Assembly (NCBI RefSeq): GCF_964355755.1
Contig: NC_092680.1
Coordinates: forward strand, 13,741,001-13,805,000
DNA from: Antedon mediterranea
Taxonomy: Eukaryota; Echinodermata; Crinoidea; Comatulida; Antedonidae
DNA length: 64,000 bases
Reading direction: 5' to 3'
The notes below the pieces were generated by a model that saw nothing but the letters and a program-made list of their open reading frames with translations, made no database searches and was not told the origin of the DNA. This document shows positions 1-64,000 of this stretch, piece by piece (position 1 is the stretch's first letter; each line of letters begins with the position of its first letter). A program made the position numbers and the translations under genes.

Positions 1-2380
1 AAATAAATTAAAGTAAGTAAATTGTAAGAAGTAAAGGATGGCCATATGCTTATTTAGCCTAATTTTAGAGCCTATAGGCCTATAAAAAGTGTCCGTATCA
101 TAGATTTTACACTTGTTTTTAAAAATGTTATACGTACGCGTGAATACAACTTAGAGATCCTTTTTTTTGCATTTAAATATTATTATGTTGATGTATGTTT
201 ATTATCTATAATATTTGCCTATTGTCTAAATGTATGAATAAATACAATAAGATATTTATTTTCCTTTAGTTATTCTGTATAGTATTTTAAACTTGTACAT
301 TTTCCCCATTGTAGCCAATACTACAGTATTACTGATTTAATTATTCGCCAGTTTAAAAATGTTTTTCTAATGTATTCATAATGGAAAAATAATATTATCA
401 GTATCGGTTAGTGTGGTTGGCGAAGCGACAGTACTATGTAAAGAAGAAAAATGTAAAATAAATATTTCATTAACCAACGTATGAACTACTAAACGAAAAC
501 ATCCTACCGCAACGTATCGTATTGGCGCGCGCGCAACATAAGAAAATACTCTTCTATCTATTTTTGCATCCCCTCTTACGATCGAGAATCATGATGAACG
601 TAAAGCAGTCGGTGTTGAACACGTCGGTTCCCACTTATGATGACACGCAAGTTTGTTCTTAAGGCGCACTTTGCGTCGATCTGGAAACTAATTCCAGCTC
701 TTAAAATATTTCCCGGGCCAAATTTGGCAGAATATATTCAAATTATGATTTGACAAGAAGTAAAAAGAACGAACGATATAGGCATCAGCGTTCTGCAAAT
801 TTTGGTTATAAATCGGTCGTTTCCTGCGACATATCATCTGTTTCACGGCTTCCATAATTCCGAATAATTATGGCATTATGTCAACGTTCACAAAGACAAA
901 AGCCATTCAAAACAAAGATTGAAATAAAAAATATTCCCTCCAAAATTACAAGTTACGGTTGCAATGTGATTAGTGACGATAGTGTGTTCACGTTTAATTT
1001 ATTTTTTAATATTAAAACGGGTGTTTATTCATATCGGTATTACGTTTACCGACACTGTCAAAAGATTAGTTTAATGAAGTTCCAGTCCCGCCAACCACAA
1101 TTTTCCTCATCATCAAATAAAAAACTGACTTTTGTTTTCAAGCATTGCCCGTGGTGAATACAAAAAGAGATACTCTCTATAAATCTTTATTAAGTGATGG
1201 TGAATGTTTATCGGGCTTAACCACTCTAACCCCCAACCTTCTATCTCACAGGCTTGTGGTTGAGACGACTATTCAACAGTCTCCCGATTTTCAACAGATT
1301 GTCGACGTCCCGCTTCTAAATGTTTGCATCCCTGCCATGAGTGTCCATTAACAAAAGAAAACATAAAATTTTAATTAAGAAACAGGTTACCGGTTGTTGA
1401 CCATTTAAATATAGAATTGACACTAATACAAACAAATCTAACAGAATTATACTATTATAACGGGTTAACGATCAAGAAAAATGTTCAGAGTGTGATGTCT
1501 ATCGTTCGTTCTACAGTATTAGCCTTCCCTTTTGTCAAATCATAATTTGAATACAGTATTATTTTTTACTTTGACAATACAAAGATATAAAATAAAGTTC
1601 CGTTAGTTCACGGTAAGCTATTGGGACGAACTGTCATTGGCCCGGGAAATATTTTAAGAGCTGAAATTGGTTTTCAGATCGACGCAAAGTGCGCCGTAAG
1701 AAAATAACGTTGCGTGTCATCACAAGTGGGAACCGATGTGTTCAACACCATTTCTGCTTTATTACGTTCTTCATGATTCTCGATCGTAAGAGGGGATGCA
1801 AAATAGATAGAAGATAGATAGATAGATTTTCTGTTGCGCGCGCCAACGATACGTTGCGGCAGATTTTTTTTTGTTTAGTGGTTCATACGTTGGTTAATGA
1901 AATATTTATTTTCCTTAAAAGGAAAATAAATATTTCATTAACCAAAAAAAATTTACATTTTTCTTTACATCATCTGTCGCTTCTCCAACCACACTAAATA
2001 TTCTGATACTGATATAGGCCCTATTATTTGTCTATTATGAATACATTAGAAAACATTTTGAAACTGGCGATTAAGTAAAATAGCAATAGTTACAATGGGA
2101 AAATGTAAAAGTTTAAATACAATACAGGAAAATGAATATCTTATTGTATTTATTCATACATTTAGATAATAAACAATAGGCAAATATTATAGATAAAAAA
2201 CACATAGCAACATATTTAAATGCAAAAAAGATCTCTGTACCTAACATTTAAAAGCAAGTGTAAAATCTATGTTATGATACGGACACTTTTTATAGGCCTA
2301 TAGGCTCTAAAATAAACCTAAATACCGGGCCTACCGCCATCCTTTACTTCTTACAATTTACTTACTGTAGTTTATTTCTA
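1..2380. mobile_element. Large foldback (long inverted-arm) element
   Basis: The first ~770 bases reappear in reverse complement from about 1495 to 2380. For example AAGTAAGTAAATTGTAAGAA near base 13 matches the complement near 2345-2370, and the CCCGGGAAATATTTTAAGAG-type stretch near 1642 matches the one near 695-720. The arms are about 85-90% alike by eye, with indels. The central ~700 bp (about 775-1490) is unique and holds two short overlapping open frames (870-1157 and 1145-1351) that I do not recognise. The layout is that of a non-autonomous foldback DNA transposon. The left end lies at or just before base 1, so target duplications cannot be checked. Confidence 0.7.
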
Positions 2381-2676
2381 TACTTATAAACAATTGGCTA
2401 TGATTTTAAATTGTTATCGGAACAAGTGACATTTCATGTGCGAGGTCCTTCTTGTGCGTCCGTCGCCTTGCAAATAGCGCGATGTGTTTGTTCGTAAAAC
2501 TATATAACATATTAACTCCATTGGCGAAAACACGTGAGCTTGTTCATAGATAAAGTCATGATTTTTTATAATATAACGATTAAAATTGAAATATTTTTTC
2601 AGGATCTGTAAATTCAAGGTGTTATCACGATTTTGTATGATTTTGGTCGGATTTTGTGCACACTACTATTTCGTAG

Positions 2677-2736
2677 GGTCTTCGCTTTCGAGGTCTTCGG
2701 TCTTCGATCTTCGCTTTCGAGGTCTTCGCTTTCGAC
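2677..2736. repeat. Short TCTTCG-type tandem repeat
   Basis: The motifs TCTTCG and CTTTCGAGGTCTTCG recur several times in about 60 bp. This is a small, degenerate tandem array between the foldback element and the MITE at 2769. The rest of 2381-2768 shows nothing recognisable. Confidence 0.5.
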
Positions 2737-2911
2737 ACACCCCAGTACCCACCGTACCTAAAATTAAACGCCGTGGTTAGGATTCCGGCACCGGAACTCA
2801 ACTGCCTAGCGTTAGGGAATCCGACACGCTATTGCGCATGCCCAGAGCGAAGTAATTATAGCTTTGCACTTACCGCGCACCACCACACCACCGAGAGTCG
2901 GAGAGTGTTAG

Positions 2912-3320
2912 CAAAGAACTTATAACACAAGAATCTCCTGTTCGTCCGAAGCGCGTAACAATTTCGAAAGGCATTGTGGGATAGAATAGAGCTATGGGTG
3001 GCGCCATTGTGAGCCATGGAGTAGGGCGCCCGCATCAAATTAGAAAGTCAAAATCATAGAGGGGATCTGCTAATGCTCTAGGGGGGATAGAGTAATTGAC
3101 TGAGGAGTAGGGCGCCCGCATCAAATTAGAAAGTCAAAATCATAGAGGGGATCTGCTAATACTCTAGAGGGGTAGAGTAATTGACTTCCTAGTTTGGAGG
3201 GGGCGCTGCTCCATGCTGTGAAATGGCGTCGCCCAGTTTGACCTTTTAACCCTGTACTTCCGATACTGTGTTTTGAATGCAAATTGAAGAACAGGAGATT
3301 CTTGTGTTATAAGTTCTTTG
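2912..3320. mobile_element. Nested MITE inside the Mutator-like element
   Basis: The element begins CAAAGAACTTATAACACAAG and ends with the exact inverse. It is flanked by GTGTTAG on both sides (2905-2911 and 3321-3327). The related element at 25402-26335 lacks this block: there the flanks run together as GTGTTTATAGGGATTTACTG. That gives an independent empty-site comparison. The inverted ends span about 32 bp. Confidence 0.75.
3018..3189. repeat. 86-bp tandem duplication
   Basis: A block starting GGAGTAGGGCGCCCGCATCA at 3018 is repeated at 3104 with only a few substitutions. It lies inside the nested MITE. Confidence 0.8.
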
Positions 3321-4154
3321 GTGTTAGGGATTTACTGTAGCCTATTGCCTATATAGTTAGTCGTTGCGCGAGCGAGAGAGCGATGGATGAAACTTGGCCT
3401 AGCCTAGGCCATATGAATTAATAATTAAAATACCACTACGCCACGCGTTGAAATAATTATTATGATATTGATAAGAATCAGCCTATCTATCTATCTAAGA
3501 ATCGTAATGCTGTAATTTTATTAGACAGAGTGAATAGCGTAGCGACCCCGACTTCCCGAACGGTTCTGTTTTTTTCACATCATATCTGCGCGGCGGCTGC
3601 CGTCAACAAATCAACTTGTATACGCATGTTATTACAGTATAATGCGTTATATGAAATCTTTTATTTTGTACTTGAAAAATCATAAAACTAGTCAGGAAGC
3701 AACCATTTTTTAAAATTACGAAATAAATAGGCCCCTGGTCACATTTAGCTGGTAGGCATCTATCTAGGCTAGTTCGCCGTGGCGCAGCTATAATCCATCG
3801 CTGTTTATAGTCTGTAGATGGATCGAGTATAGAGTCGCCGATTACCTCACTCTGGGCATGCGCAATCGCGTGCCGGATTCCCCAACGCTGGGCAGTTGAG
3901 TTCCGGTGCCGGAATCCTAACCACGGCGAAAATTAAATGCTCGTGAACGTGATCCTAAAACACTGATAAATGATCTGGCCATTAAATTGAAGACATGTAC
4001 ACAATAAAGCGTTTCGTTGGGTACTTACCTAAGCTTCCCTGTCCCAAAACGGTACATGTACGCCTATCAGAAAATTGTGTACACAATTTGATCAACACAT
4101 TCTTTGAACATTGTACTCTGTCTCAATCACAACCTCTCCGATGTATGGCTTGAA

Positions 4155-6140
4155 ATGAAATCGGTCGCGATAAAATCAACATCCGGTATTTTGTATGGAG
4201 CGCCGCTATATACGATTTTTATCATATTACTTATTAGTTACGTTTGATATCGGTCGCGTTTTATTTTGGTCGCGCTAATTTGTATGGGACCGTACGCTAG
4301 ATACATTTTATGTTTTTAGTTAATTTTAAACATATAATTTCTAATAATACTATTAACATTTTTTACCTCGATCGTTATTATTTTTAAAGTACAGTAAATA
4401 TAAATATTTATCTCATTAGACCCCTATTTAGAAATCATTTGTGTTTTCATTTTATTTTTCAGGTGTAAATTAATAATTGTAAAGTGTTCGTTTAGAAAAT
4501 CGTTTTTAAAAATGTTTAATTGAATGTTGTTTAAGTTGTTTAAAAGCTTGGGGTTTTGAAAATGTTGAAATAATTTAATAGTTAAACAAGTAGACGCGCC
4601 ACGCCTATTGCGTATTTTTTAATCACAGAAATTACGAAACTCGTTCTATATAAGTGGATACCAGCTCAATGATGTTTATACAATAAAGGAAGATGATGCA
4701 TGACGATGATTATTACGTTTGATATCCCCCACTCTGACGTGAGCATGGTTTTAGGATAATAATAATAATAATATAGATAATATGCCGTTATAATCAGACT
4801 GATGTACAATGATATGTGAGAATAATAATGGATGGATAATAAAGGTGGACACGATTTTCAAAGAGGTATCTGCACTGAGATTTAAGCATTTATATTTACG
4901 AACGGCGTATGGATGTGAGACACTGATGTACTTAATAATTATTTACAAATGATTATTGTAAATGAAGAAATAAAAGATATTCAAATTAAAAACTATATTA
5001 TCGCCGATGTATGCGTAAATACATCGTTTCACAAAAACACGTAGGAGGCCTATGTTTCAAACGTATGGTTATTAGTAATAGGCCTATATCGTTATCTTTA
5101 CCTGGACGTGGACAACGATCGTACGTCCATGATTTGACACACACTAGTGCGTGTTTTTTTTTTAAGGGGAATCCCCGTCAGCAAAATAACGTACAGTATC
5201 TGCTGCACGATCAACGGCGCATCTCCGATATGACTTATTTCAGTAACTCGCCTTTTAACGATCCGGCCGCATATAGCCTAATAATCATTTTTACTATAAA
5301 CTATTTTAAACATTGAAATAATTATATATACACGTGATTTGCCTCAACAATAATCATTAGGGCCTATTTACTTAATATTATCCTACGTAACGTACGGGCA
5401 TAAATAAAATAGAAATAAAAATAAGGTGATCGAATAGTAAGTTGTATGATATATCTGCAGTATGCATATAATGAGTATAAAAATGTATGGTTTACGGGCT
5501 ATATAATATACATTGTAACAATTATTGTTTTAAATTAAATTGTTCTCTTTTACGTAATTGTTTGCACAATAAAAGACACAGACGTATATTCTCTATAGAA
5601 TATATTAATTACAGTACATAATAAAATAAAAGTTAAAAAAGTTAAATTATATGCCTAATAATATTTTAAACGTGTTTAGAAATGGCCATTTTTTAAAGAC
5701 CCAGTCCTTCTTCGAGACCTGTGAAATAAAAAAAAAATAATGATAATGATAATAAATATTTAACCAAATAAAAAATATCCACATAAATAATGCGTCCGTC
5801 TATGTTTTATGTCTTGACCATAAACTATGTAAACTGTCTGTTGATGTTGAATAAATGTTGTTGTTATTATTATAATGTATTGAAAATGTGTGACTAAATT
5901 GTAAAAAAAAAGTTCCTGAAAAATATAAATTAAATCTATATAAACATGGATTAAAGACCTTAATCCATGATATAAACGAAGAACGTGGATATCCCGCTAG
6001 CATGCATCTCGCTCCATACAAAATAGCGCGAACGATTTCAAACGCGACCGATATCATCAAACGTATAGCTCTAGCGGCGCGCCATACAAAATACCGGAAG
6101 TTGATTTTATCGCGACCGATTTCAAACGAGACCGATTTCA
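4155..6140. mobile_element. TIR DNA element of about 2 kb, non-autonomous
   Basis: The left arm (about 4158-4310) carries ATCGGTCGCGATAAAATCAA, then CCGGTATTTTGTATGG and a second GGTCGCG motif. The right arm (about 5990-6140) carries the same series in reverse complement. The arms are imperfect, about 140-150 bp. The interior is AT-rich and has open frames up to 119 codons, none with recognisable transposase motifs. Diverged GCGACC/GCGCCA motifs near 21060-21220 may be another relic of the family. Confidence 0.6.
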
Positions 6141-6550
6141 GACACGATCGATTTTTCATCGCAAACCAACTTCACCCATCCAAGACGACAACCCAAACCG
6201 CCTCTCCCAACTCACCGCCACCAACCCCCATTCATTCACCCCTCTCCTCATCCAGCATGCAACAGACTAATGCTATGTATTAGTAAATATTAGTAAAATA
6301 AAATAAAATAAAATAAATAAAAAACACATATTTCGCGCGTGTTTCTCCATGGAAAAAAACGTAAGAAACGTGATTGTTCCACTTGATTGCACATACAAGC
6401 AAATAAATTGACACTACTGGTAGCGATTTAACGCTTCCTGGTCCACATCACACTGTCACGAACGTACACAGCACGAGCAAACAGGGTCAGGTACAGCTCC
6501 ACAGGTGGACTGATACCGGAAAACTGCTGAGTTTGAAGCAACAACTGAAA
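6141..6550. other. Gap upstream of the mutarotase gene; C-rich tract and AAAAT repeat
   Basis: Holds a C-rich, A-rich tract (6180-6260) and a short run of AAAAT-type repeats at 6296-6325, which looks like the tail of a retroposon on the + strand. The ~150 bp before the start codon at 6551 should contain the promoter and 5' UTR, but I see no clear TATA box. Confidence 0.4.
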
Positions 6551-9500
6551 ATGTCAACGCAAGAATACATAACAATTCATCAGGGAAACTCTTCAGTTTC
6601 TGTACATCTTCATGGTAAATGTGTATAATATTATTAGCAGAAATATAAAATTACCTTACAGGGGCAGATCCAGGATTTTGTGAAAGGGGAAAGCGGGAAG
6701 GGGGCCGGGGAGGGGCGCACAACTAGACTGTAGAGAGTCCCCCCCCCCCCCACGTCACCAACTCTGGACACGATTTTGACAATATAACACCTCTCTAGAT
6801 GGTAGGAAAAATGGCACTCTCATAAAATAATAATATACTGTAAATATATTAAAAATTGATATTTTAAATATATATGAAAAAGGTACGTATTATTTATTAG
6901 CCTATTAAAGGTGGCCTTTTTTCCCCATAGGCTCATTTTGAGTAAAGCGTCGAACAGGGCGCTTTGCGCAAGTCAGCGTTTGGACAGCAAAAAAAGGTGC
7001 CTGTCCAGGGTCGTCGACAGGACCTGTAGCGAAGCGAACTTTCTTAAATGACGCCCCAGAGGTACTGTAGCAGGACGATTCGGTCCAGGACGATTCGGTC
7101 CAGGACAATTCGGCCCCGAGACGATTCAGCCCGGGACTATTCGGCACACTTAAATTTATTGGCTTTGATATGCATTTTATAAAATAAGCTTTTTTCTCCC
7201 AACTTTTTTTCAGGGTAGTACTACTACTAGGGTTGAAGATGCAATAAAGCAAACATTTTGAAACATTGTCGAAAATGATAATTTTTTAGTCACGCGAATG
7301 ATGTAAACAAGTTATGCCCTCTGTTGGCCGCTGGCGAATGCATGAAATAAACAAAGTTTTCGAAGAAATAAATTAAATTTAAAATTATTGAAAAAAAAAA
7401 AGAATATGAATTTGGTTTAAAGTGAGACGTTTCGGCCCACAAAGTGGGATGTTTTGACCCAAAAATAGACTGAATTGTCTCCGGGTCGAATCGTCCCGGA
7501 TTCCGCCCAGATGGCCGGAAATGCTACTCTCGCACATAAAATTCATAATAAATGGAACCTCCTCCAGGAAAAGGCACTCTCATGCAGCATGCTACCTACC
7601 AGTACCAATGAGCAAAATGATCATACTTTTCCCCTCCATGCCAATAAACACACATCACTAATTAAAGGATGATAACATTTTGTTGCCGATTTCATTCACT
7701 CAGTATTTGTTTTGATTGTGTTGCGTTCAAGTTCAATGCGAACGTACGTCTAGGGAAAGCAAAAAGCTCAAAATTCAATGATTATTATAGCTCAATATTT
7801 TTTTAGTTGTACATCAATTTGTTGAGGAAATTAAATATATCAATATAAATAGGTATTGATACAGTTGAGTACATATCGGTGGGTGGCCTAGAAAAAAAAA
7901 TTGGTTGCTATAATGTAAACTACAGTACACAGTTATCATAGTTAGTGACATACTATTATTAATAGAGAGGTTTCGCAATCTTACGAATACGATAACGAAA
8001 ACGGATACGTCACGCACACGTATTCGTTTTCGTAAGCCATAAAAAAATCTGTTTCGCATGGCAACAAAATATTGAGGCGCGTCCAAAATATGACTGCGGT
8101 AAATTTGAGCGAAGTAAATTACTTTCAATAAATATATAATTATATTATAATCATGAATCATTCCTAATTCAAATGCAAAATGTGCAAAATAGATCAAAAA
8201 CTATACTCGTTTTGTAGTTACGAATATGACTGGTGATATTCGTCAACACGAATACGCTTTACGAATATGAAATGGGGATCAGCTGAAAAGTTTCACAAAT
8301 GTATGACGTATCCGTTTTCGTTATCATATTCGTAAGGTTGCGAAACCTCCCTATTAACATATCTATGATGATGATACACTGTACTATATAGCCACATATA
8401 CTGTAGGTAACCATGGCGTTCCATTTTTTATGTTTATACACAATAGGTAGGTCTATGTGGTTGTCTGGCGGTGTCCTTTGTACAAATTGTTCGTGCCTTA
8501 AGCCTTGTCTACACTATCAAACTTTATGTGTCAAAAAAGTTTGATGTGCCTATATATGGTAGTGCTATGCTTAAATATGGTAGTGATATGACATCATCAT
8601 GTCCAGGTCCAGGGACCAAAATGTGTTTATTTTTTAGGTGAAAATAGGCAATTCATTCGCAACTCTTTATTTACAGACACATATCTCACGACGTTGATCA
8701 TTATAACAGTAATCGGATGTCTTTTCTTTTGTTTCATCTCGGCGAGAATTACAAATGAATGGAAAAGAACAGGAAATTTTCTTTTCCTTCCAATTTTTTT
8801 TTTTTTAAATAAATGGTGGGTGTGGGGGGGGGGGGCTCTTAAATCCGGCCCTGCAATTGTATATCGCAACTTCAATTCTTGACCCAAATGATAAATATAA
8901 ATAACCTCCACCTGGCCTCCAACCCAATTACTCTGCATAAAGTAGTGCAGGATTGGCGCGGCTTAGAATCCTGTTTTCAAAAAATCCTGTATCCTATTTC
9001 CAGATTTCTAATTGTACCTGGAAGGTCACACATTTTTATTATTTTGATACAGAAATAATTTACTCTAATATATATCTGTGAATCATATTTGTTTTACCGG
9101 TATAATTACAAAAAATAGTGACACTCTTTCAACTTTTGTTCAGACTTTTTAAATCCAAACTTTAACTATTTGAAGGAAACTTAAAAAATGTTCCTTCATT
9201 TGATACTGTAATGTGTTATTTATTAATTATCAGAAATAAAATGGAAAATTGACTAACAGCTAGGAACACATGAAATTGAATCATGATATATATCATCATT
9301 GCTTTTGTAGGTGCAACTGTGACATCATGGAAATGTGATGGACAAGAAATGCTGTTTGTCAGGTTTGCATGGTCCCTCATTTTGTAGCTTTATAACCATT
9401 GAACAAACAATACATTATACAAGTTATAATTACTTTTTTCATTTCATTTTACAGCAAAAATGCAATTTATAACAACAAAAAGGCAATAAGAGGAGGAATT

Positions 9501-12500
9501 CCTGTTATTTTTCGTAAGATATATTGAATTGATTTAAATTATAAAATAAATTATCACTGAAATCATGTATCTTAAAGCCCCATTCCCTACGTTTTTTAGA
9601 TCTAATTTAAGATCACAAACTATATTTAATGTAAAAATAATACTATATGGTCCTATTGCGATAACTTTTTTCATCTTTAAACGGTTAAAAATGTGAAAAA
9701 TAAATCAATTCTAATAATTATAGCGGCCCGCTATAAATCCCAAAATCCATTGCGCGCGGATTGATATTTTTGTTTTTCACCTGTAATTCGCCCACTTTTC
9801 AATCGATCGTGAAGCCAAAACAAATGGAAGACTTCTAACTTTTCAGCGAAAATACCGGATTTTCCCCAATTTGTATCAACGGAGTCTGGCAAAAATAGAA
9901 AGACAATAAATGCAGCAACTATACAACGTCAGGCTAGGTATATAGCTAGCGTACGATGTTCGTACGTTACCGATGTTTACCAGCTAGGCCTACAAAACTA
10001 AGCCTAGCTAGGCTAGGCCTGAGACCGTCCACGAGAGTTCGATCGCCGCGAGCTACTTAGGTAGTGCATTGTTTCTCACTTTTTATCATAATTTACCATC
10101 AAACGTACATTTAAGACAAGGAATGACATGGTTTAATGTTTTTAAAGTGATATATATGTATTATTTTCCAAAAAACGTCCAAAATTGCAGGGAAGGGGTC
10201 TTTAACATTAAATTTATAATTTTGGATTTTTCATATATCTGGTAATTGATGTACACTAGTGCTATTTTAGTTTCTAAATTTTAATCATTCAAGCTAATTT
10301 TGGTCCATGGGAACTTGGTCCTCAGCATGGATTTGCACGAACATCCAGATGGACACTTAAAGAAACGGTAAGTATGATAAGAGAAAATTAAGCTTGCCAC
10401 GTTCATTATAGTTAAAAGGTGGAGACTGGTTTTATCAAAAAGGATGGCGATCAGGATCAAAGAGGGTCAGAAACCTGGACTTTCCGTAAGTCTTAAGTTA
10501 ATTGCCTTTTCCATCATGTCGCGAGTGTTCCTTTACAAATGCCACAGTGATTTTTTTGTTTTACTTAAATCTGTAAAATTAGATTTATGGTTTTTTATCT
10601 AACCTAGAATGAAAACAGTGATGAGTCTAAAGCTGTTTTTACTTTGCAAGATTCTGAAGAAACCAATAAAATGTGGAACTACAAGTATGTATCACTTTTT
10701 AAAATGTGATATTATATTCTAAATCCGTTAAAAATTTTTTGTAAATTTCAATATTTCAGCATCATCTTTTTAGGATATTATTGCCTCCGAGTCTATCCCA
10801 TTTTCAAAAACCAATTTATGTGTTTTTTTAAAATTATTTTGTTCATTTTTGATAAGGTGATTTAGGGGAGGGTGTAATTTTTCTTGAATCTGCTGTTGAT
10901 TTATATTAGAGGCAAGGCTTATATACATTTTATTTACCTTCGCCAAGGATGTATATGTATTGATTGCGTGTCACCGACGGCAGCATTAGGACACAAAAAT
11001 TTAAAATATATATACTTTTTTCCCGGTGAAATCTTATGTAGGAGACTTTTATAGTAGGCGGAGGTATGCACTCTAGTAGGAGTGGTGTTCTAGTTAGTAA
11101 ATAATGTTATCAATATAATAGAAACTGAAACAAAATTAAATAATATTTATTATTCTTTTAGATTTTGTGTCAGTTATATACTTTTGTTAAGAAAAAAAGA
11201 ATTTGAGGCCAGATTGCAAGTTGAAAATATAGGTAAGAGTGTGCTCTATATTGATCATTCATTGGTGGTTCTTTGGATGTATTGTAGGTTGATTTTTGGT
11301 TATCCGCAACAAAGATCATCAACATCTTTTTTTTTTTGTGTCTTGCGTATCTCTAAAACTTGCAAACATGACAGTTCGTAACTTTCTCAACATATCGTCA
11401 GTCACGTAAAGTTGTGCAGCTACCATTTTCATGACGTTTACAATTGTGCAACGAGACCTACGCATGATTTATGAATTTTGCGTTTTTAACATTATATTAA
11501 GGTTAAAAACAAAATAACATTTTAAATTAAAACTTAGCAAAAGTGTAATTTATATCATGCGTGTTTCATGTAATTTTAAGCATGTAAAAATGACATGAAA
11601 CGCGTAGAAAGTTTATTTTTCGCACATAGTGTTAAAAACAGAATTTTTTCGCATGAATTATGTTTTTTCAGCTTTTTCTAGTAATTTTACCAAATTTTAA
11701 ACATTTCGACTTAAAATCATGTCATACGAGCACGTCAAATTAGACAATTCGTGTGCGTTTTTGACGAAAATGTTGGTCTTTTTTTAAAAAGTCAGTGTTT
11801 AAAATAAACCATGGAGTACTCCATGAATAAACGGTGAAATTTATTTTTATTACATATTCTGGAAGGTGATGAGTTGTAGATATCGGATCATGCATCAATA
11901 TAGCTAACCGGACATTGTAACGTCATCATATGGCCACTTGAATATGAAATATAGGATATTTGTCTCTTTTGTCATAGCTATCACATTTGATAGAACAAAT
12001 CTCCATTTATGCTCCATTTTTTAAATTTTGATGACGTCACCATGTTAAAAAAGTGAATTACTTGGGTCACTTATTTTCATCATTACAGTAAATTTCAATA
12101 TGTAATAGCTCCTCAGAATGAAAAGTGATACTCATGATTTAAACGTTTTCTGGAAGCTGTTGAATTGTAGATACGAATTCATGTACACATTTTGCGCATT
12201 GGATGTTGTGACCTTAAATGGCCAGTTGAATTATAAAAGTCATATTTTCATCTTTTGCGTCATAGTAAACAAGCAATTAATATGTTGTTGCTCAGATAAT
12301 TCCCTTCCAAAATTGCTATCTACGTGTTTCATTTTGATCACGTCATCATTAAAAATTGGAATAAATCGCGGGTCCCGTTATTTTCACGTATGCTGCACTG
12401 TACATAGTATGTATACAGTATATAGTGTATACTGTATATCAAATAGAGACAACTAACAACATTTTACTTTCTTCAGGTCACAATGGCATAATTAGTTTTT

Positions 12501-14635
12501 CTGTGCACAATATTCTAACGTATGACGTACGTGTGGCATTTGCGCGGCATATAACCTAACTCATCCATAGGGATGAGTTCAAATCTAGTTACTAATTCTG
12601 TTCGAGAAAGCCTTATGCCATGGACAGGCTACGTTTTCCAGTACCATATTATGGTAAATTAATTTTTATTTATTAACATACTATCTGGAAACTATCAGGC
12701 TCTGAAGAATTTAAGTTTACTACTCTTCTACACACATACTTGTCTGTTTCCGATGTCAACAAGTCAACAATCTCAGGTCTTCAAGGACTGCAATACATTG
12801 ATAAGGTAGGACCAAGCATAAATTCATCAACATGAATAATTTCAGCTAGATACTGCAATGGTTATTATTTATTATTCTAATTTCTGGAGACAAGCCACAA
12901 GAAAAAGACCATATAAGTTTATTAAAAAATGTTTTTTGTTTTAAGGTTTGTGGCGGGAAAACCTTCACAGAAGACCGGGAATTAGTTGGTGTACAGGAGA
13001 ATTACGACAGGTAAGAATAACTATACTTTTAACGATGAACTAGATTTGAACTCGTCACTTTGACGAGTTCGGCTTATCCCGGAAATGCAACATGCACATT
13101 AAAATATATGATCAAAATTATCAACAATTTTTATGCCATCTTATGACATGAATTAAATAAGTTTACAGTGTTGAATTGTACCTATTTTGTATCATACAGC
13201 ATATTACAGTATTTACAGAATACACTGTATATGTTATATACAGTGTAGCATAGATGAAATTATGAGACCCATCTTTAGATAATTATAATAATTACATTAA
13301 TAAACATTTGAAGAATTTTGGGCACGTAAAATTGAGATGCGCTCTCTTTTAAACTGCATTATGATGACGTCATGTTATCAGATAGACAACATTTTGATAT
13401 GAATTCATATCTACAATTCAGCTTCCATAATAAGTTTTAAGGTCACTTTTCATTCCGATGAGCTATAACAGATTAAAATATACTGTATAGATGAAATTAA
13501 GTAACTCACTTTATTATAATTTTTTGATATGATTACGTAATAAAAATTACAATTTTTGTAACTCATGTAAAAGAAAATTGATTGAAAAGAATATAATTAT
13601 TAAAATCTAGGTGAAAATGGGGAACACATTAGCGCGATGTGCTCTATTATTAAATTGGATCAATTAATTAATTAATCTATTCAAAAAATTTGAGTGGCCA
13701 TTTTAGGGTGATGTCAGAATATCCGGTAGGTACAAATTTTACATGAATTAGTATCTACAACTCATCAGCTACCATAATAAAATTTAAAACACACTTATAG
13801 TATACTAATATATTAGTAATTGTATTTTGTTATTTGAATGTAGAGTCTATATGTCAACACCTAACACCCATGTGGTTACAAATTCCACTGGTGGACGAAG
13901 CATTCGTATCACAAAGACTAATTTTCCTGATACAGGTACAGTATACATGCATGTTTATTAAGTCTACTAAAAATGGCTTGTTTGTCAAACACACTTAATA
14001 ATAATTAATATACACACATTATGGTAAAAGAAAAGCTATGGTCATATATTCCACTCTATGCAATTTGTTGGGGTTCGGGCGAACCCCCTTTTACCAGCGA
14101 ACCCTCCCCCCGCCCCCACCCTTGAAAAACAAAGGCCCCACTTCCAAAATCGTGCAATTAATTATCATTGATAGAATACTGTAAGGTAAAACTGATTAAA
14201 ACAACCGAAATTGCTCTGAGAGCCAAAGCTTCCGGGGGTCCTTAGCGGCACCCTGGCCCCTATAGCCTACAGCCTACAGTTACTCGCTGCGCTCACAAAA
14301 TAGATGCATTCTGGCTACGGGCCTGAATTTGTAGTCATTTTTTGGTTATTATATTATACAAAGTTTACAATATTTGCACAATTTGTTTACCTATAGCTAC
14401 ATCATAATATAGCATTGTTTCAATAGACCATGCTTATTGATTGATGCCGATTTTAATATTTATATTATTTACAGTGGTTTGGAACCCATGGATTGAGAAA
14501 GCTAAAGGAATGTCAGATTTTGGAGATGATGAGTATTTGTGTATGCTCTGTGTTGAAGCTGGCCATGTTGCTTCACCCTTGACCCTTTCAGCTGGTGGTG
14601 TTTTTGAAGGAAAACAAGTTCTTTCTATCTGTTGA
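6551..14635 (+). CDS. D-hexose-6-phosphate mutarotase (glucose-6-phosphate 1-epimerase family, YeaD/YMR099C type)
   Basis: Ten exons join in phase to 273 codons plus stop: 6551-6614, 9311-9362, 9455-9513, 10294-10367, 10608-10684, 11162-11232, 12699-12805, 12946-13010, 13844-13935, 14475-14635. The family interconverts alpha and beta anomers of glucose-6-phosphate in the cytosol. Family landmarks appear in order: HLHGATVTSW near the N-terminus, the IRGGIPVIFPNFGPW segment, GPQHGFARTSRW with the conserved histidine, LLHTYLSV with the second histidine, NPWIEKAKGMSDFGDDEY, and CVEAGHV with the glutamate taken as the family's catalytic base. Every junction is GT-AG and keeps frame. The start was chosen because the first exon opens directly into the family N-terminus and ends on the donor that gives the HGA codon series. 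No signal peptide or membrane segment is seen. The length is usual for the family. Confidence 0.9.
6661..6760. mobile_element. hAT-like transposon terminus fragment
   Basis: The GGGGCAGATCCAGGATTTT stretch followed by purine-rich and then C-rich tracts resembles a common DNA-transposon terminus. Similar openings occur near 16174 and 32983. No partner end was found, so this is a remnant inside intron 1 of the mutarotase gene. Confidence 0.4.
7060..7515. repeat. GACGATTCGG-motif subterminal repeats
   Basis: At 7070-7145 the motif GGACGATTCGG and variants recur five times, with GGTCC, GGCCC or AGCCC following. At 7425-7505 related motifs (GTTTCGGCCC, GGGTCGAATCGTCCCGG) appear, partly in the opposite sense. 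This looks like a small transposon with repeated terminal motifs. A similar fragment is present near 28435-28495. Confidence 0.45.
7965..8351. mobile_element. 387-bp MITE with GGTTTCGCAA termini
   Basis: The left end GAGAGGTTTCGCAATCTTAC pairs with the inverse of the right end (GGGAGGTTTCGCAACCTTAC). The inverted arms extend about 50 bp through a conserved ACGAAAACGGATACGT block. The flanks TATTAATA (7957-7964) and TATTAACA (8352-8359) agree at 7 of 8 positions, suggesting an 8-bp duplication as in hAT elements. It sits in intron 1 of the mutarotase gene. Confidence 0.7.
9576..10201. mobile_element. TTAA-type MITE family A, copy 1 (626 bp)
   Basis: Flanked by TTAA on both sides (9572-9575 and 10202-10205). 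The left terminus is AGCCCCATTCCCTACG; the right terminus inverts to AGACCCCTTCCCTGC. The same 626-bp element, again flanked by TTAA, lies at 58760-59385 in reverse orientation. TTAA duplication is the hallmark of piggyBac-type integration. There is no coding capacity. It occupies intron 3 of the mutarotase gene. Confidence 0.85.
10935..11095. repeat. Dispersed repeat remnant with CCTTCGCC and GGCGGAGG blocks
   Basis: The CCTTCGCCAAGGATGTATATG opening and the GTAGGCGGAGGTATGCACTC ending match, from memory, a short element often seen in marine invertebrate genomes. It lies in intron 5, just before exon 6. Confidence 0.4.
11400..12588 (+). mobile_element. Non-autonomous Helitron-like element, copy A (3' end at 12588)
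   Basis: The right end reads as a Helitron 3' terminus: a hairpin with stem ACTCATCC/GGATGAGT around ATAG (12559-12578), a short spacer, then CTAG at 12585-12588 followed by T. The interior has repeated GACGTCA-type stretches and a long block that recurs inverted at 13350-13470. The 5' end is not resolved, so the start is approximate. The element occupies most of intron 6 of the mutarotase gene. Confidence 0.55.
13040..13830 (-). mobile_element. Helitron-like element, copy B (minus strand, 3' end at 13040)
   Basis: Read on the minus strand, it ends in a GAACTCGTCA/TGACGAGTTC hairpin, then AAATCTAG followed by T, the same terminus as copy A. Interior blocks (GAATTCATATCTACAATTCA and flanks) match copy A in inverse orientation. 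It lies in intron 8. Copies A and B therefore bracket exons 7 and 8 of the mutarotase gene with their 3' ends facing each other. Confidence 0.55.
14060..14335. repeat. GC-rich dispersed repeat fragment
   Basis: C/G-rich stretch with TTCCGGGGGTCC, CTGGCCCC and CTCGCTGCGCTCAC, ending CTACGGGCCTG. It is related to the repeats at 60430-60790 and 62490-62875. It sits in intron 9 of the mutarotase gene. Confidence 0.5.
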
Positions 14636-14659
14636 ATCAAATCTTTAAAATGTGTCCGA

Positions 14660-14665
14660 AATAAA
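14660..14665 (+). terminator. Polyadenylation signal AATAAA of the mutarotase gene
   Basis: A perfect AATAAA lies 25 bp after the stop codon at 14633-14635, so the 3' UTR is predicted to be very short. Confidence 0.6.
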
Positions 14666-16576
14666 ATGTGTAGTTACTAGAACAATGATAACTGGAAACG
14701 AAACACAATTTACATTTAAGTATAAGAATATTATTTTAAGTGTGTACCCAGATTTTTGAAGACCCCTACCCAATCTGAGCACCTTTCTTTCAATCCAATA
14801 CTGAAGAGATTTTCAATTACTACATAAGACCGAAGAACTATATACTGTGTCTGGGCATAGAATGCGCACAATAAATAATTAGGTCCTACAGTAGGTGGTA
14901 GCAAATCGAAAGCTCAATATTATAAGGTTAGGGTAGTAAGTTTAGACTACTTGTCTTTTCATAGCTTTCTTTCAGTACTTGGAATACAAAAGGTAAAGTA
15001 ATATATTAAGAATATTTTTATGTTGATATGTGTCTTTATTAGATTTTGATTTGGTTTTATCACATACTATACTATACATATTGTACTGTACTGTACAGTA
15101 ATAACAGAGTATTGTATGATACTTTAGGATACAGTAATAACCATCCATATGTTTTTAGTATAAATTTCTTCCTGACACTATCTTATTACATTATGTAGTA
15201 ACTATCATAGGCACAAAGCTTACTGTATGTTATAATACTAGTCTTAAGGCTGATAAGCTACAGGGAATGACAAATCTACGTTTTCCCTCCCTGATTTACA
15301 TTTTTTATATTACCATAATATAATCACATTTACATATAATTGTTTATCTCTCAATGTTAGATGTTCCTAATAGTATATAGTTATTATTAATACATATTTT
15401 CATTTTTACAAGAGATTTCCAAACAATCAAAATACTGTACACATGAAGCTTACAGTATATACACTGTAATAAACTGACTAAAACATAGAACAGAAATATT
15501 ATTTTACAAAAGGTTGTGGTTGATTACAATGTTTTGTTTTGTGCGCATTGTCTACATTTTTAGTTTAGTGCTTTATTTTTAGTAAGTTTTATTCTCAAGA
15601 CTTGTGGGAACATTCATTTAACAGGACAATAAAATAAATTTATAATTATAAGAGTGTCGTGTGCTTTGTAAACAATACTAGGGATTCAGATGCTCAACAC
15701 GAATTAGTAATTCTGTACATAAAAAATATTGTTCTCATCCAATTCCGATCTATACAAAAACAATATATTATTCTTGGGAGATGTTTTTTTACTATGATAG
15801 TTTCATAGGTCTTAAACATTTTTATACATTAATGTATCCAACGAAAATTATATTTTTTTAGAAACTAAAAACACAAAATTATACAATATTATTGATTTTA
15901 TATCATTTTTTGTCACCTTTTAAAAGTATTTATCAATTAAGTATCAATTCCTCGATCATGCAACCAAATTAAAACTAACAAACAGTTACTAATCTAATTG
16001 ATATCAATAAACCATCTTTTTTGAACAAAAATTATAAACATAACGAGCAGTCTTTAGTCTTACCATAAAGTAAAGAGTACCACTTTAGCTTAATACTAAT
16101 AGTACCAATATATCCACTACAGTATTTTGTTTTTAGACTTTTTTAATTCACTAATTCATACACTCGCACATTCAGGGGAGGATCCAGGATTTTTTAAATG
16201 ATGGGGCACTTACATGTAATATTGGTTTTTTTTTGTTAACCTGCTCTCTTTCACCAATGTTAAACTTCAATTTGACTTGTTTTATTTTTTATGGTATCTT
16301 ATCAATAATCTGTCAAAAATAGATTATGAAAAAACTAACATTTTTTGGGAGCATGATATCAAATTGCTCCCCTGCAAATTTCATTCTTCTTATTACATAT
16401 TTTCATCACAACCACCTGAGGTTAAGCATCTGTCTCTCTAAAATTATTTTGGTTTAATGGTTTGTTCGGTGGCAGATGTAAATCATGTTTCATTGAAATC
16501 ATACTTATTTTAATTAAAAACAGCTCCCCTTATAACATGATGTGGTGGGACTTTATCTTTGGATTCTCTGTTAAAT
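14666..16576. other. Intergenic region between convergent genes
   Basis: AT-rich, with many TACAGTA/TACTGTA words (cluster near 15080-15130). A short hAT-like terminus (GGGGAGGATCCAGGATTTTT) lies near 16175. No gene was found. The BTBD transcript must end here; TTTATT (AATAAA on the minus strand) at 16281-16286 is a possible poly(A) signal. Confidence 0.5.
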
Positions 16577-18720
16577 TCATGTGTAGAAAATAATTTCTGG
16601 GATTTGTCCATCTTCGACCGATGTTCCATTGTTGTTGCCGGAGGCGTAGCTGAACTGGAACACAACTTTGCCATTTGGAAGAGATTCATGAATCATTTTA
16701 CGCTTGCCCTTTGTACCATAGTAAGAATCAGGACCCTATAAATAAAATAAACAAATTCAGTTGTACAAATGCAACAATAAGAAAAAATGCCAGTCTCCTA
16801 TTAAATGTTTTGCTGTATTTTACAGAAAATAAAACTTTTATTAAATTGAACAGACTTTTTACAAACCTTATATTACATAATGTTGTATTGTTGATATCAA
16901 TCAGCTCATGCTAGCTGGGTAACTATTTTAAAATATGGTGAAATAAATAAAGAAATGTAGTGTTGTGATTTTCAAGAAGAAGTAAAAAAATATTCTACTG
17001 TGCCAGCAGACTTACCTTTAAGGTAGCACTGGCTATATAGTTAACGTTAGGTTGGATTTCAATGGGCTCTTTAAACATAACACGAAATGTAGAGTCCGAG
17101 CCATCACAGCTAAATCCAGTGTCATTCTGACCAAGTAAATTGTCTGTGTCTGCATGAATTATCTTAAAATACAAACAATTTGATTTGTTAATGTTAATAG
17201 TAGTGCCCTTTTAACTGAAAACATGCTTTTTAGTCACGTGCAACGCGACTCTAGAGCTCACTATGTCGGTCGGAAAACACTAACTTGAGCACGCGACTGC
17301 AGTCATATGTATATGGCCTTTTTATTAGTTAGTAGCTCCTCAAATGAAAAGCTACTGTATATAACATTGTCCATATTCCTTCAACAAGTTATGAATATGT
17401 GCAGAAAAGGAACGGGAATTCATATATAAAAGTTTTGATTTTTACCTGTATATTAACTTGATAATCAGCAGGCCCATGAATTGATCCATATAGTCCAAAC
17501 CCAACAACAAAAATCCGCTTATGGACTAGAAATCTGCCAACAAAATTATATGATTATTATAAAATCCAGCGAGAAACACTCTGTGGCATGTTTGAAGTGT
17601 TGTACTTTGCAGACAGATTTAAATAATTATACTCTTCGTTCTAAAAACCAAAAACTTTTGACTATAATAATAATACTTTATCATACCTTATTCTATCACT
17701 TGTTCCACTGTACCCCCACCTGCTTTCAATCTGGTGAAACCGTTGAATAATTTGTTCTTTTCCTGTCAAACAACACCTTGGTTTTGAAGGAAAATCTACA
17801 CCAGGTTTTGGGTTCACTGTAAAATGTAGGAAAAGGTTGACAACTTCCTTGTCATCAAGGATACCAGACTGTGCAGGGAGACTTGCAAATTCTTCAATTG
17901 TCATAAGTGGAAAGCGAATTGATTTCAAAGCTCTTCCTAAAACCTGTCTTTTATTCTCGGATGTCCGAGCTAGTTCTTGCCGACTGCATTCGGCTTCTGA
18001 CCAACGTACAATAGCTTCAAACAATTTACACTCGCGAATACCAAGCGTGTCACGTTCAAGCACGACGATCAATGTTTCCCAATCAATATCCGTAAATCCT
18101 TCGGCACTCAATGCTTCAGAGGTATTTTTATCGATCATTTCTAAACACAGAGCAGCAAGTTGTGGTTCATCAAAAAGTCGTGCTTGTGTCAATAACAGGA
18201 ATGCATTATCAGACCCCAAGTTTTTTTTTAAAAAGTCAACACAGGCGGATTCAAGTGCTGGAACAGCATATTTTTTTGCTGTGTATAGTGTATGCATTAC
18301 TGTCTCATGTCCTATCAATACTTCATCTGAGTACAAGAATTTCAACAAGGCTAGGAAAGCTGCTGGCTCAATGTCTGGCAATTCAACTTCAGACGATGTT
18401 GTGGCCATTCCGCCATTGAACATTGCATCAAATACTGCGCTTCCGACCGACAAAACAAACTTGTGGGCTGGTATTCGTTGTGTTTGCATTCCCTTGCCAA
18501 CAATAAAGTGGACATCACTTAGGATTTCATTGTTGAACATGTAAGCAAAGCGTTCCTTTACACTGGTTTTACCGGCTTGCCAATTGTAGGGGGCAGCTGG
18601 AGGATGGTGTACAGGTTGATGGATTGGGTTTGGAAGAGCTACTTGGGCTGCTGCAGCTACTGCCGGTGCTATAGGTATGTTTGCACCAAGATCAATGTTT
18701 TGTACCCTATCCCCAGCCAT
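16577..18720 (-). CDS. btbd6: BTB-BACK-PHR domain protein (BTBD3/BTBD6 type)
   Basis: Four exons on the minus strand (17687-18720, 17446-17533, 17016-17162, 16577-16735) join in phase to 475 codons plus stop. Residues 1-50 are Ala/Pro-rich and disordered. A BTB/POZ domain covers about 62-165 ([25 protein letters not shown]), a BACK domain about 170-280 ([24 protein letters not shown]), and a C-terminal PHR beta-sandwich about 325-475 ([67 protein letters not shown]). The domain order and length are those of BTBD3/6, described as Cullin-3 ubiquitin-ligase adaptors. The ATG at 18720 follows an acceptor-like TCTTCAG on the minus strand, which suggests a further non-coding 5' exon beyond 18740. 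A long open frame on the opposite strand is only a shadow. I cannot separate BTBD3 from BTBD6. Confidence 0.93.
17220..17330. repeat. Dispersed repeat in BTBD intron 2
   Basis: The block around CTCACTATGTCGGTCGG and ATGTATATGGCCTT is repeated at 27950-28055 in the same orientation with moderate divergence. The two copies share CGCGACTCTA upstream. Confidence 0.7.
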
Positions 18721-18738
18721 TTTATTGATTTGTGAAGC

Positions 18739-19199
18739 CTGAAGAGTGTAGAAAAAAAATTATTTAATTTATATTATTATTTCTAAATTCTAATTAAGAC
18801 TAAGAAACAAATGCATGGTAGTCCATGTTGATACTGTATAAAACAATGATTTTGACAAGGCACTTGGTTGACCTTGCCGATAAACTCTAATGTACACTAA
18901 ATATAATAAGGTTTATATTGCAAATAGCGTAGGAAGGAAAGGAGGGCAGGCACGCTGTGTTTACAAGATTTGTTGTTTACTTTTTTTCACTCAACTATTC
19001 CTTCTCACTAGTCGCTGTAAATTTGTTCAAAACAAAAGCATTTTTTAGTATATAAAATAAGAATCTAATAAATAACAACACGTAAATTAGGTATACATAA
19101 ATCAAAAGAATTCTAGATAAGGTTAGGGGCCTATTTTTCTTCATAAAACTACTTGGTTGTGAGGTATTCACGATAAAGTTAGTTTACATATTGAAATAC
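18739..19199. other. Region upstream of the BTBD gene
   Basis: AT-rich and probably holds the 5' intron or promoter of the BTBD gene. The bases just before the minisatellite (about 19150-19205, GGTATTCACGATAAAGTTAG) match the end of the MITE at 31849-32463, so this part is a repeat fragment. Nothing else is recognised. Confidence 0.4.
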
Positions 19200-19735
19200 A
19201 AGAGAGGTGCGATACGGAACGAGCACCGGCGTAGCTAGCTAGCTATACAGGCCGAGATAGGCTAACCGCCTTCCAGGTGCGATACGGAACTAGCACCGGC
19301 GTAGCTAGCTATACAGGGCAAGAAAGGCTAACCTCCTTTCAGGTGCGATTTTTTTTTTTTTTTTTTTTAATTATTTCTGATATAAAATCAATAGGATAAA
19401 AACACAAAAAAGTACCGAGACGGCTCTAGCATCGGCGTAGCTAGCTAGCTATACAGGCCAAGATAGGCTAACCTCCTTTCAGGTGCGATACGAAACTAGC
19501 ACCGGCGTAGCTAGCTAGCTATACAGGCCAAGATAGGCTAACCTCCTTTCAGGTGCGATACGGAACTAGCATCGGCGTAGCTAGCTAGCTATACAGGCCA
19601 AGATAGGCTAACCTCCTTTCAGGTGCGATACGGAACTAGCATCGGTGTAGCTAGCTAGCTAGCTATACAGGCCAAGATAGGCTAACCTCCTTCCGGGTGC
19701 GATACGGAACTAGCACCAGCGTTTTATTGTAAGGG
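19200..19735. repeat. 69-77 bp minisatellite with GCTAGCTAGC cores
   Basis: A unit beginning AGGTGCGATACGGAACTAGC and running through GGCGTAGCTAGCTAGCTATA and a TAGGCTAACCTCC block is repeated about seven times (starts near 19205, 19275, 19341, 19481, 19550, 19619, 19696). Unit length varies mainly with the number of GCTA steps. The third unit is interrupted by a run of about 20 T and an AT-rich insert. The insert shares ATAGGATAAAAACACA...AAGTACCGA with bases near 25933-25965 in the second Mutator-like MITE. Confidence 0.85.
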
Positions 19736-21260
19736 GAATCCCCGGATTGTATCACGGTAAACAAAATCATGTGCTGAAGAACAACAGGCTCACAGGAAGG
19801 TTTACTCGTCTCATCTCCTACCACCATATAACATAACATATTACATAGCCTATATAAATATGTGAACGTGATTGGTTGAATTGAAAGTGCATCACATTAC
19901 CACCGCTGCGAGGATCGTAAATCGTACTGTATATATCATAGAGTAAGATAATATTGACTGAGTAATTTTCGCGTAATTATCGTGTCCCTGTCATTAAACA
20001 TATAAAATTCTCGAGTACGAGATATTGACTGTGTAATTTTCGTGTGGCAACACTAGCGTTTGGTGATAAATAAACAAAAGTCATCTACTAACTAGGACTC
20101 GCGATAATTTGTCACACCATTACAAGACAATGTTTCATCCGTTGCGCCACCAAAACTATTTAAACTATGCATACATAGCGCCCTCATTTGTTATTAGTCT
20201 TCTCTAGACGTAATGAAAGATCGTTTGTGATTGGTGGTTAATAATCATGATAGTAACCTGGTACGCGTTGCGCGCTGAACATCCGGTGATTCGGCTCCTC
20301 GAAAGAGAGAAATTATTATTTATTCGGCCTACCTGATGATAATAATATTATTATTATAACTGTAGGCTTATTGATGGAAATTCTTCTGTTAATTTAAACG
20401 ACCTAGGTCTTCAGTAAGTGATTATTTTATTGCCAAGGAATCTTTAATTAGTAATTATCTGTATATTATTCCTTGCAAGGTAAGGTGAATGCAACGCCTA
20501 ACTATGCAGGCTTATTACAAGGAGGCCTAGCTACACCTGACCCAGCAGTAGATATTCAACTTGTTGTTGGCTATGTAATATAACAGATATCGCCTTTTAT
20601 ATCGGTAAAATATAAGATTTTACAACCCCTTGGGAATGATAATATGTTCTCGGGGAATATATATTTCCTCAGAGATGTCAAATCTTATATTTTAACCTCT
20701 AAGCATGCAATATCTGTAATATTAAAATGATTACATTTAAATATTGTTAACATTTAATATTATTATTAGTTATAAACAATCATATTTTTACAATAACGGT
20801 AATTTGGAAAAGCACATCCTTTCCTCACCTGTAATAAAGTAAATGAAATAATAATAATAATAATAATATCCTGGATTATATAGCGCCTAATTTTGTGAAA
20901 GCAGCACTGCTGATCATAATATTATCCCAGTCATTTTTTCCTGATCAAACACGTATGGAAACATGGAAAATAATAAATACTCATCGTCTAAAAATATAAA
21001 TAATCTACAGTAGGCATGACTATAAAAACGATCACGAAATGTATAATAAAAACGAAAATGTATTTAGTGCGCCAAATACAAAATGGCGCGACGCAATAAA
21101 ACCCAATCAATCGATTTAAAAAACACGAGATATGATGATAACAAATGCATAGCTAGCTAGACTGACGCGCGCCATAAAAAATTCCAAAAGTTCTTTTAGT
21201 TTAATTGCGACCAAAAATCGTCCTAAAACATTGTTGGGCCTGACCGTCTTGCGCTTTGGG
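19736..21260. other. Intergenic DNA with a small inverted repeat
   Basis: No gene was seen. At about 20575-20710 an imperfect inverted repeat pairs ACAGATATCG...AAAATATAAGATTT with AAATCTTATATTTT...GCAATATCTGT, a likely small MITE. A (TAA)n run lies at 20845-20868. Bases 21050-21220 contain diverged GCGACC/GCGCCA motifs. Confidence 0.45.
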
Positions 21261-21345
21261 CCCGATAGTCTTAGAATGGGCCCGATAATCTTAGAATGGG
21301 CCCGATAATCTTAGAATGGGCCCGATAGTCTTAGAATGGGCCCGA
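21261..21345. repeat. 20-bp tandem repeat, four copies
   Basis: The unit GGGCCCGATAATCTTAGAAT (with AATCTT or AGTCTT) repeats four times and is followed by a diverged GGGCCCGATCGTCTG. The wording resembles the GATTCGG-type motifs at 7060-7515. Confidence 0.85.
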
Positions 21346-21680
21346 TCGTCTGTGGTCCTGATCGTCTGTTCCCCGTTGGTTTGGGGGATCCGGGATACGG
21401 GTTGACCAGCACCCGAAGGCCTAGCTAGCTAGGCCTAGGAGATTATACATACATTTTTAATACTTAAGTGCAGGAACAACAACAACTATACCAACTACAT
21501 GGGCTGAGGAATGATTATTGAAACAGTATGTACAGTTTTTAAAATATAATTACCTATCAAAGGGTATTAAATAACAAAACTAAGTTCACATCACACCACA
21601 CAGACAACAGGCCACAGGCGTTGTCGCCATATATTTTGTCAAAACATTTTTTTCTTCTTGTTGATTGTGCATTGATTGTT

Positions 21681-22676
21681 ACGAAGACCTAGAGGGGACA
21701 TAATAAATTCAGCAAAGCCAAAAGGGTACACACGAATTAGTTCGCGATATTTCATTTCATTTCATTTATTTCGTCTCACATAATTATAACAAAAAATAAC
21801 AAACAATAGAGAGAGACAGGATTCCCAAAAGCGAACTAAATCAAATCAATCAACAATTTTTAAATTTACGATTAACCCTCCCTTTGTACTATGGGGGAGG
21901 GGGGAGGGGGGAATCCTACCAAAATAGACGTTTCACTGTAGGCCAACATAACTACACAAAAAACATGCCATTATTTTCATTTAGACTGAATATGAATGCA
22001 TGTCTTGAACATTTTGAGATCAAAATTGACTTTCTGCGACCAGTGGTTGCCGAGATATATAGGCCTAACCATTGACCCTGACCCTTTGATCTTTTGTAAC
22101 ATTTTAAAAAAAAATGGGTAACAAATAACAAAATTTATATTTATATATAATTTATATATAAATAATACAATTCAGACCAAATTCAAGTGTCTACGATGTA
22201 GGCTAAGATACATATTATATAATGCCCTGGGTTGTGCGTCAAGGGTCAGAAATAGCATTTCCGGTCATTTTTGACTAAAATGTCCCATATAAAGCGTGGT
22301 TCCCACTAGCGACGCAACGCAAGGACGTATCGCAACGCAAGTGAATTGACCAATCACAAGCGATGGCTTATTCGCTTGTCATTGCTAAAGTAACTGTCTA
22401 TAACTTCGCTTGCGTTGCGTTTACGTCGTTTTACGTCCTTGCGTTACGTTCTAGTGGGAACCAAGCTTTAGACTGAATAAAAATGTATACCTTCTGATCA
22501 ATTTGAGACCAAAATTACCTTGCTGTGACAAGCCAAAATCGATTGTTTAACACTAAACTTATTTCTGAAGTCAAATTCTCTGGACCTACCTCAAAATACG
22601 AAAGTTCATATAGCTACCAGATTAGTACGCGATATTATTTTTTAAAATTATTATTATGTCCCCTCTAGGGCTTCGT
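21681..22676. mobile_element. TIR element of about 1 kb
   Basis: ACGAAGACCTAGAGGGGACA at 21680 is matched by the inverse TGTCCCCTCTAGGGCTTCGT ending near 22676, with about 27 bp of inverted terminus. The interior holds a T-rich ATTTC-repeat retroposon tail (21748-21775) and the small MITE at 22290-22470. No coding region was seen. Confidence 0.55.
22290..22470. mobile_element. Small MITE with TGGTTCCCACTAG termini
   Basis: TAAAGCGTGGTTCCCACTAG at the left end pairs with the inverse of CTAGTGGGAACCAAGCTTTA at the right. Subterminal GCAACGCAAGGACGT motifs are also inverted. Confidence 0.75.
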
Positions 22677-22689
22677 AGATTGGCTCTTG

Positions 22690-24840
22690 ACAACTTAGAG
22701 TATTTATGCGGCCCGACGGCGATTTTTTTTTCCGTACGAGAGTTCCTCCATCGGGTCGTTTCGGACTCAATCCACTATTCGGTAAGCCACCGATGCTCAC
22801 TGATGCGTGAAAGCAACCACAAGACAAAACGTGAGCAGCTTTTTTGCACGAGTGACAGATTTATACATACTAGGCTAGGCCTAATATACTCACTGTAAAT
22901 ATAATAATACATATTAATAGTAGTACTGAACCTCATTGTAATAATAATAATAGGCCTATAATTTTAATAATATAATACTGTATAGGCAGCCACAAACCAA
23001 TGTATGTACCATCAGATTCACAAACAGTTAACACACACACAGCAGCAGCACTTTGTTGGTCGTCACAAGCAAGGCCTAGCTAGCCTAGCCCTACGTACGT
23101 GTGCTTCAATGTAGTACATTTCCAGCTACAGTACTATTTTTTATTTTAATAAAATGAAGTAGCAGGTTAGAAATTATATGTACAGTAACACTAACAGATG
23201 TTTTTATCAAGAAAATTACAATTTTCTTCGGGTTTTTAAGAGTAACATTTGAAATGAAATATAGGCCTATAGATCATAGTAACATGTAGGCCTATTCTTG
23301 TAAGTTGTAATGTATAGAAATACATGCTTGCTTAATAAAGCGTTTAATATTGTGTTAATTTAATCATTATTGATATCTTGGCCGGTGGAAATTTTGAATT
23401 AAAATGAACAATTTTTTTTTTTAATTAATTTCAGAAACCATAATAAAAAAATAAAATCAAGAATAAGAATACAGAAAACCGATCTTCATGATAAGAAGCT
23501 TCCTGGAAAATGTGTTATTATAAATGTATTTGTAGTCGTGTCAGTACCGTAATTGAATGTTTTTTACTTTGCATGTATTTTTTATGATTTTCCAAATTAC
23601 ATATACACATAATAAACAATAATCTTAGTTGTAGGCCTATAACTTAAAGATGTATTGTCCCTTTGACTAATTCAAAAAAAATTTAAAATGTTATATTTCG
23701 AAAAAATGTGGGTCATTTTGAAGTATCATAACAGTTATTAACTTTCACCTAAAATTAGTCGAAAAAAAAATCATTTAACTGAAATACAGACGTTTTTTTT
23801 TGTTCAAAAAATAACTTTGACTTCCAGTCAAAGTTTTCGATCAAAACATATCTCATAATGCAACACGCTTGTTTGGCTACTCTGTATGCATAATCATAAA
23901 ACTTCCTAGCGATCTGTGTGAAAACACCTTCTCTACCGTGACAGGTGGTAAACAATCCTAATTAGCATCATGCATAATGCATACTACTTGTGGTTTGAAA
24001 TCTTTGTTTACGACGATCTTTGCGACGATTTTCCAGACGAAATGTAATTTATTTAATTTACCTGTTAATTACGTAAACTTAATATTGTTTTTGGCTCAAA
24101 TTTTCGACTTAAAGTGAATAACTTTAATATTAATTTGATATGGCCAATTTAAATTTAGAATATTTTGACCTTCATTTTTTGTGTTTCAAGGGACAATACA
24201 TCTTTAATTAAAACTCCAAAAATGGCCTATTATTAAAAGTCTGAAATCTTTATTTTTCTTGATTGGGGATAATACGTACATCGTTAACGTAAAATTTCCA
24301 TTACCTTACAATATAAATATTAATTTAATATTATTTTAAAAGGTATAAAAAACATACACTGTGCATAGGAATTCCTAATGTACATAATCATTTTAAATTC
24401 AAAAGTAATACATTGCATCCATAGGCCTACACAAGCTTGGCTAGGCTAGCCATGGGCTAGCTACAATACCATAACGATAAGAAAAGAGCCTTTCGTTCGT
24501 GACAAAGGGTCGTTCAACTTCAAAAAATAATATCTGATACGACCTAAATATCTTTAATATGCTATTGGGTTCTTAATGTAATTACTAAGTAGGCCTAATA
24601 TTTATTAATTAATGTCATCAAAACTCGTATTAGTGTAGATTCATTTTACTATTATGACAGCCTGTGTGAAAGTATTAGCTCGCGGTTTGTAAATGTAAAT
24701 TGTATTATGTTGTCACGCATCAGTGAGCTGACTTTACCGAATACCGAAGAGAGTCGATTGAGTCCGAAACGAACCGATGGAGGAACTCTCGTACTGAAAA
24801 AAAAATCGCGGCCCGACGTGATTTTAATTTGCAAAGAAAT
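22690..24840. repeat. Inverted repeat pair about 2 kb apart
   Basis: About 130 bp at 22690-22815 recur in inverse orientation at 24703-24835. Shared words include CGGACTCAATC, GTACGAGAGTTCCTCCATCG and the CACGCATCAGTGAGC end. The pair may be the ends of one larger DNA element. The interior holds the TTAA-type MITE at 23648-24203. The open frames across the repeat on both strands have no recognisable homology. Confidence 0.55.
23648..24203. mobile_element. TTAA-type MITE family B, copy 1 (556 bp)
   Basis: Flanked by TTAA (23644-23647 and 24204-24207). Both ends begin AGATGTATTGTCCCTT when read inwards. A second copy at 41492-42040 is in the opposite orientation with the same flanks. Like family A it starts AG, ends CT and uses TTAA, consistent with piggyBac-type mobilisation. 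There is no coding capacity. Confidence 0.85.
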
Positions 24841-25401
24841 GTCAAAGTTGAAATGGAAATTTAAACTACACAAAAAATCGAGAATTTTCAGAACACAAAA
24901 ACAAAACAAAGCGCGAGACTTCGAGCAGGAAGGAGGCCAGGCAGGACCAGTAGTAGTATTAAAAAAAATCCTTGAATATTGGTAAAAACAGGATATCTAC
25001 TATTGAATTTAGTTTGTTGCTATATTAAAAAAATATGTAAGTAGTGTACTGTATTAATTATGTGGTATTTCACTCATGTTATAATGTAGTAAGTGAATAA
25101 AGATTGACAGACGATCGGGGCCAGACGAGAATATGAGTAGGCCTAGGCCTAGGCCTAGCCTAGTCTAGACAATCGAGTACCAACGCGGCCGGGCGGACAT
25201 TCGGGCTCAACTTTGTGGACGTTCGGGCTCAACTGTGTGGACTTTTTTTGGCCCAATATAATTAGACCATTAAACCTATGCCTAGACCCATTATACAAAT
25301 ACAGAGAAGACGATCGGGTCCACACAAACGAATTGGATTTATAATTGTTCACCATAAAATATTCTTTAGTTTAGGCCTGTAGGTAGGGCCTATAAGTATT
25401 A
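24841..25401. other. Intergenic, AGGCCT-rich stretch
   Basis: Contains four tandem TAGGCC steps at 25138-25160 and GACGATCGGG/GTGGACTTTTTTTGG motifs at 25110-25330 that look like another degenerate transposon terminus. No gene was seen. Confidence 0.4.
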
Positions 25402-26335
25402 CGCCGTGGTTAGGATTCCGGCACCGGAACTCAACTGCCCAGCGTTAGGAAATCCGACACGCTATTGTGCATGCCCAGAGCGAGGTAATCGGCGACTCTA
25501 TACAGACTAAACAGCGATGGATCATTTTTAATAGCTGCGCCACGGCGAACTAGTGTAAGCCTAGATGCCTACTAATACGGGATCCACTAATACTAGTAAG
25601 TAGGCCTACCAGTTAGACGTGACCAGTGGGCCTATTTATTTTGTAATTAAAGAAGTGGTTGCTTCATTCATATATAAACTTCATATAATGATTTATATAA
25701 TTACATGATGACTAGTTTTATGATTTTTCAAGTACAAAATAAAAGATTTCATATAACGCATTATACTGTACATAACATGCAATCATATACAAGTTGATTT
25801 GTTGACGGCAGTTGCCGCGCAGATGTGAAAATACAGAACTGGGAAGTTGGGGTCACAATGCTACGCTCATTTCTTGAAATACGCAAGCGTTATGACACTG
25901 GGCAGGCCTGTGTTTCTTTATTCTGAATAAAACCATAGGATAAAAACACAATAAAGTACCGATACGGCAAACTTATTTCCATTGTGGTCCTATATACATT
26001 TTGTTTTTCTCCCGTTCCGAACTTCATACTTCCTCTGTGTAATAAAATTACAGCATTACGATTCTTAGATAGATACTGATTCTTATCAATATCATAATTA
26101 TTTTAAAGCGTGGCGTAGTCGTATTTTAATTATTAATTCATGTATGGCCTAGGCCAAGTTTCATCCATCGCTCCCTCGCTCGCCCAACGACTACAGTAAC
26201 TACAGTAAATCCCTATAAACACTCCGACTCTCGGAGGTGTGGTGTGTGGCACTAGTCTCTGGGCATGCGCAATAGCGTGTCGGATTCCCTAACGGTGGGC
26301 AGTTGAGTTCCGGTGCCGGAATCCTAACCACGGCG
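25402..26335. mobile_element. Mutator-like MITE, copy 2 (9-bp target duplication)
   Basis: Same CGCCGTGGTTAGGATTCCGG termini as the element at 2769-3928, in opposite orientation. Flanked by TAAGTATTA on both sides (25393-25401 and 26336-26344). It lacks the nested MITE of copy 1 but has extra sequence near 25865-26030. Confidence 0.85.
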
Positions 26336-26344
26336 TAAGTATTA

Positions 26345-26919
26345 TGATTACCCTACCGACCTAGGATAAGGGAACATTATATTTTTCAAGCTTAGTAGGA
26401 GGGCCTAGAGGCCTACAGTAGGCTATACCAAACTGTAAACACAATAAAATAAAAAAATAAAATAATTCATTTAGGCTAAAAAAGATACTCAATTTTAATT
26501 TCTGTCTCTTCCAAACAATTGAAATAGTAAGATACAATATTCAGTTACCAAATGACAAAATGACGTGTGTTTTTTTTTAGCTTACGCTACCTTATTAATC
26601 TAATATTTAATAATTTTCTACCATATCTTTTTTAATCGCACGTAATCTCTACCATTTAAATATTATAAACATAAACATTGTGTGCCGAGAACTCAATTAT
26701 AAGCTATAATGGAACTGATTTACCAGCGATACACTTGGCTATCAGGCCAAAAGTTAAGACTGTCGGACCCAACAACTAAGATCATCTGTTCACCTGAATA
26801 AAAAAAAGGTTAGGCCTACTGTACTATAGTATAACTAGCCTAGTGAAGATGATTAACATTCATTAACAATAGCTGAGTAAAACGTTATCTAAAAAAAGAA
26901 ATACAGCAATAAGCATGCA
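26345..26919. other. Intergenic, nothing recognised
   Basis: AT-rich with scattered TAGGCCTA words. No coding region or clear repeat ends were found. Confidence 0.4.
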
Positions 26920-27515
26920 TGCATTGCCTTGCGTACTCTTTCTTTAGTGGAATATCTGAGAAAGTATGCAACAATTGGTCTCAGTTTATCCCTGGTGGTA
27001 TTACGTGGTCCAACTCGATGGGCTCGTTGTATCATCATTAGCGATTTGGATGCCGGTGGTATTGGAAATAAATGAGGAGAGGAAATTAACAGTACCTTCG
27101 CTATCCTCCGCTTGTTCGGATATGCCATTGCCAGTAAACCTCAGATTGTTACGGCGTTGTTGACGTCCTTCTAGGTTGTCGATTTTGTCGCGTATCTCTT
27201 CTATAAATTCCGTAGTGGATTGCTGCGTATCCTCAGCAATATCCTTCAGCTTAACATCCATGAAATCAGAATTTTCCTGTATATCGGCGTGCAAATTCCT
27301 CAGTTCTTTTTGTAAACCGGTGATTTCAAGATTGAGGATGCTAATGTCTTTTTCCAAGGAGACGATCTTGGTGAATGCGTCGCATAATGTTGATTTAATA
27401 TCAGCAATGGTTTTGCAACCCATGACTTGATGAGTGTCGACAGCCAGGTGTTCGGTTCAACGGCGCTAATATTTAAATTAGAAGTATTTGGCTCATTGTT
27501 TTCCACGTTGGCCAT
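26920..27515 (-). pseudogene. Broken LINE ORF1 (coiled coil plus RNA-binding start)
   Basis: Reading the minus strand from the ATG at 27515, a first frame (MANVENNEPN...) passes by a one-step frame change near 27425 into a 140-codon frame. That frame has a long coiled coil (EKDISILNLEITGLQKELRN) and the DNLEGRQQRRNNLRFTGNG motif typical of the coil-to-RRM boundary in ORF1 proteins of L1/CR1-type non-LTR retrotransposons. A second frame change near 27030 continues into IQRAHRVGPRNTTRDKLRPI, also typical of this protein. The frame is lost near 26925 and no reverse transcriptase follows. It is a dead fragment with at least two frameshifts. Confidence 0.8.
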
Positions 27516-28080
27516 TGTAGATATTTAGTTAGAATAAATAACGAAAGTGTACTTATATTTAATGCAACCGATACGTTCACTATGCAGTTAGTAGCTTATC
27601 CTTGGAACATGCTATCACAGGTAAGCGAGTACTGTATCTAAAAACATATACCGCAGTTTAGCAACTGGCGATGAATAAAAGGTACCTGATATGCTGATCC
27701 AATAACATGCTGCAAAGAATAACATTGTACTGTAAGAGAATTCTGGCATGTAAAAAAGACTTGCGTCCGACAATTGTAATGAACTAGGCCTAAAATTAAA
27801 CTAATATGCTTATCCCTATTCCTAAAGCCCTATTATAGTTCATAATTTAATAAATTTTGATGTAATAACACTATAATTGGTGTAATATTAATAATGATAC
27901 ACTATTCTTGTTGTAGTAGGCTACAGTACTGTAGGTATAAAATATGAACGATTTTTAGTCGCAAGCAAACGCGACTCTATAGCTCACTATGTCGGTCGGT
28001 AAACACTAACTCAAATTTGCGCATGCGACTGTAGCCATGTATATGGCCTTGTTGTCCATGTACGTACTTCTAAGCCTGGC
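27516..28080. other. Intergenic with a dispersed repeat at 27950-28055
   Basis: The stretch around 27950-28055 (CGCGACTCTATAGCTCACTA, ATGTATATGGCCTT) is the second copy of the repeat at 17220-17330. The rest is unremarkable AT-rich DNA. Confidence 0.5.
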
Positions 28081-28089
28081 GCTACTGTA

Positions 28090-28340
28090 TCTTCCTTCGC
28101 TTGTATTTTGATTCCAAATTTGAAAACTAATTCTTTATCGCGTAAATAACACCTTAGAATTATGTCTCATAAGTACTTTAATGAAGAAGAATCACATAAA
28201 CCGTAACAAATAAATCCTTAAATTAATGATTTTACAGACGTGTTTCTTGCACACTGTTCGCAAATTTTGCTTACAGTATTCAATTTTCAATATTTTTGTT
28301 TCTATGGAGCTCCAAAAGAGCAATGATATTTAGGGACTAA
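28090..28340. mobile_element. Half copy of the 31.8-kb MITE family
   Basis: TTATTCTGAATA-like and TTGTATTTTGATTCCAAATT blocks, ACACCTTAGAATTA, GATTTTACAGACG and TTTTTGTTTCTATGGA occur in the same order as in the left half of the element at 31849-32463. The right half is missing. Confidence 0.6.
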
Positions 28341-28544
28341 AATTTCTGATTTGCATTGCTTGCCTTGCCTGCCCCGCGTGCCTCGTTGCCTCGCACTTTG
28401 TTACTACCCTTTGAAGGTCCTAGCCAGGCAAATCCGGGATGATTCACTCTGTCTTGGACTATTCGGCCTAGGTTTGGTGGAATGATTCTGTCCACCTTTT
28501 TGCCTGAAATGTCTCACTTTTAGTAATGATGTTATTTAATTGTT

Positions 28545-28900
28545 AATAATAATAATAATATAATAATATTTATTCGGCAAAAGTTCATAAAGTACATTTT
28601 ACAATTCATCTTGCCAGGAGCAAGTAATAGGCATGAGCCCAAACAGAAAACTGCTCTTACTCCATCATTACTTATAAAATACAAAAATAACAAAACTAAG
28701 TAGCACAAATTAAGTCAAAATAAAACAAAACAAAGTTATAATGAGATACACCAATTAAAAATAAGCTGCATTGAATAAACAATATAAACAATTACAACTT
28801 AATATTTTGAGATCAAATGTTTGATGAGTTGGGCTTTAAAGTCTGAAATTGTAGCACATTGTTTAATTTCATTGGGAAGACATTAATGTTTTTTATTTAA
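28545..28900 (-). mobile_element. LINE 3' end fragment (minus strand)
   Basis: The (TAA)n tail at 28545-28567, followed by TTTATTCGGCAAAAGTTCATAA and a region reading as untranslated or C-terminal LINE sequence on the minus strand, fits a 5'-truncated non-LTR retroposon. The protein signal is too weak to classify. Confidence 0.4.
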
Positions 28901-29619
28901 TTTGTTTTAATCACATTTTAAAGGTTCTTGAAATAAAAAAAATATGTATGTATTTAATGATTTTATATTTTTGTTATTACAGTATTGCTATTAATATTGT
29001 TATAAATTTGTTCAAAGTGACAGGTTCAAATCTAATTTATTTTGTTTTCGGTTTGTTTATGGTTGTTTCCGGTTGTTTTCGGTAATTAGACTGACCAGGT
29101 CTGGGCATTTCGTTGTTTAATGAAAATGAAGTACAGAATCTTTGCAGTTTGAATGCTTGTATTAGGGCCTAAATAAAAAGAAAGAGTCGTTATTTAAAAA
29201 ACGGAAAAAGATTTTTTTAATTTGTCTTGGTGTGATTTTTCATTAATGATTTCAGATGTGGTTATATTACAAACTTTACAAAAAATAATATTGTTCCCTA
29301 TTTAAAAAAATATTGAATAATTCTTCGATTTTTGTAAGTGAAATAATTATTTTTGTTCATTTTCTTTTCTACAGAAGTGAATAACTTTATTAAAACTGCA
29401 AAATAGCCTAATCAAAGTCAGATTTGATTAAACTTAATTTTGTCATTTTAATGCTGCATACTGTGCCTTGAAGGAAGTAAGCCATGATTAAACAGCATGC
29501 TTTTGTACTGGTATACCATAATGATCAGTTGCTTTGTTTTAATAAATAATTAAAAGATTAATTTAAATTAGTATTATTTGTACTGGCAGTACATACAAGC
29601 TTTGCCTACACTCTTATTT
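28901..29619. other. Intergenic, nothing recognised
   Basis: AT-rich. Contains short GGTTTG/GGTTGTTTTCGG repeats at 29045-29085 only. Confidence 0.35.
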
Positions 29620-30250
29620 ATTTTTTTTATTTATTTATTTCCTTTATTGCATCAAGTAAGCAGTGATGAAGTTGACATAAATACAATAGTAAATATGTAA
29701 ACACATAGTATAACACAGTCCAAACAAGTAATACTAAAATAAATCATAGTCCACAAATCAGTCTTTCAATGGCCATCATAGTACATCCAGTAACACAAAC
29801 CAATAGGGGTTCACAATTTGCTTATCATAACTCAGTTACTGATCATTCACCAATCATTGAAAACTCCGTGGAAAGTAATGAAGTTTTTTGTGCGTTGTGT
29901 CCGGACTTTGGGGAGGGTGAACGATCTAACGCGTCGGAGTTGATGGTTGTGTGTGGGAGGTTTAGGTAAGAGAGAGTGTAATATATGATCTTCTTTTTTC
30001 ATTTTATCAAAGAATTTTCTTGACAACTTCTCGTGGCGTTCAGATAGAGTGATGATGTTAAGGTATCTGCGGGTATCAGCATACGAGGTACCATCGGGGC
30101 ATATTATGTTACACGCTCTTCTTTGGACATGTTCGATTTGGTCAGATTGTGCTTTGGATAAACTCGGGGACCAAACAGCACAGGCATATTCGAGAACTGG
30201 TCGTATCACTGCTTGATAGTATCGGAGCAGTTCCAGTCTATCTAGGCCAG
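29620..30250 (-). pseudogene. LINE reverse transcriptase C-terminal fragment (minus strand)
   Basis: On the minus strand an open frame of about 130 codons starts LRYYQAVIRPVLEYACAVWS and continues EHVQRRACNIICPDGTSY. This is the thumb/post-RT region found in many non-LTR retrotransposons (IRPVLEYACPVW). The upstream polymerase domain is missing, so it is 5'-truncated at about 30250. A T-rich stretch near 29615-29640 on the plus strand is its tail. It lies about 65 bp upstream of the first coding exon of the PARP gene, in that gene's 5' intron or promoter region. Confidence 0.8.
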
Positions 30251-30325
30251 ACTCTGAATTATTTGTCCAAAATATTCAACAATTTCACTATTATTTTACT
30301 ATGGGTTTCTTTCAGAATGCATTAA

Positions 30326-33300
30326 ATGATGGAAGACCTTTCTCATGACTGTTATGAAGGAAAAGATGAAAGCAAAACTCCTCTGCTTTTAGCAGAACAA
30401 AAAGAACATGGCAGTGTTTATAAACCAAGGGATGAATTTCCGAGAAATGCAGCTGAACAAGAAACACACCAACCCACACATTTAAACAAAATTTACGATA
30501 TACATTACTTAGTAGATGGTGATGATGCTAGGTATGATTTCAACCATGGTGCATGCTTGAAAGAAAGTAATATACTACTCCATAAACAGGACAATGATCG
30601 TGCAATATTAGGAACTAGAGATGAAACAGGATGTTATCCGGATGGAACACTTAGTTCATGTGGTAATGGTGAATCCAATTGGTTCATGAATCATCATATG
30701 TGTAAACATGAAGAAAACGGAGTAAATCAGAGCATTGAACAAGAACGTGATAGCATTGTTGAACAGTTGTCGGCACTTGGAAATGAAAGTGACCCCAATG
30801 ATGAAGAAATTGATGATGAACCTGGTATCAACGATGTTGATGAGGAGGAGGATTCTGAAGAGGGTGACAGCAGTAGTGTGGATGATGATTGTGAAGACTG
30901 CAATGATTACTATCAGTATAGTGATGATCACAATGATGAAGATGTAAGTCTTAATTTACTATTTATAGTGAACTAGCAGAGTATGGATGTGTGCAATAGA
31001 ACAAATTTATCTTGCCGTTGTAATGTAATAGATAGATTATACAGCAGTAATAATGATTTACCAATTGTATGTTGTAAGCCTTTAAAAAAATATATGATCC
31101 GAAGATGATTATGGCCTAGTAGCTGAAAAAAGGCCTAGAAAATAAATTTCGTTCGGACGTTCAGGGTCTACATTTTGAAAGTTGATATTGTGAAATAAAT
31201 ATGTTGTCCACACTATATCAAAAGTTCTTCACAAAATATCCAGTTAATTTCAAGCAATTGGCCTTTAAAGGTATTCCTTACTGCAAAAATAGCCAAAATG
31301 TGTTGCCGGCAAAATAAACAATTTACACAAATGATACAAAATTACTGTGAAAAAAAATGCGCCGTATTGTAATGCTGGTTAATTTTACGCTGTCAATTTA
31401 CATATAGGCTCAAAACTGGAATTCTAAAACATTAATGGTTATTAAATATGATAAAATGGGATTTAAATTTTAATTTAGTGACAGAAAAAAACATTTAGCA
31501 TGAAATCAAGGGTGTTGCCTGGGCAACTGGGGAAACAACCCCCCCCCCCCTGCTTCCACCCCCTGAACCTAATGTAATAACATGTCTGGTGACTCTAGTA
31601 AGGTGAAAAAAAATGGTGGATAATTTTTGCTATAGCATAAAAATAAAGTTCTGAAGTTGAATAAAAATACAAGAACATAAAATTCAAGTTTATATTACCT
31701 ATTATATTTAGTAATCTTAAAACATTTTATTTCATTTTTTATTTTTCATAAAGTTTGTAAAAACGCCTCTCTATTTACGGGTGTCACGAAACCTAAGACC
31801 ACAAAAGCTAAGACCTAAGATCACGAAAGCTAAGATTACAAATATTTATCTTTCGCACCCTGCCTTGTATTTTAACTCCAACATTTATTCTGAATACCAC
31901 ACCTTAGAATTAGCACTTTTATGAAAAAGAATCACATAAAAACTAACAAATACATTTTTAAATTGATGATTTTACAGACGTTTTTATCGCACACATACAG
32001 TACTGTTTGCGAATTTCACATGACTAGCCTAGGCCTACCCTATGTTCAATATTTTTGTTTCTATGGAACGTCAAAAGAGCAAAAATTATATAGAGGGCTG
32101 AAAACTCTGTGGAGTCCATCTATTTTAACGCAATTTTTAGTGAAAATCAGTACGAAGGAATAAATACTCGAAAATAAATTTTAATTGAAAAATCATGATA
32201 ACAAGTTTTTTGTTTCGTTTTCTTTCTGTTTTTATACTTGTTGCTTTTTTGCCGCTCCATAGAAACAAAATATTGAGCGTAGGGAGGAGTTACAGTATAC
32301 AAAGAAACACGTCTGTAAAATCATCAATTTAAAGGATTTATTTATTTGTTTTTAAGTGTTTCTTCTTCTTAAAGTACTTATATAAATCCTAATTTTAAAG
32401 TGGGTATTCAGGATAAAGTTAGTTAACAAATTTGGAGTCAAAATACAAGGCAGGTGCGAAAGAAAAACATCCTCCGAACCAACTTTGAACTTTGTGGGTT
32501 TCTTTTAATTGTTGTTCACAAATGTAGTTATTTATTTTGTAGGCGTATGGAGATAATTTATTAGAAGAAGCCACGTTACATCCACTTCTTGGTCATGATA
32601 TTCATTCTGTAAAATTGTGGTATGGCCCCACTGCAATAGATGTCAGGTTTGTCACTCATCACTACCAATGTTACTGTAGTAATAAATTAAACTTAATATT
32701 GATTAAAACAAAGTTGATTTAATCCTCTGATGACAGAATTTAATGTGTGCAAATACTATAATTCATTGCATGGTTTAAGAAATGTTTTTTTTAAAGGTCA
32801 ATACATTATTAAATATTCTATCTAAAGATTAAAATTAATGTAACTACTTTAATTATGGTTTCCTTCTCTATAAAATCTTCAATTTCAGGCGATTTTCATC
32901 TTTAGATGATGTTGACGTTGATCTAAAGCTTGACATTTCATTTCTTCATGTAAGTCTGTACATTGTTTACAACATATACAGTGACGGATCTAGGATCTGG
33001 GGGAGGGGGGGGGGGTGGCCACGAAAGTGGCAAACGAGGTGCGTAGCACTAAGTGAGGGTGGGTTTGGGAGGGGGGCCCTCCCGAGCCTCAGAAAATTTT
33101 GAAAAAATAGATGTTTACACACTGTTTAATAGGCTAGAGCAACTGTTTCCATCACTTTTAATAGCAAATGTTGCATGATGTCAAATTTAAATAAATCGGT
33201 TCTAAATACTTGGTAATGCGGTACTCCGAAAATGCCTTGATAGTGCATGTTGTGTACTGTGTTTTGGTGGTCTGTTAACCTCAGATATATACCCTACAGC

Positions 33301-36300
33301 CAGGTGAATAACTTCATGTAATTTGAAAAAAATGGAAGAAAGAAATTATTTTATTTTCTCAGTGTTATTAATTTATATTGATATATTTTGTTTACAGCAT
33401 GAGATAGCAAGTGCGTGGTCCTTGTTCTGTGATCAACCACTTATTGTTAGTCTCAACTTTTCTTCTTCTCGTTATTTAGATGGAGGTAAGTTGATCTTTA
33501 CCAATAACACAAATAATTAAAATTATTAGCTTCATAATTTTAAAAGATTCGGTTAATATTTATCCATTTGTTGCATTACTAAAATAAAGCGTGCATGTCA
33601 CCCTGTAATGCAATAAATCATGGCTATTATTAGAATCTGATAACCACTGCTACTATGGCAAGTACATGTTAATTGTTATAGAAGGTGAAATCTATTTATA
33701 TATTGTGAAGTATGTTTTTAAAAAATATTAATGATTTTCTTGCCTATTAGTGGATATGTTGTTTTAAAAAAAGCTATAGCTTATTTTGAAACATGGAGTG
33801 TCATCATTAATATGATCCATTGTCAATATACAGTAGGCCTAGGTAATATTATAAGGTACAGCCTATTTTTATTAAATTCAGGCTAGACTAGAAATTCATA
33901 TGGAATAAGATGATTAAGGATGCTGTGCACTCAGTCAAGTCTGCTGTTGTGTATTGTAGCCTGTAAAAGACCTATTGTTAGAATGATTTGTTTAGCAGAC
34001 TTGTTTACTATTTGAACTATAAAATGATCTATTCATTTTTAATAATGTAACTGTACCTTCACATACAAGATATGTGAGTTGGTTTACAATAGCACTTTAC
34101 TGATCCATAAACCATTGTATAAAGCTACAACTTAATGGTTATGACTGGTGTCACGATGCAAGTAGATTTTTGGACAGATATACATATGTACTAATTTATG
34201 TCCAAACAAAATTTAAGTTAACTTTAGATCGTTTTTAGGATTTTGATTAATTAATGGGAGCATCTCTACAAGACATGGAATCGTTGGAAAAAACAGCCTG
34301 GTGAAGTTTTGTATTGCTGTCTTTCATCCTAGGCCTAGTAGGCCTAGGCCTGTTAGTATTACTGTAGGCTAGGCCTAGGATTGTTTGGTTGACAGTAGGT
34401 GCATTTATAAAAAAATCCATATAAATAAAAAAAATAAAAAATGTTACGGTTTTAATCAATGTGAATCAAATGTAGGCCTTGGCTAAGGCCTACCTTTTAT
34501 TTGATTCAAATGACAGGTATCTATTTAGATGTTATATAAAATAAATAATGAATGTTTTATATTCGTGTAATGGTACAAATAATGGCATTTGGTGAATGAT
34601 GAAAGGTTGCCTCGTTGATATATAACCTTTCATCATTCACCTCATGCCATTATTTGTACCATTACACTCATAAGCATTCATTATTTGTATATTAAAAATT
34701 CACCCATCCCTACAATATTTAATATTCTAAACAATAGTTCATAGAGCCAAATCGACAGAGTGATATTGTTGTACCTTTTATTTCATTTTTATTTCATCCT
34801 TTTTATTGTTATGTAAGTAAATTGTACAGTAGTTTTGTAAATGCAACGTTTTTAGCCTTGCTGCTACTTGTTGTAAATTTTATACCCAAATAAATTTTTT
34901 TTTAAATAAATAAATATTATTGATCTGAAACACACTTCAAAAGCTTTAAAACCTGCCCCATTTTGTCGTAAAAGTTTACTAAAATCTATTTATTCTGTGA
35001 AAAAAGCACCTCAGTGTTTACAATATTTGGTTGGCTTTCTATTATAGGAAGTTATCAGCTTTACACTTTGTATGCTAAATAACATGCCTAGAAACAACAG
35101 CAGGAAGTTGCCCTGTTTTATGATCGCACAAGGAAATAATATTAAACATTATACAATGTAAAGTTTAATAGTCATACATCTTAACATTAGTTTCATATTA
35201 ATAACAAATTCAAATAAAACAAATAATTTAACATGCATATACTGTAAACATGAATTTGCCCAATCTCTATTTTATTGGAATTATACATTATCAGATTAAT
35301 GTCACAACTGTTGTATTAGTTATTTTGTGCCAAGAATAGACTCATTATTTAATAACAGCCATGTGTTTGTTTAAAACAAATCTTGATAATTATTTATAGT
35401 ACAGTTTAAACCCCTATATCATATTCAATTTTATTTATTTGTCCATAATGACAATTTAAAATACATTAAAAGTGAAGTGAAAAAAATAATAAAAAGTATG
35501 CTTATATTTGAATACTTTATAAAATGTTAAAACTTTAAAATATTTATAAAATACTAATTAATGTGTTGTGCTATTGTTGAAATAAAAAATAAATTTGGAT
35601 AATAAAGAATTTGATTTGTGGTACACATAGTTTAAAACTAGACCGATTAAGATTGAAGGGACCTATCAAATTGTCCCCTTAATATGGTGTCCCATGTATA
35701 GCAAGCAGTTGGGCATAGTGCAAAAACATTTCCCCACGTTTGTTTCATGGGAATGTGTGTCCCTTGAATAGTAGTAGTGGTGTACCAAAGAAGGGGTTTA
35801 AATTAATTATTCGAAAAATGTTGTGGACTTTAGTTTTTTTAGCAAGGATTACAATCTCTGTATAAAAAAAATTATATTATTAATACTGTATATTTTTGTT
35901 AAACATCCTATATGCTTAAGTTTATGTCTAATATAATGGATGAACATGAATGCGAGTGATGTTATATATTCAATTTTTGCAAAATGTGTTTTTATAGATA
36001 TTTCAAAAGTTACCGTTTTTCAGCCTTCAACAAGAGAAAAACAAGTTGGAATATGTGTTCAAGTTAGAAAGTAAGTTACAATTTTACAACCTCAAGATAG
36101 CCTTTTCTTCATTAATTTTATTGTTATGTGTTGGTTGACTATACTCCTTAATATTACTTATTTTTTTGTATAGAATAACTGAATGTTTTGTATCTAAACA
36201 TTGGAAGCTTTACAGCAACTCATATGTGGAATCCAAGCAGATGCCATTAGCATCAACAACACCAAAATTAACTGAATCCTCAGGCACTAAAAAGTTCAAA

Positions 36301-39300
36301 AACAGGTAGTTTATTTACTCACACATTTAGCTAGAGATCATCACAAACAACAGAGTTAAAAACAAACCAATAATATTAGTATAGTAACAAAGAAATATAG
36401 ATTATTATAAAAAATGGAGTTACTGCAGTAGCTGCAGTATAATAATGTGGACATGATCCATTATACTTAGGCTTTGGATGCGTATGAAAAAACAAACCAT
36501 TATTTAATCAATTTGCATAAAACATGCAGTATATATTTTCCTATGCATTACCTTTTTCCTACAGGAAATATGTTGTGGTCGTGGATTTCTTTGTATTCTT
36601 TGTGTCGTGTGCTAACAATGAATGATTTCTTATTAATACAATTGTACTGTCCAATATTGCATCTGTTTTCTAAATAATAATAGCAAAATTAGTAGATATA
36701 ATATTGTTTAAAGGGTTGCATGTTGAAGCACTATACTTCTTCAAGTTTAAACTTTTTAGGAATCACTTTTGATAATGCAAACCTCAATATTATAATACTG
36801 TATATCTATAATCTTTAAAGCATAATATAGCATAAATACTAATGCTTATCACTTATCATTACTATTTCAACTTTTAATTTTTCTTTTTTTTTTTGTTGCA
36901 ATAATGAACTACCGTGGCTATTCTTTTTGTTAGTCTTTCTGTTTCTGTTGATGATGCTGCTTTATCTCAAATTATGGAGTTAGGTTTTAGTCGTACAATG
37001 GCTAAAAATGCACTTACAATGAGCGAGGGAGACGTAGCAACTGCAATAGCCTTTGTACAGTCTAATCCGGCAAGGTAGGTTTTTCTTTTTTGGCGCACAT
37101 TTTAAACTACTTTAAAAACATTTTACTTCAAATAAAATCTACCAATTACTTTATGTTATTTGTGTCATAAGCTTAGCGCATTCTTGGGAATTTTTTTGGT
37201 GTTTAATTTCTGTGCTTTCAATCGTCTGGCATTTTAAAATGTTTTTATTGCTATGATATTGTACTGTGTTTTGATATTTGTGTGCTGCCCATATTTGTTA
37301 TACATACTGTACATATTTTTCTATGTTTTTGATATAATGTATATAATACAATGCATTCAGCTTCTGCTGCTTTTAAATAAAGTCTCTTGATTTTATAATA
37401 TTAATTACAAAACTAGATTTAATTCGTCACTACGACGAATTAAAGGTTATATGCATTGATGTAAATAAATATAATTGATTGATTTAAGATATATTGATTG
37501 ATTGATTTCTCAGAATCTTTAGTTATTTATAATATGCTACTGCAAATACAATAGCCGATCATGTGTATACGGTAATCTATACACTAAGAAATGCAATTGA
37601 ACAAACAATACGGATAGTAAAAAAAATCTTGTTTCGTTTCGTTTCCCAAGGTGAGACTCGAACTCGGTACCTTGAATGCTATAGACACGAGCAAAGACCA
37701 CCGAGCCATACACAACTGACTAAAAGTTATGGAAAGGTTCCTCCGTGTATTTACTATGCAGTAACCACTTTGGTGCAGATAGATTAAACATACCGCAATG
37801 AATTATAATGTTTTACTATGATGACATATAATGTTAAGTTTGTTAATTCGGCCTAAGAAAATGTTATACTTTGTTTGATTGTCGAAATTAATTTTTTTAA
37901 ATTTAATATGCCATTATTGATGACTTAATCAACTTTTGTTCTCTTAATTTCATAATAAATCATACATATGATACATACACTTCAAGAAAATGAAATAAAA
38001 AATAGGTGTTCCTGAGCATTCTAACGATATATATTAATTTTAAAATTTAGCATATTTTCACCATTTTGTCAACTTACACGTGCGTAGTCTGTCACTTTTG
38101 ACGTGCTCGTATAACGCTGTTTCGCGTTGAAAAGTGAATAAAATATGATTATATTATTAAAGAAAGGTTATACAACAGTAATCGGACAAAAACAGTGCGC
38201 ATTAACGTTTGACGCGCAGTGCGCATGCAAAAATCTGCGCACTCATGGCAATTTTTTAAACGCTTAAAATTGCCAGAAACGTACTCTAATTTCATCAAAA
38301 ATAAATTCTAACAATTTTGAACATTTTAAGCGCGCGTACGCATGCGTTATATGCGCTACGCACGTAATTTTATTGCCATATGATGAAATATGACCTGAAA
38401 TTTATGAGTACCAAGTTTTGTTTAAAAGTGATTCAGGCTTGTGAAGATATGATTACAAACGTGATTACGTTAAATCGCGCGTAGACCGCGTAATGTTTGA
38501 TTGCGCACCGTGAAAACATAACTACATTGATTCCTGGCTATAAGGAATATACTCTGCAAAATTGACTTAGCTAGATGAAACTGATATCAAGATAATTCAC
38601 GGACAAAATAGTGCTAAGGAAAGAATAAATAAATAAATAAAGATCCTGACAGAATCATAAGGTTTGATTATTATTATTAAAATATTTTCTAGGTGTCAGA
38701 GCTTCCAGGGAGAAGAGTTCATTCCAAGAAAAAAGAGCCTTAAAACACTTTTCCGACAAAAATCAAGTTCAAAAAGTAATCCCATAGAACATTTAAATCC
38801 TGATGAATTGCATCTCTTACCAACATTGACAGAGGTGAGCGTTTGTATCTTGTTGTTACAGAGATAAAATAATAACTAGAGGGTATAGACTAGATGACAG
38901 AGCATGAGATTATGGAAAATGGAATCTACTGTATACAAAATAATTTACCATATTTATTTTTTAAATTAAAATGTTGCAAATGTTGTCACTTTTAAAATGC
39001 ATTCAGATTTTCTGAAATATCAAACACTGGTTTTGAGACAGTATATTGTACTAATCTTGAAACTTTTTGATATAAATGTTTATATTTATAGGCTGGAAAA
39101 ACAGCTAAAACAGTACCAAGCCTCTGCCATGGATTTCTACACCAAGTATACTCTTACCTACGCAACAGAATCTCATCCCTAAATGAGTACTGTGTCGTAT
39201 GTGATGAACCACACATCTTCCAAAATGGTTACATGTTAAAGGTAGTCTATTTTGTACAGTAATAAATAAGAACTATTGTCTATTCTAAATGATTTGAGTT

Positions 39301-42300
39301 TTTTTATTATTATGGTTGAAAAGAATTAAAATAAAATAACTCTGAATCCTCATGTAAAGATAAAAATATATTTGTTTCATTCCTAGCCTGCAGTATGCGA
39401 ACGTGAACTATGCGTATTTGCATTCCAAACTCTCGGTGTGATGCGCAATGCAGCTGAAGACATTGCAATGGGTGCTGAAGTTGTTGATCTGCTTGTTGCC
39501 ATGGTTTCATCAGCTGTGAAATCCAAAAGAAAAAGTCTGATTCTTGATCCTTATCCAATGGTTGTTGATCCTACTAACCCGAAGGAATTTGCTTTCTCTC
39601 CAAAGGTAAATTAATATCAGTATTTCAAAAGAGGAACACATAAATGTTTACTCCTGTGTCAAGTTACGTTAACAGACCCCCTAAAGTCTACACTATCAGA
39701 CTTTAGGTGTAAAAAAAATGTGATGTACCCATATATGGACAAATGTCCATCATCTCATGCATGACTCATATTTTTTTCATTTTTTAGAAAAAAGATTGTG
39801 CAGGATTTCAAAAGATTGAAAAGTCATTAGAAAGTTTTATATCAATCCGTGAGATGCTTGCCACTGGAGATCCTGCTAACATGAAGAAACGAATGGATAT
39901 AAAGGATCCAAACTCATATCCATTACTGCAATGGTAATGCAATCTGATAGAATATTAGTTAAAATATGTTTTACAAAAATATTTCATTACTATCTAGAGT
40001 AACAGCAAGTAACTCACCATTTACAGGATGGATAAACATGCTTTTAATCCAAGTTTCATTTGAGGTTTACAGAATGGAGTAGAAATCTACCCAGGTACTC
40101 CAATACTACCTGAGCAACTACAATCTAAACAAATAAGTAGTATTTTACCCAAATTTAATATTTTTCTTTATATTAACAGGATTGTATCCAGTAACAGGTC
40201 CCATATAGTAAAATTACCAGACTCAAGGGTAAGTTCACATCATTATAATACAGAATGGTTTTTAATTAACTATCACATTAATAATATCCATACTCTATTT
40301 TACTATTAAAATATCACCTTGTTTCTCTTCCATTAGCAAATCAAATCCAAACTCCATGTTTTAACCTCTTTACTATTATATGTGTCATCGTCTTTTGTTT
40401 CATCAGCAAATTACATCCAAACACCATACTTCAGAAACTTTACTATAATGTGACATCATCGTTTATTTAAATCCTAAATGTTTTTATTTCATCAGCAAAT
40501 CAAATTCATGCACACACCTCATCAGTTTTTATTAATGACGAGTCCACCTTCTAAGGAGATCATCTTCTCAAAGGCTAAGCTGGAGCATGGTAGTATCTTT
40601 GCCTTTCAGTAAGTTGTTATGACCATGTTTGCACCAATTTAACATAATCACAAGTATTATTATAGTTTTATTAATTTACAGGTTATATCCAGGCTTAGTT
40701 AGCCCCACCCCTGTAGTGTAAAAATTAGCTCCCACATCAGATATTGAATACGTTTATTTATTATGGTTATTTAGATGATTGACCATTGCTCCAAAGCCAC
40801 AAAATAGATAAGAAAATGTCTAAAGGTTAGGACAACTGCATATCAAGCAAACGGTCCGAGTTCGAGTCTCGGTTGGAGCGACTTTTTCTCATTCTCACAG
40901 ATTTCCTCATCTTTATCGTTTCAAATTAATTAATTAAATTTCAGTATATCATTGGGCTGTTTAGAGTTACTGTTCTGTGCCTGATTTGTTTATATATATA
41001 TATATATAAACACAGTAGGCAAAGAACACTAATTCTAAACCGCCCGGTGATATACTGAAATTTAATTAATTAATTTGAACGATAATATATATATATATAT
41101 CGTTATTGTTTCAAATTAATTAATGAAATTTCAGTATATCATCGGGCGGTTTAGAATTACTGTTCTGTGCCTGATTTGTTTATATATATAAAAGTATCTC
41201 TTCGGAGATCCCGCCTCGTGAATAAAAATACTGAAAGATGAGGGCGTATCAATTTGATCTCTGTTGCGCGTGCATACAACTGAGGACTAGTGCTGTTCCG
41301 CCGTACCACGCCGAGAATGTTAAAGAGTCGTTATCCAATCGAGTTCGAACAATACCATGAAAGCCCCAGTGGTCTAATGGTTAGGACATCTGCATATCAA
41401 GCAGGCGGTCCGAGTTCGAGTCTCGGTTGGGGCGACTTTTTCTCATTCTCACAGATTTCCTCATCTTTATCGTTTCAAATTAATTAATTAAAGATGTATT
41501 GTCCCTTGAAACACAAAAAAATGAAAGTCAAAATATTCTAAATTTAAAGTGGCCATATCAAAGTAATATTAAAGTTATTCACTTTAAGTCGAAAATTCGA
41601 GCCAAAAACAACAAGTTTACGTAATTAACAGGTAAATTAGTTTAATTACATTTCATCTGGAAAATCGTCACGAGCGAAAGTAAACAAAGATTTCAAAACA
41701 TGAGTACGCATTATGCATATGCTAAATTAGGATTGTTTACAACTCGTCACGGTTAAGAAGGTATTTTCACACAGATCATGAGGAAGTTTTATGATTATGC
41801 ATACAGAGTAGCCAAACAAGTGCGTTACATTATGGGATATGTTTTGATTGAATACTTTGACTGGAAGTCAAAGTTATTTTTTTAACAAAAAAACGTCTGT
41901 ATTTCAGTTAAATTTTTTTTTTTTTTCGAAAAATTTTTGGTGATAGTTAATAACTATTATGATACTTCAAAATGACCCACCTTTTTTCGAAATCTTTTAT
42001 TTTTTATTTTTTTGGAATTAGTCAAAGGGACAATACATCTTTAAATTTCAGTATATCACCGGGCGGTTTGGAATTAATGTTCTTTGCCTCTTGTGTTTAT
42101 ATATATAAAAGTATCTCTTCGGAGATCCCGCCTCGTGAATAAAAATACTGAAAGATGAGAGCGTATCAATTTGATCTCTGTTGCGCGTGCGTACAACTGA
42201 GGACTAAGTGCTGTTCCGCCGTACCACGCCGAGAATGTTAAAGAGTCGTTATCCAATCGAGTTCGAACAATACCATGAAAGCCCCAGTGGTCTAATGGTT

Positions 42301-45300
42301 AGGACATCTGCATATCAAGCAGGCGGTCCGAGTTCGAGTCTCGGTTGGGGCGACTTTTTCTCATTCTCACAGATTTCCTCATCGTTATCGTTTCAAATTA
42401 ATTAATTAAATTTCAGTATATCACCGGGCGGTTTGGAATTAATGTTCTTTGCCTCTTGTGTTTATATATATAAAAGTATCTCTTCGGAGATCCCGCCTCG
42501 TGAATAAAAATACTGAAAGATGAGGGCGTATCAATTTGATCTCTGTTGCGCGTGCGTACAATTGAGGACTAGTGCTGTTCCGCCGTACCACGCCGAGAAT
42601 GTTAAAGAGTCGTTATCCAATCGAGTTCGAACAATACCATGAAAGCCCCAGTGGTCTAATGGTTACGACATCTGCATATCAAGCAGGGAGTCCGAGTTCG
42701 AGTCTCGGTTGGGGCGACTTTTTCTCATTCTCACAGATTTCCTCATCTTTATCGTTTCAAATTAATTAATTAAATTTCAGTATATCACCGGGCGGTTTGG
42801 AATTAATGTTCTTTGCCTCTTGTGTTTATATATATAAAAGTATCTCTTCGGAGATCCCGCCTCGTGAATAAAAATACTGAAAGATGAGGGCGTATCAATT
42901 TGATCTCTGTTGCGCGTGCGTACAACTGAGGACTAGTGCTGTTCCGCCGTACCACGCCGAGAATGTTAAAGAGTCGTTATCCAATCGAGTTCGAACAATA
43001 CCATGAAAGCCCCAGTGGTCTAATGGTTAGGACATCTGCATATCAAGCAGGCGGTCCGAGTTCGAGTCTCGGTTGGGGCGACTTTTTCTCATTCTCACAG
43101 ATTTCCTCATCTTTATCGTTTCACATTAATTAATTAAATTTCAGTATATCACCAGGCGGTTTGGAATTAATGTTCTTTGCCTCTTGTGTTTATATATATA
43201 TATATATATATAATAAAAAATAAACTACTTCTTAGTTATATTTTAAGTGTGGTTTGATATATCATTTTTATTTTTAAATTATTCAGTGGCTCTCATATAG
43301 AAAACTGGCATTCCATTTTACGCAAAGGTCTCATCAATGCATCAGGAACTAAATATCAAGTAAGACATACTGTATGACAGATAATCAGTTAATGTAATAC
43401 ATTTTTGTTTTACTTCCAAAGACAATTGCACAATCATGCATACACAACAAGGCATATTAAAGGTTTCTGATTATTGTATTCATGAATGGAAACAAAGTAT
43501 GCTAATACATCTAATGCTATCAACATTTTTAAAAATGTGATGTGCCCATATATGGACACGATGATGTCATATCGCTACCATATTTGGACACATCACTACC
43601 ATATTTGGGCACATCACACTTATTTTGTCAAACTTGTTTGCTTAATACATCCAGTGGTTTTTATTACAGCTGCATGGTGCTGCATATGGCCAGGGTATTT
43701 ACCTCAGTCCTCATTCCAGTGTTTCGTTTGGATATTCTGGAATGGGTCATGGATATCATAGAGACCCAAATAGGACAATACATGTGGTGAGTACAAAGAA
43801 ATACAGTTACAACTAATTTATGTTGGTTGTTTTTTGTCTATTAAAAAAATGTTAAAATCTGTTATTTAATGATTTTATAAATGTATTGGGTGTTTATAGA
43901 ATACAGTACACTCATATATTGATATTCAGAACATTGATTATTTCCAGACAAACAAGAAGTCTGATTGTAGATTTTTAAAAAGTAAAAATCTTACCTGTAT
44001 AGCACTATGTGAAGGTAAGTACTGTCTGTGGACATGTTTCCGCAGCCAAAAATTAACCGATAATTAACCAATCAACTGCCTATGGAAACAGGGTTTAACC
44101 GTTAATTATCTCACTAAAATCGGATAATTATCGTATAAATACGATTGTGTTGTGTTTGGACATCTGGTTGTTTGGTAATGACTGATCATGCGCACTTTAT
44201 TGGTTAAAGAATTAGCAGATAACATTGTTTGTGGCTGCGGAAACACGGCCTGTATTTATAATATTTTAATATTAAAATTGTAATAATAATGGTAAAAATA
44301 CTAATGTACTAAATATAGGTTTAATGAATCCTCACCATCTGTATAACCTTTCTTGTTATCTGTATATAAATCAACGCAATGGCAAATTTCAGTAAATAAG
44401 TAAAATAAGTTTTACTCGATGGTATATAAAGTTGGTTCATACTTTCGGTCCTGATTACACGATAGGCTATATTACTTTCCTTAATTTTAAAGATAAATAC
44501 TAAAAAAAAGGGCAAAAAATAACAGTAATTTGACATGTTTCGTGAGTTGTTACGTCACGTATCAACTACGCAACCTCCTATGTTGTGTACCACCATGCCC
44601 GGATCTACAAATACCATGCCGCGCCGCCAAATTAAAACAGTGTTTAGTCTCCGGAAGTCAGTCAACCGTATTGAATAATCACGTTTTTGAAGTTTTAATT
44701 ACACCTATCCTTTGAACAGAATGATTTTTGTAAATCACGGTTTGGCTCAGTGAGTAAAACGTCATGGCCATTGATATCAATGCTTAGTACGTTCGAGTTC
44801 GAATCCATGATATGTGTAAATTATCCGTATCACCGTTTAAACCAAAAAATCAAAACTAGAACACAATGTAATGTAATCAAAAGTAGCAAAAGGGATACCA
44901 AACCTCACGCAAAAAATGCAAAATATAAAAAACAATTGATGTAAAATAACAAATAACACAAATCGTATTTCCACAAAATTTCAACGAAAAATACACCCAA
45001 AATTTAAAAGTTTGTGTCCGAGCGCATCATTTAATTTCAAGTTGTGCACTTTTTGTGTCCATAAGCAGCTGTAGTTTTATTATTCTATAACTTAATTCAT
45101 ACATTGACATAGACATCGCTTTATTCATCTATAAATTTGGAAATTTCTTAGCTTTCTCTCTCAATAAATATAAAAACAGAATTAAATAAAGACAAAAGAA
45201 TATAACTAACAAACATATCTTCTATTGAAAAAGCCAATACCTCTTGAAATAAAAGAGTTGGGATATCGGTTCGTGTTACCGCCAGTACCCTCAGTCTATC

Positions 45301-46974
45301 CCATCAAGTATTGCGCTTTTATGCTTAATCTGTGTACAGACAAAAAACACCAACTAGTTATATCTAAATATTTTTTCAGGGGGACTATACATCTTTAAGC
45401 GGTGATATTTATTACTTGTACATTTCGCAAATTTGAACTCGACTTTACTGAGCTTGGCCACAGCTATCTTTGCTAGTCGTTATTTGTGGAATTCATTATG
45501 TTCCAAGGATAGGTATAATTAATTAAAACTTATTCGATGTGGTTGGCCGGCTGCTACCGAGACTAAACACTGTTTTACTTTGCCAGATCTGCATGGTATT
45601 TGTAGATCTGCATGGTATTTGTAGATGCAGCCATTGTGGTACACACAACAAAGAAGGTTGCATAGTTACGTGACGTGACAACTCGCGAAACATGGCTGCT
45701 GAGATGTTTATCCTTAAAATTCAGGAAAGTTTTCTTATCGGCCCAAGAAGCACCAGTGTGCCAAATGTGAGCATGTACCATTCAGTGGTTTTGTAGGAGA
45801 TACCTAAAATTACGCAACCAATTTAGTAGCATTAATATATAGATATGTATATAAAAATAAAGATTGGCGATAAATGGAACATTCCATTCTTTCAGTCTCC
45901 CAGTATAAATTCACTTTCATAAATTCCAGTTATGTTTGTATATTCGAGAACCATGCGTGGGCACGTACTAGAGGGTACGCGAGTAAAAACGAGAACATCA
46001 TCTATTTTTATTATAATTAACAAAGTTAAATGTTTAAATTTTAGTGATCAATTCCAGGGACCTGAAGAAAAATGGCAATATATGGGTGTGTACGAACCCG
46101 GATTATGTGTGTACGAGATTCTTCTTTGTGTAAGTTGTTTTTTTTCTCGCGTTGCAACAAAAATACAATAAAATATCACCTTTACCATTTAGTAGAACAA
46201 ATACTGAACATGTGATACGAATTAACCAATAAAATGGCAAGAATACAAGTGTGTTATAATATACAAATATTTACTGGGCTGAGGGGCATGGTTAAAAATA
46301 TAGCCCAAGGTGATCTGGAGACTATACTATATTCCGAGACGAATTCGAGGGATATAGTATGTCTCGTGATCACCGTGCCCAGTAAATATTTGTTTTTTAT
46401 ACCGTACCACTTAATTTGGCTGGCTAGGCTGAAGCGAATGCAAACATGGCCTTGGTTGGAGTAGGCCTAGTTACTGGCACAGTTTCGCTACGAAGAAGCA
46501 AACAGAAAATACATTTGATAATTCGTCGCTGCTAGATATGCAATAAATATTCCCAAATCATACTTTATTTGTTTCTTCATATTTTAACTGGCTGCTAAAC
46601 TTACTAAATCCTCTATGTCAGCTCATACACAAGTTAATCATTGTAGACTAGGCTAGAGCGTGTGGATCCGATTGTATTAAAGAAGATAGAGGAAACAGAC
46701 ATGCGCAGTTTAGCCGGTCTATAGTTCGAGGGCATGGCAATAACTATAGATCAGCGACTAACCAATCGGATGCTGTGAATTGAAAATGCAACTTACTATT
46801 TTATTCAATACTTAACTGATATAATATGATACATTTTTTATCTTGTTTAGATATGAAGATGGAAAGGTTGGTGATCTGACAGTGGACACATCACAAGAAC
46901 GATATTCCAAAGAGATTCTAATAGCAACTCAAGTTAAAACACATCCCAAAACGGGCAAAAACATTATAGGTTGA
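30326..46974 (+). CDS. PARP8: PARP6/PARP8-type mono-ADP-ribosyltransferase
   Basis: Eighteen exons join in phase to 833 codons plus stop: 30326-30943, 32543-32646, 32889-32949, 33398-33485, 35998-36070, 36174-36305, 36934-37074, 38693-38834, 39092-39241, 39387-39605, 39788-39933, 40180-40228, 40496-40608, 43287-43359, 43670-43786, 43948-44014, 46045-46129, 46851-46974. Residues 1-206 are low-complexity with an acidic stretch (about 150-205). Residues 207-330 match the PARP6/8 N-terminal region (WYGPTAIDVR, DVDLKLDISFL, IASAW). A UBA-like segment lies at about 365-405. LNEYCVVCDEPHIFQNG and CERELCVFAFQTLGVM follow, then the ADP-ribosyltransferase fold with HG-motif His679 in FHGSHIENWHSIL, Tyr714 in YGQGIYLSP, and VCTRFFFVYEDG. 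An acceptor precedes the ATG, so a non-coding 5' exon is likely. The length matches vertebrate PARP8, but the gene may be ancestral to both PARP6 and PARP8. Confidence 0.93.
31849..32463. mobile_element. 615-bp MITE with long inverted arms
   Basis: TCTTTCGCACCCTGCCTTGT at the left end pairs with the inverse of ACAAGGCAGGTGCGAAAGA at the right. Inner blocks (GATTTTACAGACG, TTTTTGTTTCTATGGA) are also inverted, giving arms of about 250 bp. Relatives lie at 28090-28340 and 19150-19205. It sits in intron 1 of the coding region of the PARP gene. Confidence 0.75.
34543..34686. repeat. Near-perfect palindrome, about 64-bp arms
   Basis: The left arm (34543-34608, including AATGGTACAAATAATGGCAT and GGTGAATGATGAAAGGTT) is mirrored at 34624-34686 with only a few mismatches and a ~15-bp loop. 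It lies in PARP intron 4 and could form a long RNA hairpin in the pre-mRNA. Confidence 0.9.
37413..38600 (-). mobile_element. Helitron-like element, copy C (minus strand, 3' end at 37413)
   Basis: Read on the minus strand it ends in a TTAATTCGTC/GACGAATTAA hairpin followed by ATCTAG and T, the same terminus as copies A and B. The interior shares TTTGACGTGCTCGTAT with copy A in matching relative orientation. At 37645-37720 (minus) a tRNA-like stretch with box A (TGGCTCGGTGG) and box B (GAGTTCGAGTCTC) is present. The 5' end is not resolved. It lies in PARP intron 7. Confidence 0.5.
40336..40500 (+). repeat. Duplicated splice-acceptor/exon-start blocks in PARP intron 12
   Basis: TTAGCAAATCAAATCCAAAC (40334) and TCAGCAAATTACATCCAAAC (40404) precede and resemble the true exon 13 start TCAGCAAATCAAATTCATGC (40492). 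Each copy has a T-rich tract and an AG. The spacing is about 70 and 88 bp, and CATCATCG/GTGTCATCGT blocks are shared too. Splicing to either decoy would add in-frame stop codons before the true exon. Confidence 0.75.
40788..40880 (+). tRNA. Decayed or interrupted tRNA-like copy
   Basis: The 3' two-thirds are the same tRNA-like sequence as the four copies downstream (anticodon loop ATATCAA, T arm CCGAG/CTCGG, TTTTT terminator). Between the acceptor strand and the D arm lies about 21 extra bases. The acceptor stem is GCTCCAA/TTGGAGC, so the changes from the other copies (GCCCCAG/TTGGGGC) keep Watson-Crick pairing. Probably a pseudogene. Confidence 0.5.
41363..41434 (+). tRNA. tRNA-like gene, anticodon AUC (copy 2)
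   Basis: 72 bases fold into a full cloverleaf: acceptor GCCCCAG/TTGGGGC (one G-T pair), D stem GTCT/GGAC, anticodon stem TCTGC/GCAGG with loop ATATCAA, four-base variable loop, T stem CCGAG/CTCGG with loop TTCGAGT, and discriminator G. Canonical A14, T33 and A37 are in place. By numbering, the anticodon (41396-41398) is AUC, which would read the Asp codon GAU. Box A (TGGTCTAATGG) and box B (GTTCGAGTC) fit polymerase III promoters, and TTTTT follows. An AUC anticodon is not normal for eukaryotic tRNA-Asp, so it may be a SINE-like or repurposed tRNA. Confidence 0.65.
41492..42040. mobile_element. TTAA-type MITE family B, copy 2 (549 bp)
   Basis: Flanked by TTAA (41488-41491 and 42041-42044), with both ends reading inwards as AGATGTATTGTCCCTT. 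It interrupts one 364-bp unit of the tRNA-like array. The uninterrupted units show the empty site TTAATTAAATTTCAG, confirming a clean insertion at TTAA. The orientation is opposite to the copy at 23648-24203. Confidence 0.9.
42281..42352 (+). tRNA. tRNA-like gene, anticodon AUC (copy 3)
   Basis: Identical over its 72 bases to the copy at 41363-41434, including the polymerase III boxes and the TTTTT stop. Confidence 0.65.
42645..42716 (+). tRNA. tRNA-like gene, anticodon AUC (copy 4, variant)
   Basis: Differs from the other copies at the D stem (GGAC to CGAC, losing one weak pair) and in the variable loop (GCAGGCGGT to GCAGGGAGT). The acceptor stem, anticodon and T arm are unchanged. Confidence 0.6.
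43009..43080 (+). tRNA. tRNA-like gene, anticodon AUC (copy 5)
   Basis: Same 72-base cloverleaf as copies 2 and 3, followed by TTTTT. This is the last copy in the array, about 200 bp before PARP exon 14. Confidence 0.65.
43515..43645. repeat. Fragment of a TATATGG/CATATTTGG MITE
   Basis: The GATGTGCCCATATATGGACA and ACCATATTTGGGCACATCAC blocks form imperfect inverted repeats. Related fragments are at 8498-8600 and 39676-39765 (CTACACTATCA, CTTTAGGTGT, CCATATATGG). It lies in PARP intron 14, right before exon 15. Confidence 0.55.
44028..44252. mobile_element. Small MITE with TTTCCGCAGCC termini
   Basis: ATGTTTCCGCAGCCAAAAAT at the left end pairs with the inverse of GTTTGTGGCTGCGGAAACAC at the right. 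Inner TTAACCGATAATTAACC blocks add symmetry. It lies just after PARP exon 16. Confidence 0.7.
44534..45694. mobile_element. 1.16-kb element with about 160-bp TIRs
   Basis: The left arm, CATGTTTCGTGAGTTGTTAC, through ACGTCACGTA and on to CAGTGTTTAGTCTC (about 44534-44690), is inverted at 45530-45694. The interior carries a tRNA-like stretch at 44739-44820 (box A TGGCTCAGTGAG, box B GAGTTCGAATCC) and, at 45368-45390, a terminus resembling TTAA family B (GGGGGACTATACATCT then TTAA). It is in PARP intron 16. Confidence 0.7.
46264..46392. repeat. Hairpin-forming repeat
   Basis: CAAATATTTACTGGGC at the left is inverted as GCCCAGTAAATATTTG at the right, and GGTGATC...ACTATACTAT pairs with GATATAGTAT...GATCACC. 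The left arm has about 28 extra bases. It lies in PARP intron 17. Confidence 0.75.
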
Positions 46975-47780
46975 TAACGGATGAAAACAAACACAGGCAA
47001 AACATTCTAGGTTAATGCAACCTAAAAAACCCATCCCAAGATAGGCACAAACATTCTAGGTTGAAGAAACCTAAAAACACACATCCCAAGATAGGCACAA
47101 ACATTCTAGGTTGAAGCAACCTAAAAACACACATCCCAAGATAGGCACAAACATTCTAGGTTGAAGCAACCTCAAGAAACGCATCCCAAGATAGGCACAA
47201 ACATTCTAGGTTGAAGCAACCTAAAAACACACATCCCAAGATAGGCACAAACATTATAGGTTGAAGCAACCTAAAAACACACATCCCAAGATAGGCACAA
47301 ACATTCTAGGTTGAAGAAACCTAAAAACACACATCCCAAGATAGGCACAAACATTCTAGGTTGAAGCAACCTAAAAACACACATCCCAAGATAGGCACAA
47401 ACATTCTAGGTTGAAGTAACCTAAAAACACACATCCCAAGAAAGGCACAAACATTCTAGGTTGAAGCAACCTCAAGAAACGCATCCCAAGATAGGCACAA
47501 ACATTCTAGGTTGAAGCAACCTAAAAACACACATCCCAAGATAGGCACAAACATTCTAGGTTGAAGAAACCTAAAAACACACATCCCAAGATAGGCACAA
47601 ACATTCTAGGTTAAAGCAACCTCGAGAATCACATCCCAAGATAGGCACAAACATTCTAGGTTGAAGTAACCTAAAAACACACATCCCAAGATAGGCAGAA
47701 ACATTCTAGGTTGAAGAAACCTAAAAACACACATCCCAAGATAGGCATAAACATTATAGGTTGATAACAGATGAAAACAA
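46941..47780 (+). repeat. 50-bp minisatellite seeded in the last PARP codons
   Basis: About 17 copies of a unit such as ACATCCCAAGATAGGCACAA followed by ACATTCTAGGTTGAAGCAAC and CTAAAAACAC. Fifteen copies are spaced exactly 50 bp (starts 47031 to 47731). The first copy (46941) is the end of the open reading frame itself: it contains the codons for the last residues and the TGA stop. The last copy returns to the same wording as the first (ATTATAGGTTGATAAC then AGATGAAAACAA). The array fills the presumed 3' UTR. Confidence 0.95.
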
Positions 47781-49460
47781 CCACAGGCAAAAAGATTCCT
47801 ATTACAGTAATATTGATTGTCAATATTCCAGTTAAACAGGTGTGTGGGTAGGAGTTGAAACAGCATTAGCTTACAGTAAATCAATAGTGAAATCAGTTTC
47901 TATTAACAATATTCATATAATTATAATACAATTATAAATAAGTTACTGAGGTATTTGTACTACGGTAACGGTACATTTACTTAACAGTTTAAGAAATACC
48001 TGTATAACACAGCAGGAATAAGCACCCACCCACTAGAACATAAAATCACATCCCGTTTGGGGTTTGGCATTATACGGTACAAAAAACATTAAAAATTAAA
48101 TATGTGAAAATTATGTTAGCAAATGCAAAAGCTATGCTGAAAACAAATGGCAACAATTTCATGGAAACTGAGCTTGTGAATTTCATGTCAGCAATGAAAA
48201 CAAATGTAAATATTTAAATTTGAATGCGATGTTTTCGTTATGTTTCAATTTGTGATGACAGTTGGCAACTTATCTAAATATCTTTAGTGGGTCAAAATAA
48301 ACCAAATAAAAGTAAAATTCGGATTTAGAAAATTAGAGCTCATAATGCATAAAGCATCTATGAGCTTGACAATAAAATAACACATTTTCAATCAAATAAA
48401 ACATAAACTAAACTACCAACATCTTGTCAAACCCATATAACTATATTAGGTTTACCAGCAATTTCGTGTACACAGACTGGCGCCTAGTATATAACTTTCA
48501 GGTGTTTTCAGTTATGTGACCATCTAACTAGATGACAAAGTAAATCAGGGAGGAATGAAATTACATGTTTTAACATTTTATGTAAGGTTCGCAAGTTTTC
48601 AATGTAATTCACTATAAAGAATGGAAGTGTTTGTCGAAGAGGGGAGTTTTAAAAGCTGCATAAATATGGGGGATTGAAAGAGTCTGATGATTGATGAAGA
48701 AAAGTAGGTTTGCAATGCAATTTTGTAAATGGAAAAATCTGGTATGAACATGAGTCATTCATGAGTTTATTCATTAGAATAAATATAAACATATATGTTC
48801 CTAAGAATTTAAGACCAAATACATGTCTCTATGACCACTAGTTATAGAGATAGAAGGAGGTCAGGTTCAAATGTCAATAATTTCCATTCACTTTTGGACA
48901 AAAATGCCAGTCTTTTTGTACAAAGTGGGTTAGGGTTAGAGTGAATATAAATATATATCTTGTAAATTAGTTGACATTAAAATGAAACCTGTAACATCAG
49001 CCATTCTGAAGATATAAGCTATTTGAATATTTTGGCCGCCATCTTGTAAAGTTACAGTTAAAGATTGGGCAACAACGTTTTTATAGTTTATTTTGACCCA
49101 ATACAGATTTTTAGACAAGTTGTCATCACAAATTGCACACGGGACCCTATTTTATGACATCTTTTAACCGAACTATTTAAGCAAGTAACAAACAAGATAA
49201 AGTATTTTGTTATACAGTATATACATCTATATCTATAAGAAAATGATTGTATCATAACCGAAACGTAGAGAAATTCTTAACCATAATTTATTTCATTTTG
49301 GAAACACACCTAACTTTACTAGTATAAGCATATGAATTACAGTAATTAAATGATTTTAGATGTTTTAAGATCAACAAATATGAGGCTAACTCTGAAATTT
49401 TTAAATAAATTAGAACAGAGTTTCAGTTAGTTTATACACATTTTAATGATTTATTTTTGG
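47781..49460. other. Downstream of the PARP gene; 3' UTR or intergenic
   Basis: AT-rich, with no gene found. AATAAA at 48297-48302 could be the PARP poly(A) signal, which would give a 3' UTR of about 1.3 kb containing the minisatellite. This is not verified. Confidence 0.4.
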
Positions 49461-49464
49461 CGGG

Positions 49465-49730
49465 AACTCAATGGAGATACAAAAAAAAACTGAAAAGCTA
49501 AATCAAAACGATTAAGTAAAACAGCCAGAAAAGTTAGCAGAGCTTTCGGGCAAGTGAGTGTACTTGGACAAAGTAAATAGTATATATATATTAATGTTCT
49601 ATGTGTTTATATATATTGATGAAGGGCTAGTGTTGCCTGAAAACTATTCTGGCTGTTTTAAAAGTTAGCATTTACTTTTTGCTTTTTTTTTGTATCTCCA
49701 TTGAGATCCAGCCACTGATACCCACAGCAT
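49465..49730. repeat. Inverted repeat (MITE-like)
   Basis: ACTCAATGGAGATACAAAAA at the left is inverted as TTTTTGTATCTCCATTGAG at the right, and AAAACAGCCAGAA pairs with TTCTGGCTGTTTT. The total length is about 260 bp. Confidence 0.65.
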
Positions 49731-50165
49731 TGTCATTTTTTCAGTAATTTGCCTTTGGATTTATATATATATATATATGTTACAATATATGTGTTCCAAC
49801 ACTATTTTATAATTTACAAAAATTGTTTTTAATACTTCTAATTAAATAGTTTTAATTTGTACACCATGAATTAGAATACCATGTTTCTTAATGAAAGGGT
49901 TTTAAAGCTTTCTGTTTATTAACTTTGAAATATTTTATTACAATCCATCAACAAATAGTTTATTTATTTTGTATTAGTAAGGGATCATGTCTAAATAATT
50001 CCAGCGCAAAGACATATGGTTTTAGTTTGTTTTAATGTGGAAGCTTAGGTGGCAGTTATCATTGCTATATACAATGTGTAAGTTATCAAAAGAGCTTGCT
50101 AAATAATAAACAAGTTTAAGGGCAAACACAATATACTGCAGCAATAGTTTTGATATGGTCCCTTA

Positions 50166-50509
50166 GGGTATGTTCAGATCCATGGAGTTATGCTTTAGTA
50201 TCGCAAGCAATGTCATAATATAATTAGTGTTGTAACAGAAAAAAACAGATTTGCCTATTACTAATGTTTTCGTTTCAAACTGAATTGTCACTGATTTGGC
50301 CAAACATCTTGTATGTAGGAGTAAATTTTATTGGTTAGAGGTCAAAATCATTGATGCATGACTTTCGTATCATAAGTGTCATTCACTTATTCATTGACAT
50401 TGAGCTGTCGTGACGCACGAAACATCAGTTTCCACTAATCTCTTCCTTGTTCAGACCCATGGAGTTGTATGCTGCGTACAATACGAAACTCCGTAGGTCT
50501 GAACAGGCC
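50166..50509. mobile_element. Harbinger-like MITE (TTA duplication)
   Basis: The left GGGTATGTTCAGATCCATGG pairs with the inverse of the right end (GGCCTGTTCAGACCTACGG). TTA flanks both sides (50163-50165 and 50510-50512). The three-base TTA duplication suggests PIF/Harbinger mobilisation. Confidence 0.6.
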
Positions 50510-50512
50510 TTA

Positions 50513-51294
50513 AATGAATTGTAGTTACTGCTCCATAAATATAGTACAAACTGTACATTTTAAGTAACATTTTTATTTAGTATCTTCAAAACATCAACAA
50601 ATGTTAGTTATAAGTAATTAATTTCTTTAAAGCATGTTTGCATCTTGTCATGACTGAGTGGGTTACACGGACACTCTCATCATTGGACAATGTTAACATC
50701 ACATAATTTTGTATATGTCTTTATTTTACAATCATTTGAACAATTTTATAATTTGTTATAATTTGTTTCTTTCATTATTATATGGTATAATTTTAAACAT
50801 AGTTTTGTACATTTTTTAACCTCAATATTATTTTTAATTATAATGTTAATGTTTTTAAATTCTGTAACCAGCTAATCGTTTCAATGTTATTTAATCATCC
50901 AGATGAAAATAAAAATAATATGAACGAGAATTGTTGTATGTTTGTTGCTTCTTTTAACTTGATTGCCGTGACTACAGGAAACAATTAATTCTACCATGCC
51001 AATAGCCTCTACTACGCCAAATACAGTATTGACAATCAGCATTTTAAAATTGTAAACAAAAATAATCTTAAATTTATTTATATATTGCATTGATTATAAA
51101 ACTTAACATCAACAATAAACTGCTAAGCGATTATGCTAAAATCAAAAATGAAATGCATTGATTCTGCATATAGCACATCTTCTATTAATACATGAAAAAT
51201 GGCTGAACTCAACAACAGAAAAGGTAGAACATTAGGTAAGGGTTAAGTTCCAGCAATTAATCTTACAAGTTTTTGATTGAATATATATTTATAC
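50513..51294. other. Intergenic, nothing recognised
   Basis: AT-rich with no gene or clear repeat ends. Confidence 0.35.
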
Positions 51295-51585
51295 TGGGTA
51301 ACCGCTTCAGTCAAAGACTGGTCTCCCAGAGGGCCCAGTTGGTGATCAGTGGCTGTAATGTAACCCCCTACTCGTCTCGAAAGATGTACTAGGTTCTTTA
51401 AAGTGCACACGAGCAAGTTGTGTACACTGGACCTACGGTTTATAGTCCTTATCCGAGAAGACTCGTTCTACCACCAGAACCATGGAGTGAGTGAGCCTCG
51501 AACCCCTGCGCCGATGTTATGGCTACGTAATTACGGTTCCACTGTCTTAACCGCTCGGCCACTCACTCCCAAGTTGCAGTGGAAA
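51295..51585 (-). mobile_element. tRNA-derived SINE (minus strand)
   Basis: On the minus strand the element opens with a tRNA-like head. GGAGTGA pairs with TCACTCC, box A is GTGGCCGAGCGG, a long variable-arm-type region follows, and box B is GGGTTCGAGGC, resembling class II (Ser/Leu) tRNAs. The body continues for about 200 bp with TCTTCTCGGATAAGGACTAT and ends near 51295. There is no intact protein frame. Confidence 0.7.
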
Positions 51586-51821
51586 GAAACACAACCACTA
51601 ATTACAAAATTGTACAATTAATAATCTATTTACAGTAAACATCACAATGTTAAAAAAAAGAATTCGTTTTAAATTTGCATTGTTTTTTAAATCTATACAG
51701 CATAAAAGATGATGAATTATAATAACGCCTTATCTAATTACACATCCATGATTTTCCACTACGCATGAGAACATGGATACCTTAATCGTTGATATTAATT
51801 AAAATTGACTTAATGAGACAT

Positions 51822-54800
51822 TTAAAGCTTGCTGGTAGAAGGGAACATTAAATCTTTGATTTCAACAAATGCCTTGCAAATTGCATTGTAGAACTGATGA
51901 CAGCTTGTTACTTCACATGAATTGTAACCAGTCACAAGCAACTGAAACCTGGTGGTAGAAAGACAAATCAAAATTGGATAATGCACAATAGATTATTCTA
52001 TACATATTTTTTTTATTTCTTTTAGCCAAAATGAAACCATAAACTTGGATAGTGATGGTACTTACTGGTCTTTGGCGATCCTATAGAATATGCCATAGCC
52101 ATCTTGTGTCATAGCTGCCACTCCTCCATGTACAGGGGTATAGCCTATCACACTGGTTGATAACACAAAGTTTCCACCACCACCACTATAAGTAAAATAA
52201 ACATTGTATAACTACAAAGCAAAATTTAAGAACAATATATAATATCTGAGAAGAGATGTCACTGTATAAGCCTGGAGCTATAGCTCCATGGTATGAGCCT
52301 AGGAGGGGAATCAACACAATTTTAAATATTTTGAATATTAATGATAGTTAATACTTACTTGATACTTGACGACCCTTAATTCCTAGTTTTAGTAGGACCT
52401 CTATCAGGAGGAAATCTTTGAGAGTCTTATTAAAAGGGGTGTTTCCTTAATATAGGTCTTCAAAGAAAATGCATGAACAATAATTTTCCTAAATTTTCAT
52501 AAAACATTTGTTTTACCTTTTGGTATAGGCATCATGTAAAAATATGTCAGGCGTTGGAAGGCCCATTTCTTGGGCAGTGCAGTAAATACCAAACAAATGT
52601 CTGTCACAGCCTTGGCCTTCAGTTGCCTCTTGCATTATGGTGTTGTGCTTGTTATATGCCACTTGGAACAATGTTTGACGTTCTCCAATCTGTAATTATG
52701 CAATTAAATTAAAATTATCATACATTCTTGTTTGTAGCAATATGTAGGTGATTGGCCAGATTCAGGAAAACTGATCATTTCCTTTATGGATAACATTCTT
52801 GGTATAAAACAAACTCAGTCTCTACTACATACTGAAACTTGTGGATCGAGCATTGCTTTACACCATTCGACTGCCTCTGGTGTGGTTGATCGGATCGTCT
52901 CAGTTCTGCCTTTGTAAAATTTCCTGGTGGCTGCTGTCTCATAGCATGGACCTGGTCTGTAAATGGATGGTAAATAAATGTAATCTTCTATACTTGTTAA
53001 ATGCATAACATTATTTGTATAGTGTAGATACAAGGTTGTACTAAAAATACCAAACTATGATCATTACTATGAATAGGTATATTAATACATATGATTATGA
53101 ACTTATATTTTCTTCTACCACATACCAGTTTTGCAAAATTATAAAAAAACATGTTAGTGGTGTTTATACAGTTGAATAAATAAAATAAAAAAATAAAATG
53201 ATGGTACGATAGACCTTACTTTGAATACATGGTGTAGTATGCAAGTTGTATGGCCAGTTGACAACTTGTATCTGGGTGTAGATTGTGTTTCCTTAGCTCA
53301 TCTTTTCCATAAAGTGTAAAACGAGCTGACAATACTTCCATATTTTTCGCCTATAGTGAAATTAAATGAAAGTATTTTATAAGAATTATTCTATTATTAT
53401 ACTTTAAAAACATCAATTGAACTGGCAGATCCAATATTTTCAGTTGGGCTTAGACAACCAAACAATAGACCTACTTTAAACATTATGACAAGGTAAATAT
53501 AGAGTTTGTAAAGTTAAAAAGTATATCAATCCTACATTGGTAAAATATATGTCTTCAGCTTTATCCTGAGCTTTAGCAATGACATCATCTGTTGTGAATA
53601 TTAACTCCAGTGGCATTATTGCATTTGTATTAATTTTCGGCTCACCCTTCAAATAAGAAAAAAATGTTAACAGGGGTATCTGATTTGTATTTATGATGAA
53701 ATGTTTAACCTACTATTTTATGTATTTTATGCAAATGATATAATAATTCATTCATTCATTCAATCTTTTATTTCGGAAACTCTGGTCCATAGAAAGTAAA
53801 CAATTACATATAAATGAAATAAAATAAACAAGACTAATTACTACTACTCATCTCAGGATGACATTCCACCTGGAGAGCATCTTCGACTTAACTAAGACGT
53901 TGCTTATAATCGTTGAGATTAAAATATTTTTGCTTGCATTAAGTCTACACATCAGGCCATATATTGATTTTTTTAACAATTCATAAAAAGAAGGAATTCT
54001 ACATTCCGTAAACATGAGGCTGGCACTGCAATGGTGAGGCCTTTGCAACAACATTCTTAAACCATTATTGTAGCATACCTGGAGAGATCGCAAGGTACCT
54101 AATAATAAATGGAAATGACTTATTAAAATGGTACCACATTCGGATTGACTTTCCTTTTAAGACCAACCTCAGGAATGTAGTGTGACTAGATTACTTGAAA
54201 CAGGCAGAGTAAGGAATAAATCACACGTGTGATTAATACTAATTGGTACAACCATATTACACATATATAACCTAACATTTACCAAAAAATATAAATTTAA
54301 AAGTCTCAAATTGAAAAATGATTTCAATTTACCGGCCAACATGCTGCTGTTGTCAGAAGCTGTTGGTGTATATAATCACTCAACAATACCATCACCATGC
54401 CATCATATGGAGCATGCTGAAAAAAAGGAGACCATTAGTAAAACAAAAGCAGATGCAAGGTTAAAATGAACCAGCTTACTAGTGACAGCTATAATTCTAC
54501 TAGCAAAGATACTTTCACCTACCCACTCAATTCTGGTCATTTTGATGACCCATAAACCTGTTATTGCATCTGTGATTGTAAAGCACAAAGCTACATTGGG
54601 ATTAATGTGAAAGCTGAGTTTTTCAACTTACATCACAGTTTGCAGTAAGTACACCATTTTCAAACACATGTACACTAAGTGCCTTGTCTGACCATTTATT
54701 CCATGGTTGAGGTCCAAAAAATGATTCTTCATAAGCCTATTAAAAAGATAACAAGAATATGAACAGTTTTTATTGCATAACATGATAGTAAACATGAAGA

Positions 54801-57800
54801 AACAAAATAACAATAATGCCATTGTATTACTAACCTGAGTACAGTTTTGAGGAGTACCATCATCTAGCACAATGCACAAGATGCTTGATATGATATCCTG
54901 AACATGACGTTCATTAGCAGAATCTAGTTCAATGAGATGCTGGAACGACTGAAAGTTTAAAAAAATTAAAATTTTAAAATTAAGATACCTCAATAAGTTA
55001 GATATTTGTAAGTCTCCTGGTCCAGACAAAATAAACTCTCCAGTCTTAAAGGAAACAAATTTACAATTGGCTGATCTCTTTAAGCATTTATTAACTAAAT
55101 TGATGAAGTAAGGAGCTATCCCCCTATCTTGGGGCCTTGCAGACGTTATACCTATATTCAAAAAAGGAAATAAGTCTACACCTTTGAATTATAGACCAGT
55201 GAGCCTGACTTCACTAGTATGTAAAACTATGGAAACATTCATTAGGAATAATATAATGGATTATATGGAAAGCAACAATTTGTTCACCAAAAGTCAACAT
55301 GGTTTTCGGCCGGGTAGGTCATGTAATACAGCACTACTAGAAGCGATAAATCAGTGGACCAAATGGTTAGATGAAGGCTCGAGTTTCGATTGCGTTTTCT
55401 TGGATTTCAAGAAAGCTTTTGATAGCGTTCCACATAAAAGATTAATCAACAAGCTGAAAGCATATGGTATAGGAGGAAACTTAGTGCAGTGGATAGAGGC
55501 GTTTCTTACTAATAGATCACAGGTAGTTGTTGTAAATGGTGTTAGGTCAAACAGCAAAAGAGTAACAAGTGGAATACCTCAAGGAAGTGTTCTTGGACCA
55601 CTGCTCTTCAACTTGTATATCAACGACCTTCCTGATCAAATAGATTCCGAAATAACAATTTTTGCTGATGACACCAAGATTTTTAGAAAAATAAATAATT
55701 TAGATGATGCCAAAAAGTTACAAGATGACATTGACAAGCTGTTTAAATGGTCTATAAAATGGCAACTACCGTTTAACTTAGATAAATGTAGTGTCATGTA
55801 TTTTGGTAGGAAGAACAATAAATTTCAATACAAGATGGGCCATGCAGAAAACAAGAAACTACTACAATGGGTCTCCAAAATGACAGATCTCGGGGTCATA
55901 ATTGACGATAAATTAACTTTCGAATCCCATGTGGCTCAAGTTGCTATGAAAGCAAATAAAAAGCTGGGCATCATATATAGGTCTTTTGATTATTTATCCT
56001 GTCACTCATTATCTCTTCTGTACAAATCGATTGTAAGACCATCCATGGAATATTGCAGTACTGTTTGGCAACATGTTTTTTTGAAAGAATCTGATAAGTT
56101 GGAAAAGGTTCAACAGCGTGCATCTAGAATGATAGCAGATTTACGTCAGTATGAATACAGTCAACGACTTTCCAAAATGCACCTTCCTACTCTAGAATAC
56201 AGAAGATTGAGATCCGCAATGATTCAAGTATTCAAAATGTTCTACGGTTTCACTAAATGTAACAATGAGGATTTTTTTAGGTTAACCACTGAATCTAGAA
56301 CCAGAGGACACTTTTTGAAAATTAGTAAACCTCGTACTCACTTAAGGATACGGCAGAAATTTTTAACAAACTCTATTATCGACACATGGAACAACTTGCC
56401 TTAGGATGTAATAGAAGCTGCAAATGTTAATCAATTTAAAAACCGACTAGAAAAGTTTTGGAAACACCACCCACTAAAGTTTTCCCCATATGATAGAACA
56501 TGTAATAGAATATACCGGAGGGACACACAAGCATTGCTTTAGATGTCCAAGATCAAGGTAAATCAAGGTAAAAAATTTATACAGGGTTAAAGTTAGTCAT
56601 TATTTAATCTTATAATTAGAAATATCAATTAATTAAATTAATATACAGGTTTCAAATATAAATTATTATACAGTATAGTCTTTTTTTTTAAATTACAAAG
56701 TAACATTAATTCCAATTATAGTACAATTATTAAATTTTAAATTCATTTATTTAAAAAGTCTTATTGCACTCGGTAGAGTTGAAATTGCGTAACGGTTGGT
56801 AGAACATAAATTGGATATCATTTCTTCAACTTGGTAATCCCATTTCATGTTAAGTTGTAATCAAAACCCCAGTAACTCAACAACAGGCCTTTCTTCAAGT
56901 ACTTTGTCCGCAATAGTTAACAGCACAAAATTGGGTTTGTTTCTCATAAAGTGGACATGCATTATATGGCATTTAGTAGGGTTGGGCAGCATGTCATTCT
57001 CAACACACCAGGTTTGTAGTGCATCGAGATGACTATGAATAGAATGACCAAATTATTACCACTTCGAGGTACACGATTAATCTCACCGATTATGATTATT
57101 ATTATTATTATTATCCACAAACTTCCATCTTTTTGGAACATGTTCCAACAAGTCATTTACCATCAGAATTGAAGAGGCCCTAGTTTGGTGCCCTAGAGCA
57201 CTCAGCAATAAAACTCTCAAAAATACGACCAAATAAAAATGTTATCGATATGGTCGGTATTCATCAGGATTAAAGGCTATGGGTATCTCTTGAATAGGGA
57301 GGTTCAAAATGTGGAAGTTTTACTAAATAACAATACAGGTAGCAGCAATACTGCACCTTAGCTTATCTCGTGTTAAACATATTTTGGGTTAAATTTTTAA
57401 AACAAACCTTTGCATATGATGTCCTATCACCAACTGTTAAAGAGCCAATTCCTTGACCTCGGTTACGACTTTTCTCCTTTATATGTGAAAGTTGCCTGAA
57501 ATGTATCATTAATAATACACATTGTCACAAAATATTATATTAATAGTAAGAATTCATGCATATAGTATATTAATGCATGCATTCATGCATCTATATATAA
57601 ATTATGGTTAATTCTGACATAGGCGAGCACAATGAAAAACTTTGGTACAAATCTCCGTCTTGGATACCTACCTTATCTATCTGAGATGTACCGCGAAACG
57701 TAGATTTGATAACATTAGTGTTCACGCCGACGCTATTGTTCCATATTTCTATCTTAGGAAGATATTATAAAGAGTTTTTTATCAAAATTTATGATTTCAA

Positions 57801-60800
57801 CATTTGATTTTCATTTCAATTTCAATTCTTCCCGGTCAAAGTAATTTCCGGGTTTAAGATAAGTTCACCTTGCAACAACCTGGTTTCAAATATTTTCTCT
57901 CTTTTATACACAAGGGAGCAGTTAAAATAATAGATTTGACCCTAAAGGTGACTGGAAACAGGCACTTTCCATCAATCAATACAGTGTCCCTTTGGAAGAC
58001 GAAAAATATGTCAGAATTAACCATAATTTACATATAGATACCGCGCGAGTGTGTGAAGGTACAGTAGTTAAATAATAGGAATTATACTGCAAATTAATAA
58101 AGATCAAATTAAATATACGCCATAAAGAATCAGAATATATTGTGGGGAATAGTATTATAAAATTACATAGGGAGATTTGATGATAAGACATTTTTCGAGT
58201 GAAATCCCGATAGCTGAGTTTTATTGACTAAGCTTGCAGGAATAACTGTAGGCTATCTTCCTGTGTCCCATTAGGACCGAGATGTCTGCCCATGTTGCAA
58301 GCCGTAATGTCTTCTTTCTTGGGCCCACTCTGTCACGGCAGTTAGTTTCAAAAGATGATTAAATTAAATAATGTATTAATAATTATTAGGATGGTATTCA
58401 TTTGAATAAACGCCTCTCCAATAAAACATCACTTTGAATAATAAACCCTCCCCCCCCCCCCCCAACCCAACTATCTAATAAACGTCCATCCACATATTTA
58501 TAATAACACAATTATACTATTTGTAGTAGAATTCACTGCACTGTTATCTACAATTTACCAAGCATTTGTTATTCTTTTTTAGCACTTTTCATATCTATTA
58601 GAGGATTTCATTTGATTATAAATGTTACCACCATATTATTAAAACTAAAAAATTTAACATATATCCCTCAAATAAGCACCTCCCTCAAATGACCTCCGCC
58701 TCCCCAAAGAGCCCTACCAAACAATAAAAACTATACAATAAAGTTATTAATCATCTTAAAGACCCCTTCCCTGCAAATTTGGACGTTTTTTGGAAAATAA
58801 TACATATATATCACTTTAAAAACATTAAACCATGTCATTCCTTGTCTTAAATGTACGTTTTATGGTAAATTATGATAAAAAGTGAGAAACAATGCACTAC
58901 CTAAGTAGGTCGCGGCAATCAACCTCTCGTGGACGGTCTTAGGCCTAGCCTAGCTAGGCTTAGTTTTGTAGGCCTAACTGGTAAACATCGATAACGTACG
59001 AACATCGTACGCTAGCTATATACCTAGCCTGACGTTGTATAGTTGCTGCATTAATTGTCTTTCTATTTTTGCCACACTCCGTTGATACAAATTGGGGAAA
59101 ACCCGGTATTTTCGCTGAAAAGTTAGGAGTCTTCCATTTGTTTTGGCTTCACGATCGATCGAAAAGTGGGCGAATTACAGGTGAAAAACAAAAATATCAA
59201 TCCGCGCGCAATGCATTTTGGGATTTATAGCGGGCCGCTATAATTTTTAGAATCGATTTATTTTTCACATTTTTAACCGTTTAAAGACGAAAAAAGTTAT
59301 CGCAATAGGACCATATAGTATTATTTTTACATTAAATATAGTTTGTGATCTTAAATTAGATCTAAAAAACGTAGGGAATAGGGCTTTAAACACTGTGATA
59401 CAAAGTAGTTTAGTTTTACGAATGTCAAGCATTTTCAATAATGGTAACCGACAGAAAACGTATAAGGAGAACATTATCATTCCGAGAACCATCGTCTACA
59501 CTCTAGTACTTTTAATTACTGCATTCTAAAAAATGTCTATACTTTCAATAGCTTATTTTTATATATAATATTTTGTGCTCAGTAGAGCAATTCTAGCCCC
59601 CGTCGGGGAGCCTAGGCCTCCCCCCCCCCCCCCCCCCCAATCAGGGAGCCTAGCCCCTGCGCCGAGGAACGCGAGTACTTTTCGTTGGGGAATATAATAT
59701 ACGGTAAAAAATCATTCATGTTCGCTTTGTAGCTTCCGCGCCTAGAAAACCGTGGCGTTCCATTTTGACTGCGAGTACGTCAGAGGGCTATACACTTTAT
59801 ATGCATGCATTATTGCCAGCGATCTAACTAAACAATAGGTACACACTTGTCTGGTGGTGTACAAATCGTTCAACATGGGCCCAGCTCAACTCAGCTAAAC
59901 TGATCTACGCACCACCCACTCCCACCATAATAAAGACAGAAAGGTCCACATTTTTAGGCCTCTTAAGTCTAATTTTTGAAGACCTGCAGCTCTAGTTTTA
60001 ACATTTTCTTAACTCAGCCCCCAACCATAGAGCTGATCATGGATACTTATAAATTTCATTTCATATTTTGAAGTTAATAAGTGCACTTTCCGAGCAGCTC
60101 TATTATTCAAAATTTCCTTACAGATCAGCAAAAGGGTGTTAGTCTCACAACTTTACAATTTTCGCATTCCCAGACAGCAACCAGAATACACCTCTACGAT
60201 TAATGGCGTACCTCTTGGGGCGTGGGTATGTTTTACGTTCGCTTATATTTTCTATGCTACAATTTACCAGTATAAGCATATTCAATTTTAAAGGTCACTT
60301 TTAAATTTAAAGAATGAATTTACACAGTGATCGCATCGGACCTCGTGCAGTGTGTTTTGCACACATTATTTTATTTATGTACCATAAAAATGCGAAAATG
60401 TTTGCTACCCTAAATATGATTAAAATGGCCTCAAATTACGATATAACGCGTTGCTTATGGGGGATTCGCCCCTCTGGACCCCACCGAGGGTCCTTAATGG
60501 CCCCCTGTAACCAGCCTAGCGATGCTTGCATAGCTCCCCCCCTTGGGAAGATCATGGCGGCACCACTGGCTACAACTTAATTTGCAATTAATTCTCGGAT
60601 GGGACTCCAACCCACGACCTCCAGCTGGCCTGTCTATACCACCAAGCTTGTGCTGATTCCCAAGAAAAGATTCAAGCCCTACTTTTTAGTAGTTTTTTTT
60701 AAATAGTTTTTAATGCAAAACACAATCTTAAAATGTCAGGCCCGTATCCAGGGGGGTGCGTTGGGTGCAGACGCACCCCCCAAGTCCCAAAAGGTCCACT

Positions 60801-63642
60801 ATTTCCTCGGTTGGTATTTTTTCTTGTCTTGTTTAACTAAAGACAATATCATTATATATATACAAATTTACATTATCAATGGTATACAAACAAAAATATG
60901 CTACTATAAAATGAAAAAATACCGGTAATTAAATTACGGAATCTGAACTGACTACAAACTCGATGTAAAACATGCGCAGTCGATCATGTGACGACAAGCA
61001 ATAGCTTAGCGCTTCATGTACGCGGTACGCGGTAAAGTATTTGCTGGAGAAATACAGACAACTTAACCGGCGGTAAAGACGTGTCTGGAAATACAGACAC
61101 TATCGAATACGGCGCCTAAACAAGGGAAGGCCAACTCAGACAGCGTCGTCGGGGAGCCTAGCCCCGTTCGCGTTCACTTCATATAGCTTCAGCGCCTAGA
61201 AAACCACGACGTTCCATTGACCGTGAGAGTACGTCAGAGGGCTAATATGCACTTTTATGCATTCATTATTGCCAGCGATCTAACTTACTACTAAACATTA
61301 GCTAGGTACGCACTTGTCTGGCGGTATCCCTTTGTACGAATCGTTCAACGTTGGGTCGAGACGCGTGATATCAAGTTTCATCCAGGGACCAAAATGTGTA
61401 ATGTAGTTATTTTCCAGACGAAGTTTACCGACGGTTACCGAAGGGAACACGTGTACTTTTTGTCGGGGAATATAATATACAGTAAAAAGCGTTCGCATTC
61501 ACTTCGTAGCTAGCTTCAGCGCCTAGAAAACCGCGACGTTTCATTGACCGTGAGAGTACGTCAGAGTGATATTATGCACTTTATATGCATTCATTATTGC
61601 CAGTGATCTAACTTACTACTAAACAATAGCTAGGTACGCACTTGTCTGGTGGTATCCCTTTGTACGAATCGTTCAACGTTGGGTCGAGACGCGTGATATC
61701 AAGTTTCATCCAGGGACCAAAATGTGTAATGTGTTATTTTCCAGGCGAAGTTTACCGACGGTTACGTCGTGTACTGCGTCGACGTACACTACACTACAGC
61801 AAAAACGAATTATGTTAATTGTTCGTTTGTTCACCAATTTTTTAATTTACAAGTAACCTTCTGTACCGTGGGGCATCTAAAATAAATTTTTCATCCATTA
61901 CTAAACAAAAAAACATGCCATTTTCGCTTAGCCAACATTATAGCTATAGTTATTACATTTTCAATATCCTGTATGTCATGAATTTCTCACCACTCGGAAG
62001 TCCAGATGGTACGCATGCATACACCTGGGAGGAATAAACTTTTTTCCCCGACTGAAAAAGGTCTACGCTTGCGTTTTTAAGCCTCTAGGCCTGATGTTTC
62101 CAAAGTATAAAATGCAATTTTTTGAAGACCTGCAGCTCTAGTTTTAAACATTTTCTTAGCTCAGCCCCAACAATAAAGCTGGTCATATTTCGAAGAAGTA
62201 CATTTTCCGGGACCTAACATCTCTATTTTTCAAACATTTCTTAGCTCAGTCACAACCCATGATAGGGACTTATATATTTTTTTTTCATGTTTTGAAGTAT
62301 AATAAGTCCAATTTCCGGGACATCCAACTCTATTTTTCTAAATTTTCTTTGAACTTTTATTTTTTAAATTGAAAAATATGGATTGAAACAGTCATCGCGC
62401 ATCGTTTTTTTGCACGCAGTATTTTATTTATGCATTATAAAAAATGGAAAAAATGGCTACCCTAAATCTGATTAAAAAGACCTCAAATGACGCTAGAACG
62501 CGTTGCTTCCGGGGGCTTCGCCCCCTGGACCCCCACCAGGGGCCCTTGGCGGCCCCTGGCCCTCAGCCTAGTGATGCTCGCTTCGCTCGCATATCCCCCT
62601 CGTTGGGGAATGTAGCCCCCGCGTCGGGAAGGTCCTGGCGCCACCCCTGCTGAGTTGGCCTCATCATGAGAGCGTTAAGTTCTGGTGTCCATCGTTCAAC
62701 TAGCCCAAGTCACAACAGAGAGTCTTACATCAGTCTTTAGAACGTCAAATAACGCAAATTTTTCCAGGCCCTTCGGCCCCTGGACCCTGACCCCTTGGCG
62801 GCCCCCTGGCCCCCAGCCATTGTTGCTCGCTTCGCTCGCACCCCCCCATTATAAATGCTGCATACGGGCCTGAATGTTGATAATTAATAATGTAAGATGC
62901 ATAAAATACCTGAATATTTCATGTGAAGAGATAGCATATTCATTTTTATCAAGGGGGAACATCTTGAAAATGTGACCATTACAAATAACAATGATGTGAT
63001 TACCTCCACAAGCACCTTCCCTTTCTGAAATAATAAACCATTTCACATTAATTTGGTTTCATTTCTGTATTTCAACTATATTTTATGAGGGCAGAAGGTG
63101 ATCCTTTAATCACTGTTTAACAATAGAGAGCGGAGTTGTTTTATCGTATCATTTATTTTGCAATTAACAAATACAAACAAGAAAACAGAACAAAAGTAAA
63201 TCAATGAGGCAATGAGGCAGGATCACAAAGAAAATACTTATTATAAGATATAAGATATTTCAAATGTTTAAAAACGTTAAAATTACATTTTCGGAAGAAA
63301 GTTAATATTGCGTATAGTATAAGTATATAAAACAGTATTTTTAAAATAAATTAGTAAAATATTTCTTATCTGTATATATATATTATATATAAACACATCA
63401 GGCAAAGAATATTAATTCTAAACCGCCCGGTGATTATGTTTTATTGTTACATCAGACTGGGCTTGAACACTGGTATTTGTAGGCACGTTATATTGTAAGT
63501 AATGATATTGAGAATTTAACCTGTTTTAAAAGATCTAATGAGTTGGTCACGTTTAATTCCAGGAATACGTCCACAATTAAATATGCTACGAAGTTGATGC
63601 ATCGATAGTTTATCCTTTCTACCATCTGGAGCTATTAATTGC
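51822..63642 (-). CDS. CROT: Peroxisomal carnitine O-octanoyltransferase, C-terminal part (5' exons outside window)
   Basis: Twelve minus-strand exons join in phase to 470 codons plus stop: 63521-63642, 62910-63024, 57408-57495, 54835-54948, 54632-54736, 54333-54416, 53536-53646, 53220-53350, 52833-52956, 52517-52689, 52066-52185, 51822-51948. The family transfers medium-chain acyl groups between CoA and carnitine. Landmarks: FNCGRIPG; GPQPWNKWSDKALS; the catalytic histidine in NCDHAPYD, split between two exons; KNMEVLS; YETAATRKFYKGRTETIRS (carnitine-binding region); and GGGGNFVLSTSVIGY near the acyl pocket. The protein ends in SKL, a canonical peroxisomal targeting signal type 1, which supports CROT rather than a mitochondrial CPT. 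About 140 N-terminal residues are expected beyond base 64000, judging from the usual ~612 aa. Confidence 0.93.
53745..54110 (-). pseudogene. LINE reverse transcriptase C-terminal fragment in CROT intron
   Basis: On the minus strand an 81-codon frame reads LQVCYNNGLRMLLQRPHHCSA and PSFYELLKKSIYGLMCRL. This is the extreme C-terminus of a common class of non-LTR retrotransposon ORF2 (pattern YNN-LR-LL, ASxMF, VPSF, IYGFM). A CATT-type repeat at 53747-53765 marks its 3' tail. Strongly 5'-truncated. Confidence 0.75.
54986..56575 (+). pseudogene. LINE reverse transcriptase, 5'-truncated, two stops (CR1/L2-like)
   Basis: One plus-strand frame runs from 54986 to about 56540, broken only by TAA at 55109 and TAG at 56402. 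It carries the RT motif series: SPGPDK, NYRPVSLTS, QHGFRPGRSC, FLDFKKAFDSVPH, GIPQGSVLGPLLF, the active-site FADD, and the C-terminal RPSMEYCSTVW thumb region. After the second stop the frame continues DVIEAANVNQFKNRLEKFW to the usual end. The tail is a short AATCAAGGTA repeat (56555-56572). The endonuclease and ORF1 are missing. It lies in the CROT intron about 40 bp from exon 54835-54948, in opposite orientation to that gene. Confidence 0.9.
56755..57200 (-). pseudogene. LINE reverse transcriptase middle fragment (different family)
   Basis: On the minus strand, broken frames read MVNDLLEHVPKRWKFVD, then WCVENDMLPNPTKCHIMHV and, after an in-frame stop, MKWDYQVEEMI. These are the post-FADD palm and thumb signatures of I/Jockey-like non-LTR elements. 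A (TAA/ATT)n run at 57090-57115 interrupts it. It differs in sequence from the plus-strand element next to it and represents an independent insertion. Confidence 0.7.
57496..58759. other. CROT intron, no clear feature
   Basis: AT-rich with a C-run at 58447-58465. CATTTACATATAGATACCGC and TCATTTCAATTTCAATTCTTCC look like repeat fragments but have no partners in the window. Confidence 0.35.
58760..59385. mobile_element. TTAA-type MITE family A, copy 2 (626 bp)
   Basis: Same length as the copy at 9576-10201 and in reverse orientation, flanked by TTAA (58756-58759 and 59386-59389). The copies are nearly identical over the whole length, including the GCGGCCCGCTATAAATCCC-type block, implying fairly recent spread. 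Confidence 0.9.
59575..59880. repeat. Repeat fragment with CCTAGAAAACC block
   Basis: Contains a poly(C) run (59619-59638), GGGGAGCCTAGCC motifs and a CGCCTAGAAAACC...GTACGTCAGAGGGCTA block related to the duplicated block at 61170-61770. A more distant relative is at 8410-8640. Confidence 0.6.
60430..60800. repeat. GC-rich repeats and a transposon terminus
   Basis: The 60440-60560 stretch (GGGGGATTCGCCCCTCTGGA) belongs to the same GC-rich family as 62490-62875. At 60739 the CAGGCCCGTATCCAGG terminus followed by inverted GGGGGGTGCG/CGCACCCCCC is a typical DNA-transposon end. Confidence 0.55.
60595..60665 (-). repeat. tRNA-like SINE fragment
   Basis: Minus strand: AAGCTTGGTGGTATAGACAG resembles box A (TGGTGGTATAG) and GTGGGTTGGAGTCCC resembles box B. 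No clean cloverleaf and no terminator was seen, so probably a SINE remnant. Confidence 0.4.
61170..61770. repeat. Tandem duplication of about 320-330 bp
   Basis: The block GCGCCTAGAAAACC through TGCACTTT, ATTCATTATTGCCAG, TACGAATCGTTCAACGTTGG and ATCAAGTTTCATCCAGGGAC to TTTACCGACGGTTACC (about 61188-61440) repeats at about 61519-61765 with roughly 95% identity. Confidence 0.85.
61771..62489. other. CROT intron, repeat-derived
   Basis: Three degenerate repeats of a CTCTATTTTT/TTTTCTTAGCTCAG/TTCCGGGAC series occur at about 62130, 62190 and 62310, and one at 59990-60100. No gene. Confidence 0.4.
62490..62875. repeat. GC-rich dispersed repeats
   Basis: Two tandemly related blocks (CTTCGCCCCCTGGACCCCCA and CTTCGGCCCCTGGACCC), each followed by CTCGCTTCGCTCGCA. 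They end ATACGGGCCTG at 62873. The same family is at 60440 and 14200-14335. Confidence 0.6.
63025..63520. other. CROT intron with a fragment of the tRNA-array unit
   Basis: Bases 63375-63435 (TATATAAACACATCAGGCAA, ATTCTAAACCGCCCGGTGAT) match the flank of the 364-bp tRNA-like unit in inverse orientation. The rest is AT-rich. Confidence 0.5.
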
Positions 63643-64000
63643 CTGAAACAGATATAATTTTTGATAACTTGTTTGTAAGGTTATAGATTTTAAAAGCATT
63701 CCAAATGTACAAAAACCCACCACCACTGCCAGGACAATTGTTGAATTTGAAGATGAAAAATACATTAAATAGCATTTTAATAGCATGATACAAGCAAAAT
63801 ATAAATCATTAATGCAAATACCCAGTAAATAATGCCTCATGGACACCTTATGTCACATTTTTAATGAAATTGTCTGCTTAAAACCAAGACTGTTAATATG
63901 ATTTTTCTAATTCAATGTTGAATAATAATACAAAGTTTTCAGTACCCTCTGCTTTCAATTCAAACTATTTTTTAAATAAAAAAAATCCTTCAAAAGCAAA
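63643..64000. other. CROT intron to window end
   Basis: No further exon could be supported. The next upstream exon must end with a codon whose first two bases join the G at 63642. Confidence 0.5.

What the first reader, a model, noticed from the sequence alone, without database searches (positions are those of the whole stretch)
40788..43080. Tandem array of tRNA-like genes with AUC anticodon inside a PARP intron
Four intact 72-base cloverleaves and one interrupted copy sit in 364-bp tandem units. Each has good box A and box B and a T5 terminator, so polymerase III transcription is plausible. The anticodon by position is AUC (Asp GAU), which eukaryotes do not normally use: A34 would become inosine and could misread Glu GAA. 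The body has a Glu-like box A. Either this is a tRNA-headed repeat, or a set of unusual tRNAs. The interrupted copy has compensatory acceptor-stem changes (GCTCCAA/TTGGAGC against GCCCCAG/TTGGGGC), which hints at past selection for structure.
Basis: partly seen in the sequence, partly recalled or inferred. Interest (0 to 1): 0.75.

Follow-up and report, generated by a model that had tools for sequence, protein, structure and literature searches.

The report
Tandem jumping element carrying tRNA gene
The repeated tRNA-like genes are probably not a set of odd tRNAs but one insertion of a common jumping element, found well over a thousand times in this animal genome, that moves like Penelope-type or ribozyme-bearing elements yet carries a complete tRNA gene.

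Summary
The cloverleaves are real: four 72-nt tRNA-like genes with anticodon AUC. They belong to a 364-bp unit spread over the 354-Mb genome: 1,619 matches to its 3' tail, 947 to its anticodon arm. In 77 loci fetched without selecting for the tRNA, the 3' end is nearly constant, 5' ends are cut at scattered points, units join head to tail at one fixed joint (27 of 77), inverted pieces occur (10 of 77), and insertions favour (TA)n tracts. That is the footprint of Penelope-like elements (PLEs) and metazoan retrozymes rather than of a satellite or ordinary SINE; PLE genes are in this genome. The tRNA part is no more conserved between copies than its neighbours, and host tRNA-Asp(GUC), Glu and Gln genes exist, so working AUC tRNAs are unlikely. 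Unusual: a whole tRNA gene with its own T5 lies inside the unit; no canonical hammerhead core was found; an upstream arm is complementary to the tRNA 3' half. Autonomous partner, RNA and species remain unknown.

The parts
40547..40608 (+). upstream exon piece of a PARP-like gene (donor GTAAGT at 40609)
   Evidence: joined exon peptide matches PF00644 at 2.9e-5 (24.1 bits, below the curated cut-off of 26.7)
40818..40999 (+).
   Evidence: preceding 30 bases found once in the genome
41000..41085 (-). inverted piece of the unit (positions 278-364), 94% identical
41099..41189 (+). truncated copy (positions 274-364), 89% identical, joined to the next unit
41190..42106 (+). unit interrupted after about position 303 by a TTAA-flanked insert; tRNA at 41363-41434
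41492..42040 (.). secondary insertion: inverted ends AGATGTATTGTCCC...GGGACAATACATCT, TTAA on both sides (piggyBac-type MITE by inference; limits read by eye)
   Evidence: sequence
42107..42471 (+). complete unit (365 bp); tRNA at 42281-42352
42472..42835 (+). complete unit; tRNA at 42645-42716 (69 of 72 identical to the common tRNA)
42836..43199 (+). complete unit; tRNA at 43009-43080, T5 at 43083-43087, 3' end TTTATATATAT
42957..42995 (+). upstream arm complementary to the tRNA 3' half and its trailer (unit positions about 122-160)
43287..43359 (+). downstream exon of the PARP-like gene

Best explanation
The array is an insertion complex of a dispersed, non-coding retroelement about 364 bp long that carries a complete tRNA gene (tRNA body plus T5). 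It is copied by target-primed reverse transcription of the kind described for Penelope-like elements (PLEs) and proposed for metazoan retrozymes. A nicked (TA)n target is the landing site, synthesis starts at or near the TATATATAT of the RNA, and the enzyme runs back through a circular or multimeric template. This leaves head-to-tail full units behind a 5'-truncated one. Shown here: unit, dispersal, near-constant 3' end, scattered 5' ends, fixed unit joint, (TA)n preference, PLE genes in the genome. Inferred: that a PLE supplies the enzyme, that the template is circular or multimeric, and that the tRNA gene serves as promoter rather than as a decoding tRNA.
For: Copy number: 687 exact anticodon-arm 25-mers, 947 with free loop and one further free base, 1,619 tails with up to 1 mismatch; the backward-read control patterns give 0. 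Of the first 100 listed tails (79 clusters, all on C1; two clusters over 2 kb not fetched in this step), 77 loci: 72 of 77 hold a copy reaching position 350 or beyond; 27 of 77 hold a joint end|1; 10 of 77 hold inverted pieces; of 63 loci whose 5' junction was examined, 37 have three or more TA or AT repeats in the 15 bases before it, against 1.9% of window positions and 6.3% of sampled upstream positions. 5' ends of 67 loci run from 5 to 310; no 5-nt bin stands out (best 6; random P of 6 or more 0.14). PLE-type proteins with RVT_1 and GIY-YIG are encoded here. A neighbouring family with a hammerhead-like core (1,518 matches) ends in the same motif, TTTGCC(T/G), 3-8 bases, TTTATA (29 of 40 loci; 42 of 77 for this element; the 7 window hits all lie in copies of these two families by position) and lies within 500 bp of 8 of 79 tail clusters against 0.15 by random placement. 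Literature: tandem structure, internal initiation and AT-rich cutting of a PLE, PMC11167929 (parts 1 and 2 of 4); partial tandems, inverted pLTRs, AT-rich targets, PMC3846280 (passages); metazoan retrozymes as 150-450-bp tandem repeats possibly mobilised by PLEs, PMC7229834 (section 14 and passages).
Against: No autonomous partner with the same end was found: the end motif is absent from the six GIY-YIG loci fetched (6 of 7 matches), and two PLE proteins find no coding match in L001-L024, L031-L107 or the window. Target-site duplications could not be read because targets are (TA)n. Co-location with the hammerhead-like family could mean only that both insert into (TA)n; no unrelated repeat was tested as control. 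Likeness of units within an array is only weak support: mean 98.6% for 32 pairs against 95.8% between loci, but 21 of the 32 pairs come from one array; without it 97.6% (11 pairs) against 96.6% between array loci (109 pairs). T5 directly after the tRNA should stop most pol III transcripts before the tail (recalled), so the template RNA may have another promoter. Absence of other T4 runs in the unit is not significant (P 0.12).
Confidence: 0.72

Rival explanations
1. The 364-bp unit is the pseudo-LTR (pLTR) of a still unseen autonomous PLE whose tandem copies flank its ORF; most genomic copies have lost or never carried the ORF.
For: PLE pLTRs can be direct and inverted repeats, and pLTRs can flank other sequence than the PLE ORF (PMC3846280 passages); the pLTRs there, about 181-218 bp, are shorter than this unit. 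PLE proteins exist in the genome.
Against: No PLE coding sequence matched in L001-L024 (about 1.5 kb on each side, some overlapping or duplicate loci), but only two PLE proteins were used. Among 5' flanks of up to 69 loci compared, no pair but the duplicates L048/L049 shares both break point and flank.
Confidence: 0.15
2. An ordinary tRNA-derived SINE moved by a LINE, secondarily amplified in tandem.
For: tRNA-like part, high copy number, 5' truncation.
Against: The tRNA starts at position 174, so a pol III transcript starting there would lack the first 173 bases, which the 48 near-complete units carry by selection and 30 of 67 5'-most copies carry in part (5' end at or before 173); T5 lies before the tail; exact head-to-tail joints in 27 of 77 loci.
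Confidence: 0.07
3. A functional family of unusual tRNAs (Asp codon GAU, possibly misreading Glu GAA through inosine 34).
For: Complete cloverleaf, 57.9 bits, T5; anticodon ATC in 54 of 55 sampled copies and in 95 of the 100 listed places (of 947); last base G as in host Asp genes (by eye).
Against: tRNA region 3.8% divergence between copies against 2.8-3.7% upstream and 2.5% at 263-312; no compensatory pairs; identity to host Asp 42 of 73-74, to Gln 51 of 73 and 48 of 72, to Glu 47 of 72 and 51 of 74; host Asp(GUC) genes present.
Confidence: 0.03
4. Satellite DNA spread by recombination at the DNA level.
For: Higher-order repetition in one array: in L108 units 1 and 4, and units 3 and 6, are identical, which unequal crossing-over could give.
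Against: 63 of 79 clusters on C1 hold a single listed tail; they are dispersed, 5'-truncated and often in (TA)n.
Confidence: 0.03

Closest known systems
Metazoan (non-LTR) retrozymes, PMC7229834 (passages and section 14 read)
   Same: Small non-coding unit in head-to-tail copies, unit size within the 150-450 bp given there, about 43% GC, strongly self-paired RNA by prediction, suggested there to be moved by PLEs or LINEs.
   Different: A complete tRNA gene lies in the unit, and no canonical hammerhead core (CTGANGA, short stem, GAAA) was found in it. Circular RNA not tested.
Penelope-like elements and their pseudo-LTRs, PMC11167929 (half the text read), PMC3846280 (passages read)
   Same: Partial tandems, 5' truncation, inverted copies, AT-rich targets.
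   Different: No ORF with RT and GIY-YIG found in the loci examined with two query proteins; a search for 'tRNA' in PMC3846280 gave no occurrence.
Helenus / Ajax / Cassandra (TRIMp3), PMC10886601 (abstract and passages read)
   Same: Small non-autonomous retroelement with a tRNA- or 5S-derived pol III promoter inside its terminal repeat; tandem arrays mentioned for LTR-11_DR.
   Different: Those are LTR elements with PBS, PPT and 4-5-bp duplications; here 5' ends are scattered and 3' ends merge into (TA)n.
tRNA-derived SINEs (recalled definition)
   Same: tRNA-like part, high copy number, non-coding.
   Different: tRNA in the middle of the unit, T5 before the tail, exact tandem joints.

Membership tests
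Penelope-like element | ORF with RT and GIY-YIG endonuclease | tested here: not met
   No PLE coding match in L001-L024, L031-L107 or the window with two PLE query proteins; so at most a non-autonomous or pLTR derivative.
Penelope-like element | Tandem or partial-tandem copies with a truncated 5' copy and inverted copies | tested here: met
   27 of 77 loci with a joint, 10 of 77 with inverted pieces, scattered 5' ends in 67 loci.
Penelope-like element | Insertion into simple AT-rich sequence | tested here: met
   37 of 63 5' junctions against 1.9% (window) and 6.3% (local) background.
Metazoan retrozyme | 150-450-bp tandem monomers, low GC, dispersed | tested here: met
   364 bp, tandem, dispersed, about 43% GC.
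Metazoan retrozyme | Type I hammerhead ribozyme in the monomer | tested here: not met
   Majority sequence as dimer, both strands: CTGAGGA once per unit, no GAAA within 70 bases after it. Rfam shows none but Rfam also misses the hammerhead-like cores in L001, L010 and L015, so its silence does not count. Non-canonical ribozymes are not excluded.
Metazoan retrozyme | Circular RNA | not testable with these tools
   No RNA data.
tRNA-derived SINE | tRNA part at the 5' end, pol III transcript including the tail | tested here: not met
   tRNA at 174-245, T5 at 248-252, tail to 364; the transcript itself was not seen.
Helenus-type TRIM | Two fixed LTR ends with short duplications | tested here: not met
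   5' ends scattered over the unit in 67 loci; PBS, PPT and duplications not tested.
Functional tRNA gene | Structure kept by selection in individual copies | tested here: not met
   tRNA part not less divergent than neighbours; no change on both sides in 21 pairs, 42 units.
Functional tRNA gene | Mature, CCA-ended, charged product | not testable with these tools
   No small-RNA data.

The most novel reading that the evidence does not exclude
The tRNA gene has taken the place of the self-cleaving ribozyme. In multimeric transcripts of the array, RNase P and RNase Z could release unit-length RNA at the tRNA, while the upstream arm, complementary to the tRNA 3' half, masks the tRNA in RNA that must stay whole, as complementary stretches are reported to block the hammerhead in plant retrozymes (PMC7229834, passage). 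A host tRNA pathway would then do for this element what catalytic RNA does for retrozymes. The 5' ends of genomic copies do not show cutting at the tRNA borders, which weighs against it without excluding it.
Probability: 0.1. Interest if true: 0.8.

Novelty: new variant of a known kind. Interest (0 to 1): 0.5.

Why it matters
It would be a small non-LTR element with PLE/retrozyme-style tandem copying that carries a complete tRNA gene, parallel to what Helenus and Cassandra are for LTR elements. It gives a natural case for asking whether a self-cleaving ribozyme is dispensable in such elements (the in vitro PLE work in PMC11167929 found hammerhead activity not needed for insertion). It is also a warning for tRNA annotation: all 40 best-scored places of 1,192 candidates carry the identical 72-base tRNA, so possibly hundreds of well-scoring 'tRNA-Asp(ATC)' genes in this genome would be mobile-element parts.

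Tried and rejected

Cluster of 5' ends at the tRNA 3' border (positions 246-250, 5 of 67), which would have hinted at RNase Z cutting or a stalled enzyme: not significant among all bins; 148-152 has 5 and 271-278 up to 6. 5' ends are fewer inside the tRNA than uniform (7 of 67, P 0.007) and more in 246-312 (30 of 67, P 2e-5); scarcity of TA in the GC-rich tRNA could explain the first. The 67 leave out 10 of 77 loci: 8 with edge-limited, broken or unassigned starts (L045, L047, L060, L084, L096, L098, L102, L107) and 2 set aside as duplicates (L049 of L048, flank 99.7% identical; L046 only presumed). In several loci the start was chosen by hand between the alignments. The 63 junctions are a further hand-made subset of these.

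Covariation for the cloverleaf and for the long fold of the unit: none (0 of 21 pairs; 1 of 117 pairs against 1.1 in shuffles). The alignment used 42 of the 46 distinct units listed; L023:1118-1499, L090, L098 and L108:2014-2361 were left out. The fold itself is strong (-118.2 kcal/mol, z -5.85, 0 of 100 shuffles as good; the other strand -106.3, z -5.36), but an inverted repeat alone gives that.

Homogeneity of arrays as a sign of one template: weak once the seven-unit array is left out.

Similarity of the unit to the hammerhead-like repeat: score 24 against a shuffle mean of 24.3, rejected.

Absence of T4 runs as a sign of pol III read-through: not significant. Literature searches for a tRNA gene in a PLE or retrozyme listed no such report that I recognised from titles and abstract starts, in this open-access library only.
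Full report
WHAT IS THERE. The window is G000:C11:13741001-13805000 of a 354-Mb, 18-contig genome; the species was not identified. ARAGORN and Rfam confirm four complete tRNA-like genes with anticodon ATC. They lie in a PARP-like intron (40609-43286): the joined flanking exon peptide matches PF00644 at 2.9e-5, below that model's curated cut-off in bits. Taking position 1 as the AAAAGTATCTC after the TA run, the unit is 364 bp: 173 bp of upstream part, the tRNA at 174-245, AC and T5, and a tail ending TTTATATATAT. The window complex, 40818-43199, reads from 5' to 3': a copy truncated at tRNA nucleotide 10, an inverted piece, a short truncated copy, a unit split by a TTAA-flanked insert, and three complete units.

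NOT AN ISOLATED ARRAY. A 25-base exact pattern over the anticodon arm has 687 matches, the same arm with a free loop and one further free base 947, and a 25-place tail pattern with up to one mismatch 1,619; the patterns read backwards have none. To look at copies without choosing for the tRNA, I took the 100 listed tail hits (of 1,619), all on contig C1: 79 clusters, of which 77 were fetched (two longer than 2 kb left out; one of these two, an array, was fetched later as L108). In 72 of 77 a copy reaches unit position 350 or beyond. 5' ends, read in 67 loci, are scattered from 5 to 310. In 27 of 77 a joint end|1 is present; of the 20 joints caught by a stricter pattern, 16 have the same TA run length (counted by eye). 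Ten of 77 hold inverted pieces. Of 63 5' junctions examined, 37 have a TA or AT run of three or more repeats in the preceding 15 bases, against 1.9% of window positions and 6.3% of positions sampled in the first 120 bases of the fragments.

HOW IT LIKELY WORKS. A fixed 3' end, scattered 5' ends, (TA)n landing sites and full units stacked behind a truncated one are what reverse transcription from a nicked TA tract on a circular or multimeric RNA would leave. For a lizard PLE, internal initiation, AT-rich cutting and tandem organisation are reported in PMC11167929 (parts 1 and 2 of 4 read); there, initiation was at a site not homologous to the cut DNA, so priming by TA pairing, as drawn here, is my inference. 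PMC3846280 (passages) describes partial tandems, inverted pLTRs and AT-rich targets. PMC7229834 (passages and section 14) describes metazoan retrozymes as 150-450-bp tandem repeats possibly moved by PLEs. Units within an array are on average more alike (98.6%, 32 pairs) than between loci (95.8%, 1,096 pairs; 48 units in 33 loci, 24-locus part of which had been selected by tRNA or 5'-part identity), but 21 of the 32 pairs come from L108; without it the figures are 97.6% (11 pairs) and, between array loci, 96.6% (109 pairs). This is weak support at best. L108 (seven near-complete units) repeats with a period of three units: units 1 and 4 and units 3 and 6 are identical.

LINK TO OTHER ELEMENTS. 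PLE-type proteins occur in this genome: GIY-YIG search, 7 matches among 150 scored of 355 candidates; the ORFs of L027 and L030 hold RVT_1 and GIY-YIG, the latter in L030 just under its cut-off. Several loci carry near the element a repeat with a hammerhead-like core, CACTGATGAAGGGC...GCCCGAAAG, with 1,518 matches genome-wide at up to 2 mismatches. On C1 its listed exact copies lie within 500 bp of 8 of 79 tail clusters against 0.15 by random placement. Both families end in TTTGCC(T/G), 3-8 bases, TTTATA: 42 of 77 loci and 29 of 40 loci; the window has 7 such hits, all at copies of the two families by position. The 40 loci are 40 of the 100 listed, all on C1, and mostly chosen away from the tRNA element. 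In these 40, similarity to the long form ends 1-8 bases before the core in 19, 7 of them at 7 bases, so this kind of reading can show a crowded 5' end, and the tRNA element shows none as sharp. As I recall hammerhead anatomy, a type I hammerhead cuts downstream of that core, so this cluster is not the expected cleavage site and I do not interpret it further. Whether that core is an active hammerhead was not tested; Rfam does not recognise it.

THE tRNA. The 40 best-scored genome places carry the identical 72 bases (of 41 matches, 1,192 candidates). Anticodon ATC is kept in 54 of 55 copies of the sample that cover it and in 95 of the 100 listed places (others: GTC 2, TTC, ATT, ATA one each). 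Divergence in the tRNA is 3.8% (155 of 4,043 letters), upstream 2.8-3.7%, at 246-262 1.3%, at 263-312 2.5%, at the pattern stretch 313-337 1.5% (biased by the search), in the last 27 bases 7.2% (127 aligned pieces). So individual copies do not look held as tRNA genes. Against host genes fetched here it is 51 of 73 and 48 of 72 identical to Gln(TTG), 47 of 72 and 51 of 74 to Glu(TTC, CTC), 42 of 73-74 to Asp(GTC), 41-42 of 73-75 to Lys; no close parent was found among the few isoacceptors tried. Asp(GTC), Glu and Gln genes exist by ARAGORN; the Gln and Glu patterns fall largely in single-site arrays.

RNA SHAPE. The whole unit folds into a long rod (-118.2 kcal/mol; z -5.85). Positions about 122-160 pair with the tRNA 3' half and its trailer; forcing the cloverleaf in the majority sequence costs 24 kcal/mol (-93.5 against -117.5). 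No covariation supports either fold; copies are too alike. The arm may be no more than an old inverted duplication of the element's 3' part.

THE COMPENSATORY CLAIM. The GCTCCAA before the first copy lies in DNA found once in the genome with up to 3 mismatches, and similarity to the unit begins only at 40818. I read it as flank.

VERDICT. A real, well-observed feature with a different reading: a dispersed tandem retroelement carrying a tRNA gene. The resemblance is to PLE derivatives and retrozymes, but the defining hammerhead was not found and no ORF was seen, so it is filed as works like, not member of. Searches of the open library listed no report of such an element that I recognised; paywalled work and repeat databases were not searched.

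Noticed in passing
G000:C8:23582228-23673161 (L109 = 1 kb of it): A single-site run of tRNA matches (58 of the 62 matches); the 1 kb typed by ARAGORN holds five tRNA-Lys(TTT) genes about 175 bp apart. Patterns for Gln, Glu and a Gly-like anticodon arm also cluster on C2, C6, C10 and C7.
   Followed up: partly
window 49591-49770: What looks like a fragment of the element's tail runs directly into a diverged copy of the hammerhead-like repeat family with the same kind of end.
   Followed up: partly
window 63384-63434, minus strand: A short isolated 3' fragment of the element.
   Followed up: no
window 41492-42040: TTAA-flanked element with short inverted ends inserted in one unit.
   Followed up: no
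G000:C1:11113200-11116500 (L108): Array of seven near-complete units with a three-unit higher-order period (steps 364, 350, 358 bp between anticodon arms).
   Followed up: partly
window 55112-56404 and 29847-30275: Open frames that look like LINE reverse-transcriptase pieces (read by eye; no family search run).
   Followed up: no
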